DNA of 64,000 nt, taken from positions 124,001 through 188,000 of the forward strand of contig JAHDBN010000002.1 of the NCBI GenBank assembly GCA_020630335.1, in the 5' to 3' direction. How positions within the stretch are numbered: position 1 is the stretch's first letter; every line of letters begins with the position of its first letter. This document shows, piece by piece, positions 1 to 64,000 of this stretch. The notes below the pieces were generated by a model, which made no database searches, was not told the origin of the DNA, and was given only the letters and a program-made list of their open reading frames with translations. Origin of the DNA: Bacteriovoracaceae bacterium (GTDB lineage Bacteria; Bdellovibrionota; Bacteriovoracia; Bacteriovoracales; Bacteriovoracaceae). The position numbers were made by a program, and so were the translations under genes.

Positions 1-6
1 GTAGTA

Positions 7-30
7 ATAATATCTTCATAAAGATATTAT
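7..30 (-). terminator. AT-rich hairpin after the first minus-strand operon
   Basis: A perfect 10-bp inverted repeat (ATAATATCTT / AAGATATTAT) with a 4-base CATA loop lies just beyond the stop codon of the minus-strand gene ending at 41. The stem is nearly all A-T, and the window ends before any T-tract could be seen. It is therefore only a candidate 3' end for this operon. Confidence 0.35.
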
Positions 31-40
31 AAATGTGAAC

Positions 41-682
41 TTAGGACTTTTGCCACTCTTCGAAAAAGTTTTTCCAATATTTTTCAAAAAATGACCTAGC
101 ATTAAATAATCGATCAACAATAACTTGAGGAAAGTTCATTTGATCCGCTGACTCAGCTTTTATTTCCTCATAATCTTGATCATTTATATCTGCTTTGTAT
201 GTTATTTCAATTTTCGATAAGTCTCGTTTTTTACAAGTACTATCGTTTTCACTCAACTTCACTTCAAGATTAAAATCATCTAAAGCATAGTGAGGTAACT
301 TCTTTACGAGGTTGCAACTCAAAGTTAAGGCCTTCATATTACTTTTACATAATAGGTGAAAGCGAGGATACATCTTTGCAGCTAAAGTTGTTTGGTTCGG
401 TAAAGGACGTAAACGAATATAAAGAATAGTAGTAGTAACCGAATCTTTCTTGATTTCTTTGATAACTTTAGAATCAATCATATCCATAACATTAAGAGAG
501 ATTTTCTTTGTAAGCTTGAAGTATTTAAATCCATCTTTATCAATTTCATGATAACTTTCAAATTTCGAAAATTTATCAAAAAGAGCTTGCTGAGATTGAT
601 CAGAGCACTTGTTATAACTTCCTTGAATGTTTGTAGCGAAGAGAAAAGGTGAGAAAAAGATCAATGATAGTAATAAATTCAT
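41..682 (-). CDS. Exported protein of unknown function (213 aa)
   Basis: I do not recognise this family. The N-terminus (MNLLLSLIFFSPFLFA) is a typical Sec signal peptide with likely cleavage near residue 17, so the mature product should be periplasmic or outer-membrane associated. Four cysteines after the leader could form two disulfides. The C-terminus is rich in aromatic and charged residues (FFEKYWKNFFEEW). The start codon shares one base with the stop of the upstream lipoprotein gene (TAATG), so the two are almost certainly co-translated. Its function cannot be read from sequence. Confidence 0.7.
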   Translation of the reverse strand: MNLLLSLIFFSPFLFATNIQGSYNKCSDQSQQALFDKFSKFESYHEIDKDGFKYFKLTKKISLNVMDMIDSKVIKEIKKDSVTTTILYIRLRPLPNQTTLAAKMYPRFHLLCKSNMKALTLSCNLVKKLPHYALDDFNLEVKLSENDSTCKKRDLSKIEITYKADINDQDYEEIKAESADQMNFPQVIVDRLFNARSFFEKYWKNFFEEWQKS

Positions 683-969
683 TATTTTGTTTCTCCTGAT
701 TCTTCTAGAATATCATCAATTAAATCAGGATTAAGTTCCTCGTCAGCTTCTATTTCCTCATCTTCTGTTCTTTCTTCCTCACCCTCTATTAATCCCTCTT
801 TGAGGCTATCATAATCTTCCGTCATTTTTTCAGCGAGAGCAGAAATTTTCTCAAGACTCTCTCGTAAGAGTTTTATCTCCCTTGCCATGTCTTCAGAAGA
901 GTCTGCGACTGTTCCAGTATCACCACAAGAAATAAGAAATAAAAAAAGAATATATAGTAGTTGTTTCAT
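682..969 (-). CDS. Small acidic lipoprotein (95 aa)
   Basis: The leader MKQLLYILFLFLISC ends in a good lipobox (LISC), so Cys15 should be lipidated and the protein membrane-anchored. Residues of about 28-65 have a heptad-like pattern (IKLLRESLEKISALAEKM) that suggests a short coiled coil. The C-terminal third is extremely acidic, with runs of Glu and Asp. It is the upstream partner of the exported protein ending at 41, with stop and start overlapping by one base. It may oligomerise like an Lpp-type tether, but that is speculation; no family is recognised. Confidence 0.7.
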   Translation of the reverse strand: MKQLLYILFLFLISCGDTGTVADSSEDMAREIKLLRESLEKISALAEKMTEDYDSLKEGLIEGEEERTEDEEIEADEELNPDLIDDILEESGETK

Positions 970-1001
970 TTAGACGCACTATAACGATGAACAATAATCT
1001 T

Positions 1002-1021
1002 GTCCATCTAGGAAGATGGAC
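1002..1021 (-). terminator. Hairpin between the H1-like gene and the lipoprotein gene
   Basis: GTCCATCT / AGATGGAC form a perfect 8-bp stem with a 4-base loop in the 113-bp gap between the lysine-rich gene and the lipoprotein gene. On the minus strand it would follow the H1-like gene. The following bases are only moderately T-rich, so termination, attenuation or processing are all possible. Confidence 0.35.
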
Positions 1022-1082
1022 TAAGATTAGGCGTGTAGAATTTACTGACTTATTGAGTTATGTAGATTTTAGGCTTAAAAGC

Positions 1083-1607
1083 TTATCTCTTCCGTGTTTT
1101 AGTTCGCTTTGTAGCTTTTTTCTTTTTCGCGACTTTCTTTCTAACGACCTTCTTTTTCTTTGTTTTTGTCTTCTTTTTAGTCTTTCTTACTGTTTTCTTG
1201 GCCTTCTTTTTGACTTTCTTTGCTACTTTTTTAGCTTTTTTCTTAACCTTCTTAACTGCTTTCTTGGCCTTCTTTTTAACTTTCTTATTTGCCTTCAAGC
1301 TAGATTCAAATTTCTTTTGAAGAGACATTAAGTCTTTCTTGGCATTATTCATAAATGATTGTGCATTTTTAAGCTCAGTTTTTAATGTCTTATCAATCAT
1401 TTTTTCAATTTTAGATCTTTCTTTATTAAACTTTTTTTTCAAATCTTTTAGATCTGAGTCAACATAAGAACTAATTTCTTTTTTTGTTGTTTTTACTAAT
1501 CCTTCTACATTCTTTTTTAGATCATTAAGATCTGAACTGCTGATGAGTTTATCAACATTTTTTTGAATTTTTTTTAATCTTTTTAAAACTGAACTCTTTT
1601 TTGCCAT
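1083..1607 (-). CDS. Lysine-rich histone H1-like DNA-binding protein (174 aa)
   Basis: Roughly the first 100 residues are amphipathic and Lys/Asp/Leu-rich, likely coiled coil (repeated DLKK motifs). The last 70 residues are almost pure Lys/Ala/Val/Thr/Arg with repeated KKVKKKAKK units, like the tail of eukaryotic histone H1 and of chlamydial Hc1/Hc2. By analogy it would bind and compact DNA without base specificity. I chose the second Met: AAGGAG lies 7 bases before the ATG at 1607 but only 1 base from the ATG at 1613. The long Leu/Phe-rich frame on the opposite strand is a shadow of the Lys codons. Confidence 0.8.
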   Translation of the reverse strand: MAKKSSVLKRLKKIQKNVDKLISSSDLNDLKKNVEGLVKTTKKEISSYVDSDLKDLKKKFNKERSKIEKMIDKTLKTELKNAQSFMNNAKKDLMSLQKKFESSLKANKKVKKKAKKAVKKVKKKAKKVAKKVKKKAKKTVRKTKKKTKTKKKKVVRKKVAKKKKATKRTKTRKR

Positions 1608-1621
1608 TTTCATACTCCTTA

Positions 1622-3364
1622 TTAGTCAAAATAAAACCCTGTGTGCTTATTGATCGGAATTCTATATCCAAAACCAAAGCTTTTTGTTTTCAACTTTATT
1701 ATCGGACAAAATTGATTTCTCTTGAATTCTGATCTTGTGTAAAGTTTCAAGACTCTTAAAATGTGTTCAGGCTCAAACCCCATTTCTTCCAAATCAGACC
1801 TGTCATAGCGATAAGAGAGCAGACATTCGAGTATAGCGTCTAAAATAGGGTATGGAGGAAGAGAATCGGTATCAAATTGATCATCTCTTAATTCAGCTGT
1901 TGGGCGTCTTTTAATAATGCCTTCAGGGATAATATTGTTATATTTTTTATTAATATAATCACATAATTCAAAAGCTTCAGTCTTATAAAGATCTCCGATA
2001 ATACTAAATGCTCCAACTGTATCTCCATAAAGAGTGGAATACCCTACAGCTATTTCAGACTTATTTGAAGTATTTACAACTAATGAACCTGTTTGATTAG
2101 ATCTAGCAAAAATAAAATTACCCCTTAGTCGTGCTTGAATGTTCTCATCAGTGAGTCCTTCAAAAGGAACTTGAAAATGATCTTTAAAAAGATTTCTCAC
2201 AGCAGAGTGAACAAACTTTATAGGTAAGATTTTAAAAGGAACATTTAGGTTTTGGCAGAGCTTCTCAGATAATTCTAAGCTTTCTATACTGGAAAACTGG
2301 CTAGGCATAAAGATGGCTTCTACGGACATATCATCTACCAGGGCAAGTTTTATTAGAGTCAAGGCAAGAGTTGAATCTAATCCACCAGAAAGCGCTAATT
2401 GATAACTCTTAAAGCCATTTTGCTTAGCATACTCTCTTATAGCAAATGTCGTTGCTTGGAGAATATATTCTAATTGAATCTCTGTGAGTTTTTTGAGTCT
2501 ATATCCATCTTGAGTTTTTTCAATTCTTGGTTGAAAAAGGCTTTCCCATGAATGAGTTGGTTCTAAGGTTTCTTTTTTATAGATAGAGTTTTCTAGATCA
2601 GAAATATCTATATTAATTTGATCAGCTTGGAAGAATTTGGCTTGAGTTATTAATTTATCTCCATCAACTATAAAACTACCTCCATCAAATAAAACTTCAT
2701 CTTGCTCTGCCACCATATTCACATAAGCAAAAGGTGCCTTTAAAAGATTAGAAATATCTTTTGCCTGCTCCAAACGACTTTCATTTTTAGTGATTCCAAA
2801 AGGGCTAGCCGAAAGATTAATAATGAGATCGTAGTCATCAGAAGATTGCATGAGTTCTTTTATAGGATTGGCCTTATAATGAATGGAGTGCCACATGTCT
2901 TCACAAATAAGAAGAGCTATATTTTTTCCTTGCCAGGTTAATGACTTTAGCTCCTCACCGGGAGTAAAATATTTTCTCTCATCGAAAATATCATAATTAG
3001 GGAGTAGTCTCTTAGAGTAGACTTTTTCTAATGATCCTCCAGCTTTGAGTGCATAAATACAATTTTCAATTTTTCTTGTAATTCCACTTTCTGAGTATTG
3101 ATAAAAAAGTCCTCCTATTAAATGGAGGGCATCGTTTTTAGGCAATGACTTTGAATAATTATTAATTTTTTCTAAAAAAAGTTCATAGCTTTCAAAAAAA
3201 GACTTTTGAAGGCAAAGATCCTGGAGAGGATAGCCTGTTAAGAATAATTCAGGGTATAAATGCAAAACAGGTGTATTGTTGTCGAGGTTCGATTTTAAGA
3301 CTTCAAAAATTGACTCAAAATCAGCGATTTTTTGATGGGTTTGATGTATGGTGATTTTACTCAT
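1622..3364 (-). CDS. nadE: Glutamine-dependent NAD+ synthetase
   Basis: NadE amidates nicotinate adenine dinucleotide to NAD+ using ATP and ammonia from glutamine, the last step of NAD synthesis in the cytosol. The N-terminal nitrilase-type glutaminase domain (about 1-270) has the Glu39-Lys118-Cys154 triad in PELFLTGYP, YSKRLLPNYDIFDE and LLICEDMW. The C-terminal synthetase domain has the PP-loop SGGLDS at 326-331. At 580 residues it matches the two-domain glutamine-dependent class. GGAG lies 8 bases before the ATG. The gene is divergent from trmFO with a 60-base shared upstream region. Confidence 0.97.
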   Translation of the reverse strand: MSKITIHQTHQKIADFESIFEVLKSNLDNNTPVLHLYPELFLTGYPLQDLCLQKSFFESYELFLEKINNYSKSLPKNDALHLIGGLFYQYSESGITRKIENCIYALKAGGSLEKVYSKRLLPNYDIFDERKYFTPGEELKSLTWQGKNIALLICEDMWHSIHYKANPIKELMQSSDDYDLIINLSASPFGITKNESRLEQAKDISNLLKAPFAYVNMVAEQDEVLFDGGSFIVDGDKLITQAKFFQADQINIDISDLENSIYKKETLEPTHSWESLFQPRIEKTQDGYRLKKLTEIQLEYILQATTFAIREYAKQNGFKSYQLALSGGLDSTLALTLIKLALVDDMSVEAIFMPSQFSSIESLELSEKLCQNLNVPFKILPIKFVHSAVRNLFKDHFQVPFEGLTDENIQARLRGNFIFARSNQTGSLVVNTSNKSEIAVGYSTLYGDTVGAFSIIGDLYKTEAFELCDYINKKYNNIIPEGIIKRRPTAELRDDQFDTDSLPPYPILDAILECLLSYRYDRSDLEEMGFEPEHILRVLKLYTRSEFKRNQFCPIIKLKTKSFGFGYRIPINKHTGFYFD

Positions 3365-3424
3365 TAGCTTGACTCCGTTATTTATGAATTGTAATCAAAT
3401 AAACAGCTTTTGTAATGAAGGGAA

Positions 3425-4789
3425 GTGCTTAAATTGAAAGAAAAATTAAATAAAAAGGTCGTAATTATTGGTGCAGGATTAGCGGGAATAGAATCGGCTA
3501 TGTATTTATCTAGAAAGGGTGTTCAGGTTTACTTATATGAAAGTAAAAGAATTGAACGAACCCCAGCTCAAAAAACTAATAATTTTGCTGAATTAGTTTG
3601 CACAAATTCCTTAAAATCTAAAGATCCTAACTCTGCACATGGAATATTAAAATCAGAAATGAGGGCCCTTGGTTCTTTAGTTTTAGAAGTAGCAACCGAA
3701 GTTGCTGTTCCTGCTGGTAACGCTTTAAGTGTAGACAGAGAACTTTTTGGAAAAAAAATCACTGATATTATTGAATCTAATCCTATGATTAAAGTTATTC
3801 ATGAGATTGCAACTGATCCAGTGGAGTTAAAAGAAAAACATGAGGCTGATTTTGTCATTGTTGCTTCAGGGCCTTTAACTCTGAAGCCTTTGGAATCTTG
3901 GATTGTTAATTATGTTTCTAATGATGATTTGTATTTTTACGATGCGATCGCTCCAATTGTAGATGTTGATAGTCTAGATCTTTCAAAGTGTTATTTTAAA
4001 AATAGGTATGAAGAAGCTGAAGACAATGCTGACTATTTAAATGTTCCGTTAAATGAAGATGAGTATTTAGACTTTGTAGATGAGCTTGTTGGTGCTGAAA
4101 TTGTTCCTCCACAAAACTTTGAAGATCCTAAGTTTTTTGAATCCTGTCTACCTATAGATGTGATGGCAAAAAGAGGTGTTGATACATTAAGATTTTCTTG
4201 TATGAAACCAGTTGGATTGGAGCATGAAGGAAAAACTCCTCACGCTGTTATTCAACTGAGAAAAGAAAATCTCATAGGCTCAGCTTATAATATGGTTGGG
4301 TTTCAGAATAGATTAAAATATTCAGAACAAGTAAGAATTTTTCAAAAGCTTCCAGGCTTTAAAGAAGCAAGCTTTAATCATTTAGGATCAGTTCATAGAA
4401 ATACTTATCTGCACTCAGCAAGAATTTTAGAAAAAGATTTTTCTTTAAAGAAAAATTCTCATATTTATTTTGCAGGACAGATCTCAGGAGTAGAAGGCTA
4501 TACAGAGAGTGCAGCTATTGGATTATATGTTGCTCATCAAATTATGAGACGATATGAAGGTTTAACTCCTTCTATATGGCCTTGTGAGTTAGCTATAGGA
4601 GCTTTGGTTAACTATGTTATGACGAGTCCAAAGCCAAGGCCTAGTAATATTAACTTTGGTCTTCTTCCTAAAGTGGATTTGAATAAAGAGCAAAGAAGAA
4701 ATAAGAGAAGAAAAATTATAAAAAAAGAACTTGCCTCGAAAAGAGCTCAAGAAAAATTAAGTCAATTTAGAGAAGAAATTAATTTATGA
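3425..4789 (+). CDS. trmFO: Folate-dependent tRNA (uracil-5-)-methyltransferase TrmFO
   Basis: TrmFO makes m5U54 in the tRNA T-loop using methylene-tetrahydrofolate and FADH2. The FAD-binding GAGLAG motif is at 16-21 with its beta-alpha-beta context. The family signatures FAELVCTNSLKS (Cys59, likely catalytic) and FSCMKPVGL are present, and the length of 454 is normal. The start is GTG behind AAGGGAA; an in-frame TTG at 3434 would also leave the Rossmann fold intact. It heads a four-gene run in which each stop and start overlap or nearly touch (ATGA junction to the next gene). Confidence 0.96.
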   Translation: MLKLKEKLNKKVVIIGAGLAGIESAMYLSRKGVQVYLYESKRIERTPAQKTNNFAELVCTNSLKSKDPNSAHGILKSEMRALGSLVLEVATEVAVPAGNALSVDRELFGKKITDIIESNPMIKVIHEIATDPVELKEKHEADFVIVASGPLTLKPLESWIVNYVSNDDLYFYDAIAPIVDVDSLDLSKCYFKNRYEEAEDNADYLNVPLNEDEYLDFVDELVGAEIVPPQNFEDPKFFESCLPIDVMAKRGVDTLRFSCMKPVGLEHEGKTPHAVIQLRKENLIGSAYNMVGFQNRLKYSEQVRIFQKLPGFKEASFNHLGSVHRNTYLHSARILEKDFSLKKNSHIYFAGQISGVEGYTESAAIGLYVAHQIMRRYEGLTPSIWPCELAIGALVNYVMTSPKPRPSNINFGLLPKVDLNKEQRRNKRRKIIKKELASKRAQEKLSQFREEINL

Positions 4790-5637
4790 GTTCACTCTTT
4801 ATCGTTTTAGCATGTTTATTGTGGGCATTTGATACTCTTATCCGATATCCTCTCGCAAATTCATTGAGTAGCACTCAGATTGTTTGTTATGAGCATATTT
4901 TGGCATTTTCTTTTCTTTGTGTGTTTTCATTCAAGTCTTTTACTAAAATATTTAAAAAAGAATACATGTTTTCATTCTTTATCATTGGTTCTTTAGGATC
5001 TGCTTTAGCAACGGTGTGTTTTACCTCTGCTTTTCAGTATCTAAATCCTTCGATTGTTATACTCATTCAAAAACTTCAACCATTAGTAGCGATTGTTTTA
5101 TCTTTTTTTATTTTACGAGAAAAAATACCCTCTCATTTCATCCTTGCTGCACTCCTCGCTATTATTGGTGCTATCTTTTTGAGTGTTGAGGATTTTACTT
5201 TGGAGTTTAAATATTCTCATGGAATATTCTTATCATTAATTGCTGTAATCGGTTGGGGAAGTGCCACTGTATTTGGAAGAAAACTCAGTTTAAAAGGATT
5301 AAGTGAACTTGATATTATGCTTGGACGATTTATGTGGGGGGCACTTGCTTTAATGCCCTTTGCTTATAATTTAAATTCAACTCAATTAGATCATTTAACA
5401 TTAAATAAAATATTATCCTTGGTTTTAATCTCTGGGATATTTGGAATGTACGCTTATTACAGGGGATTAAAGAGCACAGAAGCAAAAATAGCTACCTTAC
5501 TTGAATTATTTTTTCCTTTTTTTGCAGTGATTATTAATTGGATATTCTTAGGAAAATCATTATCATCTATTCAAATACTTGGTGGGATACTTTTATTATC
5601 AAGTACAACTTATTTGCAGCTAAAAAGAGAATCGTGA
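4786..5637 (+). CDS. EamA/DMT-superfamily permease
   Basis: About ten hydrophobic segments in 283 residues, arranged as two EamA repeats (about 5-135 and 145-280), identify a drug/metabolite transporter-type inner-membrane permease. Members export amino acids, sugars or metabolites; the substrate is not predictable. IVILIQKLQPLVAIVLSF carries the typical end-of-repeat helix pattern. It overlaps trmFO by ATGA and the next gene by GTGA, implying coupled translation. Confidence 0.9.
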   Translation: MSSLFIVLACLLWAFDTLIRYPLANSLSSTQIVCYEHILAFSFLCVFSFKSFTKIFKKEYMFSFFIIGSLGSALATVCFTSAFQYLNPSIVILIQKLQPLVAIVLSFFILREKIPSHFILAALLAIIGAIFLSVEDFTLEFKYSHGIFLSLIAVIGWGSATVFGRKLSLKGLSELDIMLGRFMWGALALMPFAYNLNSTQLDHLTLNKILSLVLISGIFGMYAYYRGLKSTEAKIATLLELFFPFFAVIINWIFLGKSLSSIQILGGILLLSSTTYLQLKRES

Positions 5638-6641
5638 AAATAATAGTAATTACAGATTATATTGATTCCTATGACTCCTCGAGGCTTATCCTCGAAAGTT
5701 TAATGGGGCTTGGGGAAGACGTTGAATTAGTGAGCCTGTTTTTTAATGAAGAGCGTTTAGAAACTCCTTTATCTCTTTATAAAATTCATTCCACAGGATT
5801 AAATAAAATCTTTAAAAGGTCCCACTCTCTTTTTAAGTGGCCATTGTTAACATCACAATTTGCTAAGAAATTTAAAGTACCGAGTGCTGATATTTACATT
5901 GTTTTATCTCAAGGATTTTCTCATCTAATCCCTCTGCCAAAGAACAAAGAAGTTATTCGTTATATTTATGATAGACCATATAGAACTAATCGTTTCTTTG
6001 CTGAACAATTGGATAAGCAGTATATCAAATCTATAAATAAGCTAGATGATCTTTATTTTTCTTCTCATTTTCTAGCGAACTCATTGGCTTATAATAAGCC
6101 CTATGAAGTCCTAACCAGGCCTTTTCCAAGTAAAGATTTTAAACAATTAGGTAATTATAAAAAGTCATCAAAGTATGTTTTAAATATTGATGATTATGAT
6201 GAAGAAGTTTTTGCTAGTTTCATCAAAAAATTAGGTCCTGAGAAAGAACTAGTTGTGGTTACAAATAAGAAAACTAAAAATGTGATAAAAAAAGAATATC
6301 CTTTTCTCGATGTAATTAGTGGAATTAGTAATCATGAACTCTATGTAGAACTTTTAAATTCCAGACTATATCTTGATATGAGATCAACTTATCCCGAGAG
6401 AGCTTTTTGTGCACTTGCAACTGGTATCCCATGTGTTTTACTGGATAACTTTTTAAACAGAGAAGTCTTAGGTGATGGTGCAGTAAAGTACGTTAAATCT
6501 TTTAAGGAAGTAATTAATAAATTAGACCTCTTAGAAAAAAACTCTATTGAAGCCGACACTTTAAGGCGTTTTTCATTGAGATATAATGAAAGAGTCTTTA
6601 AAAATAAAATGCTTAGTCTACTAAGAAAAAAGAAATCCTAA
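5634..6641 (+). CDS. Glycosyltransferase-like protein (335 aa)
   Basis: I chose the GTG at 5634, which overlaps the preceding TGA as GTGA; an earlier in-frame ATG at 5538 lies deep inside the permease gene. The N-terminus (KIIVITDYIDSYDSSRLILE) and the C-terminal block PERAFCALATGIPCVLLDN followed by LGDGAVKYV resemble the two Rossmann lobes and the sugar-nucleotide-binding region of GT-B family 1/4 enzymes. The usual E-x7-E motif is not obvious, so the class call is tentative. No signal peptide or membrane helix, so probably cytosolic. Confidence 0.55.
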   Translation: MKIIVITDYIDSYDSSRLILESLMGLGEDVELVSLFFNEERLETPLSLYKIHSTGLNKIFKRSHSLFKWPLLTSQFAKKFKVPSADIYIVLSQGFSHLIPLPKNKEVIRYIYDRPYRTNRFFAEQLDKQYIKSINKLDDLYFSSHFLANSLAYNKPYEVLTRPFPSKDFKQLGNYKKSSKYVLNIDDYDEEVFASFIKKLGPEKELVVVTNKKTKNVIKKEYPFLDVISGISNHELYVELLNSRLYLDMRSTYPERAFCALATGIPCVLLDNFLNREVLGDGAVKYVKSFKEVINKLDLLEKNSIEADTLRRFSLRYNERVFKNKMLSLLRKKKS

Positions 6642-6642
6642 G

Positions 6643-7077
6643 ATGAACTCGCTAAGGCCTATAGAAGAAAGATTAAATTCATTAAAGATGCAAGATATCA
6701 TTGCTAGGCCTCCTTCAGGTTGGATTCGATTTATAAGAAAAGCTTTGAATATGAGTTCTAAAGCATTAGCTAAAAGAGTAGGAGTTTCACCTAATAATAT
6801 AAGTGAGACTGAAAAAGCAGAAGCAGCAGAAGCTATTACCTTGTCAAAATTAAAAAGAGTCGCTGAAGGGCTAAACTGCGAATTTGTTTATTATTTTTTA
6901 CCAAGAGAGCCCATTGATAAAATGTTAGAAAAAAGGGCTCGCTACGTAGCAGAACTAGTTCTTAGAAATGATAAATTACGAAATATCAATATTGATGACA
7001 AAGATGAGCTAACTAGAGAGATTGAAAAACTTGCCTCTGAGTTAATACTTAATAAAAGGCTTTGGGATGTTGAGTAA
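6643..7077 (+). CDS. Mobile mystery protein A (XRE-type HTH), orphan
   Basis: The sequence RPPSGWIRFIRKALNMSSK followed by LAKRVGVSPNNISETEKAEA and LKRVAEGLNCEFVYYFLP matches the mobile mystery protein A family (about 150 aa), which has a helix-turn-helix at about 28-75. In most genomes it is paired with mobile mystery protein B, a Fic-domain protein, in a toxin-antitoxin-like module. Here no Fic gene is adjacent: the next gene is convergent nrnA, whose stop lies 1 base away. The ATG is one base after the previous stop. A solitary member may act as a plain transcriptional regulator. Confidence 0.88.
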   Translation: MNSLRPIEERLNSLKMQDIIARPPSGWIRFIRKALNMSSKALAKRVGVSPNNISETEKAEAAEAITLSKLKRVAEGLNCEFVYYFLPREPIDKMLEKRARYVAELVLRNDKLRNINIDDKDELTREIEKLASELILNKRLWDVE

Positions 7078-7078
7078 T

Positions 7079-8083
7079 TTATAATGAAGAATTTAAAAAA
7101 TCTTCAATTCTATTAAGACTATTTTTTATAATAACATCTTTATCATACCCAGGAGGTACTTCAAAAACCGTTGCAGCACTGTGAGCATGGCCTCCTCCTC
7201 CGAGTTCCTCTGCGATTTCTCCAACATCTATATCACCATGAGATCTCATACTTAAACGAACTCTTCTTCCGTCTTCTCTGAACATACAAGCAATTTTTAC
7301 ATTTTGAAGAATGAGTAAGTTGTTAATATAAGAATGGGTATCTTCAATCGTTGATTGAAATTTTTCTAGATCTTCTTGGTAAATAGTAATCCAAGCAATA
7401 TTTTTACTTTTATTCATTTTACAATTATGAAGTATATGACCGAGTAGGTGCATATTACAGAGTTGTTTTGCCCCATAGATTTCATTATAAGCATCTGTTG
7501 TTTTCATCCCCGTTTCTAATAACTCTGCAATAAGATTGTGAGTTTCATTTGTAACGGATGGATATCTAAATGTATTTGTATCAATTAAGATTGCTGTATA
7601 TAAACCTCTTGCCATATTCTTAGTAAATGAAAGCCCCATTGTTTTGATAAGGGTTCCAATGATTTGTCCCGTTGCAGCAGCTTTTACATCAATGTAGTGA
7701 GTGTTTTCTATTGGCTTATCAAAGGGATGATGATCAATAAAAATAATCTCTCCAAAAACTGAGAGGTATTGTTTCATTTTAATCCCAGTTCTTGAGATTT
7801 TATTAGTATCAATAACGATAATAAGTTCTGGTTGAAAATCTTTTTTTACATTTAGATATTCTTCTAAGCTATGAATAGTTTTTTCTTCATTCAAATATTT
7901 GTATCTTTTATCTAATTCATCATCATTAACACAAAATACTTTTTTGCCCATTGCGCTCAGGGCCTCAGAGAGTGCTATCTGACTTCCAATTCCATCAGCA
8001 TCTGGAACAACATGTGTCGTGATTAAAATACGCTCAAATTTTAAAATATGAGCCTTGAGGGCCTCATAGAAAGAATTATCCAT
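7079..8083 (-). CDS. nrnA: DHH/DHHA1 phosphoesterase, NrnA-like
   Basis: Probable oligoribonuclease and pAp phosphatase that degrades 2-5-mer RNA and possibly linear di-nucleotides. Metal-binding motifs are all visible: H24-x3-D28-A-D30, D92 in VIDTN, the DHH at 117-119, and the DHHA1 glycine motif GGGGHAHSAA near 295. The length of 334 is right for NrnA. No DRTGG or CBS domains are attached, which argues against other DHH subfamilies. The start at 8083 precedes MDNSFYEAL and faces the ABC transporter operon divergently. Confidence 0.9.
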   Translation of the reverse strand: MDNSFYEALKAHILKFERILITTHVVPDADGIGSQIALSEALSAMGKKVFCVNDDELDKRYKYLNEEKTIHSLEEYLNVKKDFQPELIIVIDTNKISRTGIKMKQYLSVFGEIIFIDHHPFDKPIENTHYIDVKAAATGQIIGTLIKTMGLSFTKNMARGLYTAILIDTNTFRYPSVTNETHNLIAELLETGMKTTDAYNEIYGAKQLCNMHLLGHILHNCKMNKSKNIAWITIYQEDLEKFQSTIEDTHSYINNLLILQNVKIACMFREDGRRVRLSMRSHGDIDVGEIAEELGGGGHAHSAATVFEVPPGYDKDVIIKNSLNRIEDFLNSSL

Positions 8084-8167
8084 AAAGATTATTATAAATG
8101 TTATATTTCAGATACTTAAGAGGGTAAAGTTTCCAAAGTAAGCCTGAGTTTGTTACCATGGTATTTG

Positions 8168-8848
8168 ATGAGCTCATTAATTAAACTTGAAGGTGTATCT
8201 AAGTCTTATGGTAAGACTATGGCGCTTAGTGACCTAAACCTTGAGATTAAGGCGTGTGGAGTTCATGGATTGCTTGGACCTAATGGAGCGGGGAAGACAA
8301 CTTTATTAAAGATTCTTTCTTCTTTTTGTCAGTATGATTCAGGAGTTATTACTCAAGATCTTGAAAATCAGATCAATTACTTGCCTGAAATTGCACCTCT
8401 AGTGGAAGAAGTATCAGTCATTACTTATTTAGATTTCATTAGCTCTCTTCATAAGAGTAATAAGTTTTTCTCAGTAGATGAAATTATTAGTTATTTTGAT
8501 TTAAAGCCTTTCAAGCATAAGATCATAAAGTATCTCTCAAAGGGAAATAAGCAACGAGTTGCCTTGTCTCAAGTATTTCTTGGTAATCCTAAATTAATTA
8601 TTTTAGATGAACCTAACGTAAATCTTGATCCTATATCTATAAAAAAGTTAAGAGATTTAATTGATAAATTAAAAAAAGAAATCAGCTTTATCATTTCGAG
8701 TCATCAATTAAATGAAATAGAGTGTTTAGCAGAAGATATTACTATTTTAAATCAAGCAAAATGCTTGTACTCAGGAGAGTTGAGTAAATTAATAGAGAGT
8801 GATCATAGTTTAGAAAAAAAGTATCTTGAATTAGTAGGTGAAAAGTGA
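8168..8848 (+). CDS. ABC transporter ATP-binding protein (GldA-like)
   Basis: This is the nucleotide-binding subunit of an ABC-2 type transporter. Visible motifs are Walker A GPNGAGKTTLLKIL, the signature LSKGNKQRVALSQ, Walker B LIILDEP and the switch His in ISSHQLNE. I used the ATG at 8168 because it leaves a normal N-terminus (SSLIKLEGVSKSYGK); a TTG at 8150 would add six residues and neither has a strong ribosome site. The stop overlaps the permease start. The set NBD-permease-GldG-like-DUF4340-like resembles the Gld-type ABC operons found in gliding bacteria and many deltaproteobacteria. Confidence 0.93.
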   Translation: MSSLIKLEGVSKSYGKTMALSDLNLEIKACGVHGLLGPNGAGKTTLLKILSSFCQYDSGVITQDLENQINYLPEIAPLVEEVSVITYLDFISSLHKSNKFFSVDEIISYFDLKPFKHKIIKYLSKGNKQRVALSQVFLGNPKLIILDEPNVNLDPISIKKLRDLIDKLKKEISFIISSHQLNEIECLAEDITILNQAKCLYSGELSKLIESDHSLEKKYLELVGEK

Positions 8849-9582
8849 GTTTACTTTTATTTGATCTCAAAAGATTGATTAAGAAGCCAAGCACTTATCT
8901 TTTTTTAAGTATTAGCTCCGTTTTTATTAGTGCTATCTTTTTTAATCTTTATTTTAATTTTCTTTACCTGTTTGAAAGTGGGCAACAATTTGATTCACCA
9001 GTAACGACTATTACGGTTAGTTTTTTTCACAATATTAATCTTTTGACCTTGTTGTTATGCTCTTTAATGACTCATCAAGTGTTTTCAGGAGAAAAAGAAA
9101 CTTTTTATCATTTGTTAAAATTAAGAGGAGTGAGTTCTTGGAAATACCTGCTCTCTAGATATATAACGATTGTTGTATTTGGTTTGTTGCTCTTAGTTCC
9201 TATTCTAGTGATATTGTACTTTTTGCAAACTATAGGGATTAGAGATTCAAGATATTTATTAATCGGTCTTTTGGGTTTGATCTTTCAAACATGTTTTTAT
9301 TCGGCACTATGCCTAATGTTCTTTGTATTTTTTAAGTCAAATATTTCAAGTATCCTAGCTTCTTTAGCCTTTGGAATACTTTTAAATTTTCTTCCTGTAC
9401 TAGCAATAAACCTCGATAATTCGTTATTATTTGAAGTTTTTAATTATCTTTCTCCTCTTGGACATTTTCAAACGAATATAAGAGGAATATTTAAAACCAG
9501 TGATATTGTATTTTACTCTAGTGGTATCTTCTTTTTCTTATTCCTTGCAGTTCAAAAGCTTGAATGGGAGAAAGTACGATGA
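8845..9582 (+). CDS. ABC-2 type permease (GldF-like)
   Basis: A 245-residue inner-membrane protein with about six hydrophobic helices, following the ATPase with a GTGA overlap. The motif HQVFSGEKETFYHLLKLRG after helix 2 fits the coupling-helix region of ABC-2 permeases. It should form the transmembrane channel with the upstream ATPase. The next gene begins within its last codons (ATGA). Substrate unknown; Gld-type transporters have been linked to gliding or surface secretion, but the link here rests on gene order only. Confidence 0.85.
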   Translation: MSLLLFDLKRLIKKPSTYLFLSISSVFISAIFFNLYFNFLYLFESGQQFDSPVTTITVSFFHNINLLTLLLCSLMTHQVFSGEKETFYHLLKLRGVSSWKYLLSRYITIVVFGLLLLVPILVILYFLQTIGIRDSRYLLIGLLGLIFQTCFYSALCLMFFVFFKSNISSILASLAFGILLNFLPVLAINLDNSLLFEVFNYLSPLGHFQTNIRGIFKTSDIVFYSSGIFFFLFLAVQKLEWEKVR

Positions 9583-10865
9583 TAATTAAAAAGTCTAGAG
9601 TATTATCTTATTTTATTTATATAATTCTAGTTTTTTTGATTATGTGTATGGGGAATTATTTAGGACAAAAATACGATAAGAACTTTGATGTCACTCAAGC
9701 AAAACAAAATTCAATTTCTTCAGAAGTGAAAGCATTAGCTCAAAAAATTGATAAAAAAATAAAAGTTTATATTTTAACAAATAAAAAAGAATGGAGAACT
9801 TACGCTGATTTTTTCTCTTTGTTTGATAATGATTATAATCTAGAGTTAAATTTTATTGATCCAGATAAAAACTATCTAGAAGCTAAAAAACACAATGTAT
9901 CTTCTACGCCAGCATTCGTATTTTATTCTAAAGGTAAAAGAAGAATTCTCTATGATTCAATAGACGAGCAAGATTTTAGTAAAGTCATTAAATCTTTTTT
10001 GGAAATGAAAAACTCACAACTTTGTTTTTTTGAAGGACATAGTGAAATAGATCTATTATCTAATGAAAAAAAGGGTGGCAGTAATTTATTTAAAAATCTA
10101 AAGGACTTAGGATTTAGATTGAAAGTTGTGAGAAACGTAGAGGATCAATGTGATGTTTATCTCATTTTAGGAGCGAAATATTTATTTACAAAAAAGGAAG
10201 TAGAGGAGTTAAAAAACAGTAAGAAAAAAATATTTCTAGCGTTGAATCCAAATGAGAAAGAACCTAACTTGGAATTAAGATCGATTTTTAAACAAGACGG
10301 TGTTGTTCTTCAAAACGATGTAATAGTTGATGCGAAACTTAGTAAAGACTCAGGAGATGCAACCATTTTGGATTTTTATAGAAGTGATCATAAATCTTTC
10401 TCTGGTGCTATAAAGTCAGTAGTTCGTTTGAATGCTTTGAGTTCTATTGCAATTAAAAATAAATCATTTAGTGTTTTGAAAACATCAAGCTTTCCTGATA
10501 GCTGGGGAATTCAAAACTTTAATAAGTTTGATAATGATGTTGAGTTCAGAAAAGAAGATGCCAAAGGCCCTTTGGATATAGCTGTTGCAATTGAGCAGGA
10601 AAAGTTTAGAAAGGGAGTCGTTGTTTCGAATGCAGGTTTTCTCACAAATCAATTTTCAAACTTTAAGGGAAATACGTTATTTTTCCTGAATTTGCTGGAC
10701 TGGTTAAGAGGAGAAGATTTATTAGTTGAGTCAAGAGCGATGATAGAAGAAAAAATTCAACTAAACCCTTCTTCAGCGAAATTTCTTGGCTGGTGGAATC
10801 TAGTCATTTTTCCTTTGCTTTCAATACTTTTTTCTTGGTTCTTATGGAAGAGGAGGAGGAGTTGA
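9579..10865 (+). CDS. GldG-like ABC-associated protein (428 aa)
   Basis: A single N-terminal helix (about 10-28), a large extracytoplasmic domain and a C-terminal helix (about 405-422) ending in WKRRRS match the GldG/ABC_transp_aux layout. Segments such as KVYILTNKKEWRTYADFF and the thioredoxin-like stretch SSTPAFVFYSKGKRRILYDS are typical of this family's periplasmic domain. I used the ATG at 9579 (ATGA overlap, GGGAG upstream); an ATG at 9564 adds five residues. It likely works with the ATPase and permease above. Confidence 0.8.
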   Translation: MIIKKSRVLSYFIYIILVFLIMCMGNYLGQKYDKNFDVTQAKQNSISSEVKALAQKIDKKIKVYILTNKKEWRTYADFFSLFDNDYNLELNFIDPDKNYLEAKKHNVSSTPAFVFYSKGKRRILYDSIDEQDFSKVIKSFLEMKNSQLCFFEGHSEIDLLSNEKKGGSNLFKNLKDLGFRLKVVRNVEDQCDVYLILGAKYLFTKKEVEELKNSKKKIFLALNPNEKEPNLELRSIFKQDGVVLQNDVIVDAKLSKDSGDATILDFYRSDHKSFSGAIKSVVRLNALSSIAIKNKSFSVLKTSSFPDSWGIQNFNKFDNDVEFRKEDAKGPLDIAVAIEQEKFRKGVVVSNAGFLTNQFSNFKGNTLFFLNLLDWLRGEDLLVESRAMIEEKIQLNPSSAKFLGWWNLVIFPLLSILFSWFLWKRRRS

Positions 10866-12088
10866 AAAAAAATATTCTTTTGTTTGCTCTTTTAGTATTT
10901 CTTCTTCTCTTAGCTTATCTTTTAGATCAAAGAGGAAATGAGGAGAGTAGTCTTTCCTTTGAACTTCCAGAAAAAATTGAAAAACTCGTTATTGGTGATG
11001 CAATTTTTGAGAAAACACAAAAAGGAATGTCGTATAGAAAGCATTATATTTCTTCAGAAGGACTTCTAGCATGGAAAGGAATTTTTAAACAAATTAAAAT
11101 CCTAGGGAAAGCAGAAAAAGTTAGCTCTCCTAAAGTCCTTAGAATTCTTATAAATCAAGATCGCTTTGAATTTTATGATATTAACCCTTTAACGGGAAAC
11201 TTTATAGTTAAAAGAAATAAAGATATTTATATCGCTCAATCGAATATTTCTTTTTCTGGCTTTTATAAAGATGAATTAGAAAAGAAAGCATTGTCTTATA
11301 AATCTTTATTAATAAATCTTTCAGACCTTCAAAAAGTGATTTTTTCTCCTTTTGTAAAAAATTTAAAAATATTCTCAAGAAACATTGAACAAAACTCTAA
11401 AAAAATAGATTTCATTAATTACGAAACTACTCCTGAACCACCTAAGAGTGTGGGGATCGATAGAGAGTATTATCAAAGCTTCAAAGCTAAGCTTGAAGCT
11501 TTAAAACCAAGAGATGTGTTAGATCTTTCAACTGAAGAGTTAGAAGAATTAGCTAGGTTTAAATTTAATCAAAATGAATATAAATATTATGAGTTTGGTG
11601 AGTTTTCTTATTTAAAAGATTTAAAGACCGGAGCTTATCTAGAGTTTGACCCTAAGAAAGTGGATTTTTTATTTCAATCAATTAAAAACTTTTGGAGTAA
11701 AAAACTAGTTCGATTAGCTTTGATACAAGATAATATGAAAATTAAAATTTCTAAAAAATCGCTAGAGAGATTGTTTAGTATTGATAAGAAATTGAATATT
11801 TTCTCTTCAGATATAAAAAGAGATCCTCTATTGGAGCAAGGAATAAGAGAAATCTTGTGTTATCTCAGTTTTTGTCATTCAAAATATACATTTATTGATG
11901 TTGTACAAGAAAGTAATTTTGATGAAACAGATTATTTAAAACTTAATGTTTTAAATAAAGAGTTTTATTTTAAAATTCATCAAAGTTTATTGTATGTCCA
12001 TGATATTGAAACGGGTTTAAGTTATAAATACCTATGGCCTTTAATGAATAAAAAGAATCCTTTTCGAGAGTTCTATGAATCTAATTAG
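10862..12088 (+). CDS. DUF4340-like membrane-anchored protein (408 aa)
   Basis: Start TTG at 10862 overlaps the previous stop (TTGA) and sits directly behind a strong GAGGAGGAGG ribosome site. The in-frame ATG at 10844 would put that site inside the gene. The product has one N-terminal helix (LLFALLVFLLLLAYLLD) and a soluble, probably extracytoplasmic body of repeated beta/alpha elements. Position after a GldG-like gene is the classic place for a DUF4340 protein, which supports the call more than any single motif. The role in the transporter is unknown. Confidence 0.6.
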   Translation: MKKNILLFALLVFLLLLAYLLDQRGNEESSLSFELPEKIEKLVIGDAIFEKTQKGMSYRKHYISSEGLLAWKGIFKQIKILGKAEKVSSPKVLRILINQDRFEFYDINPLTGNFIVKRNKDIYIAQSNISFSGFYKDELEKKALSYKSLLINLSDLQKVIFSPFVKNLKIFSRNIEQNSKKIDFINYETTPEPPKSVGIDREYYQSFKAKLEALKPRDVLDLSTEELEELARFKFNQNEYKYYEFGEFSYLKDLKTGAYLEFDPKKVDFLFQSIKNFWSKKLVRLALIQDNMKIKISKKSLERLFSIDKKLNIFSSDIKRDPLLEQGIREILCYLSFCHSKYTFIDVVQESNFDETDYLKLNVLNKEFYFKIHQSLLYVHDIETGLSYKYLWPLMNKKNPFREFYESN

Positions 12089-12665
12089 AAAATATTTTGA
12101 AAATTTAATATATCCTGAAAGAAATTTTGAAACACCAAGACTTGGTTTTAAAGAAGCGATGCTACTTTCTTGGCCTTTTTATATTTTCTCAAGAATTATT
12201 CTTCTGTTCCTTATTTTTCTTAGTCTAAAAAACTTAAGTAGCATTCAAGAACTTGGAAGTATCGCTGAACTAAGGCCTTTTATTGAGAAATTAGATTTTG
12301 TAGCAGGAATGAAATTTGCTACTAGCATGGTTTCTCTTGGGATATTATTTTTTCCCTTAACTTTGTTCGCAGAATTTGTTGTCTGGAGATTTATTTTTAG
12401 ATCTTTATCCTATTTCACAAATATTGAGTTTAAAGAAGATGAAGATGAGTATTTAATAGCAAGTGGTTTTAGTAGCCATATTTTAACTATCATTCCATTT
12501 TTAGGGCCTTTATTTCAAGGATTTTGGCAGTGTTATCAGTTTGTCAGAAACCTAACACTGTACTTTCATCAGCATATTGCTTTAAGTCTATTAATCGTTC
12601 TATTTCCCTATATTCTTAAAATAGGCCTTTACGTAATTTTAGCAATAGTTTTGAGCATGATGTAG
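12075..12665 (+). CDS. Polytopic membrane protein, possibly Yip1-like (196 aa)
   Basis: Four to five hydrophobic segments with a short cytosolic N-terminus (NLIRKYFENLIYPERNF) give a layout seen in Yip1-type proteins, but I see no decisive motif. It begins 14 bases inside the DUF4340-like gene, so it is translated from the same transcript and is the last gene of the ABC operon. It may be an accessory membrane subunit. The function call is inference from operon position. Confidence 0.55.
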   Translation: MNLIRKYFENLIYPERNFETPRLGFKEAMLLSWPFYIFSRIILLFLIFLSLKNLSSIQELGSIAELRPFIEKLDFVAGMKFATSMVSLGILFFPLTLFAEFVVWRFIFRSLSYFTNIEFKEDEDEYLIASGFSSHILTIIPFLGPLFQGFWQCYQFVRNLTLYFHQHIALSLLIVLFPYILKIGLYVILAIVLSMM

Positions 12666-12781
12666 AAATTCTAGTGCAAAGCAATATTAAGACTTTTGAT
12701 TATTTCAAAGAAAATCAGAAAAAAACTCACACTTGTTTGATGGCCAATTACAATCCATAAGTTATGAGATAACCTGATTTT

Positions 12782-13408
12782 ATGAGCTATCATTCAATCC
12801 ACTTTCAAGGTCACATCGAAGTTGTATGCGGTCCAATGTTTTCAGGTAAAACAGAAGAACTTATTAGAAGAGTGCGTAGGGCACAAATTGCAAGGCAGAA
12901 AGTTCAAATTTTTAAGCCTGCAATTGATACTAGATATGATGAAAATGAAGTGGTAAGTCATTCGGCTCAAAGTATTCCTAGTGAACCTGTTGAAAAAGCC
13001 ATGGATATTTTAGATAGAATCAATGACTCAACTCGCTTAGTTGCGATTGATGAAGTTCAGTTTTTTGATTCTAATATTATTAAAGTTATTAAAAAACTTG
13101 CTGATAGAGGATATAGAGTTGTTTGTGCTGGATTAGACTTAGATTACAGAGCTGTTCCTTTTGGACCAATGCCTGAATTATTAGCTATAGCTGATGAAGT
13201 CTTTAAGATTAAATCAATATGCATGATTTGTGGGGCTCCAGCTTCAAGAAGCCAAAGGTTAGTAGAAAGTGATGAGCAATTTCTACTAGGAGAAAAAGAC
13301 CAATATCAAGCAAGATGCCGAGCTCATTATGAGGAAATTGATCATTCCTCTCTTATTTCTCCGAGTGCTAGTACAAATTCTCAGATTGAAAAAAATCCGC
13401 TAAACTAG
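12782..13408 (+). CDS. tdk: Thymidine kinase, type II
   Basis: Phosphorylates thymidine (and deoxyuridine) to the monophosphate with ATP. The P-loop GPMFSGKT is at 17-24, the catalytic Glu is E91 in DEVQFFD, and the structural zinc site is Cys147, Cys150, Cys179 and His182. The length of 208 fits the type II family. First gene of a nucleotide-salvage run with a 116-base upstream gap in which I could not define a convincing promoter. Such salvage would suit a cell that scavenges nucleosides from prey. Confidence 0.97.
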   Translation: MSYHSIHFQGHIEVVCGPMFSGKTEELIRRVRRAQIARQKVQIFKPAIDTRYDENEVVSHSAQSIPSEPVEKAMDILDRINDSTRLVAIDEVQFFDSNIIKVIKKLADRGYRVVCAGLDLDYRAVPFGPMPELLAIADEVFKIKSICMICGAPASRSQRLVESDEQFLLGEKDQYQARCRAHYEEIDHSSLISPSASTNSQIEKNPLN

Positions 13409-13412
13409 CAAC

Positions 13413-14216
13413 ATGTTTTATAAAGAAGAATATAAGAGTAATGAGTCTAATCACAGACTCCCTAAAAACGTTCATTTGTTTCAAAACAATCCCTTATTTC
13501 AAATGATCTTAGCTCGTCTTGGAAGCCAAGAAGTCACTCAACCTAACTTAAATAGATACTTCCAAATGACTTATGAGTTTTTGGTAGAAAATGCATTGAA
13601 TCTTTTTTTAGATAAAGAAGATATTTCTAAAAATACAAGGATGAAAGAAATGCATGAACAAGGCGTAGTTCACTTTGAGTCTTTGGATGAAAATACTTTA
13701 TTTTCAGTCATAGGTTTAGCAAGAGCTGGAACTTGGCCTTCTCATATTTGCTTTGATTTATTAAATCATATCTTTATTCCTGAAAATATTAGACAAGATC
13801 ATGTTTATATTAATAGAAAAACTGATGCTAATGGAAAAGTTGTGGGGGTTGATTTTTCAGGTTCAAAGATTGGTGGAGACTTTAAAGATAGAATTGTTTT
13901 TTTACCTGATCCAATGGGAGCCACTGGCTCAACAATTGCTCATGTCGCAAAGATGTTGAATAAATTAGAACACAAACCTAAAAAAGTTATAGCTCTTCAT
14001 TTAATTATTACTCCAGAGTATGTAAGAAAAATGAAAGCGGAGTTTCCTGAAGTCGAAATTGTTTCATTGAGATATGATAGGGGATTAAGTGAGGCTGATA
14101 TTTTAAAGACAGCTTATGGTGAAAATTTTGACCAAGAACGCGGTTTAAATAATATCCATTATGTTCTTCCAGGAGCAGGAGGAATCGGGGAAGTGTTAAA
14201 TAATTCGTTTGTTTAG
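13413..14216 (+). CDS. Uracil phosphoribosyltransferase-like protein (267 aa)
   Basis: The PRPP-binding loop FLPDPMGATGSTI (Asp166-Thr174) and the C-terminal glycine-rich YVLPGAGGIGE resemble UPRT (DPMLATG and PGLGDAG). It is about 60 residues longer than typical Upp and has a novel N-terminal 60-70 residues, so it is a divergent branch. Likely converts a base, probably uracil, to its mononucleotide with PRPP. It begins 5 bases after tdk and 14 bases before hpt, which supports a salvage role. The exact base specificity is unproven. Confidence 0.75.
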   Translation: MFYKEEYKSNESNHRLPKNVHLFQNNPLFQMILARLGSQEVTQPNLNRYFQMTYEFLVENALNLFLDKEDISKNTRMKEMHEQGVVHFESLDENTLFSVIGLARAGTWPSHICFDLLNHIFIPENIRQDHVYINRKTDANGKVVGVDFSGSKIGGDFKDRIVFLPDPMGATGSTIAHVAKMLNKLEHKPKKVIALHLIITPEYVRKMKAEFPEVEIVSLRYDRGLSEADILKTAYGENFDQERGLNNIHYVLPGAGGIGEVLNNSFV

Positions 14217-14229
14217 ATAAGGATATATA

Positions 14230-14751
14230 ATGAGTAATATTTCTGTTTTTATTAGTGAAGAAGAAATCTCAACTAGAATTAAAGAGCTAGGAGCTGAGAT
14301 TAGAAAAGATTATGGTGATGAAGAAATAATTGTTCTTTGTATCTTAAAGGGTGCAATTATTTTTTGTGCTGATTTATTACGAGCGATTGGAGGAAAAACA
14401 CAATTAGAATTCATCAGTGCTTCATCTTATGGAAACAACACTGAAACTTCTGGGCAAGTAGATATAAGTTATAAACTCTCTCAATCCTTAAAAGGAAAAC
14501 ATGTTTTAATAGTAGAAGATATTGTTGATACAGGCTTAACTTTAGATAGAGTTCTTGCGAGACTAAAAAAAGAAGAAGAGCCTGCATCTATGAAGCTTGC
14601 GAGCTTACTTACTAAACCTTCCAGAAGAGAGATTGAAGTGAATATTGATTACCTAGGTTTTGAAATTGAAGATAAGTTTGTTATTGGGTACGGACTTGAC
14701 CTTGCTCAAAACTATAGGGAACTTCCTTATATTGGCCTTATGAATGCTTAA
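14230..14751 (+). CDS. hpt: Hypoxanthine phosphoribosyltransferase
   Basis: Makes IMP (and possibly GMP) from hypoxanthine or guanine plus PRPP. The PRPP signature LIVEDIVDTGLTL has the acidic pair Glu96-Asp97 and the Asp100-Thr101-Gly loop, and ILKGA near 38-42 is the pyrophosphate loop. At 173 residues it has normal length. GATAAGGA precedes the ATG. The GHMP kinase gene starts 8 bases inside its 3' end, so the salvage operon is tightly coupled. Confidence 0.94.
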   Translation: MSNISVFISEEEISTRIKELGAEIRKDYGDEEIIVLCILKGAIIFCADLLRAIGGKTQLEFISASSYGNNTETSGQVDISYKLSQSLKGKHVLIVEDIVDTGLTLDRVLARLKKEEEPASMKLASLLTKPSRREIEVNIDYLGFEIEDKFVIGYGLDLAQNYRELPYIGLMNA

Positions 14752-15751
14752 ACTAAGTGGTTTTCCAAGAGTTGATCTTACGGGTGGAACCTTAGATATA
14801 TTTCCAATTAATATTTTATTAGAAAAAGTCGTAACGATTAATCTTGCTTTAGAGTTAGAAACTAAAGTTAGCATTAGCGGAAGAAATGATTCTTTAATAT
14901 CTATTGAATCTAAAAATTATAATAATAAGGCAAGCGTTGATTTTTCAGATTTAGGTCATCATAGTTTTTACAAAGATGGTGTTTTTTCTGAAGAACAATT
15001 TAAAGAATTAAGCTTTGTCTTTTCTATAGTGAATCATTTTGAGCCCCAAATGGGCCTTGATATCATTCTTGATGCGAATGTTCCCCATGGCTCTGGATTG
15101 GGTGGATCGTCAACTTTGGGAGTTAGCTTATTTAAGGCCTTAAGTAATTTTTTCAATAAAGATTTTAACAAAATAGATGCTATTAAAATAGTTCAAAGTT
15201 ATGAAGCTTTGATTTTAAATCAAGGTATGCCTGGGTATCAAGATTATTATCCTTCTTTGTTTGGCGGTATACTTGCTCTTAAATCATCAATCGAGGGTGT
15301 GAAAGTAGAGCAATTATTTAATAATGAACTTAAAAAATTTCTAGAATCAAATATAACTCTTGGGTTTACAGGGAAAAATAGAAGTAGTGGAATTAATAAT
15401 TGGGGAGTTTATAAAAACTTTTTTGATAAAGATCAGAAAACCCAGACTGGTTTAAAAAAGATTAATCAAGTTAGTCGAAAATGTTACGAAGCAATTCAAG
15501 CGAAAGAATATGTTAATGTTTTAAAATCTATTCTAGAGGAAGGAGTGCTAAGAGAGGAAATTTTCCCGACAATTCTAACTCCAGAGATGAAGAGCTTGAA
15601 TAAGAGTCTAGGTGGAGTGATGAAAGTTTGTGGAGCCGGAGGTGGAGGCTGTTTTATTCTGATAGGAGAAGAGCAAGAAAAATATAAGTTGGCCATAAAA
15701 GAACATGATATGTCAGTACTTGATTTTAAAATCAAAAGGCCTTTAGAGTGA
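14744..15751 (+). CDS. GHMP-family small-molecule kinase
   Basis: The ATP-binding motif PHGSGLGGSSTLG (114-126) and the third motif VCGAGGGGCFI near 303-313 define a GHMP kinase. The N-terminal SGFPRVDLTGGTLDIFP resembles the sugar-kinase branch (fucose, heptose-7-phosphate and related kinases), so a sugar is a likelier substrate than a terpenoid or homoserine. Length 335 is normal. It overlaps hpt by 8 bases and the next gene by GTGA. The exact substrate cannot be told from sequence. Confidence 0.85.
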   Translation: MLKLSGFPRVDLTGGTLDIFPINILLEKVVTINLALELETKVSISGRNDSLISIESKNYNNKASVDFSDLGHHSFYKDGVFSEEQFKELSFVFSIVNHFEPQMGLDIILDANVPHGSGLGGSSTLGVSLFKALSNFFNKDFNKIDAIKIVQSYEALILNQGMPGYQDYYPSLFGGILALKSSIEGVKVEQLFNNELKKFLESNITLGFTGKNRSSGINNWGVYKNFFDKDQKTQTGLKKINQVSRKCYEAIQAKEYVNVLKSILEEGVLREEIFPTILTPEMKSLNKSLGGVMKVCGAGGGGCFILIGEEQEKYKLAIKEHDMSVLDFKIKRPLE

Positions 15752-16629
15752 AAACATCTATCGCTGGTATAGGAGTTGGAAGTGGGAGGAAAGAAAGCTT
15801 TTATTTTTGTGTTTTAGAATATTTTACACAAGAGAAAAGATGGTTTTTAAAAACTTGTCAACAATTAAGAGAGTTTGATTATCCTAAAACTGAAGATAGC
15901 TTACTTGCGTGGATTGAAGATTTTAAATTATCATCTATTGTTGTAGATTTTCCTTTGAGTATGCCTCCTTGTTCAACTTGTGATCTTGTTTGTCCAGGAT
16001 CAATTAAATGTGAAGTTTCTGAAGTGATTGCTCAAAGAGATAAAATTGAAACACAACTAAAAATAGATGAAGAAGCGATAAGTAATAATCCTAAAAAGTA
16101 TGAACAAGATCGTTTAGAAAATAGTCCTCATATACTGTCAAAGTCTTTGAAAAGAAAGCTTAAAAAAGGATTTATTCCTTATTGGAATAGATTGCTTGAT
16201 GTTGATTTATCTCTTAACTATCACGATGATCTTATGACTTTTTTTAAAAGAGGATATAATTCTATTGGTAGTGGAAATTCAAATCAAGTATTAAGATTTC
16301 AGTACTTAGAAAAACATCTACCTTCAGAGTTAAATGTTTTTGAATCAGATTACACCTTAAATCTTATTGAATTATATAGAGCAAAAATTTTAGAAGCTAA
16401 AGACTTAAGGGCCTTGCAAGCTTTTCATAGTTCAGCCGAAAGTAGAGTAGAGATTTTAAGAAAAATTGAAAAGAAATGTAATTTGTTTTTGTATGAAAAA
16501 GATAGGGAAGCACTTTATCAAAAACCTAGAGCTTTTCAATCTTTTATTTTAGCACTCGCAGGAATTTATACTTTAAGTAATAAGAGTAAGAATAAATCTT
16601 TTTTTGTAAGTGATTTTTCTTATTTATAA
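15748..16629 (+). CDS. DUF429-like protein with a cysteine cluster (293 aa)
   Basis: The N-terminal strand pattern SIAGIGVGSGRKESFYFCVLE and the following SSIVVDFPLSMPPC resemble the RNase-H-like fold of DUF429 predicted nucleases, but the match is weak. Directly after it lies a tight cysteine cluster, Cys75, Cys78, Cys82 and Cys88, which could bind zinc or an Fe-S cluster. The start GTG overlaps the GHMP kinase stop. The 3' end overlaps the convergent lipoprotein gene by 10 bases. Function unknown. Confidence 0.6.
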   Translation: MKTSIAGIGVGSGRKESFYFCVLEYFTQEKRWFLKTCQQLREFDYPKTEDSLLAWIEDFKLSSIVVDFPLSMPPCSTCDLVCPGSIKCEVSEVIAQRDKIETQLKIDEEAISNNPKKYEQDRLENSPHILSKSLKRKLKKGFIPYWNRLLDVDLSLNYHDDLMTFFKRGYNSIGSGNSNQVLRFQYLEKHLPSELNVFESDYTLNLIELYRAKILEAKDLRALQAFHSSAESRVEILRKIEKKCNLFLYEKDREALYQKPRAFQSFILALAGIYTLSNKSKNKSFFVSDFSYL

Positions 16630-17456
16630 ATCTGTAATCTTTCAAAAGAAATACTTACACTATCACTCTCTGGCCCGTCAATAGTACCTGTTTGAGTCAT
16701 TTTGAAAGTACCATTTGGATTAGAAATCATTTTTGATTCATTCGCTAAAACAATTCCAGTCAAAGTAAGAAATTTATTTTCTAAAGGATCTAGAGTGTCA
16801 TTAATATGTATTCTAAGTCCGCTAAATGCTAAAGGCTCATCACCAGAAGTAAGCTCAACATTTTTAACTAAATACATTTCAGGCAAATGCTCTTCATGTG
16901 TGTAAATTTCTAAAGATAAATTTGCACCACCAGGTAAAGCAGCACTAGGAATTTGTAGAGAGATTTTCTTCCCAGGAATAGATTCAGAATTAAAATCAGT
17001 ACTTACATCTTCACCACTTGAGATTTGCAAACTTTGAGAAAGCACTCCTCGTGGTTTTAATAATCTTTGATCTATTTTTAGTAGCCACTCTTCTAGTCCA
17101 GCGGCGATTTCATCAGCAACTATGTCACAATCAAAAGCATCACAATTATGTCTATCAATCTTAGCTCTTAGATATAACCTAGAATTCAAGGCGTTATTAG
17201 CATCAACCTTTCCATTGAGAATAATGGCATCGTGAGCGAGTGTAACATCATTGGACGCGAGGTAAGGAGTTTGACTAGATTTGTGGCAAGTCGCACAGTA
17301 TTGTTCTAATTTGGGATATAAATGATCATAAAAAGAAAAAACAGATTCTTGATAGATCGGATCACCTTGAACTGAAACTGATTTTTTCTTAGATCCTTCG
17401 CTGGATTGCTTACAAGAAAGAAAAAATAAAAAAGTTAGTATTAATATATTTTTCAT
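16620..17456 (-). CDS. Haem-motif lipoprotein (278 aa)
   Basis: The leader MKNILILTFLFFLSC ends in a lipobox (LSC), so Cys15 should be lipidated. A single CATCH motif (Cys54-His58) can bind haem c. The C-terminal two-thirds are beta-rich and look like a secreted beta-sandwich (alternating strands such as ISLQIPSAALPGGANLSLEI). It is the last gene of a four-gene minus-strand operon and shares one base with the stop of the Tat-type gene. Likely a surface or periplasmic electron carrier or a haem-bearing adhesin-like protein; the role is inferred. Confidence 0.75.
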   Translation of the reverse strand: MKNILILTFLFFLSCKQSSEGSKKKSVSVQGDPIYQESVFSFYDHLYPKLEQYCATCHKSSQTPYLASNDVTLAHDAIILNGKVDANNALNSRLYLRAKIDRHNCDAFDCDIVADEIAAGLEEWLLKIDQRLLKPRGVLSQSLQISSGEDVSTDFNSESIPGKKISLQIPSAALPGGANLSLEIYTHEEHLPEMYLVKNVELTSGDEPLAFSGLRIHINDTLDPLENKFLTLTGIVLANESKMISNPNGTFKMTQTGTIDGPESDSVSISFERLQIYK

Positions 17457-19045
17457 TAAGCAACTTTCTTCTTTGGAATGACTAAGATTTGACCCATATC
17501 ACTTGGTGTTTTAAAAGGATTATCGAGTCCAATAGCAGAACAGACACTTGATAATTCATTAATCTTTCCATGGAAATTCAAATAATTTGCCGCAAAAGCA
17601 ATCACTGTTCGTACATCAGTTGAAACTGGATTACCTTGTAAATTAATAGCTCCTGAATCAACATAATCTCCTAATTGATAAGACCTTAAGTTTTCTCCCT
17701 CAAATCCATTAGGACTATAAAAGAAAGCAAGGTTTTGACCTACACTATTATCTTCTTTACCTTGAGATAAAAATCCAGCTCCAGTTGTTGCTGATTGAGT
17801 TGAAACAGGAGCATTAGATCTACAAGAAGCTGACCCGTCTGTTGCTACGAATATACTTAACTCCTTATTTGCTTTTACAGCTGCTGCAATAAATTTTCCA
17901 ATCTTCTCACCGGCTTCAAATCTTTTGACAGTTCCAGATCTCGCAGCGGTATGAGGTTGATTATTATGATAATCATATCCATTAAGGGTTAAGCCACCAA
18001 CATTACTCTGACCAGTTAAAATAAGTTTAGCAACAACTGCATCCTGAAAATTGGCTGATTGATTTAAATCTCCAAAAGAACTTGTATAAATGTTATCATT
18101 CTTTGGAGAAAGACTTGCTGTATTTGTATTAAAAACAACATGGTTTGCATTTAAAAAACCACAGTTTACTAAATCTTTTAATTGTTGAGTCAAATCTTTT
18201 TTATTAAATTCATTAAGTTTTTTTTCACTCATCTTTTGAGCAGCGTCTAATAATTGTTGTGCTTGATTACGATTTAGCTTTGATAAGATAGGTCCTATAT
18301 CTACTAAAGAGTTTAATGAGTTTTCACTCGTAACTCTCACTGATTTAAATTTATTACTTCCAGCTGAAGCATGAAAAGAACCATTAGCAGTATTACTTGT
18401 ACCTGTCACTATACTCGCTACTTTTCCTTGCCCTGTAATTTGATTCATAATTTGAGTGGCAGAGAGTTTGTTTCCTGCATTATCATCTCTTGTTTCGGTT
18501 GCAAAAGAAATAGATCTTATCTTGTTTTCAATTTGTGAGTCTTGAATTCCAGCATCACTTAGCCCTTTTTTTATTCCTAGATAAAAAGAAGAACCTGTAT
18601 CCATTTTACAACCAAACTCAGTAGTATGGTTTTGTTCAAGGTTAGGATTAACAGCTGATCCATAACCAAATTTTTCATATCCAGAAGCACTCAGATAACT
18701 ACCATCTTTTTTTAAAGGAATAACAGAAGCAGATAAGCAAGATCCACCTCTTAAATCTACTTGTAAAAATGAAGCCCAAGGTGAACCTCCGCCAGATGAA
18801 CCACCTGCTTGACCAATAACACAGTTCTGCGGTTGAGCAGAAGCTTGTCTTGCGGCTAAAGTTAAAATACTAGGGATAGTTAGATAGGAGAATCCGCTTA
18901 AAAGACCAAGGCCCATAAATTCTCTTCTATTATAAACTTTTTCATGATTTCTTATAAAATCATATTGAGCTTTTTCTTCTTTTTTTAATCGTTCAGCTTC
19001 TTGTTTGATAAGAAATCTTTCTAGTTTTGATAATTTTTCACTCAT
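17456..19045 (-). CDS. Tat-exported DUF1501-like protein (529 aa)
   Basis: A 35-residue charged, coiled N-terminus precedes a twin-arginine leader NRREFMGLG (Arg40-Arg41), a hydrophobic stretch and an ASAQ cleavage site near 70. This suggests folded export through Tat. A block near GYDYHNNQPHTAA followed by helix and LSIFVATDGSAS resembles the Asp/His region of DUF1501, an alkaline-phosphatase-like superfamily often paired with DUF1588/1585 cytochromes. The identity is low by eye. RBS GGAGAAAA lies upstream. It is flanked by haem-motif genes that share its operon. Confidence 0.65.
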   Translation of the reverse strand: MSEKLSKLERFLIKQEAERLKKEEKAQYDFIRNHEKVYNRREFMGLGLLSGFSYLTIPSILTLAARQASAQPQNCVIGQAGGSSGGGSPWASFLQVDLRGGSCLSASVIPLKKDGSYLSASGYEKFGYGSAVNPNLEQNHTTEFGCKMDTGSSFYLGIKKGLSDAGIQDSQIENKIRSISFATETRDDNAGNKLSATQIMNQITGQGKVASIVTGTSNTANGSFHASAGSNKFKSVRVTSENSLNSLVDIGPILSKLNRNQAQQLLDAAQKMSEKKLNEFNKKDLTQQLKDLVNCGFLNANHVVFNTNTASLSPKNDNIYTSSFGDLNQSANFQDAVVAKLILTGQSNVGGLTLNGYDYHNNQPHTAARSGTVKRFEAGEKIGKFIAAAVKANKELSIFVATDGSASCRSNAPVSTQSATTGAGFLSQGKEDNSVGQNLAFFYSPNGFEGENLRSYQLGDYVDSGAINLQGNPVSTDVRTVIAFAANYLNFHGKINELSSVCSAIGLDNPFKTPSDMGQILVIPKKKVA

Positions 19046-19061
19046 TTTTTTTCTCCAATGA

Positions 19062-19661
19062 TTAATAAATCATTACCGGTAATGCTGCTAGACTTCCTAC
19101 ACAAGCAGAAAAAGCTAAGTCAGCAGATCTTACTCCTTGAGTTTTAAAATCTTCAAGAAGTACTGAATAATCTTCTATAGCAGAATCTTTTGTATCTTGG
19201 TTTGCTTTTCCGGCCCAAAATTTATTCACAAAAGCATCTACTAAATTCTCAATATTTAAATTGTTTGTGCTATAAGACGGATAAATATTTCGAATAAGAC
19301 TTTCAGATTTAGTCATTTCACTGCAGAACTCTGCAGCCATTTTCATATAACCTTGCTGAACAGAAGGAGTATAAAGATTTAATTGGTTTGTTCCAGCTAG
19401 TAGATCTTTTACATCGTTATAAACAACTTGAACTCTATTATTTGTAATAGGAACACCTGTAAGATTACTCATTGATTGTAAAACTCCTTGGTAGCTTAAA
19501 ATTCCAATCGATGATGAGTATTGCTCTTCAATGATATCAGGGAGTGAGCGTTTAGGTTGTAAAGCTAATTCATCTTCCTGAACTTGCTCATTCTCAAGAG
19601 AGCTTTGCATAGAGCAAGAAATAAAAAAGAAACTTAATAAGATTAGATTTAAATATTTCAT
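19062..19661 (-). CDS. Lipoprotein of unknown function (199 aa)
   Basis: The leader MKYLNLILLSFFFISC ends in a lipobox (FISC), Cys16 being the acylated residue. The rest is mostly helical with few motifs: a Gln/Glu-rich linker follows the anchor, then a globular domain with LAFSACVGSLAALPVM at the C-terminus. Its ATG overlaps the stop of the upstream haem protein. It sits between a cytochrome-like and a Tat-type protein, so it may be a partner or chaperone in that complex. Unrecognised family. Confidence 0.7.
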   Translation of the reverse strand: MKYLNLILLSFFFISCSMQSSLENEQVQEDELALQPKRSLPDIIEEQYSSSIGILSYQGVLQSMSNLTGVPITNNRVQVVYNDVKDLLAGTNQLNLYTPSVQQGYMKMAAEFCSEMTKSESLIRNIYPSYSTNNLNIENLVDAFVNKFWAGKANQDTKDSAIEDYSVLLEDFKTQGVRSADLAFSACVGSLAALPVMIY

Positions 19662-20812
19662 TATAAAGCACCACCTTCGCTATCAGTAATACATCTTGCA
19701 CTACTAGCAGCACTTTCAAAGAGTTTTTTCATATTATAGGAATTGTTTTTAAATTCATTAGCAAGATTTAAAATGTAATTTTTCTCAGAAGTTGTGCTTG
19801 GATCTTTTAGACAAAGCTTTTTATAAACTCTTTGACTCATACATACAGAGAATTGCTTAGACGTTGTGATAGCTGTCCCTAAAGACTTAGCCCCTTTACC
19901 TGAAAGTAGGGTAGATTTAAAACTCTCAGTTACTCCATAGTTTAAAAGATTAATCCAGGAATCATCAGTTGTAATATAACCAGTAGGGTTATTAGTAGCA
20001 TTAATGCTGTATTTATCATGAACTTTTGAGTCATCATAAACCATTGTTCTTTCATTAAAATGATAATGAGCAAAAGCTCCTCTCATTCCATCCATAAGGC
20101 CATGACATCCACTACATCTTGTTTGAAAAAGATGCGGAATAGTAGGGTTAGGAACAATAAAAACATCTCTTGCAACTCTAGTAGCAGGTCTCGTTGAATC
20201 TTGGACTTGCTCCATGGTCTTACAAAAAAACTGATTCATAATATTGTTAACAGCAGCTCTGTTCGTCCCTGCTTCATAAGAATTAGCCGCAAAGGCCCTA
20301 GTCGTTAAAAGTCCGGCAGCTTTTGAAGGAGCAAAATTATTCACTGAAGAAATCGTATCAGCAACTAAACTTGTTTTAAGATTAGCATAAGAATTCTCTG
20401 CACTTTCATAATGAGTGTTATTAGCGATTGAAAATGCAGGAGTCGTATTCAGTCTATAAAACGTATCAGCTGAAAGAATAGTACTGAAATCAATATCATC
20501 TCTTGTGAAGCCAATGATAGTTGCACTCATATCATTTAAAGGCATACGAATACTTCCTTCGTTATTAACATCTGTAAATGATTTAGCGAAGTTTTTGAGC
20601 CCAATATTATAAAAATCATTACTTTGAGTTGCTTCTTTTGCGGCAGATAAAAAATCTCCATTCTGAATATGCCCCTTCATTGTTTGGATGATAGAAGAGT
20701 TTGTTGCAGGGATAGATTCTGTTAACCTCGAATACATTTTTATTGCTATGTCTTCACTCGTTTGAGCAAAAGAAATACTTGCGATAAGAATCAAGAATTT
20801 AAGTACCTTCAA
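19661..20812 (-). CDS. Exported DUF1588/DUF1585-like protein with one CxxCH (383 aa)
   Basis: A Sec leader (KVLKFLILIASISFAQ) precedes a helical N-terminal domain. CSGCH (Cys233-His237) lies in the sequence LFQTRCSGCHGLMDGMRG, a place where DUF1588 proteins carry haem. The C-terminal segment SKQFSVCMSQRVYKKLC...YNMKKLFESAASSARC follows the DUF1585 pattern (abbreviated here). Start is TTG at 20812 with AGGAG 7 bases upstream. Such proteins are usually encoded next to DUF1501 genes, as here. It heads the operon. Confidence 0.7.
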   Translation of the reverse strand: MKVLKFLILIASISFAQTSEDIAIKMYSRLTESIPATNSSIIQTMKGHIQNGDFLSAAKEATQSNDFYNIGLKNFAKSFTDVNNEGSIRMPLNDMSATIIGFTRDDIDFSTILSADTFYRLNTTPAFSIANNTHYESAENSYANLKTSLVADTISSVNNFAPSKAAGLLTTRAFAANSYEAGTNRAAVNNIMNQFFCKTMEQVQDSTRPATRVARDVFIVPNPTIPHLFQTRCSGCHGLMDGMRGAFAHYHFNERTMVYDDSKVHDKYSINATNNPTGYITTDDSWINLLNYGVTESFKSTLLSGKGAKSLGTAITTSKQFSVCMSQRVYKKLCLKDPSTTSEKNYILNLANEFKNNSYNMKKLFESAASSARCITDSEGGAL

Positions 20813-20833
20813 AGGCTTACTCCTTTTTAATAT

Positions 20834-20839
20834 ATTATA
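20834..20839 (-). promoter_or_regulatory. Candidate -10 box for the haem/Tat operon
   Basis: A consensus TATAAT on the minus strand lies about 22 bases upstream of the TTG start at 20812. No good -35 hexamer is visible 16-18 bases further upstream, so an activator may be required or the box may be chance in AT-rich DNA. Confidence 0.3.
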
Positions 20840-20971
20840 GCTTATCGGTTGATTTTGAGAAAACTAAAGACTGACCAGAAAAGATTGCTACTCTTTATCT
20901 ATTACCGATAATTTTAATGAGACAAATTCTACCTATGCGGTGATCTTCCCTACCTAGGATATAATAAAGAG

Positions 20972-22051
20972 ATGTTAGTTCGAATTTTGTTTTTTACTCT
21001 TATTTTATTTTCTTGTAAGGGAGTTAAGAATTCAGCATCTCAATATGGTTATGAAACTGGAGCTTCTGTTTCTGGAAACTTCCAAGAGGTTTTAACAATT
21101 TTTAATGCAAATGGTTCAGGAAAATGTTTTAGCTGTCATGGAGGTTGGAGTAATTATTCAGAAGCTGACTATGTTGCTCAAGGACTAGTGGTTTATGGAG
21201 ATTCAGCTAACTCATCGATTTATCAAAGCTTGTTTCCTGAAGGGACTTCTGAAGGAATTATGCCTCCAGCAGCCAATGGAGTTTTAAGTAAAGCTGATAA
21301 AGATAAAATAAAAAAATGGATTGATGAACTTAGTGAAGAGGATGCGCAAGGAACATCATCTGGAAGTTCTCAAGGATCGTCATCTGGAACGACCGGAGGT
21401 TCTTCAGGAGCAATCCCACCACCACCTGCAGATCCAAGTGAATCAAAAGAGTTTACAGATTTTTATAATGTTATTTTAAATAAATGTATTTGGTGTCATG
21501 ACTTAGAAGATGAATATCCTAATAGCCCTAACTTTAGAATGACTACATCAGATTTATGGGTAAGTAGTGGGATGATTGTACCGAATAATATGAATTCATC
21601 TCCTGTTCACATTTCTATCACTGATGGCTCTATGCCTCCTTCAGGGTTAGCAAGTTTAAGCTCTTCTGAACTATCAAAAATAGAAACTTATATAACAAGT
21701 TTGAGTGGGACAAGTGGAACAACAACAACTACTACAATGGGAACTACTCCAGCGGAGCAGAGGTGGATAGCTGCAAGAGCAGTTTTAGCGAATAAGTGTA
21801 CTGGGTGTCATCATGCTACAAGTGAAGAGTTTTTAACCACTGCTAATGAAAATTCATTTTTACAACTATCAGAGCAAGGATTTTTAAATCTTGGCGAGAA
21901 CTCAAGCTATATTATTGAAGGTATGGCTGATCAATCAGAAGGATACTTAAGAATAATGGGTTCTGGTGGTAATAATCCTAATATGCCACGGAATGGAAGT
22001 ATCACTGAAGAGCAGAGAAATGCGATAAGAGACTGGATTAACGGTCTTTAG
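20972..22051 (+). CDS. Three-motif c-type cytochrome lipoprotein (359 aa)
   Basis: The leader MLVRILFFTLILFSC ends in a lipobox (LFSC, Cys15). Three cytochrome-like repeats carry CFSCH (Cys52-His56), CIWCH (Cys172-His176) and CTGCH (Cys276-His280). The sequences GIMPPA, GSMPPSG and NMPRNG may supply the distal Met ligands. Ser/Gly/Thr-rich linkers (about 127-150 and 245-260) separate the domains like beads. It is divergent from the Tat/haem operon. Probably a periplasmic or outer-membrane electron-transfer lipoprotein; partners are unknown. Confidence 0.85.
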   Translation: MLVRILFFTLILFSCKGVKNSASQYGYETGASVSGNFQEVLTIFNANGSGKCFSCHGGWSNYSEADYVAQGLVVYGDSANSSIYQSLFPEGTSEGIMPPAANGVLSKADKDKIKKWIDELSEEDAQGTSSGSSQGSSSGTTGGSSGAIPPPPADPSESKEFTDFYNVILNKCIWCHDLEDEYPNSPNFRMTTSDLWVSSGMIVPNNMNSSPVHISITDGSMPPSGLASLSSSELSKIETYITSLSGTSGTTTTTTMGTTPAEQRWIAARAVLANKCTGCHHATSEEFLTTANENSFLQLSEQGFLNLGENSSYIIEGMADQSEGYLRIMGSGGNNPNMPRNGSITEEQRNAIRDWINGL

Positions 22052-22092
22052 TTTTCTTTACAGAAGCTTAGCCACAATAAATAATATTCTTA

Positions 22093-23232
22093 GTGCATAA
22101 ATTATTATTTATCTTATTATTTTTAAGTTCTTCAGCTTATTCCTATACTAATTTTATAGGTTATGGATATGGCAGTTGTTTAACTTGTCATTATAATGCT
22201 TTTGGAAATGGGCCATTAAATGATTATGGGCGAGCCCTAGGAGCAAGCTTAATAGCAGGAAAAACTTTTAGATCCAAAAACACAAATGAAGAAATGATTG
22301 CAGAAAGATCTGGATTTTTCTTTTCAAGGCCAAAACAAACTTGGTTTCGACCTTCTTTAGATTATAGAGGTTTGTATTTAGCGCGAGATTTAAGTAGCTC
22401 TCAGGTCCCTAAGAAATATATTCATATGCAAGCAGATGCAAATGCTGTTTTTAAGTTTTTAGAAGATAAAATTATTGTTTCAGGAACAATAGGTTTAGCT
22501 CCAGAGGCAAATGGAGACGGACAAGTTTTATATTCGAGAGAACATTATGTTCAATATAGAATCTCAGAAAAACATAGAGTATATGTTGGAAAAACAGATC
22601 ATTTATTTGGTTTAAGAATCCCAGATCATACTGTTGCAGCTAAAAGAAAAACTGGACTTGCTGAAAATGATCAAACATATGGTTTAACTTATCATTGGTA
22701 TAATGAAAAAATAGAAGGTGGAGCACAAGTTTTTATAGGTGATGTTCTTACTGATGCTGATACTGCCGCGAAAGGAGTTTCTAGTAAGCATGAATATAAG
22801 TTTTCTGAAAAGTTAAGAATAGGAGCTTCAGTTTTATTTTCTAGCGCAGAGAATATTAAACGAACAATTTTTAGCGCGCATTCTAGAATGGGATTTCCTA
22901 AAGGATCAAGTCTTATAGCAGAACTAGGAATGCAGAATGCAGAAGAAACCATACAGTCTGGCCAAGTTAATGAAACGAAAACTCAATTTCTTTTTTTACA
23001 GAATCAATATTATTTAGCGAGAGGATTAAACTTTCTTCAAACATTTGATTATCATAAATCAGACTCATTACAAGGAAAGACTTCTATGTGGCAATTATTT
23101 TTAGGATTACAGTGGTTTCCTATGCCAAGAGTTGAAATGAGATTAGAGTTTGGAAATTCAAGATTTTATGGAGTGATAGGAGCAGCAGAAGATCGACAAC
23201 AGCTGTTACTACAAAATCATATATGGTTTTAA
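22093..23232 (+). CDS. Outer-membrane beta-barrel with N-terminal CxxCH (379 aa)
   Basis: After a Sec leader (LLFILLFLSSSAYS) comes CLTCH (Cys29-His33) in a GSCLTCHYNAFGNG context, then about 330 residues of alternating amphipathic beta-strands ending in a terminal Phe, the usual outer-membrane barrel signal. The sequence after the motif (GPLNDYGRAL) resembles haem-bearing outer-membrane proteins of deltaproteobacteria, as far as I recall. It starts at GTG 22093, and the following gene overlaps its 3' end by 10 bases. A possible cytochrome-porin that conducts electrons across the outer membrane. Confidence 0.7.
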   Translation: MHKLLFILLFLSSSAYSYTNFIGYGYGSCLTCHYNAFGNGPLNDYGRALGASLIAGKTFRSKNTNEEMIAERSGFFFSRPKQTWFRPSLDYRGLYLARDLSSSQVPKKYIHMQADANAVFKFLEDKIIVSGTIGLAPEANGDGQVLYSREHYVQYRISEKHRVYVGKTDHLFGLRIPDHTVAAKRKTGLAENDQTYGLTYHWYNEKIEGGAQVFIGDVLTDADTAAKGVSSKHEYKFSEKLRIGASVLFSSAENIKRTIFSAHSRMGFPKGSSLIAELGMQNAEETIQSGQVNETKTQFLFLQNQYYLARGLNFLQTFDYHKSDSLQGKTSMWQLFLGLQWFPMPRVEMRLEFGNSRFYGVIGAAEDRQQLLLQNHIWF

Positions 23233-24287
23233 GAATTTTACTCATTTGTATTTCTTTTAATTGTTTTGCTAATTTAGGTAAAATTTTAAGTGTGAGAAAA
23301 AAAATAGTTCTTACTCTTAAGGTAGATGATCTTTATCAGCCTAAAACCAATTATGATGATTACCTTTTGTATTTAGATGAAAATTTAGAAGAAGCAAACT
23401 TAAGTGATTTCCAATTAAAACTTTGGTATTTTCTTGGGAAAATTGATGCTTACATGTATTTAAAAAAGAGAACAAAGAATTATTTATATAGCTCTAGAAA
23501 CGCATTTGCTCTAACTGCTAAGAGTGATTATGAGTACAAGGCTTCTAATAAATTTCTAAAACTTCTTGGAAAAAGAAAGATAGATTTAGAGAATAAAAGA
23601 GAAGAAAGTTTAGATTCAGAATTAGATACGAGTCTAGATGATGATTTTTCAGATGTTGATTGGGATGATGGAGTAGATGGTAGTGAAATAGATGATACGA
23701 GTGTCGATGATATTGAAAGTTTATCAAGACGAAAAAGTAAAAAGAAGAAGTTTAAAAAGAAGAAAATAACTAGAAAGCTTCCTAAGAATTTTGCTATTGG
23801 TTATAGCTATGTTTCATGGCAAGAAAAATTTAATATATCAAATAGCTCAATTCAAGATTTACCTGTTAGCTTGAGTTTTAGAGCTCATTCCTTAGGAATA
23901 AATTATGAGTATTTACCCTTTAAATCTTTTCATCTAAGCTCTCATGTGAACGTGTTATTTGGAAAATCGGATGTTGGTGCTGGGCCCGGATTTTCTGAGT
24001 CTGATCTTTCATCTTTTGGGGCAATAGTAGGGAGTTCTATTAAATATGATATGGATGAAGGTTCTAGGAATTTAGGTTTTGGGGTAGATTTATTATTTAG
24101 ATCTGGAGCTTTAGATGCCTTATTAAAAGCTCCTAATAATTTTAAATCAGACAGAGAATCCTTTCTAGGAGTTACTCCTTATTTAGAATTTGAAAATCAT
24201 ATATCAAAAATTTCTTTCTTCACTCGACTGGGATTAGTTGAAGGTGATATTTCTTGGCAGTTAGGATTAAATTATTACCTTTTCTGA
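23223..24287 (+). CDS. Exported barrel-like protein with charged linker (354 aa)
   Basis: A Sec leader (LRILLICISFNCFA) is followed by a helical domain (about 30-125), a striking acidic run (about 135-160, Asp/Glu/Ser), then a basic run RRKSKKKKFKKKKITRK near 166-182. The last 160 residues are beta-rich and end in LGLNYYLF, a terminal Phe typical of outer-membrane barrels. It is translationally coupled to the CxxCH barrel gene. Its function is unknown; the charged region might bind nucleic acid, polysaccharide or metal. Confidence 0.65.
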   Translation: MVLRILLICISFNCFANLGKILSVRKKIVLTLKVDDLYQPKTNYDDYLLYLDENLEEANLSDFQLKLWYFLGKIDAYMYLKKRTKNYLYSSRNAFALTAKSDYEYKASNKFLKLLGKRKIDLENKREESLDSELDTSLDDDFSDVDWDDGVDGSEIDDTSVDDIESLSRRKSKKKKFKKKKITRKLPKNFAIGYSYVSWQEKFNISNSSIQDLPVSLSFRAHSLGINYEYLPFKSFHLSSHVNVLFGKSDVGAGPGFSESDLSSFGAIVGSSIKYDMDEGSRNLGFGVDLLFRSGALDALLKAPNNFKSDRESFLGVTPYLEFENHISKISFFTRLGLVEGDISWQLGLNYYLF

Positions 24288-24760
24288 TAAAATTTTCTAA
24301 ATCCAAAATATATAATTATATAAAGAGGCGTGAGGGCTAACAAGATTAATGCCCAGATTACAGAGAATGGTAATGCCTCCCAAAATGTAAGTAAACTTAA
24401 AGCTACTCCAATTAAAGCTGTTCCATTTTTGATAAAATTAATGGCCCAGTTTTTATTTCTATAAAAAAAGAAATACACAAAAATAGAAATTACAAGGTAA
24501 GTCATAATTCCTATATTGATTGAGAGGTGAGCTAGGTTGTAATATTCTAGTTTAGCATGATCAGGTAATTGCAAGATTTCCTGAAATTTTGTGTTTCCAA
24601 GTCCTGATTCAAGAAAAGTATTTATATGTTCAGCAGATAGCAGTACTGTTTTAATAAAAATAATAAATAGTAAGTCTCCTAGGAAGCAGGAGATTACAGT
24701 AAATGTCTTAAAGCTTTTTTTATTAAACTTATTTAAGATTGAAGATAAAAGATTTTTCAT
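24275..24760 (-). CDS. Small polytopic membrane protein (161 aa)
   Basis: Four predicted helices (about 20-42, 71-93, 104-122 and 133-155) separated by short loops make this an inner-membrane protein. I recognise no family motif. It overlaps the convergent barrel gene by 13 bases. Start is ATG at 24760, divergent from the CaCA antiporter 48 bases away. Confidence 0.65.
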   Translation of the reverse strand: MKNLLSSILNKFNKKSFKTFTVISCFLGDLLFIIFIKTVLLSAEHINTFLESGLGNTKFQEILQLPDHAKLEYYNLAHLSINIGIMTYLVISIFVYFFFYRNKNWAINFIKNGTALIGVALSLLTFWEALPFSVIWALILLALTPLYIIIYFGFRKFYQKR

Positions 24761-24808
24761 AGATAATAAGTTATCCTGAACGAATTATTGTGTCGAGAGA
24801 GGGGAGTT

Positions 24809-25732
24809 ATGAGTCATTTTTTTATCTTTATTGCATCACTAATAGGTTTATTACTTAGCTCAAATTTTGTACTCGAATGTTCAGAGAAAATAGGCAAAAA
24901 AATAGGTATGTCTCCTTTGGCCATAGGAATTTTTTTTATAGGCTTTGGCACATCCCTACCTGAATTAATCGTCTCTCATATTGCTTGCTTTGATGGAAAA
25001 CAAGCAATATCTTTAGGAAATATTTTAGGTTCTAATATCTCCAACACTGCTTTGATCTTATCTGTTGCTTGCTTTCTAAATGTCATTCCTTTAAAAGGTG
25101 AAACTCAATTTAAGCAAATGGTTTTTCATATTTTAGTAACTTTTTTAGTTGCAGGTTTTTATTATCTATATCAAGGATTTGATGCCTTAACTGGAGTTTC
25201 ATTATTAGTATTGTTCGCATTTTATATGTGGCAGATTGTGTTTAAGGATAAATCAAACCTTGAGATTGAGACTGAAGATAACTCTGAGAATATGCTTAAA
25301 AATTCTCTTGTTTTGATAGTTGCTCTAGTGTTAATGTTTTTTTCAGGTAAATATTTAGTGAGTTCTATTTCTTCTTTAGGATCAGCATTAGGTATATCTG
25401 ATTATATTATATCTGCTGTTGTGCTAGCTTTTGGTACATCAGCTCCAGAACTTTTTACTACAATTATAGCGACAATTAAAAAGAAGGATGTGAATTTAAT
25501 TCTAGGTAATATTTTAGGATCAAATGTTTTTAACCTTTGTCTTGTTTTGGGTACAACTGCTTTTCATAAATATTCCTTAGTAGGGCTGAATTTAGATTTT
25601 GAAATTGGAGTTCTAGCTATTATGAGTGTTTATATATTGGTGATGAGTTTTGCGAAAGGGTATCTTGCCAAGAAATCAGGATTAGTACTTTTGATGATGT
25701 ATGGATTTAGTATCTATCATTGGCTAAGCTAG
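24809..25732 (+). CDS. Calcium/sodium:proton (CaCA family) antiporter
   Basis: Two inverted alpha-repeats carry the CaCA signatures: GFGTSLPELIVS with GNILGSNISNT in the first half, AFGTSAPELFTT with GNILGSNVFN in the second. About ten helices in 307 residues fit the YrbG-type. It exchanges Ca2+ for Na+ or H+ across the inner membrane. I used ATG 24809 (GAGAGGGGAG upstream) rather than TTG 24788. The stop shares CTAG with a small convergent gene. Confidence 0.93.
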   Translation: MSHFFIFIASLIGLLLSSNFVLECSEKIGKKIGMSPLAIGIFFIGFGTSLPELIVSHIACFDGKQAISLGNILGSNISNTALILSVACFLNVIPLKGETQFKQMVFHILVTFLVAGFYYLYQGFDALTGVSLLVLFAFYMWQIVFKDKSNLEIETEDNSENMLKNSLVLIVALVLMFFSGKYLVSSISSLGSALGISDYIISAVVLAFGTSAPELFTTIIATIKKKDVNLILGNILGSNVFNLCLVLGTTAFHKYSLVGLNLDFEIGVLAIMSVYILVMSFAKGYLAKKSGLVLLMMYGFSIYHWLS

Positions 25733-25875
25733 GCTGCCTGATCATAGTCTCTTTGCTCATTTTCATTTTGAGATGAATCTTTATCTAGAGTAACCTCATT
25801 ATCTTTATCCTGATTTTTTAAATGATAAATTAGATAAAGAGGTAAAGCTCCAAGTAATAAAAGTGGCCATAACAT
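25729..25875 (-). CDS. Small single-pass membrane protein (48 aa)
   Basis: Translating the minus strand from ATG 25875 gives MLWPLLLLGALPLYLIYHLK, a clean helix, followed by a polar tail rich in Asp, Glu, Asn and Gln that ends at TAG. The helix-plus-acidic-tail form and the exact palindromic CTAG overlap with the antiporter stop suggest a real gene. The ribosome site (ATAAGT) is weak. Function unknown; it could be a regulator of the neighbouring transporter or an assembly factor. Confidence 0.5.
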   Translation of the reverse strand: MLWPLLLLGALPLYLIYHLKNQDKDNEVTLDKDSSQNENEQRDYDQAA

Positions 25876-25950
25876 ACTTATTTATCGGTATTTTCTCTGA
25901 AAAATTTACTATCAAGATTGATAAATTCAGGATATTTGCTAAATAAGAGC

Positions 25951-27030
25951 ATGAAAATCGATTTAAATCCTGCACTTTGCTATGATGATGTCTTAATTGC
26001 CCCTAATTATTCAGAGATTACTCCTGGACAAGTGATAGTAAAAACTAAATTTTCTAAGAATATAACTCTAGATATCCCTTTAATATCAGCTGCTATGGAT
26101 ACCGTAACTGATGGCAAGATGGCGCTTTCAATGGCAAAAGCTGGAGGAATAGGAGTCATTCATAAAAATTACACTCCTGAAAATCAAGCATTAGAGGTAA
26201 AGTTTTTAAAAGATCATGGAAGTTATCAAGTTGCAGGAGCATGTGGAATAGGAGCACATGAAACTCAAAGGGCACAGATTTTAGTAGAAAATGGAGTTGA
26301 TGCACTAGTTATAGACACTGCTCATGGACATTCAAAAGGAGTGATTGATCAAGTTAAGAACTTTAAAAAATTATTTAAAAATATCGATGTAGTTGCTGGA
26401 AATATCGCGACACTGGATGCAGCAAGAGCTTTAGTCGAAGCTGGGGTAGATGGAGTAAAAATAGGAATTGGTCCGGGATCGATTTGTACGACAAGAGTAA
26501 TTGCGGGAATAGGAGTTCCCCAGTTACAAGCATTACTTAATGTGTCCGAGTATTTAAGAAAGCAAGATATACCTTTTATCGCTGATGGTGGGATTCGTTA
26601 TTCTGGTGATATTGTAAAAGCTTTAGCAACAGGAGCTAGTTCAGTAATGTTAGGCTCTTTACTCGCTGCTACTAATGAATCAGCCTCAGAATTAATAGTG
26701 AAAGATGGAGTAACTTATAAAAGGTATAGAGGAATGGGGTCTTTGACTGCGATGGGACTGGGATCTAAAGATAGATATTCTCAAGGAGATATAGAGAATA
26801 AGAGAAAGCTTGTACCAGAGGGGGTAGAGGGAATTATTCCTTCAAAAGGTGCTACAAACGATTTTCTCTATCAATTAGTTGGTGGACTTAGATCAGGGAT
26901 GGGATATATTGGCGCAAAAAACTTAAACGAGCTCTATGAGAAGGCTTGCTTTCAAAAGATTAGTACGACTTCTTTGAAAGAAAACCATCCACATTCTATT
27001 GTTCAGGATATTAAGGCACCGAATTATTAA
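25951..27030 (+). CDS. guaB: IMP dehydrogenase lacking the CBS domains
   Basis: Oxidises IMP to XMP with NAD+, the first committed step to GMP. The catalytic loop is GIGPGSICTTR (Cys179), followed by AGIGVPQ, which is IMPDH-like rather than GMP-reductase-like (Thr-rich). GMGSLTAM and the flap PEGVEGIIPSKG agree. After HKNYTPENQALEV the sequence runs directly into QVAGACGIG, so the CBS pair (about 120 aa) is missing; length is 359 instead of about 490. Start ATG 25951 follows AAGAG. The purine made here would meet the hpt salvage route. Confidence 0.92.
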   Translation: MKIDLNPALCYDDVLIAPNYSEITPGQVIVKTKFSKNITLDIPLISAAMDTVTDGKMALSMAKAGGIGVIHKNYTPENQALEVKFLKDHGSYQVAGACGIGAHETQRAQILVENGVDALVIDTAHGHSKGVIDQVKNFKKLFKNIDVVAGNIATLDAARALVEAGVDGVKIGIGPGSICTTRVIAGIGVPQLQALLNVSEYLRKQDIPFIADGGIRYSGDIVKALATGASSVMLGSLLAATNESASELIVKDGVTYKRYRGMGSLTAMGLGSKDRYSQGDIENKRKLVPEGVEGIIPSKGATNDFLYQLVGGLRSGMGYIGAKNLNELYEKACFQKISTTSLKENHPHSIVQDIKAPNY

Positions 27031-27037
27031 ATAAACA

Positions 27038-27060
27038 GGGATCAAGATATCCTTGATCCC
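27038..27060. terminator. Bidirectional terminator hairpin
   Basis: GGGATCAAG / CTTGATCCC form a perfect 9-bp stem with a 5-base ATATC loop in the 38-bp gap between convergent guaB and the VWA lipoprotein gene. The flanks are AT-rich but the T-tracts are short. It can serve both strands. Confidence 0.75.
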
Positions 27061-27068
27061 TAAGAAAA

Positions 27069-28697
27069 TTAATTAGAAAACTTAATCAAATCAGACTCAG
27101 ACATCTGAACTTGTCCTTTAGTCATTCTCTTTTCAAAAATTCTTAAATAAGATCTACCTGTATTGTTTTGTTCATTTTCATAAACATAAAATCTCATTCT
27201 ATCATTTCCAAAGAAGATATTAACGTCATCTACTGTAACTTCATAACAATTTTGCTGAGTAGCAGGTCTATGCTCAACAAGTTTAACTTTATATTGCATA
27301 GGCTTTAGACCTGGAACTGATGAGTTATCAATCATAGGTGAAGTATTTAATTGAATTTCCTTTGCATTATTTACTGAATCAAAATCAGAATCAACCGTAG
27401 CTGCAGGAGGAGTAGGGTTACTATCATCAGGCCTTTTCGTTGAAGGTAATGAAAATTTATGAAGTAAATGATCAGGAATACTATTTCCATTAGAATCCCA
27501 CTCAAATGGATCAGTGTCATAAACTGACTCTTCACAGTCTGGGATTAAATCATTATCCGTATCAGTCAAAGTTCCTGATGCAATTTCATCTGCATCACAT
27601 TCTTCAAATTCAAATGCAAAGTCAGGATCACACTGGGCATCTTTACAAGGATAACCATCAATACTTACCTTCGCTTCTGCTCCATCTGTAATTCCATTTT
27701 CATCAGAATCAGCCTTTGTTGGATCTGAACCTAAGATAATCTCCCATCTATCAGCTAGTAAATCACCATCATAGTCAGGTTGTAATGATCTAGACTCTAA
27801 ATCCCAAACACTATTTACATTCTCTAAAGTCAAATCAAGTAAAGTAGTGGATACTTTTTTAAAGAAAACTCTTGTAAGCTTATCGTAATCAATTGTTCCT
27901 GTACTTGTATCGAATTGATAAAAATCTCCCTTACCTTTCTTCGCAATCTCTTCAAGTAAATCTTTATTCGCTTGATTAAATGAATTGTAATAGTAACCAG
28001 TGTTAACATTAACGCTCGTGATTGCCGCACCTAATTCTCCATCAGAAGGAAGTTTCATGATTTGCTCTTCTAATTTAAAAAAGATTTGAGAGTAGGGATC
28101 ATTATCATCTGTTGGCTGGCCATCAGATAAGACAACAACAACGTATCTCGATGTAACTAACTCTGTATTATTAGTTCTTGCTTCTTCTAATGCTTTGAGT
28201 GCATCTGCTTCTATAATTGATTTAACAGTATCTTCCCAGGCAAGATAAGGTGTTCCTCCACTATCAGCAGTACTTCCTTTTTGTTGATTAACAACGGAAG
28301 AAAACTCTGCATTAGTTTTTACAAATGGAGCATCTGGTCCACTCAGCGCAGAAGGAGCAACAGTCGCTCTGTTACCAGCAAATTCAACGAGTGTATAGAA
28401 TTCATGATCACTATCAGCTCTATTATCAAGCCATCTAACAAGTGAGTCATATCTTTTTGATCGATCTGGATCTGTCCCACCATTTTGAGATGCATTCGAA
28501 CCAGAAATATCTAGAGTAAAAATAAATTTTAAATCTTGTTTAATCAGAGCAGGATCTAGAGTACAAAAATTAAAGACAGCTTTTCCAAGCTCTGGCGCAA
28601 TTGCAGGGCTAATAGAGTCAACTCCAACAAGTCCTCTTTGGCCACAAGATGAAATCATTAAAGAGATAATCATCATAGGTACAACTAAAGATTTCAT
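27069..28697 (-). CDS. VWA-domain lipoprotein with thrombospondin-3-like repeats (542 aa)
   Basis: The start is ATG 28697, with AAAGGA six bases upstream; an earlier in-frame start adds 33 residues before the leader. The leader MKSLVVPMMIISLMISSC ends in a lipobox (Cys18). The VWA domain (about 55-300) has the MIDAS motif DISGS (Asp63-Ser67) and a later Thr/Asp loop, VVVLSDGQPTDD. Acidic Asp-x-Asp-x-Asp loops (DYDGDLLADRWE, DTDNDLIPDCEE) resemble TSP3 Ca2+-binding repeats. Likely a surface metal-dependent adhesin or a binding partner of another protein; the ligand is unknown. Confidence 0.8.
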   Translation of the reverse strand: MKSLVVPMMIISLMISSCGQRGLVGVDSISPAIAPELGKAVFNFCTLDPALIKQDLKFIFTLDISGSNASQNGGTDPDRSKRYDSLVRWLDNRADSDHEFYTLVEFAGNRATVAPSALSGPDAPFVKTNAEFSSVVNQQKGSTADSGGTPYLAWEDTVKSIIEADALKALEEARTNNTELVTSRYVVVVLSDGQPTDDNDPYSQIFFKLEEQIMKLPSDGELGAAITSVNVNTGYYYNSFNQANKDLLEEIAKKGKGDFYQFDTSTGTIDYDKLTRVFFKKVSTTLLDLTLENVNSVWDLESRSLQPDYDGDLLADRWEIILGSDPTKADSDENGITDGAEAKVSIDGYPCKDAQCDPDFAFEFEECDADEIASGTLTDTDNDLIPDCEESVYDTDPFEWDSNGNSIPDHLLHKFSLPSTKRPDDSNPTPPAATVDSDFDSVNNAKEIQLNTSPMIDNSSVPGLKPMQYKVKLVEHRPATQQNCYEVTVDDVNIFFGNDRMRFYVYENEQNNTGRSYLRIFEKRMTKGQVQMSESDLIKFSN

Positions 28698-29145
28698 AAA
28701 CATTCCTTTGTTATGATCATAATTCGGATAAAAATCAGATTTCTTGAGAGATTTGGAAAAGAGTGCAGAATACACCTTATCTAATGTTTTTTTCATAATG
28801 TCTCCAGTGCTCTTTGAACTTTTATCTGCTTGAGCAACAAAACTGGTTTTATTAAAACATACTTCTAAAAAATAAAGAGCTTATGTGATGTAGTCTAAGA
28901 TTATTAAGTACTTAGGTAGAGTTATTAATGAATGAAATTATAGTGAAAAAGGGTAAAGGTGCTAAAAAATATTGGCATGGTAGTTTTTCCTGATTTTTTT
29001 ACCTTGCTCATAGATTTATACCTTTTTGAATTATTTCTAGTTTTGCATGAGAAAATGTGTCCCAGCTTTAAGAAAAGTGATTCAAGGAGATTCAATGTTA
29101 GATTGTCTCTCCTTGAGATTTTTAGTTGTTATTCTTACTTCTTTG
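28698..29145. other. Non-coding gap between minus-strand genes
   Basis: This 448-bp gap holds the upstream region of the VWA lipoprotein and the terminator at 29082-29116. A possible 21-codon plus-strand frame (28928-28993) is noted as a finding. The 71-codon frame at 28959-29174 has no ribosome site or protein-like composition. I see no convincing gene here. Confidence 0.5.
29082..29116 (-). terminator. Terminator-like hairpin
   Basis: TCAAGGAGA / TCTCCTTGA form a perfect 9-bp stem with a 17-base loop, 30 bases beyond the stop of the minus-strand gene at 29146. The flanks are T-rich on both strands (TTTTT at 29119-29123 on plus, ACTTTTCTT on minus), so it may act in either direction. Confidence 0.5.
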
Positions 29146-30594
29146 CTAGTATTTTTTCACTATCCCACATTTAAGACCTGTTAGTGCTATTTTATCTGTG
29201 GGCTTGAGAGGAAGTTTTCCAAGTTTTGATTGCTTATAGGTTTTACTTCCAAGATTTAGTACTAAAGTTTTTGGGCCAAGCCTTTCTAGAACTCTTGCAT
29301 AGTGCTCAGATTTTTTGGGGTAGACAGAAAAGAAGCTACTAGAAAACTTAGGATCAATGATAAAGCCATTATTTTTTTCACTTTCAGAGAGTTGAATTTG
29401 ATCATTACAAGTATTTTTTAGGAAATTATTACGATGAAGATTATAAGATATCTGTAATGAAAAATTATTAGTTGCCACTAAAAACTCAGGAGCTTTTTTG
29501 TTCTTGTGAAAAGGAGTCCGGTTTTGGTAATTTTGAATGAAGATACTTTTAGAATAAATATAGCCTTTATAGTATTGATTGAACTCGGTGATTCGTGAAT
29601 CTTTACCTAGAGTATATCGAATTGGTTTAATGTACCCACCTGTGACAAGACCCTTTCTGTTAAAATCAATTATATCACTTACATCCATTTGTATTTTTTC
29701 CCCACTATCGGCTAGTAAGTTACGGTACAAAGTTGAAGAAAGCATTGTATCAAGTCTAGTAACTTTTCCGTTTGGATAGAAAGTGACAGATGCAGAAGGT
29801 TTAGAAGGATCTAAAAAATATTTTTCTCCTTGTATCAAGATAAAGATATTTTTATTCAAGTCATAGATTTTTTTCACAGTACCATTCTCGTGGAAATGTA
29901 GGTGGAAGCTATTACTTCTGTTGTGGATTTTTGATAAGAAATACTTTTTACCTTGCATGCTCACAAAAGAATTATTTGAGTTCATGCCTACACCTGATTT
30001 AGATCCATAGGCTATTAATTCTTGAAGTTTTAATCCCTCATCGAATGTAGCAATAATACGAGATCGAAAGTAGTTAGGGTTGTCTTTAACATCAAGGGAT
30101 ATATTAAGATTTTCTTGTTGGGGGTAATGAAAATAACAATCTTTTGCTTCTGTCGTAGTGCATTTCATGTTTTTTATTTTGAAGTCTCTGGATAAAGTTA
30201 CTGAAGTAAAATTAAATCTTAATCCTGTGCTCAAATCTTGATAATTACCTTCAAGCGCAGGTGCTTCATATGTATTATTTCCTGATAGCCAATAATCTCG
30301 AGACTTACAGTTCTCACCCTTGAAAGAGAGTGTTACCTTATTTTTTATAGTTATTTGAGTTTTATATGTTTTTATAGTGACGGGCTTTTCTAATAGGTAT
30401 TGGCAACGAGTAGCTATAGGTTTGTGATCATCAGAATAATCGGTGCTATAAGTAAGCGGTTTTGCGTAAACTTTTATTTTGTGAGTATTGCCTTCATCAT
30501 CTTTTATTTTAAATGTTCTCTTTGCAATGCTATTGCTTGATGCATAGGTGAGGGTTGATAATAATAATACTCCGAGTATTCTGCTTTTTTTCAT
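29146..30594 (-). CDS. Exported protein of unknown function (482 aa)
   Basis: A Sec leader MKKSRILGVLLLSTLTYASS is followed by a long beta-rich mature region with regularly spaced aromatic residues. There is no lipobox. Two cysteine pairs are possible (for example CQYLLEK, CKSRDYW, CTTTEAKDC). Repeated motifs such as KYFLSKIH and KYFLDPSKP with an intervening GTVKKIYDL / GKVTRLDTM suggest MORN- or toxin-antitoxin-like WxxNG repeats, but this is not certain. AGGAG precedes the ATG. Function unknown. Confidence 0.7.
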   Translation of the reverse strand: MKKSRILGVLLLSTLTYASSNSIAKRTFKIKDDEGNTHKIKVYAKPLTYSTDYSDDHKPIATRCQYLLEKPVTIKTYKTQITIKNKVTLSFKGENCKSRDYWLSGNNTYEAPALEGNYQDLSTGLRFNFTSVTLSRDFKIKNMKCTTTEAKDCYFHYPQQENLNISLDVKDNPNYFRSRIIATFDEGLKLQELIAYGSKSGVGMNSNNSFVSMQGKKYFLSKIHNRSNSFHLHFHENGTVKKIYDLNKNIFILIQGEKYFLDPSKPSASVTFYPNGKVTRLDTMLSSTLYRNLLADSGEKIQMDVSDIIDFNRKGLVTGGYIKPIRYTLGKDSRITEFNQYYKGYIYSKSIFIQNYQNRTPFHKNKKAPEFLVATNNFSLQISYNLHRNNFLKNTCNDQIQLSESEKNNGFIIDPKFSSSFFSVYPKKSEHYARVLERLGPKTLVLNLGSKTYKQSKLGKLPLKPTDKIALTGLKCGIVKKY

Positions 30595-30895
30595 TTTAAT
30601 CTCCTAGTTTTTTATTTTTTCTGATGAGAATATAGAATTTGTTGATTGTGAGCTACTTATTTCATAAGAAGTATTGTGATTTTCTGAGGCGAATTTGCCA
30701 CACCTTATTTCTTTAATAATGTGATTTACAACGAAGAGTTGTTATTGAAAGTACAATGTTAGATAGGAATACCAAAACTAATCGATTATTTATCATTGTG
30801 TTTTTTTATGAGCGTTGCTATATTCGACTCAATTTAAAAGAATGAAAGCAACCATGTTTAAATTCAAAATGAGATACCAGCTAAGAAGGAGCTTT
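30595..30895. other. Divergent intergenic region
   Basis: About 300 bases separate the divergent 482-aa and 231-aa exported protein genes. It must carry both promoters, but I found no pair of hexamers I trust. A 29-codon frame at about 30758 has no ribosome site. No RNA gene was recognised. Confidence 0.45.
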
Positions 30896-31591
30896 ATGAA
30901 AAACATCTTAATACTTAATTTTTTATTATCTTTAAACCTTTTATCCTACGAGACACCTTCTTCGTATTATGAAATATCTTCAATAAAAGAACTCGAGAAT
31001 GTAGATATAACTAAATTTGTAATGAAACATAGTAAACCCAAAAATAAAAATAGTGGTATTAGTTTTAAAGAGTGCAAAATGAGAGTTTGGTCTGATAATT
31101 CAACTTCTATTGCTGCCGAGATAAGGTATTCAGATACAAAAATTTTTGAATATAGGGTCATTCCAGACTTCACTGATTTCAATATAATATTTGGGAACAG
31201 GTTAATAACACATTTGGTAAGAAATGGACTTTGTGGGAAAAATACTCCTAGAGAAAAACGAAGTTTGTTTCACGAGATACAAGATAAGCACATTATTTTG
31301 ACTTCAACTGACGAGCAATTAATTTCCATGGCTAAAAAGAAAGCACCTTTGATTACTTTGAACAATTTCTTTACTGGGATTTATTATAAATCTTGCAGAT
31401 TTGTGTATACAAGATATGAGGATAGCTCTTCTTCCGCTAGACAGAGTGAACCTGACTATGGAAAGCATTCAGCTCAAATTGATATAAATGGAATTACGAG
31501 CAAAGAGATTTATTATAAATCAGACTCTAAATTAGCAGAATTAGTGACTTCTTTTAGAGACCTTGTGGGGCATGGTACTGCTTGCAAATAA
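30896..31591 (+). CDS. Exported protein of unknown function (231 aa)
   Basis: The ATG at 30896 has AAGGAG 4 bases upstream (AAGGAGCTTTATG); a longer frame starting at 30815 has no such site and would bury the leader. The leader MKNILILNFLLSLNLLSYE is a Sec signal. Five cysteines in the mature part (including CKMRV, GLCGK, SCRFVY, TACK) suggest disulfides. The C-terminus is CK*. The gene is followed by a strong terminator, so it is likely monocistronic. No family recognised. Confidence 0.65.
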   Translation: MKNILILNFLLSLNLLSYETPSSYYEISSIKELENVDITKFVMKHSKPKNKNSGISFKECKMRVWSDNSTSIAAEIRYSDTKIFEYRVIPDFTDFNIIFGNRLITHLVRNGLCGKNTPREKRSLFHEIQDKHIILTSTDEQLISMAKKKAPLITLNNFFTGIYYKSCRFVYTRYEDSSSSARQSEPDYGKHSAQIDINGITSKEIYYKSDSKLAELVTSFRDLVGHGTACK

Positions 31592-31614
31592 AAACTACGA
31601 AATTATATCAATCT

Positions 31615-31643
31615 AAAAACGCTAGAAAAGTCCTAGCGTTTTT
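31615..31643 (+). terminator. Rho-independent terminator
   Basis: AAAAACGCTAG / CTAGCGTTTTT give an 11-bp stem with a 7-base loop (AAAAGTC) and a built-in T-run, 24 bases after the stop of the 231-aa gene. The A-run on the other arm makes it usable on the minus strand as well. Confidence 0.9.
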
Positions 31644-31745
31644 AGATGTTTAAGAAATAAACTCAACAAATCCTAATAAAGATAGTCATTGATTTCTTCT
31701 CAGTATTTGACGCTAGCAAGCACATGGCTTGAGCTAAATTTTATA

Positions 31746-31913
31746 TTACTTCCAAAAAGCTTGATGAAACAAATCCTTTCTATCTTTAATCTTATTAGGA
31801 GTCATACTTTTTAACTTTTTCATCGAACGACGAGGCTTTAAAACTCTTTTTTTCACAGATTCTTGGATTTTGAGGGGCATGTCTTCTTGAATATTTTTTT
31901 TGAGATTTTCCAT
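31746..31913 (-). CDS. Small basic protein (55 aa)
   Basis: Translating the minus strand from ATG 31913 gives MENLKKNIQEDMPLKIQESV, then KKRVLKPRRSMKKLKSMTPN and a C-terminus KIKDRKDLFHQAFWK. AAGGA lies six bases before the ATG (AAAGGAATTATTATG). The protein is strongly basic (Lys/Arg about one third) with no cysteine. Upstream is a long hairpin. It may bind RNA or DNA. It is in an otherwise empty 540-bp gap, and I recognise no family. Confidence 0.6.
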   Translation of the reverse strand: MENLKKNIQEDMPLKIQESVKKRVLKPRRSMKKLKSMTPNKIKDRKDLFHQAFWK

Positions 31914-31935
31914 AATAATTCCTTTGGCCTCTGAG

Positions 31936-31973
31936 GCTTAAGGTATTATTATGCAGGTAGTAATACTTTAAGC
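31936..31973 (-). promoter_or_regulatory. Long 5' leader hairpin of the 55-aa gene
   Basis: The arms GCTTAAGGTATTATTA and TAGTAATACTTTAAGC pair over 16 bp, with two G-U pairs, around a 6-base loop. The hairpin lies 22 bases upstream of the small ORF's start codon on the minus strand. It could be an operator palindrome, an attenuator or a protein-binding RNA element. Confidence 0.5.
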
Positions 31974-32135
31974 ATCAGTGTTAAATGATGAAGTAATCAA
32001 TACCATTCTCCTTTTAGGGTTTCCAAGTTTCTTTTGTTTTAGTAAAAGAACTTGTAGTTTTTATATATTCTAACACGCATTGTTATATTTGTGAATTTAG
32101 GCAGGAATAGCTAAGTAGCTAAAAAGAGGAAAAAG

Positions 32136-33758
32136 TTGAGTATCAATCCTTATTCATTGTTAAGATTTAATCAAGAGTCTTACTCCTTGGAAGAAATGGT
32201 TGAAAACTTTGAAACCCTCACTCATTTACCTTTATGGCCTTTATATTTTTTATTAAGAAATGGAACCGCTAGAGATATTGCCCTTGCTTTACCTAAGCTA
32301 GATTCTAAGCAAAGAGAGTTTATCTTTGATCTTGATCTTTGGAAAAAGCAAGATTTTGATTTAGAAAATTATGAAAAATGGATAGAGATTCTCTATATTT
32401 CTCAAAATGAAGAAATCATAAAAGAATTCACTCAGCATCCACATTTCTTAGTTTATTTAAGAGGTAGATTAAATATCTACACTCACAATATAGAACATCC
32501 CGTTTATCCTAATAGCGATGATTTTTTTATTACCGATGATTTTTGTTACCTAGTAGAGTATGACAAAGATTATAAATTAGCAGAAGAATTAAAGTTTTTT
32601 CTCACCGTTTTTTATTCAGCCAGAGGAGTAGAGGCAGCTCAAGCTTTATTGATGGAAGTGGTAAATGAAAGTTTTTTTCAACTACAAGAAAATGCCTATA
32701 AGGTTAAAAAGTCTAGACTAGATGAAACGGGTTATGTTGATTTTTATGATGCTCTTGAGAATAAGAAAATACTAAAGATTAAAGAAATAGAAACCTTCAT
32801 CCTTTCTAAATTTACGAAGAAATATCTTTTAACAGTAGAAGAGAAACTTGGAACTGATATTAGAGTTTTAGAGACATCTAGAGATGGCAATGATATTCAC
32901 AACGAAATCAGAAATGAGATTTCTAAAATTGAAAATGAAAAAATTATTAATTTTCTTCCAACTGATTATATTAGAACGATCAATGCGAATTTTGTTTTAA
33001 ATGAAAGTTTTCAAAAAATTGAAGGAGAGTTACAAGCTGATTCTGAAAAAGTTCAATCATTTATTACATTAGGCTTTGATTATATTATTACAAATTACAC
33101 TGAGAAGTTATCTACAGATTCTTTATTTGAATTCTTTTCATTTAAAGATTTAGAGCATATAGGGCGATCTTTAGTTCTAGGTCAAATTCATAAGATGAAA
33201 ACAGTACTTAAGAATTTTGATTTTAGCCATGACGATGATTTCCTTGGAGATTTCTTTAAAATTTTCTTGCAAGATATTTTTGAGTTAGATGTGAAGTTTA
33301 AATATAAAGATGTATTACAACTTATTTCTAATGTTAAAATCTATAAGGTCTTCTATCAAAAATCTCAACTTCTTATTGATCTAAGTGCTTTGATGAAGCA
33401 ATTTAAAAATGAAATTAGTAATTATAAAGAAATTACCTATCTGAATTATCGTTTTGAAGATCTTGATTTTGAGGGCCTATTCTTAACAAGATATATAAAG
33501 CATTGCCTTGGACTTGATAATAAATTGAGTTATGGAATGGAGATTAATGAGTTTAAAAAGTATATAAAAGAAAAAAATCCTTCTAAAGAGAATCATATAA
33601 AAGATTTTATTCAAGAATTTGAGCTAGATATTATCGAAAACCTAGAAATGTATCTTAGTGAGCTATGTATTGATCATTTTTCTCATTTAGAAAAAGATGA
33701 TCTAGCTGAAGAAGATTATAAATTTGTTAGTGGTGTCCTGCTTACATCTGCTGAATAA
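32136..33758 (+). CDS. DUF6178 family protein (540 aa)
   Basis: Features of the family as I recall them include the N-terminal SYSLEEMVENFETLTHLP, a repeat-like RNGTARDIALALPKL and FIFDLDLWKKQDF. The protein is hydrophilic, helical and without signal peptide, so it is probably cytosolic. Start is TTG 32136 behind GAGGA with a 5-base spacing. Its last codons overlap the convergent hemE gene by 17 bases. The function of this family is unknown; it is mostly seen in deltaproteobacterial-type genomes. Confidence 0.75.
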   Translation: MSINPYSLLRFNQESYSLEEMVENFETLTHLPLWPLYFLLRNGTARDIALALPKLDSKQREFIFDLDLWKKQDFDLENYEKWIEILYISQNEEIIKEFTQHPHFLVYLRGRLNIYTHNIEHPVYPNSDDFFITDDFCYLVEYDKDYKLAEELKFFLTVFYSARGVEAAQALLMEVVNESFFQLQENAYKVKKSRLDETGYVDFYDALENKKILKIKEIETFILSKFTKKYLLTVEEKLGTDIRVLETSRDGNDIHNEIRNEISKIENEKIINFLPTDYIRTINANFVLNESFQKIEGELQADSEKVQSFITLGFDYIITNYTEKLSTDSLFEFFSFKDLEHIGRSLVLGQIHKMKTVLKNFDFSHDDDFLGDFFKIFLQDIFELDVKFKYKDVLQLISNVKIYKVFYQKSQLLIDLSALMKQFKNEISNYKEITYLNYRFEDLDFEGLFLTRYIKHCLGLDNKLSYGMEINEFKKYIKEKNPSKENHIKDFIQEFELDIIENLEMYLSELCIDHFSHLEKDDLAEEDYKFVSGVLLTSAE

Positions 33759-34761
33759 ACTTAACAGCTTTTCTGACATTATCTTCAGGTGTTTTGACTA
33801 AAACGCCATGTCCAAGTCCTGCGATCCACTTTTTCTTTAAATCACCAAGCTCTTGAATCTTAGCTTTATAAGCTTCTAAGTTCTTTTCAAGATCATTCCA
33901 TTCTAAGTGTAGCCACACGGGATCAATATTTCCTTGAATATAGTATTTATCCCCAAGAGTTTTTAGGGCCTCAACTAAGTCACATCTCCAATCAATTCCT
34001 AAGACATCTATAGAGCTTGCATCCAAATCTTTTAAATAACGAAGGTGAGTAAGTTTAGAATAATAAATAATTTTTTTATCAGGATGATTTTTCTTTACTG
34101 AACCAGTGATCATCGTCATTACGGGCTTAATGAATCTCATATAGTCTTCATAGCAAAGCTCACCTACAGCTGTATCAAATAAACAAATTGCATCAGCTCC
34201 AGCATTTAGCTGCATCGAAATATTCTCTAGAAGATTTGGGAGAAGAATATCTAAAAACTTATTCCAGCGCCCATCATAGAGTCCTTGCTTTGAATTAACT
34301 AATGATCCCTTGTGTCCACCTTCGGTTGCATAAGTATAAAGAGTAAAAGGTGCTCCAACAAAACCTAATAGTGTCACGTTAGCTGGTAATTTTTCTTTTA
34401 AAAGAGAGCAAGTGTCAGATTGAAAAGTATAAAAATCTTTTGCTGGTTTAATAATTTTTACTTTTTCATATTGAGAATGAGTATCTAGATAAGTCTCAAG
34501 TTTAGGAGGTCCATCGTTATAATGAAGGCCTAGATTCATTTGCTCTAATGGGAATAATAAATCTGAAAACATAATGGCAGCATTAAAACCAAAATCTTCA
34601 ATAGGGCCAAGAGTTACCTCGCAGGCAAGCTCAGGGTTTTTACAAAGCTCCATGAAAGAATGTTTTTTTCTAAATCCTTGGTAGTGCCAATGGTATCTTC
34701 CTGCTTGTCTCATGAACCACACAGGTTGTATGTCTTGGTCTCTGTTTTCAAAAATATTCAT
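33742..34761 (-). CDS. hemE: Uroporphyrinogen decarboxylase
   Basis: Removes four carboxyl groups from uroporphyrinogen III to give coproporphyrinogen III. VWFMRQAGRYHWHY carries the substrate-binding Arg, and IMFSDLLFPLE carries the catalytic Asp. The C-terminal GLGHGV matches the family. Length 339 is normal. It follows the response-regulator gene by 2 bases in the haem operon and overlaps the convergent DUF6178 gene at its 3' end. Confidence 0.96.
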   Translation of the reverse strand: MNIFENRDQDIQPVWFMRQAGRYHWHYQGFRKKHSFMELCKNPELACEVTLGPIEDFGFNAAIMFSDLLFPLEQMNLGLHYNDGPPKLETYLDTHSQYEKVKIIKPAKDFYTFQSDTCSLLKEKLPANVTLLGFVGAPFTLYTYATEGGHKGSLVNSKQGLYDGRWNKFLDILLPNLLENISMQLNAGADAICLFDTAVGELCYEDYMRFIKPVMTMITGSVKKNHPDKKIIYYSKLTHLRYLKDLDASSIDVLGIDWRCDLVEALKTLGDKYYIQGNIDPVWLHLEWNDLEKNLEAYKAKIQELGDLKKKWIAGLGHGVLVKTPEDNVRKAVKFIQQM

Positions 34762-34763
34762 TA

Positions 34764-35459
34764 TTATTCCTTAATTATTAATTTATATCCAATCCCACGT
34801 ATTGTTTGAATTTCTATCATATGATTTGGATCTGTTTCAGTCCATTTTCTTAGTTTTACAATGTAATTATCAACAGTTCTATTTGACGGGAAACTATCTT
34901 CACCCCAAATAGAGTTAATGATTTGATCTCTAGACAAAACTTTGCCTCTGTTTATATAAAGACTTTCTAATATCGCACATTCTTTCTGACTTAAATCAAT
35001 GAAAGATTTATCGGCTGCTTGAACTTGATATCTAGAAAAAAAGATTTTTAACTTTCCAAGGCCTATTTCATCTGGAAGATTTTTCAACTTCTGATGGATT
35101 TGTAAAATACGATCTAAACGTAACTCTAGTTCTTTTAGCTCAAATGGTTTTACTATATAATCTTGAGCTCCTAGTTCTAAACCTTTTAATCTTGTTTGTG
35201 GGTCATTTAGTGCAGAAAAAAATAAAAACAGAGCTTCCGGATTTATTGTTCTCATTTCTTTCGCGAGATCAAGGCCATTACCATCGGGAAGGCCAATATC
35301 TAGAAGACTTATTTTTATACTATTAGTATTTTCTTTAAAAAAATGAAGAGCATCTTTGTAAGTCTTAAATAAATAAGATGCATGGCCCTTAGACTTTAAA
35401 TAATCATTTAGAATTTCACCTAAGGAATTTTCATCTTCTACTATTAATAACTTATGCAT
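34764..35459 (-). CDS. OmpR-family response regulator
   Basis: An N-terminal receiver domain has the acidic pocket E8-D9, phospho-acceptor Asp54 in LLDIGLPDG, a Ser/Thr near 86 and the Lys of VKPFE. The C-terminal winged helix (about 130-231) has SQKECAILE and the SNRTVDNYIVKLRKW recognition region. It is encoded directly after the histidine kinase (8-base overlap) and inside the hem operon. It probably controls genes related to haem, metal or redox state; the target is not visible. Confidence 0.93.
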   Translation of the reverse strand: MHKLLIVEDENSLGEILNDYLKSKGHASYLFKTYKDALHFFKENTNSIKISLLDIGLPDGNGLDLAKEMRTINPEALFLFFSALNDPQTRLKGLELGAQDYIVKPFELKELELRLDRILQIHQKLKNLPDEIGLGKLKIFFSRYQVQAADKSFIDLSQKECAILESLYINRGKVLSRDQIINSIWGEDSFPSNRTVDNYIVKLRKWTETDPNHMIEIQTIRGIGYKLIIKE

Positions 35460-36351
35460 CGCTTACCTTAAAACATAATTTGAAAGAAATCTTGTCCTTA
35501 TTTGAAATTGTAAATGTTCCTCCCATCTTTTCAACAAATTGTTTTATCAGATATAAGCCAATACCTGTTCCTTGGTGAGAGTTATGCTTATAAAAGAGAT
35601 TTGCGAGCTTTTTATCTTCACCTTTGAAAACTCCACCATCACTATAGATCATAGCTAGTAAATTATTCTCTTTTTTTAAAGTGATGTTAATGTTTTTTTC
35701 TTTAGAGTGCTTAATGCTATTTTCTATAAGATTTCTGATAATGATCTTTAAAGCATATCTATCGCTTAAAATATCTGAAGATTCTGTCTCTTCATCAATT
35801 GTATAATTTAAACTTTTATCAGGATGTTTTGTGAGAATACTTTGTATAAATCTTTTTAAATTAATACTTTCATAATTTAATTCACCAGATAACTCCATCT
35901 TGGATAAGTGCATAATATTATCAAACCTATCTTCTAACTCATAACTTCCAGAATTAAGAAAATCTAAACTTTTATTTATTTGCTCATTGCTTTTATCTTT
36001 TAGGAGATCAGATAAAAACTGAGACTGAAGACGAATATTAGCAATAGGAGTTTTTAGCTCATGAGTAAGACTAGCGAAAAATTTTTGAAGGCTAGTCGAA
36101 TTTTTATGATCTCTAAGAAATAAAAATAGGACTGCACTAGTTGTGATGGTTAAAAGTGCTAGGAAAAAGCCTCCTTCCCAGCGGAGCATTCTATAAAAGT
36201 TTGATGAAAAAATATTTGATATTTGTTCGTTATCAATATGATTAGCTAAAGTGAAAGCTATATAAAGCCACCAAATCCCCATTGTAAGTACAATAAGCAA
36301 CCATGAAACAGTAGCAATATAAAGCCATTTACGATTATTTTTTAATTCCAT
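35452..36351 (-). CDS. Sensor histidine kinase
   Basis: Two membrane helices (about 10-33 and 60-79) flank a short periplasmic loop of about 25 residues. A DHp domain has the H-box SLTHELKTPIANI (His97), followed by the N-box RNLIENSIKHS and the G-box GTGIGLYLIKQFVEKMGG. The sensor loop is too small for a folded ligand domain, so it may sense membrane or redox cues through the helices. It overlaps hemL by 10 bases and the regulator by 8. Confidence 0.93.
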   Translation of the reverse strand: MELKNNRKWLYIATVSWLLIVLTMGIWWLYIAFTLANHIDNEQISNIFSSNFYRMLRWEGGFFLALLTITTSAVLFLFLRDHKNSTSLQKFFASLTHELKTPIANIRLQSQFLSDLLKDKSNEQINKSLDFLNSGSYELEDRFDNIMHLSKMELSGELNYESINLKRFIQSILTKHPDKSLNYTIDEETESSDILSDRYALKIIIRNLIENSIKHSKEKNINITLKKENNLLAMIYSDGGVFKGEDKKLANLFYKHNSHQGTGIGLYLIKQFVEKMGGTFTISNKDKISFKLCFKVSDA

Positions 36352-37595
36352 AATCTCTTTTTCAAATCTTCTATTACTTCATCAGTGTGAGCAGAGCTAA
36401 CAAAGCCAATTTCATAAGCATTAGGAGAAAGATAAATCCCTTTAGGAATAAAAATATTATTTAATTTATTAAAATCCGCATTTAAACTCGTAGGGATTCT
36501 ATCTACACTTCGTACGGGCTGCTCACTAGAAACCAACCAAAATAATGACTCTTTATGAACAATTTTATGATTTGTATGTTGATCAATCCATTCTTTTAGT
36601 ACAGCAACTATTTTTTCAGTTTGAGTGTGAAGATTCGTATAAAAGTCATCCTCGGCTAATTGTTTGAGATTCGCTAATCCTGCACACATAGCAACAGGAT
36701 TTGCACTTAAAGTACCAGCCTGATAAACACCTCCAATAGGAGCTAGATGTTCCATTATTTCTTTTTTTGCAGCGATTGCTCCTACCGGCATACCACCACC
36801 GATGACTTTACCATAAGTCACAATATCAGGTTCTATTCCAGTTTTCTCAGCCATACCTCCAAAAGAAATTCTAAAGCCAGAAATAACTTCATCAAAAATT
36901 AAAAGAGCATTGTTTTTTTGACAGATTTCTTTTACGAATAATAAAAAATCTTGGTCTTGTTCTAGTAGGCCATAATTAGCTGGTAGAGGTTCAATAATGA
37001 GACCAGCTATATCATTATTTTCTTTGAAACATTTTTCCAAGGCTTCTTTATCTCCAAGATTAACAATCAATGTATCTTTTGATGTATTAGGAGTTACTCC
37101 CAGTGAAGAAGCTTCAGCTGTTCCAGCAAGACCTGAACCAGATTTGATAAGCATAGAATCAACGTGGCCATGATAACAGCCATTGAATTTGATAATTTTA
37201 CTTTTGCCACTTACTCCGCGGGCAAGCCTTAAAGCTGTCATAACAGCTTCTGTTCCAGAGCTTACAAAGCGAATTTGATCTATAAATGAAATTCTTTCTA
37301 CAATAAACTTTGCAAGATCAAGCGAGTACTTTTCACACGCGCCGTAAGTCCATCCTTTATCAACTGCACCAAGTATGGCCTCTCTTACTTTTGGGTTTTT
37401 ATGTCCAAGAATTAAAGGACCAAAACTCATACAGAAATCAATATACTGTTTACCTTCCTCGTCCCAAATATAAGCACCTTCAGATCTATTCATAAACCTA
37501 GGTGTAAGATCAAGTCCTTTGAAACTTCTGACTGGAGAATGCACTCCTCCTGGGATATATTTCTTTGCTTCTTCAAAAAGTGTCGTGTTATTCAT
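36342..37595 (-). CDS. hemL: Glutamate-1-semialdehyde 2,1-aminomutase
   Basis: PLP enzyme of the C5 pathway that makes 5-aminolevulinate. The PLP Lys is K263 in TYGKVIGGGMPVGA, with FDEVISGFR upstream and the YHGHVDSMLIKSGSG substrate loop. The N-terminus IPGGVHSPVRSF is diagnostic. Length 417 fits. It lies between the HemC gene (8-base overlap) and the histidine kinase. Confidence 0.97.
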   Translation of the reverse strand: MNNTTLFEEAKKYIPGGVHSPVRSFKGLDLTPRFMNRSEGAYIWDEEGKQYIDFCMSFGPLILGHKNPKVREAILGAVDKGWTYGACEKYSLDLAKFIVERISFIDQIRFVSSGTEAVMTALRLARGVSGKSKIIKFNGCYHGHVDSMLIKSGSGLAGTAEASSLGVTPNTSKDTLIVNLGDKEALEKCFKENNDIAGLIIEPLPANYGLLEQDQDFLLFVKEICQKNNALLIFDEVISGFRISFGGMAEKTGIEPDIVTYGKVIGGGMPVGAIAAKKEIMEHLAPIGGVYQAGTLSANPVAMCAGLANLKQLAEDDFYTNLHTQTEKIVAVLKEWIDQHTNHKIVHKESLFWLVSSEQPVRSVDRIPTSLNADFNKLNNIFIPKGIYLSPNAYEIGFVSSAHTDEVIEDLKKRLWN

Positions 37596-39099
37596 GATCT
37601 AATCCTAGCAATTCTTTATGGCTTGAAAGTTCTATGTGTTTAATTTTATTTTTCTTGAACTCATCGTGCGTTTTTCCTTTCCCTGTGAAATGTACAATAT
37701 CATTTGTACGGAGGAAATCGAAGCGATCTAGGTAGATTTGATACTGCTTAAAGCTTGTCCAATAAAAATACTGGCAATTTCTTAAATTTTCTTCAAATTC
37801 CTTTGAGATCTCAGTTGTTTTTCTCTCATAAGAAGGAATAATCTCACCAATTTCACTAACGGAGTCTTTGTGAGTGAAGACTTGCCATTGATTTTTAAAG
37901 TTAGCAAGGTAATTAAAAGTTCTAGAATCCATGAATTTTTTTAGTGATTTTTCACCTTCTATGCTTGCTGCTCCATGGCACCAGTAGTTCTTTTTCACTA
38001 GAGCTCTCATGGAGTGAGTGCCAGCAGCAAATATTAGTCCTTCGTGCTTATAGTTTGAAAAGTTTTCTAAAGCATGATTTGTTGCTAAAAAACTATTCTG
38101 GCTGGTTCCTGAATTTTGTATCACAGGACTTTTGGTAATGAGTTCATCAAAGCAATGATTTTGAACTTGAGATGACATTCCGATAAAGATGTTTTTACTT
38201 TTTAAGTCTAGAGTATTAGAAGAAATACTTTTTCTAATACTCTTATTATCTAGAGTTTTACCTGATAGAAAAAGTGAAGAATCTAACTTGTAAATTCCCA
38301 TGGGTAAATAACAGCTGCCACCATATTCTTGAAAGATTTTTTTCTCTTCATAAATATTTTGCTTCGTTTTTTCATCATTTAACTCAGAGAGCATTGAGTA
38401 GATATCTTGGCTTTTTTCTAAACACTCAACAATTAAAGCGCCTTGGCTAGCTGCAGGAGTGTGATATTGAACCGGAAGAAGAACAAATTCGAGCTGGTCT
38501 GCATACTCTTTGAAAAAATCCTGGCCTTCTTCTAAGTAAGTAACTCTTTCAAGTCCTGCGGCTGCAAGTATAATCGAATCATACTCACCAGAAAGGAGCT
38601 TTTTAATACGAGTATCAATATTACCTCGTAAATTTTTATTCTCAATCTCTACACCTTTTAATCCGGGAACAAATAAAGGAAGATGCTCACTTTGAGTAAT
38701 TCTTCTAGGAGAACTCGAGCCAACACTGAATTTTTTAAATTCATTATTTAAAAGTTTTAATTTTGTTTTTTTAGAACATAAAAAAATATCATGAGGTAAA
38801 GCTCTAGGAAGAACAGCCGCGGTTGTAATCCCTTTTGGTCTTATTAAACCAAGATCTTTTCCTGAATGAATGACAAGATCTATAGATTCTTCTAGAAGAG
38901 CTGAGTCGAGCTCTTTAGTAAAGAAGTCTTTGCCTTCTAATTCATGCAATGGCCTATCTTGAATAATATCACCTTGGGTTTTAATCGTTTTGATTTGAAA
39001 ATTACGATTAGGAATATTTTGTTCTAACAAGTACTTAAGAAAGTTAGCTTGAGATCTGGCGAGGAGACTGCCCCGCGTTCCTATTATCACTGGCTTCAT
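37588..39099 (-). CDS. hemC: Porphobilinogen deaminase with HemD-like extension
   Basis: Builds the linear tetrapyrrole hydroxymethylbilane from four porphobilinogens. The first 300 residues have GTRGSLLARSQ, GSSSPRR (127-133) and the dipyrromethane-binding Cys263 in YGGSCYLPMG. The C-terminal 200 residues (YWTSFKQYQIYLDRF, VHFTGKGKTHDEFKK) look like a divergent uroporphyrinogen-III synthase. HemC is about 310 aa, so this protein (503 aa) is probably a HemC-HemD fusion. Start ATG 39099 follows AAGGAAGG; it overlaps hemA by 56 bases. Confidence 0.88.
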   Translation of the reverse strand: MKPVIIGTRGSLLARSQANFLKYLLEQNIPNRNFQIKTIKTQGDIIQDRPLHELEGKDFFTKELDSALLEESIDLVIHSGKDLGLIRPKGITTAAVLPRALPHDIFLCSKKTKLKLLNNEFKKFSVGSSSPRRITQSEHLPLFVPGLKGVEIENKNLRGNIDTRIKKLLSGEYDSIILAAAGLERVTYLEEGQDFFKEYADQLEFVLLPVQYHTPAASQGALIVECLEKSQDIYSMLSELNDEKTKQNIYEEKKIFQEYGGSCYLPMGIYKLDSSLFLSGKTLDNKSIRKSISSNTLDLKSKNIFIGMSSQVQNHCFDELITKSPVIQNSGTSQNSFLATNHALENFSNYKHEGLIFAAGTHSMRALVKKNYWCHGAASIEGEKSLKKFMDSRTFNYLANFKNQWQVFTHKDSVSEIGEIIPSYERKTTEISKEFEENLRNCQYFYWTSFKQYQIYLDRFDFLRTNDIVHFTGKGKTHDEFKKNKIKHIELSSHKELLGLDHE

Positions 39100-39976
39100 G
39101 AGCCTTCCTTTTATGTAAACTTTCTCGAAACCAAGCAATTCTTTTTTCACTAAGTTTCATGATTTCTTCATGTGCTTTATTAATTTTTGATGCTTTTTCT
39201 TCATTGGCGATAGCACCTAATTCATAAATTTTTTCTAAATTATAAAAATTATTTTTTTTGTATTTTGTATCAATATTAATTTCGGGGTCACCTAAATCAA
39301 TGAAGTAATTGTTATCTGAAGCCCAGTGCTCAAAAAAAGAATCATCAAGGATATGATCTTGGGTACCTATAGTATTAAAAATAAAATCATAGTCTTGATA
39401 TTTTTCTAAGTCCTTCCAAGGAATTAAATCTACTTGGTGTTTTTTAGATAAATTTTGAGATACTTCTAGATTTCTAGCAGATAGATGAAGAGTCGCTTGT
39501 TTTTTGAACTGATTGATTAGATCCTCAGCCAGCATACCGGAACCTAAAATTAGAACTTTCGAAGATCTATCTAGATAATTCTGGATAAGTTTCTTAGAAA
39601 GTGCGGCATAAGTTTTTTGAGAAATACCTAGTAGGTAGTTAGATCTTATGTATTTTTGATCCTGTAACGCTTTTTGAAGAGCTATGACTATTTCATGATT
39701 TCTATTATTAAGAGCTAGATATTGAGTTAATGCTTCTTTGAATTGGCCAACAATTTCATTCTCTGCAATGAGTCGACTCTGTAGGCCACAAATAACTTGC
39801 AAAAGATATGTATAGGCCTTTTGTCCTATATAGCATTCATAATGTTGAGATATGTCAGTAAGCTCTTCAGTGGTAATTAATAGGCTTCTTTGACAGGTAT
39901 TTAACTCAAAAGAGTATTCTTTTTTTCTGTTAAATTTTGAATTTAAATTATATAAATACAACATTACAAGGCTCAT
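39044..39976 (-). CDS. hemA: Glutamyl-tRNA reductase, short form
   Basis: Reduces glutamyl-tRNA to glutamate-1-semialdehyde with NADPH, the first haem step. The active-site Cys lies in FELNTCQRS, with GLQSRLIAENEIVGQFKEA matching the conserved region. A Rossmann motif VLILGSGMLAEDL follows. It is only 310 residues against about 420 usual: the first N-terminal strand and much of the C-terminal dimerisation helices are reduced. The start could be ATG 39976 or ATG 39964; neither has a clear SD. First gene of the haem operon. Confidence 0.85.
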   Translation of the reverse strand: MSLVMLYLYNLNSKFNRKKEYSFELNTCQRSLLITTEELTDISQHYECYIGQKAYTYLLQVICGLQSRLIAENEIVGQFKEALTQYLALNNRNHEIVIALQKALQDQKYIRSNYLLGISQKTYAALSKKLIQNYLDRSSKVLILGSGMLAEDLINQFKKQATLHLSARNLEVSQNLSKKHQVDLIPWKDLEKYQDYDFIFNTIGTQDHILDDSFFEHWASDNNYFIDLGDPEINIDTKYKKNNFYNLEKIYELGAIANEEKASKINKAHEEIMKLSEKRIAWFRESLHKRKAHEASDNRNAGQSPRQISS

Positions 39977-40082
39977 TATAGTAGTGCATCACTAAGGTAT
40001 TGTCATGACTATGTAGAAGCTCAAGACTACCCTTTGTTAGGCATGCCAAACAAAGATTAAGAAATAAAAGGCTAAATGATTA

Positions 40083-40343
40083 ATGACTTCTTTTGTCAGG
40101 AAAATTAAAAACGCTTTATTAACGGTCGATTCTAAGATCGATCAAGAGCTTAAGTTTTTCTTTAGACATTGGGGGAAAAGTAAATTCATGATGGCAATGA
40201 GTAAAAAAGCTCAAGTATTAGGCTTGGAAAAACTTTTTCTAAAAGGGCCTAAGGCATTTTTTTACTTCTTTATGTTTTATCTTATAAGAGACTCAATTCT
40301 TTATATTATTATACCGATATATTTTTCAAAGCTTATAAATTAA
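40083..40343 (+). CDS. Small membrane protein (86 aa)
   Basis: A basic amphipathic N-terminal half (RKIKNALLTVDSKIDQELK) is followed by one or two hydrophobic helices near the C-terminus (FFYFFMFYLIRD, ILYIIIPIYF). It lies 34 bases before the PlsB-like gene on the same strand, so it may be a cofactor or a membrane anchor for it. No family recognised and no strong SD. Confidence 0.55.
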   Translation: MTSFVRKIKNALLTVDSKIDQELKFFFRHWGKSKFMMAMSKKAQVLGLEKLFLKGPKAFFYFFMFYLIRDSILYIIIPIYFSKLIN

Positions 40344-40377
40344 GGTTCAAACAACTTTAGCTGAAGAGTAAGAAAAT

Positions 40378-42144
40378 TTGGAAGGTATGAAAAAACATTT
40401 TTGGAGTTATCCAAAGTTAAAAGAGCTTTTGGAGAAACATCCTGAGGATAAAAATAAGATACAAGATATCTTTGATGAGATCCATGGTGAGTTTAACGAA
40501 AAACTTGTTTCAAGAACTTCTAAGTTTTTTGATAAAACCTTTAGAAAGCTTTATGACCAAGTAAATCTCCAAGTTCCTTTTGACTTTGACTTAGATGAGC
40601 TTCAAAAAAAGCATCATATCATTTTAGTTCCAAATCATCAGTCTCATGCAGATTATCTTGCTATTACTTATCTTTTCTATAAAACATTTAAAAAAGCTCT
40701 TTATGTAGCTGGTGGGATAAATTTAAATATTTTCTTATTTGGTAGGTTTTTTAGAAAAACAGGAGCATTTTTTATAAGAAGATCCTTTTCAAAAGATATT
40801 CCTTATAGAACTTCTTTCGAAGCTTATGTCTATGCATTATTAAAATCTGATCGAATCTTAGAATTCTTTTTTGAAGGAGGGAGATCAAGAACAGGAAAAC
40901 TTTTAGCTCCTCGTTATGGACTTTTTCAAATTCTTCTAGAAACACATTCTCTTACTGATAAAAAAAAGAGTTTGTTATTTGTTCCTGTTTCTATTGCTCA
41001 TGAGCATGTACCTGAAGAAAAAGCACACTCTCACGAATTGGGAGGAGGGATTAAGAAAAAAGAAAAAGCTGCTCAGGTATTAAAGATCTATAAACTTTTT
41101 AATAAAAAACTTGGAAGTATTCATGCAACTTTAGGAAAAGGAATAGAGGTAAAAGAAATTTCAAACCTAAGAGCTGATACTCAAAGGTTAGCTTTTGCTT
41201 GCTTTAAAACTGTTGGCAAAAACATGCCAATTACTCCAACCTCACTTTTGTCTTTAATTTTACTAGATGCTCCAAGCGGGGTAACGAATTGGGAAAGTAT
41301 AGAATCTAAGGCCAAAGAAATTATTACTTATTGTAAAAGGTTTTTGATTCCATTAACACCATCTCTTTCTGAGAGCTTTGAGAATTCTAAAAATAATATT
41401 TTAGAAGCTCTGAATATTTTAATTAGTAATAAGAAAGTAGAAGTTTTAAAGAATGAACACTTAGGAGAAATCTTTTATTCTGTAAAAAAGAAAGAGAGAA
41501 TTCATTTATTATACTTTAAGAACATGATTCTTCATCATTTTGTTTTACCAGCAATTATGAATACAGTTCTCTATCAATTAAAAGAAAGAAAAATTTCCAA
41601 TGTAGAAGAATTAACTGATTTATTATTAGAAAAAAGAAGCGAGCTTCTTTTTGAATTCTATCTACCAAGTAATCAAGAATTATTAGCAAATGCATTAGAA
41701 ATTATGTCTTACTCAACAGGAAGAGAGATTGAAAACCTCTCTGAAGTTGTAAAACTAACGGATGATGATGTAGATCAAATAACGTCTAAGATTAATGTTT
41801 TTTCTAGTGGCTTATCTTATATTAATGAATGTTATTATTTAGCTGCAAAAGCTTTGGATCATTTGAGGAAAAAAGAGTTTACTCTTGAAAAGTTTACTAA
41901 GATCGTAAAAGAGATTTATACAATAGAGCTAAAACATGGACGTATGGTTCAATTTGAAGAGAGCTTTTCTGTTCCAGTTGTTAAAAGTGCACTAAATTTT
42001 TATAAATATAAAGGTTGCCTAGTAGGGCATGATGATAAATTTAAAGTTGTTGATATCGACTCGGTTTTTGAGCTGAAAAAAAGATTCGCTGAGGATCTGA
42101 ATATTAATTTGATCATGAATTTATCAAAGAGTGCGCAGGATTAG
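40378..42144 (+). CDS. PlsB-like glycerol-3-phosphate acyltransferase (588 aa)
   Basis: The acyltransferase box I is NHQSHADYLAI (His87-x4-Asp92), followed by GGINLNIFLFG, FIRRSF, and EFFFEGGRSRTGKLL, then VPVSIAHEHVPEE. These match the PlsB class, which acylates the sn-1 position of glycerol-3-phosphate. At 588 residues it is about 200 shorter than E. coli PlsB. The start is TTG 40378 (poor SD) or ATG 40387, whose GGAAGG is too close. Possibly paired with the 86-aa membrane protein. Confidence 0.85.
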   Translation: MEGMKKHFWSYPKLKELLEKHPEDKNKIQDIFDEIHGEFNEKLVSRTSKFFDKTFRKLYDQVNLQVPFDFDLDELQKKHHIILVPNHQSHADYLAITYLFYKTFKKALYVAGGINLNIFLFGRFFRKTGAFFIRRSFSKDIPYRTSFEAYVYALLKSDRILEFFFEGGRSRTGKLLAPRYGLFQILLETHSLTDKKKSLLFVPVSIAHEHVPEEKAHSHELGGGIKKKEKAAQVLKIYKLFNKKLGSIHATLGKGIEVKEISNLRADTQRLAFACFKTVGKNMPITPTSLLSLILLDAPSGVTNWESIESKAKEIITYCKRFLIPLTPSLSESFENSKNNILEALNILISNKKVEVLKNEHLGEIFYSVKKKERIHLLYFKNMILHHFVLPAIMNTVLYQLKERKISNVEELTDLLLEKRSELLFEFYLPSNQELLANALEIMSYSTGREIENLSEVVKLTDDDVDQITSKINVFSSGLSYINECYYLAAKALDHLRKKEFTLEKFTKIVKEIYTIELKHGRMVQFEESFSVPVVKSALNFYKYKGCLVGHDDKFKVVDIDSVFELKKRFAEDLNINLIMNLSKSAQD

Positions 42145-42235
42145 CATCTATTTGTTTAGCTCGAGATAAGTTCTTGAAAGAGAGCGTTATAGAAGGTATT
42201 TTTTTTAACAGGGCCATATAGTGGTTCATATCTAT

Positions 42236-42249
42236 GGAGGTAGAGTATT
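42236..42249 (+). promoter_or_regulatory. infC ribosome site and AUU start
   Basis: GGAGG (42236-42240) is followed by a 6-base spacer and an AUU codon at 42247 in frame with IF3. A strong SD with a rare AUU start is the known IF3 autoregulation device: IF3 discriminates against AUU, so its own excess shuts down translation. Confidence 0.85.
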
Positions 42250-42858
42250 TCAAGAGGTTATAAGGGAAGAAGAGGTGGAGCTAGAGATACTGGCCCTAAA
42301 ATTAATCATAGAATTTCAGCTACAGAAGTAAGGTTGATTGGTGATGATGGTGAACAGTTTGGTGTTGTTTCAATTATGGAAGCAAGACGAATTAGCGATG
42401 ATCGAGGATTAGATTTAATTGAAGTTTCTCCTAACGCTAAGCCACCTGTTGTAAAACTTATGGACTATGGGAAGTATAAGTACCGTCAGCAAAAGCAAGC
42501 CAGTGAACAAAAGAAAAAACAAGTAAAGGTAGATGTTAAAGAAATTAAATTCAGGCCTAATATTGATGTTCACGATTTAGATGTAAAAATGAAAAAAGCT
42601 GCTCAATTTCTAGGGCAGGGTGATAAAATCAAACTTCTTATGCAATTCAGAGGGCGAGAAATGGCCCATAAGCATATTGGAAAAGATAAATTTCAGACAA
42701 TTATTGATCGAATTCTTGAGATGGGAGCAGTCGTTGAGTCTCAGCAGAAAATGATGGGAAATCGAATCATTGCTATGGTTGGGCCTTCTAAGAAAGCACC
42801 TGCTAAGAAGCCTGTGGCGAAACCTCCTAAGACTGAAGAAGTTAAGGCTGAGTCTTAA
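42247..42858 (+). CDS. infC: Translation initiation factor IF-3, AUU start
   Basis: IF3 binds the 30S subunit and proofreads the start codon. From AUU 42247 the protein begins SRGYKGRRGGARDTGPKINH, then RISATEVRLIGDDGEQ, which restores the conserved N-terminal segment; the first in-frame TTG is at 42334, 29 codons downstream, and would cut it. VSPNAKPPVVKLMDYGKYKY and the C-terminal domain EIKFRPNIDVHDL are typical. 203 residues, with a short Lys/Ala/Pro tail. Followed by an unusual gene instead of rpmI. Confidence 0.95.
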   Translation: MSRGYKGRRGGARDTGPKINHRISATEVRLIGDDGEQFGVVSIMEARRISDDRGLDLIEVSPNAKPPVVKLMDYGKYKYRQQKQASEQKKKQVKVDVKEIKFRPNIDVHDLDVKMKKAAQFLGQGDKIKLLMQFRGREMAHKHIGKDKFQTIIDRILEMGAVVESQQKMMGNRIIAMVGPSKKAPAKKPVAKPPKTEEVKAES

Positions 42859-43007
42859 GAGATAAAAATCAAAATACTCCTAGTAAAATGGAAATATATT
42901 TTATTGTTAATAAAATCATTCTCGTATTGATTCTGTAAAATTTACATGCACATCTAGCAATTTCTCCATGAAATGATATGGTGCGTTGTCAGTATAAAGG
43001 AGAATCT

Positions 43008-43325
43008 ATGAAGGCACTTATTTTAATTTCTTTAGCTTTAGGATTAGGGAATACTTATGCAAATAGTGAAGTGTGTGGTCGAGTTAAAAACTTAAAGCAT
43101 ATCTCTGTTGGTAAGTATTACAAGGCCAACAAAGTGAAAGATAACTACATTGAATTTAATCTTTGTGGGAGTGATGTGGTTTACAAGACCTTGAATGTGA
43201 GTGAGATAGCCCTTTTAAAGCTTGCTTATATGAAAGATACAGATCTGTGTATAGATCAAGAAGTTATCACTTCTAAAACAAGAGAGAAGTGGACTAAATC
43301 TAGAACTTTAAGACTAAAAGACTAG
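43008..43325 (+). CDS. Small exported protein inserted before rpmI (105 aa)
   Basis: AAGGAG lies 5 bases before ATG 43008. The leader KALILISLALGLGNTYA is a Sec signal, likely cut after Ala18. The mature part has three cysteines (VCGRVK, LCGSDV, DLCID) and many Lys residues, suggesting a small disulfide-bonded periplasmic protein. It splits the usually contiguous infC-rpmI-rplT order. Function unknown. Confidence 0.65.
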   Translation: MKALILISLALGLGNTYANSEVCGRVKNLKHISVGKYYKANKVKDNYIEFNLCGSDVVYKTLNVSEIALLKLAYMKDTDLCIDQEVITSKTREKWTKSRTLRLKD

Positions 43326-43341
43326 CAACTAATCTCTAGTA

Positions 43342-43368
43342 AACTGGCTCTTCGCTATAGGGCCAGTT
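43342..43368 (+). terminator. Hairpin after the 105-aa gene
   Basis: AACTGGCTC / GGGCCAGTT pair over 9 bp (one T-G) around a 9-base loop, 17 bases after the stop. The downstream bases (CTTAAGAATATT) lack a clear T-run, so it is a weak terminator or a processing signal that separates this gene from rpmI. Confidence 0.5.
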
Positions 43369-43403
43369 CTTAAGAATATTCACTCTTACTGCACCCAGTC
43401 ACT

Positions 43404-43432
43404 TTGACAAAATGTTCCAAAATCAATAAAAA
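43404..43432 (+). promoter_or_regulatory. Sigma-70-type promoter of rpmI-rplT
   Basis: A consensus -35 TTGACA (43404-43409) is separated by 17 bases from a -10-like TAAAAA (43427-43432), about 36 bases before the rpmI start. Together with the upstream hairpin it suggests that rpmI-rplT are transcribed independently of infC. Confidence 0.55.
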
Positions 43433-43467
43433 TAGCAAATCAATAATTATTAAATAAGGTAGCAGTT

Positions 43468-43665
43468 ATGCCAAAAATGAAAACTAAAAGATCAGCAGCT
43501 AAAAGATTTAAAGTTACAGCTTCTGGTAAGATTAAAGTTAAAAGAGCAAATTTAAGACATATTCTAACGAAGAAATCTACTTCTTATAAAAGAAGTAAAC
43601 GAAAGGCGCTTTATCTCGCACCTTCTGATATGTCTAATGCACTTAAGTGTTTAGGACTTAAGTAA
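43468..43665 (+). CDS. rpmI: Ribosomal protein bL35
   Basis: 65 residues with the hallmark [20 protein letters not shown] start and [20 protein letters not shown] core. Structural 50S protein near the L-shoulder; highly basic, normal length. AAGG precedes the ATG. It is followed 74 bases on by rplT in the usual order. Confidence 0.97.
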
Positions 43666-43684
43666 GTTATATTAGTTATTCATG

Positions 43685-43718
43685 CAGGGGACTGATAAGA
43701 AGACTAGTTCTCTCCCTG
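43685..43718 (+). promoter_or_regulatory. Possible rplT leader structure
   Basis: In the 74-base gap between rpmI and rplT, CAGGG (43685-43689) can pair with CCCTG (43714-43718), with a further weak pairing of GGACT to AGTTC inside. A folded leader here would fit L20 control of its own operon, known from E. coli and B. subtilis, but the E. coli-type pseudoknot is not evident. Confidence 0.3.
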
Positions 43719-43739
43719 ACGTGGTAAAAGGAGCATAAG

Positions 43740-44084
43740 ATGTCTAGAGCAAGACGTGGTTTTAAGGCCAGAAGAAGAAGAAACAAAATTTTAAAATTAG
43801 CGAAGGGATTTCATTTTGATAGAAGAACAAAATTCCGTCACGCAGCTCAAACTGTAGAAAGAGCTTTATACAATAAATACAAAAACAGAAGAATCTTCAA
43901 AAGAGATATTAGAAAACTTTGGATTACTAGAATTAATGCTGCTTCTAGATTATGTGGAATGAGCTATTCTAAATTCATTGGTTTATTAAAAAAGAATAAT
44001 ATCGAAATGAATAGAAAGATGCTTTCTGAGATCGCAGCAACGGACTTTGAAGGATTCAAAGCAATTGCTAAATCTTTAAACTAA
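43740..44084 (+). CDS. rplT: Ribosomal protein bL20
   Basis: 114 residues with the ARRRRNKILKLAKGFHFDRR-like start and WITRINAASRLCGMSYSKF core. It binds 23S rRNA early in 50S assembly. AAAGGAG precedes the ATG. Its stop (TAA) overlaps the convergent merR gene's TAG in CTAA. Confidence 0.97.
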   Translation: MSRARRGFKARRRRNKILKLAKGFHFDRRTKFRHAAQTVERALYNKYKNRRIFKRDIRKLWITRINAASRLCGMSYSKFIGLLKKNNIEMNRKMLSEIAATDFEGFKAIAKSLN

Positions 44085-44692
44085 ATTTCTAATTTACTTT
44101 TAAAAGTACTTATGGAGTTTTTAGTCACCGCTAAAAGCTCCATTGCTTTATCTAGTAGTGAATAATCTATAACTTTTACTTCTATTACTTTTTCTTGAGA
44201 AATGACTGGAGTAGGAACTTCTTTTTGAGTTACCACTTTAATTTCTTCTACTAATTTTTCTGAAGGCATAGAAGAAAAACTCTCTGAACTTTTAGGCTCC
44301 TCAATTTCTTCGATTTCATCTTCTTCTTTAGAATCAAGATTTACCACAACTTCTTCAAATACATTTTCATCAGCTTGTTCTTCATTCAGGTTATAATCAT
44401 GAGTAATTTCTTCAGTATATTCATTTTCTTCTGTTGTAATATATTGAGAATCAAAAGAATTAAACTCACGCTCTAGTATAGATTTTGCTTTATACAAAGA
44501 GTGCTTTTCAACAATTAAGAGTTCTTTAATTCTATTTAAAATAGAGAAATCTTTTGGAGTGTAAAGCTTTACACCAGCATCAGAAATAATAGGCTTAATA
44601 ATTTCAAACTCTGATTCCCAGAATCGTAAAAGATAGGCCTTAATATCTAATTTTTCTACTATTTCAATTTGATTATAATGAGACTGATTCAT
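44081..44692 (-). CDS. MerR-family transcriptional regulator (203 aa)
   Basis: The N-terminal 65 residues match the MerR winged-helix pattern: LDIKAYLLRFWESEFEIIKP, then GVKLYTPKDFSILNRIKELL. The remaining 110 residues are acidic and low-complexity (Glu/Asp-rich), with no metal or drug-binding cysteines. The first helix is short. Placed right after ihfA, a conserved pair in many proteobacteria. The role is unknown. Confidence 0.85.
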   Translation of the reverse strand: MNQSHYNQIEIVEKLDIKAYLLRFWESEFEIIKPIISDAGVKLYTPKDFSILNRIKELLIVEKHSLYKAKSILEREFNSFDSQYITTEENEYTEEITHDYNLNEEQADENVFEEVVVNLDSKEEDEIEEIEEPKSSESFSSMPSEKLVEEIKVVTQKEVPTPVISQEKVIEVKVIDYSLLDKAMELLAVTKNSISTFKSKLEI

Positions 44693-44694
44693 TG

Positions 44695-45084
44695 TTAAAC
44701 TCCACGTTCTTCATCTTTAAAATAATCTAAAGATTTTGAATTGATATCTTTTGCTGGGATGGATGTGTCTTCTTGTCCTGCTTGATCAATTCGATGTTTA
44801 TATTTTTCAGTAACATCATCCTTGAGAAGTTCTGAAGGTTTAAAGGTAAGTACTCTTTTAGATGGAATAGTGATTTGTTCACCTGTTTGAGGATTTCGTC
44901 CTATTCGCTCTGCTTTATCTCTAATTGTGAAATTACCAAAACCTGAAATTTTGATTTTTTCACCACGAGTAAGAGTGTCTTTGATGAGATTAAAAACTAA
45001 ATCAATAATATGTGCAGATTCTTTCTTAGAAAACCCAAGTTGATCTTGAAGTTTATTAACAAGGTCTGTTTTACTTAAGCTCAT
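44695..45084 (-). CDS. ihfA: Integration host factor alpha-type HU protein
   Basis: A DNA-bending protein of the HU/IHF family. SKTDLVNKLQDQLGFSKKES and the beta-arm GRNPQTGEQITIPSKRVLTFKPS are diagnostic. IHF-alpha is about 100 residues; this one (129) has a 30-residue hydrophilic tail (YKHRIDQAGQEDTSIPAKD). GGAGG precedes the ATG by 6 bases. Followed by merR with a 2-base gap. Confidence 0.93.
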   Translation of the reverse strand: MSLSKTDLVNKLQDQLGFSKKESAHIIDLVFNLIKDTLTRGEKIKISGFGNFTIRDKAERIGRNPQTGEQITIPSKRVLTFKPSELLKDDVTEKYKHRIDQAGQEDTSIPAKDINSKSLDYFKDEERGV

Positions 45085-45111
45085 ACTCTTCCTCCATGAA
45101 GTTAAGAGTCA

Positions 45112-45137
45112 ATAACCCTTTGATATTAAAAGGTTAT
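45112..45137. repeat. Inverted repeat upstream of ihfA
   Basis: ATAACCCTTT and AAAAGGTTAT pair over 9 of 10 bases around a 6-base loop, 28 bases upstream of the ihfA start. A T-run lies on the wrong side for a terminator on the minus strand. It could be an operator or part of the promoter region between gspN and ihfA. Confidence 0.4.
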
Positions 45138-45184
45138 CATTAAAAAAAAAATTAAGCTAGAGAGAGTCCGAGAAAAGAGGTCAG

Positions 45185-46111
45185 CTACCGAGCACTTGGC
45201 ATTGGAGCCCCAACTGTTCCTTTTAAACTCAGAGCGTATCGATCACCTTTCTTATATTGAGCTAGAGCCATTTCAAGAATACTAATCGCAGAAGTAATTT
45301 CTTCACCAAGTTTTAAATCTAGATCAATTTTTAATTTAGATTTTGAAAAGTTCGTCATATTTGAAAAAATCTCTCCATCAGCATTAAGAAGTAGTGGGCC
45401 ATCTTCAGTTCCAAGGTTTAGAGTCTCTATAAGCATTTTAGAGTCTTTACCTTGAGATTTTAGATCTAAGACTTGTAAGTCCATATCAGGTAGAGGAAAT
45501 CCACTAATTGATTGAGCAGGGAAATATAAATTCTTAGATTGAAGCTTAATATTGTATGCTTTTAGGCGCTCTTTTTGAATTTCTGCTGTTAAATCAAGGT
45601 TTGCTACGCCTTCTAGTTTTAACTCTGTACCTGTAAAGTTTTTGACTAACTCCATTAAAGAGGGAAGATCTACTTTATCTTCTTGAATTTTGATAGAATG
45701 CTTTTTTCCATTAGAAGATATTTTAGGTGTAATTTTATTTTTTCCAAAATCAAGCCCAACACTTGCAACTACTCCTAAAGGAGAAAAGTTCACTCCTCCG
45801 AAACCAAGGCTGAGTTTTTCAAAAGGAACTGCTTTTTGCTCAGGGCCCATACAGCCTGATGGAACAGTGACTTGTTCAAATACTAACTTAGGTAGGAAAA
45901 ATGAAAAGTGATAATCTTTATATGACAGATTACACTTTGGAGAACTATGGAGAGTAGATGCCAAAATATGATCTGCAATTTTTTTAAAAGGAAAAGTAAA
46001 ATATAAGGTAATTAAAGATAAGAGCCATAAAAGAAGTAAAAACTTGATTCCTCCGAATGGCCAACGATAATCACTTGGAATGGTGACATTATGTGCACGA
46101 ACTTCTTTCAT
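45185..46111 (-). CDS. gspN: Type II secretion protein GspN
   Basis: Last gene of the T2SS operon. One N-terminal helix (FLLLLWLLSLITLYFTF) anchors a beta-rich periplasmic domain of about 240 residues with a disulfide pair possible (CNLSY, GCMG). This is the GspN fold. AAGGA lies before the ATG. GspN is dispensable in some systems. Translated after gspM with a 12-base gap. Confidence 0.85.
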   Translation of the reverse strand: MKEVRAHNVTIPSDYRWPFGGIKFLLLLWLLSLITLYFTFPFKKIADHILASTLHSSPKCNLSYKDYHFSFFLPKLVFEQVTVPSGCMGPEQKAVPFEKLSLGFGGVNFSPLGVVASVGLDFGKNKITPKISSNGKKHSIKIQEDKVDLPSLMELVKNFTGTELKLEGVANLDLTAEIQKERLKAYNIKLQSKNLYFPAQSISGFPLPDMDLQVLDLKSQGKDSKMLIETLNLGTEDGPLLLNADGEIFSNMTNFSKSKLKIDLDLKLGEEITSAISILEMALAQYKKGDRYALSLKGTVGAPMPSAR

Positions 46112-46123
46112 TATAAATTCCTT

Positions 46124-46729
46124 TTATTTTGAAAAATGTACGACTCTTAAACTTCCTTCAAGAAGATCAGTATCTTTATTCTTTTTTATATTTGATTCAA
46201 TAAATAAAACTTTCTTTTTAGTGGAAAGATTTTCAATAAATTGAGAAAAATTTTGATTATAAGCATTTTTAAATTTTATATTTGTTTCAACTTTAACCAA
46301 TCCGTCTTGTAATTGTTCTAGTAAGAAATCAGATAGAATAATTTCATTTTTAGGCATCATACCCGCTGATGCTTTTACTTGTGCTAGAAAATCAGCTTCT
46401 GAGTTTACCTTGGGACTAGATAATACAGGCCTTAAAATAGAAACAGTTTTATTTTTGATATTCATAAACCGATCTGCTTCTTGAGCAACTTCTTCTTTTT
46501 TAGTAATACTTTTTTTGACAGATCTATAGGACATAAAAAAATAAAAAACTAAAGCAATGGGAATTAAAAAAAATAAAAAAGAAAGTAGGAAGTTAAAAAG
46601 ATCTCTACTGTCTTGTTCTATGGTTGAGTTGAAATCGGCTAACTTCTGATAACTTCCTGATTCTTTAAACTCATCTGATTTTTTAAAGAGGAATTTATCA
46701 ATAGACTCCATAGGTGAGAATAAGCTCAT
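46124..46729 (-). CDS. gspM: Type II secretion protein GspM-like
   Basis: A single helix (FLLSFLFFLIPIALVFYFFM, about 47-66) is followed by a periplasmic domain of about 130 residues with a ferredoxin-like alpha/beta pattern. GspM partners GspL at the inner membrane. It starts within the last codon of gspL (ATGA). The call rests on position and layout; sequence similarity by eye is low. Confidence 0.75.
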   Translation of the reverse strand: MSLFSPMESIDKFLFKKSDEFKESGSYQKLADFNSTIEQDSRDLFNFLLSFLFFLIPIALVFYFFMSYRSVKKSITKKEEVAQEADRFMNIKNKTVSILRPVLSSPKVNSEADFLAQVKASAGMMPKNEIILSDFLLEQLQDGLVKVETNIKFKNAYNQNFSQFIENLSTKKKVLFIESNIKKNKDTDLLEGSLRVVHFSK

Positions 46730-48378
46730 ATCTTAAACCTCGCTTCGAGACTACCTTGATTGGGTTTAGCTTTTATATCTAAAGAGTTTAAACCCTTAGA
46801 TCTTAGTTGAGATTCTAGTGATAAAATATCAGGACTATCACATTGAGAAAATCTAGTAGTTACCTGTCCATCGTAGTCATCAATGTATTCCATGAGTTCA
46901 CACTTGGTGTTAACGTCATTTAAAATTTTAAAAAGTCCTACCAGGCCTTTAGTATTTGTGTGAGATTCAATACTCTTGATCCCTTTTTTGAGATCTTTAA
47001 TTTTATTTTGAATCTTCTTTAATAACACTTCGGGCTTTTTGTTAATCCCTGAAATTTCGGCTTTAGAAAATCCTAAAGCTGCATTACTTAATTTTGATTT
47101 AACGCTTTTGGTAATTTTCTTTTCACTTTTGCTTAATTGCATAGAGTTGATTAAAAACCCTAAACTAAAAAATAAGCATAAAAGAAAAGTTCTAATTCCT
47201 ACAAAACTTAAAGAGTGAACCGGAATATCTTCATTGGTTGTATTAGAATACTCACCAGTTAAGAAGTTATTATTTCCTTGTTTATTAGTATAATAACTTT
47301 TTAAAGCATTAACATTAGCGAAACTTGCGTATTCAAATCTCTCTAAAGGAATTGACTCAAAACTATTTTGAAAGTCTTGCAAGAAATCTACAGGCTTTTG
47401 TAGTTTTTCAGTCAAATAGTTTTCTATGTTTTTAACTTTAGAAGTTCCTCCACAAATATAAATCTTTGAAATCTCTACTTGCTGATTAACCCTCAAAGCA
47501 AGTTCTGCTCTTTTGTAATCAGTAATAAACCCTGAAATACATTGATTCATCTTATGGGAGAATTCTTTTTGTTTTTGGTCAACTTCATCATATTGATTAG
47601 AAGTAAGATAAAAAGCATTATTATGTTTGAATTCAATGGCCTTATCAATGTCTACATCATATTGAGACATAATCATTTCATTGATATCTTCCCCACCAAA
47701 AAATGTAACACTATAACTTAAGAGTTCATTATTTTTAAAGAAGTAAGCCGTTGATTTAGAATGCCCAAGATCGATAATAGCAAACGGCTCATTATGAAGA
47801 GGTTTTTTTGAATTTCTAATGAATTGATCCCAAGAGGACACTTCTGTTACTAAATACGTAGGAAGTGCTTTTTGCTCTTTTAGATAATCATTAAAAATCT
47901 CAAAATTCGATTTTGGAATATAGCTGCTAATACTCTTAAAACCTTTTTCAGATTTTCGTAAAGAGTTTGCTAAATGTACCTCACTAAGTGTGTAGGGGAT
48001 GTCTTCTTCAAGTTGAAATGGAACCATCGCTTCAGCTTTTTTCTTTTGCTTTACTGGAACTTCAACAAAACGAGAACTACATAAATGTTGTGGGCATTGA
48101 AAAATAACTTTTGTATGAGGAGGAATAGCCTCTAAATACTTTTTAACAGATTTGATTTGATACTTTAGATAAGGAAGTTTTTCATAAAACTTTAGCTCTT
48201 TATCTTTAGCACTTTTTGCATTCGCCACACGCTCATGAACTTCTTGAATATTTTCGATCATTCGATCTTGATCTAAAATAAACTCAAACTTATTAACGTG
48301 TTTAACTTTTTTCTTTTCTAGTCTCGATTCAACGACTTTGGTCGAGTACGATCCCAAATCTATAGTAACTACTAACAT
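46726..48378 (-). CDS. gspL: Type II secretion protein GspL, PilM-like N-terminus
   Basis: The N-terminal 370 residues have an actin-like fold: VTIDLGSYSTKVVES, FAIIDLGHSKSTAYFF, and IYICGGTSKVKNIENYL. A helix at about 396-414 (TFLLCLFFSLGFLINSM) then a periplasmic ferredoxin-like domain completes the GspL layout. The strongly PilM-like start, with a full nucleotide-binding pattern, is typical of Bdellovibrionota-like systems. GspL recruits the GspE ATPase to the inner membrane. Confidence 0.82.
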   Translation of the reverse strand: MLVVTIDLGSYSTKVVESRLEKKKVKHVNKFEFILDQDRMIENIQEVHERVANAKSAKDKELKFYEKLPYLKYQIKSVKKYLEAIPPHTKVIFQCPQHLCSSRFVEVPVKQKKKAEAMVPFQLEEDIPYTLSEVHLANSLRKSEKGFKSISSYIPKSNFEIFNDYLKEQKALPTYLVTEVSSWDQFIRNSKKPLHNEPFAIIDLGHSKSTAYFFKNNELLSYSVTFFGGEDINEMIMSQYDVDIDKAIEFKHNNAFYLTSNQYDEVDQKQKEFSHKMNQCISGFITDYKRAELALRVNQQVEISKIYICGGTSKVKNIENYLTEKLQKPVDFLQDFQNSFESIPLERFEYASFANVNALKSYYTNKQGNNNFLTGEYSNTTNEDIPVHSLSFVGIRTFLLCLFFSLGFLINSMQLSKSEKKITKSVKSKLSNAALGFSKAEISGINKKPEVLLKKIQNKIKDLKKGIKSIESHTNTKGLVGLFKILNDVNTKCELMEYIDDYDGQVTTRFSQCDSPDILSLESQLRSKGLNSLDIKAKPNQGSLEARFKI

Positions 48379-48402
48379 AGTAATAGGATAACCAAAAGAT
48401 TT

Positions 48403-49797
48403 CTAATTTACGAATATTTCAAGAACTTTTGGTCTAGTGTAATTAAACTCTTCTTTCTTAGGTTTACTTGTAGAATTGTTACTTTGCCCCGAGGATTGTC
48501 CTCCTCCAGTCGTTGTTTTAGCACCTGGAGTTGTTTTAGCTTTTTTAGGAGGTTTTTCCTTTCTGGGAATAGAAACAATCGCATTAATGGTGTATTTCGC
48601 ATTCTGAAAGACCCCAGTAGATGTAATTTGAAATAACTCAGATTCTATTCCAAAAACAATACCAGCGTTTTTCAGTATGGTAATTTTGTCATCAAAATCG
48701 CTTTCAACGATCCAGTCTTTATCAAGAAAATATCTCTTTAACTCCTCATCAGAGTTAAATAAAAGATCAGGATTTTCTTGTTTCTCTTGCCTAAAAGTCT
48801 TGATGTTTTCTTCTGTCATGTCAGGTGCAATCAAGTTAAGCCAAGCATCTGAGATGGTATTAACATTAATCACCATTTTTCCATGAACTGTGATTTCATT
48901 TTTAACTAATTCTATTAACTCATCATTCCAAGCGGGGAGAAGATTCATTTCAGACAGACTTGTCATGGGAGCATGCTTAGGTGTGATTCCCGCTTTTTCA
49001 AATTCAGATTGTACCTGAGTTGAAAGAGGCCCAATATCTTCACCTTCATCAAGTAAGTAATATTTTATATTTGCGATAAGTTCATCTATATCTATGCCGC
49101 TGTACTGACTTCTAAAGTCTTCATCGTTTTCCATTTTTCGATTAATAGCATTCTCGATAAGTTCTTTAAGTCTTGTTTCTAATTCTTTAAATTGATCAGG
49201 CTTTTGATTTTGTGGATCATTTGGGTCGTTAGGATCATTAGGATTTGCAGTACCTTGATTGGCGTTTGGATTAGCTTGTGGGTTTTGAGTATTGCCTCCA
49301 AATTTTTTCTTAAACAAATCTCTATATTCCTTAGCTGAAGTTAAAATCATACTATTAAGATTTATTTTATTAGCATAACTTGAAATATTTGTATTTATCT
49401 CTCCTTCCATCAGAAGGCCTTCTTTAACTTCCTCAATAGCACTTTTTTCTAAAAGTCCCATTCCTTCAATAATTTCTAAGTTCAATGGAAGTGGTTGGTT
49501 CCAAACCATATTAATGAGTTCAGCTGGAACAGCAGATCTTAAGTTAGGATTTTCATTAAGATAATTTAAAATATTTTGATAGATTTCTAATTGAATAAGG
49601 GAAAGGTGGAGCCCAGACTCGGCATTTAGGCGTGCTTGATATTTTCCAGTAGTGTTAAATGCTTTGATTTTATTAACAGTAGTTTCAAACTTAAATGAAA
49701 ACATTAACAAAGAAAGCAAAGTAATAGTAGAGATGACCATTAACATGGCCACGCCTTGGTTATTCATTTTCTTTATTTTTTTATTTAGAAAAATCAT
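48403..49797 (-). CDS. gspK: Type II secretion minor pseudopilin GspK
   Basis: The prepilin leader NKKIKKMNNQG is cleaved before VAMLMVISTITLLSLLMFSF; the Glu at +5 is absent, as is usual for GspK. The long C-terminal domain (464 total) includes a Pro/Asn/Gln-rich linker near 175-200 with repeated NDPNDPNDP and a SAM-like fold. GspK caps the pseudopilus tip with GspI and GspJ. Start ATG 49797 overlaps gspJ by 17 bases; a second ATG at 49767 is possible. Confidence 0.88.
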   Translation of the reverse strand: MIFLNKKIKKMNNQGVAMLMVISTITLLSLLMFSFKFETTVNKIKAFNTTGKYQARLNAESGLHLSLIQLEIYQNILNYLNENPNLRSAVPAELINMVWNQPLPLNLEIIEGMGLLEKSAIEEVKEGLLMEGEINTNISSYANKINLNSMILTSAKEYRDLFKKKFGGNTQNPQANPNANQGTANPNDPNDPNDPQNQKPDQFKELETRLKELIENAINRKMENDEDFRSQYSGIDIDELIANIKYYLLDEGEDIGPLSTQVQSEFEKAGITPKHAPMTSLSEMNLLPAWNDELIELVKNEITVHGKMVINVNTISDAWLNLIAPDMTEENIKTFRQEKQENPDLLFNSDEELKRYFLDKDWIVESDFDDKITILKNAGIVFGIESELFQITSTGVFQNAKYTINAIVSIPRKEKPPKKAKTTPGAKTTTGGGQSSGQSNNSTSKPKKEEFNYTRPKVLEIFVN

Positions 49798-50626
49798 CAG
49801 CTTCCCTTAAATTATACAAAGGCCATATAGGTCTAAAGATTCTTTCTATGTTTTCTTCAACGCCATAAAGATTTTTATAAGTGATTGCGACCTTCATAGC
49901 ATCAACTCTTCCTTTACCATCTCCAATTTCTTTCATTGCGGTAAACTTGCCTTTATCATCATTCCAGAAACTAAACTCTAATGAGCTAACATTTTCCATA
50001 ATAACTTGAGGCCTGATTTTATCAAAATCAATATCTTCATTTCTAAATGGATCTTTAAAAACAGAATATTTTACGAGATTACTTCCTAGCTCAGGAGCAT
50101 CGTCACCATATTTTTCTTGATAGTATTCCTGATCTTTATCTGTAGGGTCTTCAAGAGTATAAACAACCCAATTATAAGTTGATTCTTTAGCATTTTCTAA
50201 AACTCTTCTATGAGAGCCTGTGAAGAACTCAAAAGAGGTTTTATTATCTTTAAACCTTGGAATTGGAATCCAATCTTCATTGGGAGAGAAGAACAAGGGA
50301 TTATTATAATATTTTTCGTTAATCACTCTTTGTAATTTTTCATTTAATTGGAAAAGAGGATCATCTCTATCTTGAGTTTTAATTGAAAGTGACTTCATAT
50401 CAAAGCGATCTGAAAAATAAAGAGGTGAGTAAATTTGAGAAAAATCCCATTCTATCATATTTAAAGCAGAATATATTCTTAGTTTGTCTTCATCTTCAGA
50501 TGTTACAGATTCTTTGATTTTATAACTATCTTTAGTTCCTTGAATAATAGAGATAGTTATCAGAGATAATAAAGTCACTGATATTAAAACTTCTAAAAGA
50601 GAAAAACCTTTTGTTGTATTTTTCAT
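49781..50626 (-). CDS. gspJ: Type II secretion minor pseudopilin GspJ
   Basis: The leader MKNTTKG is cut before FSLLEVLISVTLLSLITISI, with Glu at +5. The globular part is about 250 residues with Asp/Glu-rich loops (DEDKLR, DPTDKDQEYY), consistent with the calcium-binding beta-domain of GspJ. Starts directly after gspI and overlaps gspK by 17 bases. Confidence 0.9.
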   Translation of the reverse strand: MKNTTKGFSLLEVLISVTLLSLITISIIQGTKDSYKIKESVTSEDEDKLRIYSALNMIEWDFSQIYSPLYFSDRFDMKSLSIKTQDRDDPLFQLNEKLQRVINEKYYNNPLFFSPNEDWIPIPRFKDNKTSFEFFTGSHRRVLENAKESTYNWVVYTLEDPTDKDQEYYQEKYGDDAPELGSNLVKYSVFKDPFRNEDIDFDKIRPQVIMENVSSLEFSFWNDDKGKFTAMKEIGDGKGRVDAMKVAITYKNLYGVEENIERIFRPIWPLYNLREADDFSK

Positions 50627-51202
50627 TTACGGCCCTCCTTGAGAAGGAGCGCTTGGAACTGAAGGTAAATTAAATTGAATTTTGTATTGAGAGTTTCTTA
50701 AAAAACTAGATAGAAAATATTCTTGGCCTGTTTGCTCGTTTCTAACAGTTACTCTGACTTGCCATAAGGCCTTTTTGATGTTTTTTTGAAACTCTTTTAA
50801 CAAAAGCTTCATGGCTTGAGTTTGTTTGTTTTGTCCTTCCTCTCCCTCATCTTCTTCTCCACCACCAGTAAATGAATTCATTAAAGACTCAGGGATTTCA
50901 AGAGGGAGAAATTCAAGAGCAAATCTATAATCTTTATAAGCTTCTTGTTCGAATTTCTTAAATTCAAGTTTGGATAATAAACTTTCTTTTAAAGGAGGAG
51001 GAGAGAATAAAATATCATTAATAGTATTTTCAGCTAAATTATGAAGAATAAGTTCCTCATCCATTTTTTGAGAATCTAAAATATTATCAGATTGAGAGCT
51101 TAAAAAGACCGTAAAGAAAATAAAAAATAAAGAAGTTGCTATAAGAACTTCTAATAAAGATAATCCTTTCTGATTAATCTCTTTCTTTGTTCCAGTTCTC
51201 AT
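50627..51202 (-). CDS. gspI: Type II secretion minor pseudopilin GspI
   Basis: I used ATG 51202 (preceded by AGAGATCT), which gives the short leader MRTGTKKEINQKG before LSLLEVLIATSLFFIFFTVF with Glu at +5. Earlier starts would run far into gspH. About 191 residues. The C-terminus ends in SVPSAPSQGGP. GspI nucleates the minor-pilin tip complex with GspJ and GspK. Overlaps gspH by 29 bases. Confidence 0.85.
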   Translation of the reverse strand: MRTGTKKEINQKGLSLLEVLIATSLFFIFFTVFLSSQSDNILDSQKMDEELILHNLAENTINDILFSPPPLKESLLSKLEFKKFEQEAYKDYRFALEFLPLEIPESLMNSFTGGGEEDEGEEGQNKQTQAMKLLLKEFQKNIKKALWQVRVTVRNEQTGQEYFLSSFLRNSQYKIQFNLPSVPSAPSQGGP

Positions 51203-51836
51203 AGATCTCTTTTGTTTTTTCATAGATAGTATTATCGTATTGTTCAGGAAGAATTTCTCCAATTGTATAATAATCTTCATAAATTCTATCTCTAAAAGCT
51301 TCTACTTGAAGAGTGACTATCTCTTCAAAGCTCGCAAGTACTATTAAAGCTTCATCTTGATGTCCTGTTGGATAAAAGTAAATAGAAGCTTCTCCTTCAA
51401 CCACTAAATCTTTGGATAAAGAAGTTGCGACTCCAGAAAGTTGTATGTCTGGATTTAATTCTCTCACTTGATCTTGAAATTCTTCTACAGGGATAAATCC
51501 TTTTTCAGTATTGGATTTTTTAGATTCGTACGCTTCTTTTTCTTTTTTATCTAAGCGATCAAGATCAACATATTCAGGCAAGAGTAGGTTGGCATGATCA
51601 CTGGCTTCAACAGTGTATTCAATAACATCACCAGAAAGATTAAGCTTTAATCTTACAACTTTATTTCTGATGATGGCTTCACTTTTACAAAACTTAACGG
51701 CCCTTGAAATATCTTCAATTGCTGTTTCTAATTTTTCTCTATCTCCAGCTGCTTTTCCCGCAACAAACCCTAGTGATAAACCTAGGATAAGCATCGCGAT
51801 AAGAATCTCGAGTAGAGAAAAACCAGATTTATTCAA
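51174..51836 (-). CDS. gspH: Type II secretion minor pseudopilin GspH
   Basis: The leader MNKSG is cut before FSLLEILIAMLILGLSLGFV, with Glu at +5. The soluble domain contains a GspH-like beta-sandwich, KFCKSEAIIRNKVVRLKL. GspH joins the pseudopilus main shaft to the tip complex. Length 220 is slightly above the norm because of an insertion near 95-120. One-base gap (TAG then ATG) after gspG. Confidence 0.88.
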   Translation of the reverse strand: MNKSGFSLLEILIAMLILGLSLGFVAGKAAGDREKLETAIEDISRAVKFCKSEAIIRNKVVRLKLNLSGDVIEYTVEASDHANLLLPEYVDLDRLDKKEKEAYESKKSNTEKGFIPVEEFQDQVRELNPDIQLSGVATSLSKDLVVEGEASIYFYPTGHQDEALIVLASFEEIVTLQVEAFRDRIYEDYYTIGEILPEQYDNTIYEKTKEIYENWNKERD

Positions 51837-51838
51837 GA

Positions 51839-52264
51839 TTACATATCCTCTGAACTTATATCAGCATCTTCACCCTCTCCACCTTCAGCTCCATCGTTTC
51901 CTAGAGATTTAATAGTGTAAGATCTTCCATCTGATTCATAAATAAAGTCATATTCCCAAGCATCAACAGGCACTTCATCTCCATCCATATAACCACCCGG
52001 TCTATATCTTTTACATTCTGAACCTGATGGTTTTTCTACTAATGCTAGTAATCCTTGTTCTGTAGTTGGGTATCTATTGCAATGCCTTCTAAAGTCATTC
52101 AAAGGGCCTTTGAATCCTTTTATTTGGTTAATCGTTGCGTTGATTCTACCTTCGGCTAATTGGCCCATTAAATTTCCACCAACAAATCCGGCAACAATAC
52201 CAAGTAATGCGATAGCGATTAAGATCTCTAATAGAGAGAAACCTTTCTGGTTAACGTTCTTCAT
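51839..52264 (-). CDS. gspG: Type II secretion major pseudopilin GspG
   Basis: The leader MKNVNQKG is cut before FSLLEILIAIALLGIVAGFV, with Glu at +5. DFRRHCNRYPTTEQGLLAL is the GspG signature; the C-terminus has the calcium-binding loop SLGNDGAEGGEGEDADIS. It polymerises into the pseudopilus. 141 residues, normal. Preceded by GGAG. Confidence 0.96.
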   Translation of the reverse strand: MKNVNQKGFSLLEILIAIALLGIVAGFVGGNLMGQLAEGRINATINQIKGFKGPLNDFRRHCNRYPTTEQGLLALVEKPSGSECKRYRPGGYMDGDEVPVDAWEYDFIYESDGRSYTIKSLGNDGAEGGEGEDADISSEDM

Positions 52265-52279
52265 TTATTTCTCCTTTTA

Positions 52280-53488
52280 TTAATTCAGTTTATTTAGTTC
52301 CATTAAAGGAATAACGACTGAGAATATAATTAATCCAACTGCACCACCCATTCCAATCATCATGATTGGCTCAATAACTGCAGTAAGTCCGTTGAGTTTT
52401 GACTCAACCTGATCTTCATAATTTTCAGAAATAATTTCTAACATAGGTTCTAATTCACCAGTTTTTTCACCTAGAGAAATCATATAAGTTACCATAGTAG
52501 GGAAGTGGCCTGATTTGGCTAATGGCCCTGCCATTGAAGAACCTTCAGAAACTGAAATTCTAGATTCTTCAACATTATCTTTCATCCAAACATTAGGAAT
52601 AAGATTTTTTACAATATTCATGGCCGCTAAAATTGGAACTCCTGAATTGAGGAGTGTTCCAAGAGTAGAGCAAAATCTACTCACGTTAATCATTTTTATG
52701 AGATTTCCCATAATAGGAAGTTTTAACTGAAGAGCATGCCATCTTCTTTGACCAGACTCAGATGCGATATAACTTTTTACTAAAACAACTGTTCCGATAA
52801 TTGTGATAATAACTAGCCACCAGTAATTTTGAAGAAACTCTGAGATCGCGATAGTTGCTTTAGTTAGACCTGGTAATTCTTTTTTAGCAGATTTAAACAT
52901 TTTAGCAATCTGTGGAATAACCATAATGAAAATAAGCATAATCATTGAGAAGCCAGCAAGAGTAATAATGATCGGATACGTCATCGCTCCAACGATTTTA
53001 TTTTTTAATTTCACTTGAGCTTCAGTGAATTCAGCAAGTCTCACTAAAACCACATCCAGGGTTCCTGAAGCTTCTCCTGCTTCAACCATATTACAATAAA
53101 CATTATCAAAAATTTTAGGATGATCTCCTAGTGCTTTTGCTAAAGAAGACCCTTCATTTACTTTTGCTTTTACATCGGCCAGAACAACTCTTAATTGATC
53201 ACTTTCGACTTGATCAATTAATGCTTGTAAGGATTCAACAATTTGAATTCTTGCTTTTACTAGAGTTGAAAGCTGCCTAGTCATTAAAGCGAGTTCATTA
53301 ACATTTACTTTTTTTGAGGTTAAAAAAGAGCTTCCTCCGGACTTCCCGGCCTTCTTTTCTTTTATCGAAACAAGCATGACTCCCATGCTTTTGATTCTTT
53401 GTTTCGCAACCAGTTCAGATTCACAATTAATCGTGTCTTTGACATCTTGTCCTGATTTGTTAATTCCTTTATAAGCGTAAATAGGCAT
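52280..53488 (-). CDS. gspF: Type II secretion inner-membrane platform GspF
   Basis: Two T2SSF domains (about 65-190 and 270-390), each followed by a membrane segment (three TM helices in all, near 170, 220 and 375), identify the polytopic platform protein. MTRQLSTLVKARIQIVESL and SGVPILAAMNIV are typical. Length 402. A 125-base gap separates it from gspE, so a second promoter is possible. Confidence 0.95.
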   Translation of the reverse strand: MPIYAYKGINKSGQDVKDTINCESELVAKQRIKSMGVMLVSIKEKKAGKSGGSSFLTSKKVNVNELALMTRQLSTLVKARIQIVESLQALIDQVESDQLRVVLADVKAKVNEGSSLAKALGDHPKIFDNVYCNMVEAGEASGTLDVVLVRLAEFTEAQVKLKNKIVGAMTYPIIITLAGFSMIMLIFIMVIPQIAKMFKSAKKELPGLTKATIAISEFLQNYWWLVIITIIGTVVLVKSYIASESGQRRWHALQLKLPIMGNLIKMINVSRFCSTLGTLLNSGVPILAAMNIVKNLIPNVWMKDNVEESRISVSEGSSMAGPLAKSGHFPTMVTYMISLGEKTGELEPMLEIISENYEDQVESKLNGLTAVIEPIMMIGMGGAVGLIIFSVVIPLMELNKLN

Positions 53489-53527
53489 AGAATATATTCT
53501 AAGGCCTATTGAATAAAAATATAAGAA

Positions 53528-53555
53528 AAATTAGGTTAAAAGTATTTTAAGTCAA
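53528..53555 (-). promoter_or_regulatory. Candidate promoter upstream of gspF
   Basis: On the minus strand TTGACT (53550-53555) is followed after 16 bases by TAATTT (53528-53533). It lies in the only large gap of the gsp operon, 40-70 bases upstream of gspF. AT-rich DNA makes chance matches common. Confidence 0.35.
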
Positions 53556-53613
53556 AGTTAGTTTTTTATAAATATTATTTAAAATCGAAACTTTTAGTTT
53601 TTTTAAGAGTATT

Positions 53614-55401
53614 TTAGTGTTCGTCTTCGTAGTTGATTGCTCTAACGACTTCATCAATAGAAGTAATTCCACTTAAAATTTTACTAAGAGCATCTTTTCT
53701 AAGAGTAACCATTCCTTCTTCAACTGCTTTTTTCTTAATAACCGAGGAATCTGCTTTTTCTAAGATAAGTGATCTGATCTCATCTGAGATCATTAATAAT
53801 TCAGATACACATGTTCTTCCTGAATATCCAGAACTATTACATTTCGGACATCCAACAGCATCATAAACTTGAGCATCAGTAGGAAGAGTTTTTATTCCAA
53901 GAATTTCTTTTTGATAATCAGTTACTTCAACTGGAGTTTTGCAATCATCACATAAAACTCTTATTAGTCTTTGAGCTAGTACTCCAATTAATGAAGATGA
54001 AATTAAAAATGGCTGAACTCCCATATCAATTAATCTTGTAGGAGCTGATGCTGAATCGTTAGTGTGAAGAGTAGATAAAACAAAGTGACCAGTGAGTGAG
54101 GCGTTAATGGCCATCTCTGCAGTTTCTTGATCTCTTGTTTCCCCAACCATGATAACATCAGGGTTTTGTCTTAAAATAGATCTTAGTGCCTTACCAAATG
54201 AAAGATCAATCTTGTGATTTACTTGTATCTGGGAGATACCTTGCATTTCATACTCTACAGGATCTTCAACAGTAATAATCATTTTATCTGGGGTATTAAT
54301 TTTTGATAAAATAGCAAATAGAGTAGTTGTTTTTCCATGACCCGTTGGCCCAGTAACGTAGAGAACTCCGTGTTTTCTTTTTGAAAGTTCCTCTAGATTA
54401 TCAAGAACTTGTCCATGAAATCCTAATGCTTTTAATTCAAGCACTGTATTATTTTTTTCAAGAACCCTCATAACGATTCTTTCACCATTTTGAACGGGTG
54501 TAGTACTTAAACGTATATCAATATCTTTACCAGCAATCTTTATTTTGATCCTACCATCTTGAGGTAATCTCTTCTCAGCAATATCTAACTTTGCCATAAC
54601 TTTAACTCTTGAGCTTACAGCTGCATGTGTTTTCTTAGGTTGACGTAAGATTTCTTTCATTACCCCGTTTACTCTAAATCTATAAACAACATCTTTCTCA
54701 TATGGCTCAATATGAATATCAGAAGCTTTTTCTTTTACTGCTCTAAAAATAAATGAATTCACAAAACGAATAACAGGCGCTTCATCAGCGGTTGCGTCTA
54801 AAATATCAATTGGTCCATCTAGATCAAGAGTTTCATCAAATTCATCTTCAATAGAATCAACTAAATTTGAAGTTGCTCTTTCATAAACTCTATTGATTGC
54901 TTCATTAATTTTTATAGGATGTGAAATAACGATTTTAATATCTTTTTGAAAAATACTAGCAAGATCATTAACAATATTTTCTTTGAATGGATCTGCCATA
55001 ACCACTGTTACTTGATAATCAGTTTCAAAAATAGGGATAAGCTCATGTTGCTTGGCATAGTTAATAGGAATATCTCTAACGACTTCAGGATCAATCTCAT
55101 CAATCTTAATATCGCTTGTATAAGGGATATTCATTTGTTGGCAAACAACTTTTACAATATCGTTTGGATTAATATAGTTTTTCTTTAAAAGAATCTCACC
55201 TAATAAGCCAGCTTCAGGATCTTCTTTTTGAATTTGAAGTGCTTCTTCTAATTGATCATTAGTAAGAGTCGTATGTTTAACAAGCAGCTCACCAATTCTA
55301 AGCTTGTTTGCTTGAGCATAAATTTCAGGAGTAATAATATCCTGTGAAGTTCTTTGCTTTACTGCTGGAATGTCTGGTGGTCCTTGTTGATCGTTAGCCA
55401 T
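53614..55401 (-). CDS. gspE: Type II secretion ATPase GspE
   Basis: The cytosolic ATPase of the secreton. An N-terminal GspE_N/MshEN domain (about 30-180) precedes the T2SSE core. Walker A is GPTGHGKTTT (351-360), with His in place of the usual Ser. The Asp-box MVGETRDQETAEMA and the CxxC zinc module (CDDC, CPKC) near 490-540 are present. Length 595. Its start lies 13 bases after gspD. Confidence 0.97.
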   Translation of the reverse strand: MANDQQGPPDIPAVKQRTSQDIITPEIYAQANKLRIGELLVKHTTLTNDQLEEALQIQKEDPEAGLLGEILLKKNYINPNDIVKVVCQQMNIPYTSDIKIDEIDPEVVRDIPINYAKQHELIPIFETDYQVTVVMADPFKENIVNDLASIFQKDIKIVISHPIKINEAINRVYERATSNLVDSIEDEFDETLDLDGPIDILDATADEAPVIRFVNSFIFRAVKEKASDIHIEPYEKDVVYRFRVNGVMKEILRQPKKTHAAVSSRVKVMAKLDIAEKRLPQDGRIKIKIAGKDIDIRLSTTPVQNGERIVMRVLEKNNTVLELKALGFHGQVLDNLEELSKRKHGVLYVTGPTGHGKTTTLFAILSKINTPDKMIITVEDPVEYEMQGISQIQVNHKIDLSFGKALRSILRQNPDVIMVGETRDQETAEMAINASLTGHFVLSTLHTNDSASAPTRLIDMGVQPFLISSSLIGVLAQRLIRVLCDDCKTPVEVTDYQKEILGIKTLPTDAQVYDAVGCPKCNSSGYSGRTCVSELLMISDEIRSLILEKADSSVIKKKAVEEGMVTLRKDALSKILSGITSIDEVVRAINYEDEH

Positions 55402-55414
55402 AACTAATTATATT

Positions 55415-57880
55415 CTAGTAATCCTCTTCTACAAACTGGGTATAATCGTCTTCTATTGTTCCAGGAATATCATCAAAAGTAATACTTCCACCTTTACCGA
55501 CCCCGTCGCCCTTATTATATCGCTCAAGTAATGACTTAGGATATAGTGGTCCAGCTTTTTGAGCTTCTACTTTTCTTGCGATTTCGTTTAATTCTGGTCT
55601 GTGGACATCTTCTAGAATCTTATTTTTGTTAACGTTCATATTTCTTCGTTTAATAACATCTTGTGTATTATCAGCAGCTAAGGAGTCGTATGGAGAAATA
55701 ATCTTGGGAGTTAAAAAGAAAATGGTATTTAGCTTCCTGACATCTTTCTTTTTTTCTTTAAATAACCATCCCAGTACAGGTAAATCTCCGAGTACAGGTA
55801 TTTTGTCGTAAGTTTCACTAACAGAATCTCTTAGCAAGCCGCCCATGGCAATAGTATCTCTATCTCTTACTATTACTTCAGAATCAGCTACTCGCTGAGT
55901 TGTCGCTCTACCACCAAGACTAGAAGATGTTGTTCCTGAAAAATCTTCGAACTGTTGAGTAATTTTCATTTTTATCATTCGAGTTGCTTTGTTTATCTGA
56001 GGCTTGATTTTTATAATAGTTTTTACATCTTGAAAGTCTGTTCCTTGGGTTTGAGTTCCACCTTGAGCAGTGTTAACTGTAATGATTGGAACTTTTGAAG
56101 TCACTTCAAATTGGCCTTCGGCATTATCCAATACTAAAAGCTGTGGAGTAGATAAAACATTACTTTGAGAGTCACTTGCAACAGCTTTTAAAAAACCGTT
56201 AATAGCATTAACGTTTACAGGAGCAGCGGCAGTTCCAATGTTCACTTCTTTGCCTAGTCCAAAGCCCACACCAAAATTAGTGAAAACACCACCTAGTTTC
56301 GTAATGTCACCAGCAGCAGCAGCTCCTAAGTTTAAAATACCTCCGGCGTTAAAACCTGCTCTCTGAGAGGCAGCTTCTCCATAAGCTCCAACGTAACCCA
56401 TTCCAAAAGCATTATTCTTTTTCACTTCAGTTTCAACAACAAGCCCTTCAACATAAACCTGCATTCTTGGAATATCTAGTTTTGCTAAAACTCCTTGAAG
56501 AGTTAACCAATCAATTTCTGAAGCAGTAACAACTAATGAGTTAGTCGCTTCATCTGAAGTAATTTTAACTTCTTCACTAAAAATAGCTTCAACTTGTTTT
56601 TCAGGAGCTCTAAATCTTGATCCTCTTCTAGAAGAACTACCTGTTCCAGCTCTAGATGAACTAGAGGCTTGAGAAGCAGCATTACTTACCAAACTTGTAA
56701 GTGTAGTCGCTAGATCTTTAGCAGTACCATGCTGAACATAATAAACTTTAACTTTTCCAGAACCAGTTCTAGGAGTATCAATATCTAATTTTAATAAAAG
56801 CTTCTTTAAATGCTCTGCTCCAGCAGCATTGGCCATCGCAATAATTGAATTTGTTCTAGGCTCAGCGATAATTTTTGAAATCTGTGGCCCAGTCTTTGAT
56901 GCTTTAGAAGCAGCAGCTCTAGATCTTCTAGAAGATCCACCAGTATCTTTTTTAATAATTGAATCAATAAGTTTTGCTAATTCTTGAGCTGAAGTATTTT
57001 TAACTTTTAAGATATGCATAGTTTCTTCAAAACCAGCAACATCTAAAAACTTAACTAATTTCATTAATCTATTAATGTTTGTACCTGTATCGGTAACGAT
57101 AATGGTATTTGTTTGCTTGATGTCTAATATCCTTCCATAACGAGTCATGAAGGGCCTAAAGTTTCTAACGATCTCGTTAGCATCAACATGCTTTAGGGCA
57201 ATGATTTTCATCATGTAATTTTCTACATCAGGAACATACTCACCAGTATAAATTTTTGTAGGTGTATACCTGATATCTCTTGCATTAATAATTCTATAGA
57301 ATTCACCAGTTTTAACTAAAGCTAACCCTGCCATGTTCAATGAAACTAAATAAGCTTTCCACGCATCACCAACAGTGATAGGGCTTGGAGCAGAAATAGA
57401 AACTTTTCCTTTTATATCTTTATCTAAAATTAAATTGATCCCAGTAAGTGCTTGCATTTTCTTCGTTACTTCAACAATATCAGCATTAGGGTAGTCAAAG
57501 TTTGCAATAATCTCTGGCCCGAAAGCAGTTTCAGGATTTAGACTTACGTATTTTTTTTCTTTCTTAGATGGATCTTCAACTCCTTCAGATTGTCTTCCAA
57601 AAACTTTTTCTTCATTCGTTGCATAACTATTGGATTCTTTTGCTCTAAAATCTCCACTCCCAGATTCAGCACCTGGAACTTCTATGTTCACACCATTAAC
57701 ATTCGCTCTTCTTGATCTTCTAGAAGGAGGAGGCTCACTTCCCTCTGGTGGAGTAAGATCAATCTCTGGAAGTTCTTCACTTGCTTCTGGTCTTGCATCA
57801 AATCTTTCAAAATCTTCTTCATCTTGAGAGAATCCCGTCATGCTAAAAATGCATAAACTTAAGATAAATAATGCTTTCAT
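55415..57880 (-). CDS. gspD: Type II secretion secretin GspD
   Basis: The outer-membrane channel. A Sec leader (KALFILSLCIFSMTGFS) is followed by an unusual 110-residue acidic and Arg/Ser-rich stretch, then the N0-N3 domains and the secretin core with QVYVEGLVVETEVKKN, VLSTPQLLVLDNAEGQFEV and GGLLRDSVSETYDKIPVLGD. Length 821 is longer than the usual 650-700. Ser/Arg-rich loops (SSRRSRAAASKAS, SSSRRGSRF) interrupt the N2/N3 domains. Confidence 0.97.
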   Translation of the reverse strand: MKALFILSLCIFSMTGFSQDEEDFERFDARPEASEELPEIDLTPPEGSEPPPSRRSRRANVNGVNIEVPGAESGSGDFRAKESNSYATNEEKVFGRQSEGVEDPSKKEKKYVSLNPETAFGPEIIANFDYPNADIVEVTKKMQALTGINLILDKDIKGKVSISAPSPITVGDAWKAYLVSLNMAGLALVKTGEFYRIINARDIRYTPTKIYTGEYVPDVENYMMKIIALKHVDANEIVRNFRPFMTRYGRILDIKQTNTIIVTDTGTNINRLMKLVKFLDVAGFEETMHILKVKNTSAQELAKLIDSIIKKDTGGSSRRSRAAASKASKTGPQISKIIAEPRTNSIIAMANAAGAEHLKKLLLKLDIDTPRTGSGKVKVYYVQHGTAKDLATTLTSLVSNAASQASSSSRAGTGSSSRRGSRFRAPEKQVEAIFSEEVKITSDEATNSLVVTASEIDWLTLQGVLAKLDIPRMQVYVEGLVVETEVKKNNAFGMGYVGAYGEAASQRAGFNAGGILNLGAAAAGDITKLGGVFTNFGVGFGLGKEVNIGTAAAPVNVNAINGFLKAVASDSQSNVLSTPQLLVLDNAEGQFEVTSKVPIITVNTAQGGTQTQGTDFQDVKTIIKIKPQINKATRMIKMKITQQFEDFSGTTSSSLGGRATTQRVADSEVIVRDRDTIAMGGLLRDSVSETYDKIPVLGDLPVLGWLFKEKKKDVRKLNTIFFLTPKIISPYDSLAADNTQDVIKRRNMNVNKNKILEDVHRPELNEIARKVEAQKAGPLYPKSLLERYNKGDGVGKGGSITFDDIPGTIEDDYTQFVEEDY

Positions 57881-57894
57881 AAATATTCCTTTAT

Positions 57895-59082
57895 TTACTT
57901 ACACTCTGAAGGTGTATCTTTACTAATACTGTAGACCATAGGGATAGCTGATCCACTTCGATCTAAATCTAAACTTAACTTTGGTAGAGTTTTTATTTTT
58001 CCTAATAATGCCATGGCATCATTTGCATTTCTTAAAGGTTTCCCATTTACAGCTTTTATAACATCACCATTTTGAATATCTAAGTGTGAATAAATACTAC
58101 CTGGAACAATCTCAACAATTTTAAAAGCCATTGTTCCATCAGGGTTTGTAATTGGAATCGCACGAGCTGAAGTGATAAGTTCATTGAAGTTTTTCATTTT
58201 TTCATCAATGAGTGCTCTTTTGATACAAATCTTATTTCCATTCTTTTTTATTCCATCCATCTCTGCGACATTTGCTTTTTCAAATCTCTCTTGTTGTCTA
58301 GGAGTAAAAACCTTAGGAGGTTTTATAGATTTATTTTTCTCTAATTGTTCATGCCCAACAAATTCACAAGCTCCATTTTGTAAATTCTTTACCACCAATC
58401 TTAATCTTTCTATTTTTTTGATTAAAGCCATTGATTCTATTTCATCACCAACTCTAACTTTTTCACTCTCTTTCCCACCTCTTACTTGTACTGATGCGAG
58501 AGATTTAACTTCATCTTGAAGAACAAAAGTGCTTATTAGCTTTAATGGAAGAGAGGTTTGGGAATCAGAGTCTTCACATTTTTCACTTTTGTTTACCACG
58601 ACTGCTTTCTTTTCACCTTTCTTGGCATTAGGCTGAGCAGTAACAAATAAGTCTTTGTTTTTAAGAAGAGCAGCTCTTCTTTGCCATTCAGATCTACTTT
58701 CGGTTTTAATGACAAAATTAGGTACATCTTTAGGAATAGACTTAAAACCTTTGGGAGCTAATTTAGGAACAACAAATAAAGTTAAGAAGTTTCCTAAAAA
58801 GAAGAAGATTAAAAAAAGAAAAAGAATCAGATAAGTTCTATGAACCGTTCTTCTTTTCTCTGTTGAAAAAAACGAAGGCAACCACTTTAAAAAACTATTA
58901 CCTGATTTCTCAGCACCCTCTTTGAAGCGGTCTGACTCAACCTTGGAGTTTTTAGGCTTCGTGCTTGAAGATCGATTGTTTTCGTCCCCTGGTAAATAAA
59001 AAGGTACGTCTTCTTCTTTTTTTCTAAATTTAATATTTTTAAGTCTTTTACTTAAAGACTTAAAGTTCCACTTCTTTGACAT
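57895..59082 (-). CDS. gspC: Type II secretion protein GspC with PDZ domain
   Basis: A 90-residue basic N-terminal cytosolic region, a single helix (YLILFLFLIFFFLGNFLTLF), a homology region (about 170-250) and a C-terminal PDZ domain (IVEIVPGSIYSHLDIQNGDVI is cut short here) match GspC. It links the inner-membrane platform to the secretin. The first gene of the operon; the long basic N-terminus is unusual. Divergent from the acyl-CoA dehydrogenase. Confidence 0.9.
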   Translation of the reverse strand: MSKKWNFKSLSKRLKNIKFRKKEEDVPFYLPGDENNRSSSTKPKNSKVESDRFKEGAEKSGNSFLKWLPSFFSTEKRRTVHRTYLILFLFLIFFFLGNFLTLFVVPKLAPKGFKSIPKDVPNFVIKTESRSEWQRRAALLKNKDLFVTAQPNAKKGEKKAVVVNKSEKCEDSDSQTSLPLKLISTFVLQDEVKSLASVQVRGGKESEKVRVGDEIESMALIKKIERLRLVVKNLQNGACEFVGHEQLEKNKSIKPPKVFTPRQQERFEKANVAEMDGIKKNGNKICIKRALIDEKMKNFNELITSARAIPITNPDGTMAFKIVEIVPGSIYSHLDIQNGDVIKAVNGKPLRNANDAMALLGKIKTLPKLSLDLDRSGSAIPMVYSISKDTPSECK

Positions 59083-59145
59083 ATATATTTATTGTCGAAA
59101 ATAAATTCACGTTGTGCAACAATTTATCTTTTAGAAATGTGTGAG

Positions 59146-59151
59146 TATAAT
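59146..59151 (+). promoter_or_regulatory. -10 box of the acyl-CoA dehydrogenase gene
   Basis: A consensus TATAAT lies 30 bases before the ATG at 59181. The -35 area, TTTATC at 59123, is poor. GGAG (59173 region) is a good ribosome site (CGCGGAGTAATAATG). Confidence 0.4.
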
Positions 59152-59180
59152 GTTAATAAATTAACTTCCGCGGAGTAATA

Positions 59181-60950
59181 ATGAGTCAAAAAAATGAAAA
59201 TTCTCTTTCTTCAGTAGCAAAAACACTTTTTTATGGAGGATTTGATGAAGAAACTATCTTTCCTTTTCCTAAATTAAGTGAAGAACAATTAGAAATGGGA
59301 CTTGCAATGACCGAAGCAGTTTCAAGATTTGCTGAAGGAAGTATTGATTCAGAAAAACTTGACCATGAAAGTATGATACCTCAGGAAGTACTTCAGGGCC
59401 TTGGAGAACTAGGTTTATTTGGAATGGCCGTTTCTGAAGAGCATGGTGGATTGGAATTAGATCATAGTTTATATGCTAGGGTTTTTTCAGAGATCGCTTC
59501 TTATGATGGATCGATTGCGACAATGTTAGGTGCTCATCAATCGATTGGTTATAAAGCATTATTGAATGAAGGTAATGAAGATCAAAAAAATAAATGGCTT
59601 CCAAGACTTGCAAGCGGAGAAGCTTTAGCATCTTTTTGTTTAACTGAACCAGGTTCAGGTTCAGATGCATATTCAATTAAAACAAAAGCTGTTGATAATA
59701 ATGACGGAACTTACACTATAAATGGACAAAAATTATGGATCACAAACGCTGGAAGTGCAGAGTTTTATTCAGTTTTTTGTAAAACAGATCATGAAGTGAA
59801 TGGTGAAAAGAAAGAAAAGATCTCGTGTTTTATTGTTGAAAAAGGGATGGAGGGTGTTTCTTTTGGAGAAAAAGAAGACAAGATGGGAATCAGGGCCAGT
59901 GAAACGAGAGCTGTCTACTTTGATAACGTTAAGGTTCCTAAAGAAAATATTATTGGAGAATTAGGTAAAGGGTTTAAAATTGCAATGAATGTTTTAAACA
60001 CTGGAAGATTATCTTTAGGGTCTGGTTCCGTTGGTGGAATGAAAGCGGCTATGAAGTTAGCCGTTAATCATGCAAAAAATAGAAAGCAATTTGGTAGTGC
60101 GATTTCAGAGTATGGATTAATTCAATCTAAAATTTCAAAAATGGCAGCTAAAACTTATGCATCTGAATCGATGGTGTATTTCACAACAGGCCTTATTAAT
60201 AAAGGGATGGAAGATTATTCCGTAGAGTCTGCAATTTGTAAGATCTATTGTTCTGAAAATTTATGGGAAACAGTTGATACTTCCCTGCAAATTGCTGCGG
60301 GTAATGGATATATGAAAGAATATCCTTATGAAAGAATCATGAGAGACTCTAGAATTAATCTTATTTTTGAAGGAACAAATGAAATTTTAAGAATCTTTGT
60401 TGCTCTTATGGGAATTAAAGGCCCATCAGAAGAGTTAAAAGAACTCGGGAAAGCTTCAGATGTATCAAAAGCAATTCAAGCACCTATTAAGTCAGTAGGT
60501 ATTCTTACTAGTTTTGTTGGAGGAAGGGTATCTAAAAAGTTTTTTACAAAAAGTTATTCAGGTATTCATAAAGGCCTAGCTAAAGGAATGAGTGAGTATA
60601 CCAAAATGCTTAGTGATTTCTCTTTAGCTGTTGAAGATACAATAATGAAGCATGGTAAAAAAATTATTGGAAATGAATTTCCTCAGAATCGTTTAGCTAA
60701 TATGGCCATAGAGCTTTATGCTCAAACGGCCGTTCTTTCTAGAACAGATATGATTTTAAAAGATGAAAAAATTAGTCAGGATGATAAGGATTACGTTCTT
60801 ACCTTAGCGAAACTTTCTTTAATTGACTCAAGAAGAGAATTTATTAGAAATAGAAAAAGATTAAACGGACGATATGATTCTATTGTTCCTAAAGCAAGCA
60901 AAGGTGTTTGTGATAGGGATGGGTATGGTTTAGATATTCTTAAGTTTTAA
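59181..60950 (+). CDS. Acyl-CoA dehydrogenase, VLCAD/ACAD9-like (589 aa)
   Basis: FAD enzyme of fatty-acid beta-oxidation that forms trans-2-enoyl-CoA. SFCLTEPGSGSDA and LWITNAG are ACAD signatures, and the catalytic Glu lies in IFEGTNEILR. The 190-residue C-terminal extension after about 405 is that of the very-long-chain type (VLCAD or ACAD9), which forms a homodimer. Length 589. It would degrade prey lipids. Its TAA overlaps the convergent exported-protein gene as TTAA. Confidence 0.94.
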   Translation: MSQKNENSLSSVAKTLFYGGFDEETIFPFPKLSEEQLEMGLAMTEAVSRFAEGSIDSEKLDHESMIPQEVLQGLGELGLFGMAVSEEHGGLELDHSLYARVFSEIASYDGSIATMLGAHQSIGYKALLNEGNEDQKNKWLPRLASGEALASFCLTEPGSGSDAYSIKTKAVDNNDGTYTINGQKLWITNAGSAEFYSVFCKTDHEVNGEKKEKISCFIVEKGMEGVSFGEKEDKMGIRASETRAVYFDNVKVPKENIIGELGKGFKIAMNVLNTGRLSLGSGSVGGMKAAMKLAVNHAKNRKQFGSAISEYGLIQSKISKMAAKTYASESMVYFTTGLINKGMEDYSVESAICKIYCSENLWETVDTSLQIAAGNGYMKEYPYERIMRDSRINLIFEGTNEILRIFVALMGIKGPSEELKELGKASDVSKAIQAPIKSVGILTSFVGGRVSKKFFTKSYSGIHKGLAKGMSEYTKMLSDFSLAVEDTIMKHGKKIIGNEFPQNRLANMAIELYAQTAVLSRTDMILKDEKISQDDKDYVLTLAKLSLIDSRREFIRNRKRLNGRYDSIVPKASKGVCDRDGYGLDILKF

Positions 60951-61360
60951 TACTTAGCTGGAATGAGTTCTAAATCATCAATAGAAACATACTTACACTT
61001 AGGTATTGGATTTGGTTTTGCAAAACGTCCATGAGAGTCAAATCTGATTGTAGGCTTATTCTTTTTTTCCTGAACATATAATTTAAAATTTCTCATTTTA
61101 TGAACTATCCCAAATACATTGGTTCCAGTACTACGAATTCTTGCTTTGTGGTATAACTTAACCAGATATGGTTCATTATCATACGAAGAATTCACGATTA
61201 TATATGCTCTATCTTGATAAATTTCAGCTATAAATCGCATTTTTGAGTCACTACACTTTATTGGCTTTGATAGCTCTTCATCTTTTTGTGCATATAATGT
61301 GTTAGATAATAAAAAAGTAAGTATAAATAGAAAGTTCATTTTCAATAATTTATTTGTCAT
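60947..61360 (-). CDS. Small exported protein (137 aa)
   Basis: The leader TNKLLKMNFLFILTFLLSNTLYAQ is a Sec signal with cleavage near residue 24. The mature part is basic with two cysteines (IKCSDS, PKCKYV), which could form one disulfide. GGGAAA precedes the ATG. Overlaps the ACAD stop. No family recognised. Confidence 0.65.
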   Translation of the reverse strand: MTNKLLKMNFLFILTFLLSNTLYAQKDEELSKPIKCSDSKMRFIAEIYQDRAYIIVNSSYDNEPYLVKLYHKARIRSTGTNVFGIVHKMRNFKLYVQEKKNKPTIRFDSHGRFAKPNPIPKCKYVSIDDLELIPAKY

Positions 61361-61489
61361 AAGTTTCCCGTGTTGTTTTAAAATGAGTATTATTTTTGAA
61401 AATTACTATTCATGTTGCGAGTTATGCAACAGCAATTGTAAAAAGTTCATTGTTCTTAACGCATAGAGAAATAGGAAGAGAAGCTTTAC

Positions 61490-62188
61490 TTAACGAATAG
61501 AAAACTTAACATTCAATTTAACGTTTAAACTTTGTTTTCCAAATTCAATATCTGGAGCAGAGTCTGCCATTGCTGATTCTGATTTCATCATCATTCTAGG
61601 AGCATGTCTTCTTGAAGGCTGATAAGCATTAAAATTAGTCTCATTAACTTGAATGGCTTTTCCTAAAGAAACTCCTAATGATTTTGCGAGCATGTCAGCT
61701 TTATTTCTTGCATCTTCAGCAGCTTTACTTAAACATTCTCTATATTTTTTTTGAAAAGTAGTTAAAGCTACAAATGGGTTTGGCCCTTGAATATTATTTA
61801 CACTTACTTTGTTTCCTACATTAATGATTTCCCCAGATTTTTCCATTTCACTTGAAACAACAGTTAACCCAAGAGTGGTTTTGAAACCTTTGTAGATTCT
61901 TTTATTTTTTGCCCATTCATATTCAGGGTTAACATTATAAGTAGAGGTATTAAGCTCTAGATCCTTGGGATTAATTTTTTGTATTTCTTTTTTTAAAGCA
62001 GCATATATTGAGTTTGCTTTTGATGTAGATTTTTGTTGGCTTTTATTGGTTACTTCTACTCTAAATTCAACTCGGAATCTATCAGGAGATAGTTTTTTAT
62101 TACATTCTCCATTAACAGAGATGGCATCTTTTTCTTCATGATGAGCAAATATATTGAAGGTAAGTAAAGTTATGAGTATGTATTTCAT
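61490..62188 (-). CDS. SIMPL-domain (DUF541) exported protein
   Basis: A Sec leader (KYILITLLTFNIFA) is followed by the SIMPL pattern: AISVNGECNKKLSPDRFRVE, then FKTTLGLTVVSSEMEKSGEI, and the C-terminal DARNKADMLAKSLGVSLGK. These proteins form periplasmic or surface beta-alpha complexes of uncertain function (linked to oxidative stress in E. coli YggE). Its ATG follows directly after the TAG of the upstream gene. 232 residues, normal. Confidence 0.9.
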   Translation of the reverse strand: MKYILITLLTFNIFAHHEEKDAISVNGECNKKLSPDRFRVEFRVEVTNKSQQKSTSKANSIYAALKKEIQKINPKDLELNTSTYNVNPEYEWAKNKRIYKGFKTTLGLTVVSSEMEKSGEIINVGNKVSVNNIQGPNPFVALTTFQKKYRECLSKAAEDARNKADMLAKSLGVSLGKAIQVNETNFNAYQPSRRHAPRMMMKSESAMADSAPDIEFGKQSLNVKLNVKFSIR

Positions 62189-62557
62189 CTAATCTTCCTT
62201 GAAAAATTTTCCTTGATATTCATCTTGATGATGATTCTTTATAAGAAATCCGTCAATATCGTTTCTTCCATCTGATAAATAATCAATAGTGATTTGTTGA
62301 CAATAAAAGGCGGTAAAAGGTTGCATAAAAATAGTTAAATCATGACTTTTAAATTCATAGTCATTTTCTTTTTTCTTATCAAACCCAACTTCATATCTAA
62401 AACCATCACATTCTTTTCCGCCAATTTGAATACGAAGGCTTTGAGTTTCGAGAGTAAAATCATTCTCTAGAATTAACTTAATTTGATTTAAAGCAATAGG
62501 AGTTATTTCGATTGAAACATTCTCTGGCTTAAAAGTTGAAAAATCTATATCTAACAT
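62189..62557 (-). CDS. A-type Fe-S carrier (IscA/ErpA-like) lacking C-terminal cysteines
   Basis: SIEITPIALNQIKLILEN and LRIQIGGKECDGFRYEVGFD match the HesB/IscA fold, keeping the first conserved Cys (in GGKECDGF). The C-terminal Cys-Gly-Cys motif needed for cluster binding is absent: the chain ends NHHQDEYQGKFFKED. It may bind iron by His/Asp/Glu or have lost Fe-S function. I used ATG 62557 (GAGATGGAC before it); ATG 62575 lacks any SD. The last codon is adjacent to the SIMPL gene. Confidence 0.75.
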   Translation of the reverse strand: MLDIDFSTFKPENVSIEITPIALNQIKLILENDFTLETQSLRIQIGGKECDGFRYEVGFDKKKENDYEFKSHDLTIFMQPFTAFYCQQITIDYLSDGRNDIDGFLIKNHHQDEYQGKFFKED

Positions 62558-62602
62558 GTCCATCTCTTTGAACATTATTAGCTATTTGTTAGGATGTAAA
62601 TT

Positions 62603-64000
62603 ATGAAAGCAAATTACTTACTTACAATTGACGAACCTCATACACATCAAGTTCACATAAGATTAAATCTTACTGAAGTAGAAAATGAATTTGATTTTTT
62701 TCTCCCATCATGGTCACCGGGCTCTTATTTAATGAGAGAATACTCTAAACACATGAGTTGTTTAAAAGTTCTAGATGATAAAGGGAACTATTTAGAGTAT
62801 GAAAAAACTGCGAAAGGGATATGGAGAGTTTTCAATCCTACCGCAGAGCTTAGTATTGAATATAAAATGTATTGTCATGAGTTAACGGTGAGAACATCAC
62901 ACGTGGATGCTAGCCACGCTTTTCTTCATGGGCCATCTCTTTTTGCTGGGGTTAAAGATGTCGATTTTTCTAATATTAAATTAGAATTAAGATTTCCTGC
63001 ATTATGGTCAAAAGTTTTAACAGGACTGAATGACATTTCTAAAAACAGAGAGACTTTTTTATATAAAGCGAAGGATTATGATGAACTACTAGATTGTCCT
63101 ATTGAAATAGGTTGTCATGAATCTGATGGATTTAAGGTTCAAGGTAAGGATCATCATTTAGCTTTTTATGGTAAAACATGGCCTCATAAAAATAATTTAA
63201 AAAGTGATATAAAAAAAATTGTAGAAACGGTCGCTGATTTTATGGGAGAAATTCCTTATGAGCATTATTCTTTTATTACTCATTTTAAGCCAGATATTTA
63301 TGGAGGGTTGGAGCATTTAAATTCAACTGTTTTAGCTTTTGATGGAAGAAAGCTTCATCATAGAAAAGATTATATGAAGTGGTTATGTCTTGTTACTCAT
63401 GAGTACTTTCATACTTGGAATGTAAAAAGAATAAGGCCAGTAGAGTTAGGGCCTTTTGATTATACTAATGAGAATTACACTTCTATGCTTTGGCTGGTAG
63501 AAGGATTAACTTCATTTATAGATAATTATTTAACCTGGAAATCAGGACTTATTTCGGAGCAAGAATATTGGGGAATTATTAAAGAAGATTTGAATATCTA
63601 CTATAAAATTCAAGGAAGAAAGTTTGATTCCTTGGAAAGTAGTTCTTTTGATGCATGGATTAAGTTGTATCGACCACATGAGAACTCTAGAAATTCAACA
63701 ATTAGCTATTATTTAAAAGGTGGACTCGTTTTCCTTATTCTTCATGCAAGATTATTAAAAATTAATAAATCTATAAAAGATCTCATCGATTCTTTATGGA
63801 AGCATTATAAGTCAAGGCCAGAACAAGGTATTAATAAAAAAGAATTTCTCCAATTATTGTTAGATATTAGTAATAAAGAAATTGTATTAGAATTTGAAAA
63901 AATGATTGAAACAACAGAGGAGCTTGATTTTCAAGGAATCCTAAAAGAGTGTGATATTGATCTCGTGTTTTCTAAACCTATCCCAGAGTTAGGAGTTAAT
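62603..64000 (+). CDS. M61 family metallopeptidase (partial, 466 codons)
   Basis: The gene runs off the right edge. ATG 62603 with AGGA upstream gives KANYLLTIDEPHTHQVHIRL, the start of the M61 N-terminal beta-domain, then FLPSWSPGSYLMREYSK. The zinc motif HEYFH is at 266-270 in CLVTHEYFHTWNVKRIRP, with the likely third ligand Glu in WLVEGLTSFIDN. A C-terminal PDZ domain is expected beyond the window. M61 enzymes are glycyl aminopeptidases; no signal peptide is visible. Confidence 0.93.
   Translation, partial: MKANYLLTIDEPHTHQVHIRLNLTEVENEFDFFLPSWSPGSYLMREYSKHMSCLKVLDDKGNYLEYEKTAKGIWRVFNPTAELSIEYKMYCHELTVRTSHVDASHAFLHGPSLFAGVKDVDFSNIKLELRFPALWSKVLTGLNDISKNRETFLYKAKDYDELLDCPIEIGCHESDGFKVQGKDHHLAFYGKTWPHKNNLKSDIKKIVETVADFMGEIPYEHYSFITHFKPDIYGGLEHLNSTVLAFDGRKLHHRKDYMKWLCLVTHEYFHTWNVKRIRPVELGPFDYTNENYTSMLWLVEGLTSFIDNYLTWKSGLISEQEYWGIIKEDLNIYYKIQGRKFDSLESSSFDAWIKLYRPHENSRNSTISYYLKGGLVFLILHARLLKINKSIKDLIDSLWKHYKSRPEQGINKKEFLQLLLDISNKEIVLEFEKMIETTEELDFQGILKECDIDLVFSKPIPELGVN

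What the first reader, a model, noticed from the sequence alone, without database searches (positions are those of the whole stretch)
16620..24287. Exported haem/Tat/outer-membrane barrel locus
Seven genes on two divergent transcripts encode exported proteins. Four have CxxCH motifs (six in total: one each in the 278-, 383- and 379-aa proteins, three in the 359-aa lipoprotein). One has a twin-arginine leader and DUF1501-like features, one is a plain lipoprotein, and two end in Phe like outer-membrane barrels. The combination suggests an envelope electron-transfer or assembly system rather than a known respiratory module. No known cytochrome c oxidase or nitrite reductase motif is present.
Basis: partly seen in the sequence, partly recalled or inferred. 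Interest (0 to 1): 0.65.

Follow-up and report, generated by a model that had tools for sequence, protein, structure and literature searches.

The report
Envelope electron-transfer locus with haem-porin
A predatory-bacterium relative carries seven neighbouring genes for an uncharacterised cell-envelope haem system, built around a protein with the alkaline-phosphatase fold and a pore carrying one haem; the same gene set recurs across many bacteria, so it is a real but unexplained module, probably for moving electrons to or from the cell surface.

Summary
In detail: seven exported proteins on two divergent transcripts, six CxxCH motifs, one Tat leader, two barrel proteins ending in Phe (three lipoboxes, not one). 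The set is conserved. Operon D-C-B-A recurs with its order in dozens of Bacteriovoracia genomes. In Gammaproteobacteria A and C are fused and gain a lectin-like domain. Across 129 Bacteriovoracia genomes the D cytochrome almost never occurs without the F haem-porin (54 of 57; a third of these unlinked). D is a diverged 'planctomycete-type' cytochrome (PSCyt3/DUF1585; profile-profile 98%, E 1e-14). B has the alkaline-phosphatase fold, so it is DUF1501-like, but has lost most of the DUF1501 signature. F is a predicted 16-stranded porin with one N-terminal haem motif: built like the iron oxidase Cyc2 but without Cyc2's defining motif. Relatives add a quinone-lipocalin (YceI) and a dedicated signal peptidase II, in some genera fused to F. 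Best reading: a new variant of the PSCyt3-DUF1501 cytochrome systems, which have no known function, coupled to a monohaem porin as an outer-membrane electron route. The redox role is inferred; substrate and direction are unknown.

The parts
16620..17456 (-). A: lipoprotein with one CxxCH in a small undescribed haem domain (CxxCH ... HNC motif) and a C-terminal beta domain; fused to C in Gammaproteobacteria
17456..19045 (-). B: Tat-exported protein with alkaline-phosphatase-superfamily fold, distant DUF1501-like; invariant D358-x-H360 and D403
19062..19661 (-). C: small lipoprotein, no known family; becomes the C-terminal part of the A-type protein in Gammaproteobacteria
19661..20812 (-). D: exported protein with one CxxCH, diverged PSCyt3 (DUF1588)/PSD2 (DUF1585) type cytochrome
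20813..20971 (.). 159-nt divergent intergenic region between the two transcripts; promoter-like matches not above chance
20972..22051 (+). E: lipoprotein cytochrome with three CxxCH domains (PSCyt1/Cytochrom_C); replaced by a 115-135 aa lipoprotein with one CxxCH in most relatives
22093..23232 (+). F: N-terminal segment with one CxxCH (CLTCHYN..GNGPLNDYGRA) followed by a predicted 16-stranded outer-membrane barrel
23223..24287 (+). G: exported protein with charged linker and C-terminal part that looks like an outer-membrane barrel (ends in Phe); travels with F

Best explanation
An uncharacterised outer-membrane-associated redox module made of two co-inherited halves. Half one (D, C, B, A) is a variant of the PSCyt3 + DUF1501 pairs known from planctomycetes and Verrucomicrobia: a folded, Tat-exported alkaline-phosphatase-fold protein (B) sits with a monohaem cytochrome (D) and two lipoproteins (A, with a haem domain; C), probably as one complex that binds or processes an envelope or extracellular substrate. 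Half two (E, F, G) passes the electrons: the lipoprotein cytochrome E exchanges with the haem attached to the porin F, which opens to the outside; G is a partner barrel. In relatives, a YceI lipocalin that could carry ubiquinone would connect the chain to the membrane quinone pool. SHOWN here: gene order and co-inheritance, haem motifs, D homology, B fold (prediction), F 16-strand barrel (prediction), A-C fusion, YceI and signal peptidase neighbours. INFERRED: complex formation, haem attachment, electron transfer, order of carriers, direction, substrate.
For: Order D-C-B-A is kept in dozens of Bacteriovoracia genomes and in other families of the phylum. D and strong F matches co-occur in 54 of 57 D-positive genomes out of 129 (Fisher p 2e-17), and at genus level 24 both, 3 F only, 0 D only, 21 neither (p 2e-10). 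From the coordinates, 18 of the 54 carry the two halves on different contigs or far apart, so linkage alone does not explain it. The exceptions are two incomplete genomes and one with a diverged F next to D (L206). F-G also sits beside a second DUF1501-like + PSCyt3-like pair in G018, G030, G053, G062, G132 and G133. A-C fusion proteins occur in some 40 loci. Gammaproteobacterial loci carry an HZS_alpha/PD40 protein with two CxxCH in 28 loci, plus DUF3570, thioredoxin-like and ApbE genes; DUF3570 is a demonstrated flavinylation substrate of ApbE in extracytosolic redox clusters (PMC8238504). YceI lies beside the E-F-G module in about 40 loci; YceI proteins bind ubiquinone-8 (PMC9113575). A cytochrome c assembly protein is encoded in the genome.
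Against: No direct evidence of haem attachment, complex formation or electron transfer. F is absent from the 28 gammaproteobacterial genomes with D that were tested, apart from weak partial matches in two of them, so F is not needed by every D-B-A/C system. 17 genomes have F without D, and only some of these have the alternative pair nearby. Co-occurrence counts are not corrected for shared ancestry beyond the genus tally. The haem segment of F is poorly modelled (pLDDT below 60).
Confidence: 0.45

Rival explanations
1. Cyc2-like uptake: F oxidises Fe(II) or another small reduced solute inside its pore, and E, A and D pass electrons inward to the respiratory chain; B and C are structural.
For: Same layout as Cyc2: one N-terminal haem motif and a 16-stranded porin (OprO/OprP are among the best structural matches, as reported for Cyc2 in PMC8406198).
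Against: Cyc2's defining AXPXFAR[QK][TY] motif is in 0 of 38 F sequences and its PXL motif in 0 of 38. No evidence of an iron-oxidising lifestyle. It gives B no role.
Confidence: 0.2
2. Oxidative processing of a glycan: B and D act on a sulfated or phosphorylated surface polysaccharide (own or prey), held by the A lectin domain where present, and electrons leave through E and F.
For: A Laminin_G_3 domain is in the gammaproteobacterial A-C fusion. B has the fold of sulfatases and phosphatases. PSCyt genes in Verrucomicrobia carry carbohydrate-binding modules and neighbour sulfatases (PMC5615132).
Against: The window's A lacks the lectin domain. B lacks the EFGR...DHG signature of DUF1501, so catalysis is doubtful. 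No glycoside hydrolase neighbours were noticed, though neighbours were not scanned for them systematically.
Confidence: 0.2
3. An envelope assembly or quality-control system in which the haem domains are structural and the signal peptidase II and lipoproteins are the point.
For: A dedicated signal peptidase II with an extra C-terminal domain and intact Asp motifs neighbours A and F, and in some genera is fused to F.
Against: CxxCH is kept in essentially every D, A and F relative; gammaproteobacterial loci carry further redox genes. The window's own genus lacks the peptidase at this locus.
Confidence: 0.1
4. Two unrelated modules that happen to be neighbours.
For: F occurs without D in 17 of 129 genomes, and D without F in Gammaproteobacteria.
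Against: In Bacteriovoracia D practically never occurs without F even when unlinked; F also pairs with a second D/B-like pair.
Confidence: 0.05

Closest known systems
PSCyt3/DUF1592-1588-1585 + DUF1501/DUF1552 gene pairs of planctomycetes, Verrucomicrobia and others (function unknown; PMC5615132; the names of the paired families are partly from my own knowledge)
   Same: D is a profile-level relative of PSCyt3/DUF1585 proteins; B has the alkaline-phosphatase fold and a Tat leader; the two lie in one operon.
   Different: D is short (383 aa) and lacks much of the N-terminal half; B fails the Pfam DUF1501 model and lacks its EFGR...DHG signature; haem domains are split into separate lipoproteins A and E; lipoprotein C and the haem-porin F are added.
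Cyc2 fused cytochrome-porin (PMC8406198)
   Same: One N-terminal CxxCH, then a 16-stranded porin of about the same size.
   Different: Lacks the AXPXFAR[QK][TY] and PXL motifs; has its own motif CxxCH-x-N-P-x-G-x-G-P-x-x-D-Y-G-R; different gene neighbourhood.
MtrAB-type porin-multihaem conduits
   Same: Barrel plus cytochromes in the outer envelope.
   Different: No cytochrome with more than three haem motifs; the haem motif is part of the barrel protein; 16 strands, not 26.
DUF3570/DUF4266/thioredoxin-like/ApbE extracytosolic redox clusters (PMC8238504)
   Same: Several of these genes neighbour the gammaproteobacterial version.
   Different: Not present at the window locus.

Membership tests
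PSCyt3/PSD2 (PF07627/PF07624) cytochromes | Match to the curated models over threshold | tested here: not met
   Window D 14.1 bits against a cut-off of 27; across 30 relatives 8 (PSCyt3) and 9 (PSD2) weak matches, best E 5e-4 and 1e-4.
PSCyt3/PSD2 (PF07627/PF07624) cytochromes | Homology along the DUF1592-1588-1585 region including CxxCH | tested here: met
   hhalign of the D family with four over-threshold PSCyt3 proteins: probability 98.3, E 1.2e-14, 293 columns.
DUF1501 (PF07394) | Match to the curated model over threshold | tested here: not met
   No hit for window B; one of 32 relatives at E 0.05.
DUF1501 (PF07394) | G-x-D-x-H motif and EFGR...DHG motif | tested here: inconclusive
   G-x-D-x-H in 76 of 77 relatives, EF[GN]R in 0 and DHG in 3 of 77; profile match to DUF1501 only around the first motif, probability 84.
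Alkaline phosphatase superfamily | Fold | tested here: met
   Predicted model; the 50 listed structural matches are members of this superfamily: Z 10.0-10.9, 211-247 residues, rmsd 4.0-5.6. Foldseek's own hits were weak (best E 4e-3).
Alkaline phosphatase superfamily | Complete metal site and hydrolase activity | not testable with these tools
   D97, D358, H360 and D403 are conserved, but the other metal ligands could not be placed without model coordinates.
Cyc2 | Single N-terminal CXXCH fused to a 16-stranded porin | tested here: met
   16 strands in the model of F; best PDB matches are porins, Z up to 25.6; CxxCH in 36 of 38.
Cyc2 | AXPXFAR[QK][TY] motif upstream and PXL motif downstream of the haem site | tested here: not met
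   0 of 38 and 0 of 38; definition from PMC8406198.
MtrAB porin-cytochrome conduits | Multihaem cytochrome inserted in a large (about 26-strand) barrel | tested here: not met
   F has 16 predicted strands; at most three CxxCH per protein.

The most novel reading that the evidence does not exclude
An undescribed kind of outer-membrane electron conduit that needs no multihaem cytochrome: quinol carried across the periplasm by a YceI lipocalin, monohaem lipoproteins, and a haem-plugged porin, coupled to a Tat-exported alkaline-phosphatase-fold protein that has become a redox-complex subunit instead of a hydrolase, with its own signal peptidase II in many relatives.
Probability: 0.25. Interest if true: 0.78.

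Novelty: new variant of a known kind. Interest (0 to 1): 0.54.

Why it matters
PSCyt/DUF1501 gene pairs are common in several phyla and have no known function. This version is compact, comes as a small co-inherited set in Bacteriovoracia, has a counterpart in culturable Gammaproteobacteria such as Pleionea mediterranea, and links the pairs to a monohaem porin, a quinone-binding type of lipocalin and a dedicated signal peptidase II, a link I found described nowhere in the library searched. That makes a long-standing set of unknown domains open to a direct genetic and biochemical test.

Tried and rejected
The first genome-contig scan with the window B protein alone found no relative; a scan with a narrower D alignment worked, after a broad D alignment had no stretch conserved enough. 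Sequence search of solved structures gave nothing useful for B, D or F. hhalign of B with the second Tat family (A8) found only the leader, although both look DUF1501-related. Promoter-like sites were no more frequent than in shuffles. Papers on Bdellovibrio plus DUF1501: none; searches for DUF1501/1588/1592/1552/1549 found few papers and, in the one read closely, the statement that the function is unknown. Considered and dropped: a known oxidase or nitrite reductase (no domain hit over threshold); an MtrB-type barrel (16 strands).
Full report
WHAT IS THERE. The seven ORFs lie exactly at the stated coordinates. Minus strand, in transcription order: D383 (20812-19661, TTG start, Sec-type signal, 1 CxxCH), C199 (lipoprotein), B529 (Tat leader NRREFMG), A278 (lipoprotein, 1 CxxCH). 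Plus strand: E359 (lipoprotein, 3 CxxCH), F379 (1 CxxCH, ends HIWF), G354 (ends YYLF). CxxCH is very unlikely by chance in proteins with so few cysteines, and it is retained in the relatives. Pfam and NCBIfam recognise only E over threshold.

WHOSE GENOME. The window is G000:C3:124001-188000 of a 2.36 Mb draft.

CONSERVATION. B has relatives in 28 of 79 sampled genomes. Around them the order D-C-B-A is nearly constant, while E, F and G lie next to them or elsewhere. In the window's genus all seven genes plus both flanks are kept (L032-L034). Some genomes carry two such operons (G038, G003, G001, G046). The A protein varies from 132 to 1440 aa, with one to three copies of a small haem domain having CxxCH followed, in 118 of 173 haem sites, by an HNC motif. 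A D-based scan of GTDB genomes found 441 relatives; the best 79 loci include many Gammaproteobacteria (Woeseiaceae, Steroidobacteraceae, tubeworm endosymbionts, Microbulbifer, Pleionea mediterranea). There the operon is D-(A-C fused)-B. The fused protein has two haem motifs, a Laminin_G_3 domain, the A beta domain and the C domain. Next to it, divergently, lies an HZS_alpha/PD40 protein with two CxxCH, and nearby two small outer-membrane-type proteins, DUF3570, a thioredoxin-like protein and sometimes ApbE.

THE TWO HALVES BELONG TOGETHER. In 129 genomes of the class, F (E below 1e-80) is in 71 and D in 57; both in 54, F only 17, D only 3, neither 55 (Fisher p 2e-17). By genus: 24/3/0/21. Within genera that vary, species tend to keep or lack both. 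From the coordinates I count 36 genomes with both on one stretch and 18 with the two unlinked. Of the D-only cases two genomes are 56% and 82% complete and the third (G140) has a diverged F beside D (L206). In six genomes F-G lies beside a second pair: B2 (DUF1501-related) and D2 (PSCyt3/DUF1585 matches). In 28 gammaproteobacterial genomes with D, F is absent apart from weak partial matches in two, which proved to be other haem-porins with a different motif.

WHAT EACH PART IS. D: weak matches to DUF1588, DUF1585 and DUF1549 in up to nine of 30 relatives; hhalign with four proteins that pass the PSCyt3 cut-off gives probability 98.3, E 1.2e-14 over 293 columns, and the same strength with D2. 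B: no Pfam match; the AlphaFold2 model (pLDDT 78, pTM 0.77) has alkaline-phosphatase-superfamily enzymes as its listed structural matches, Z 10.0-10.9 over 211-247 residues. G-x-D-x-H is kept in 76 of 77, but the EFGR and DHG motifs of DUF1501 are gone, so I expect altered or lost catalysis (inference). F: model with 16 strands, best matches OmpT, OprO and OprP at Z about 25; the haem segment is not modelled with confidence. It resembles Cyc2 in layout but not in motif. G: travels with F and looks like a small barrel with a soluble N-terminal part; its fold was not tested. E: cytochrome lipoprotein.

EXTRA GENES IN RELATIVES. A YceI lipocalin lies beside E-F-G in about 40 loci; YceI proteins bind ubiquinone-8 (PMC9113575). 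The window genome has three YceI matches, none at this locus. A signal peptidase II with an extra C-terminal part of about 130 residues lies near A and F in about 30 loci, with both Asp-containing motifs intact in 29 of 30. In three loci it is fused in frame to F (652-659 aa), and one search shows open frames of 655-663 aa at F in G007, G150, G151 and G152 (L076 is from G007). Since A, C and E are lipoproteins, a dedicated lipoprotein peptidase fits, and the fusion ties it to F. This peptidase is not present at the window locus.

HOW IT MAY WORK. See the best explanation. Shown: composition, conservation, co-inheritance, fold predictions. Inferred: that the haems carry electrons between the quinone pool or an envelope substrate and the outside through F, that B, D, A and C form one complex, and that B has become a binding or structural subunit. 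The direction of flow is not determined.

NOVELTY. PSCyt gene pairs are known and their function is not (PMC5615132). I found no paper describing this operon or the haem-porin F, within a library that lacks most subscription journals. I rate it a new variant of a known kind.

Noticed in passing
L076:6630-8594 (-), L111:7905-9884 (-), L136:7923-9881 (-): A signal peptidase II-like inner-membrane protein fused in frame to the haem-porin F (652-659 aa): an inner-membrane peptidase joined to an outer-membrane barrel, presumably cut at the porin's signal peptide.
   Followed up: partly
L038:6054-6890 (-) and about 30 other loci: A 273-288 aa signal peptidase II paralogue with an extra C-terminal membrane/HAMP-like part, placed near A and F; Asp motifs intact in 29 of 30.
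   Followed up: partly
window 16620-17456 and A relatives (e.g. L047:11959-15480): A small haem domain (CxxCH ... AH ... KVNF ... HNCW..C ... W) that Pfam does not recognise, repeated up to three times in lipoproteins of 132-1440 aa.
   Followed up: partly
L063, L064, L066, L072, L198, L199: A second Tat DUF1501-like + PSCyt3-like gene pair next to F-G, in genomes with or without D-C-B-A.
   Followed up: partly
L157:6734-9640 (-), L128, L114 and 25 other gammaproteobacterial loci: A lipoprotein with two CxxCH, a PD40 propeller and a hydrazine-synthase-alpha-like domain, divergent from the D operon, with DUF3570, thioredoxin-like and ApbE genes nearby.
   Followed up: partly
L052:7008-7832 (-), about 5 kb left of the window: A 274-aa Tat protein with a C-terminal DUF1501 match, apparently shorter than the 400-460 aa relatives; no CxxCH protein within that 18-kb stretch.
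   Followed up: no
L213:1018-2184 (+), L214:1171-2280 (-), L081, L082: A wider set of porins with an N-terminal CxxCH and GGG motif but a different consensus from F and from Cyc2.
   Followed up: partly
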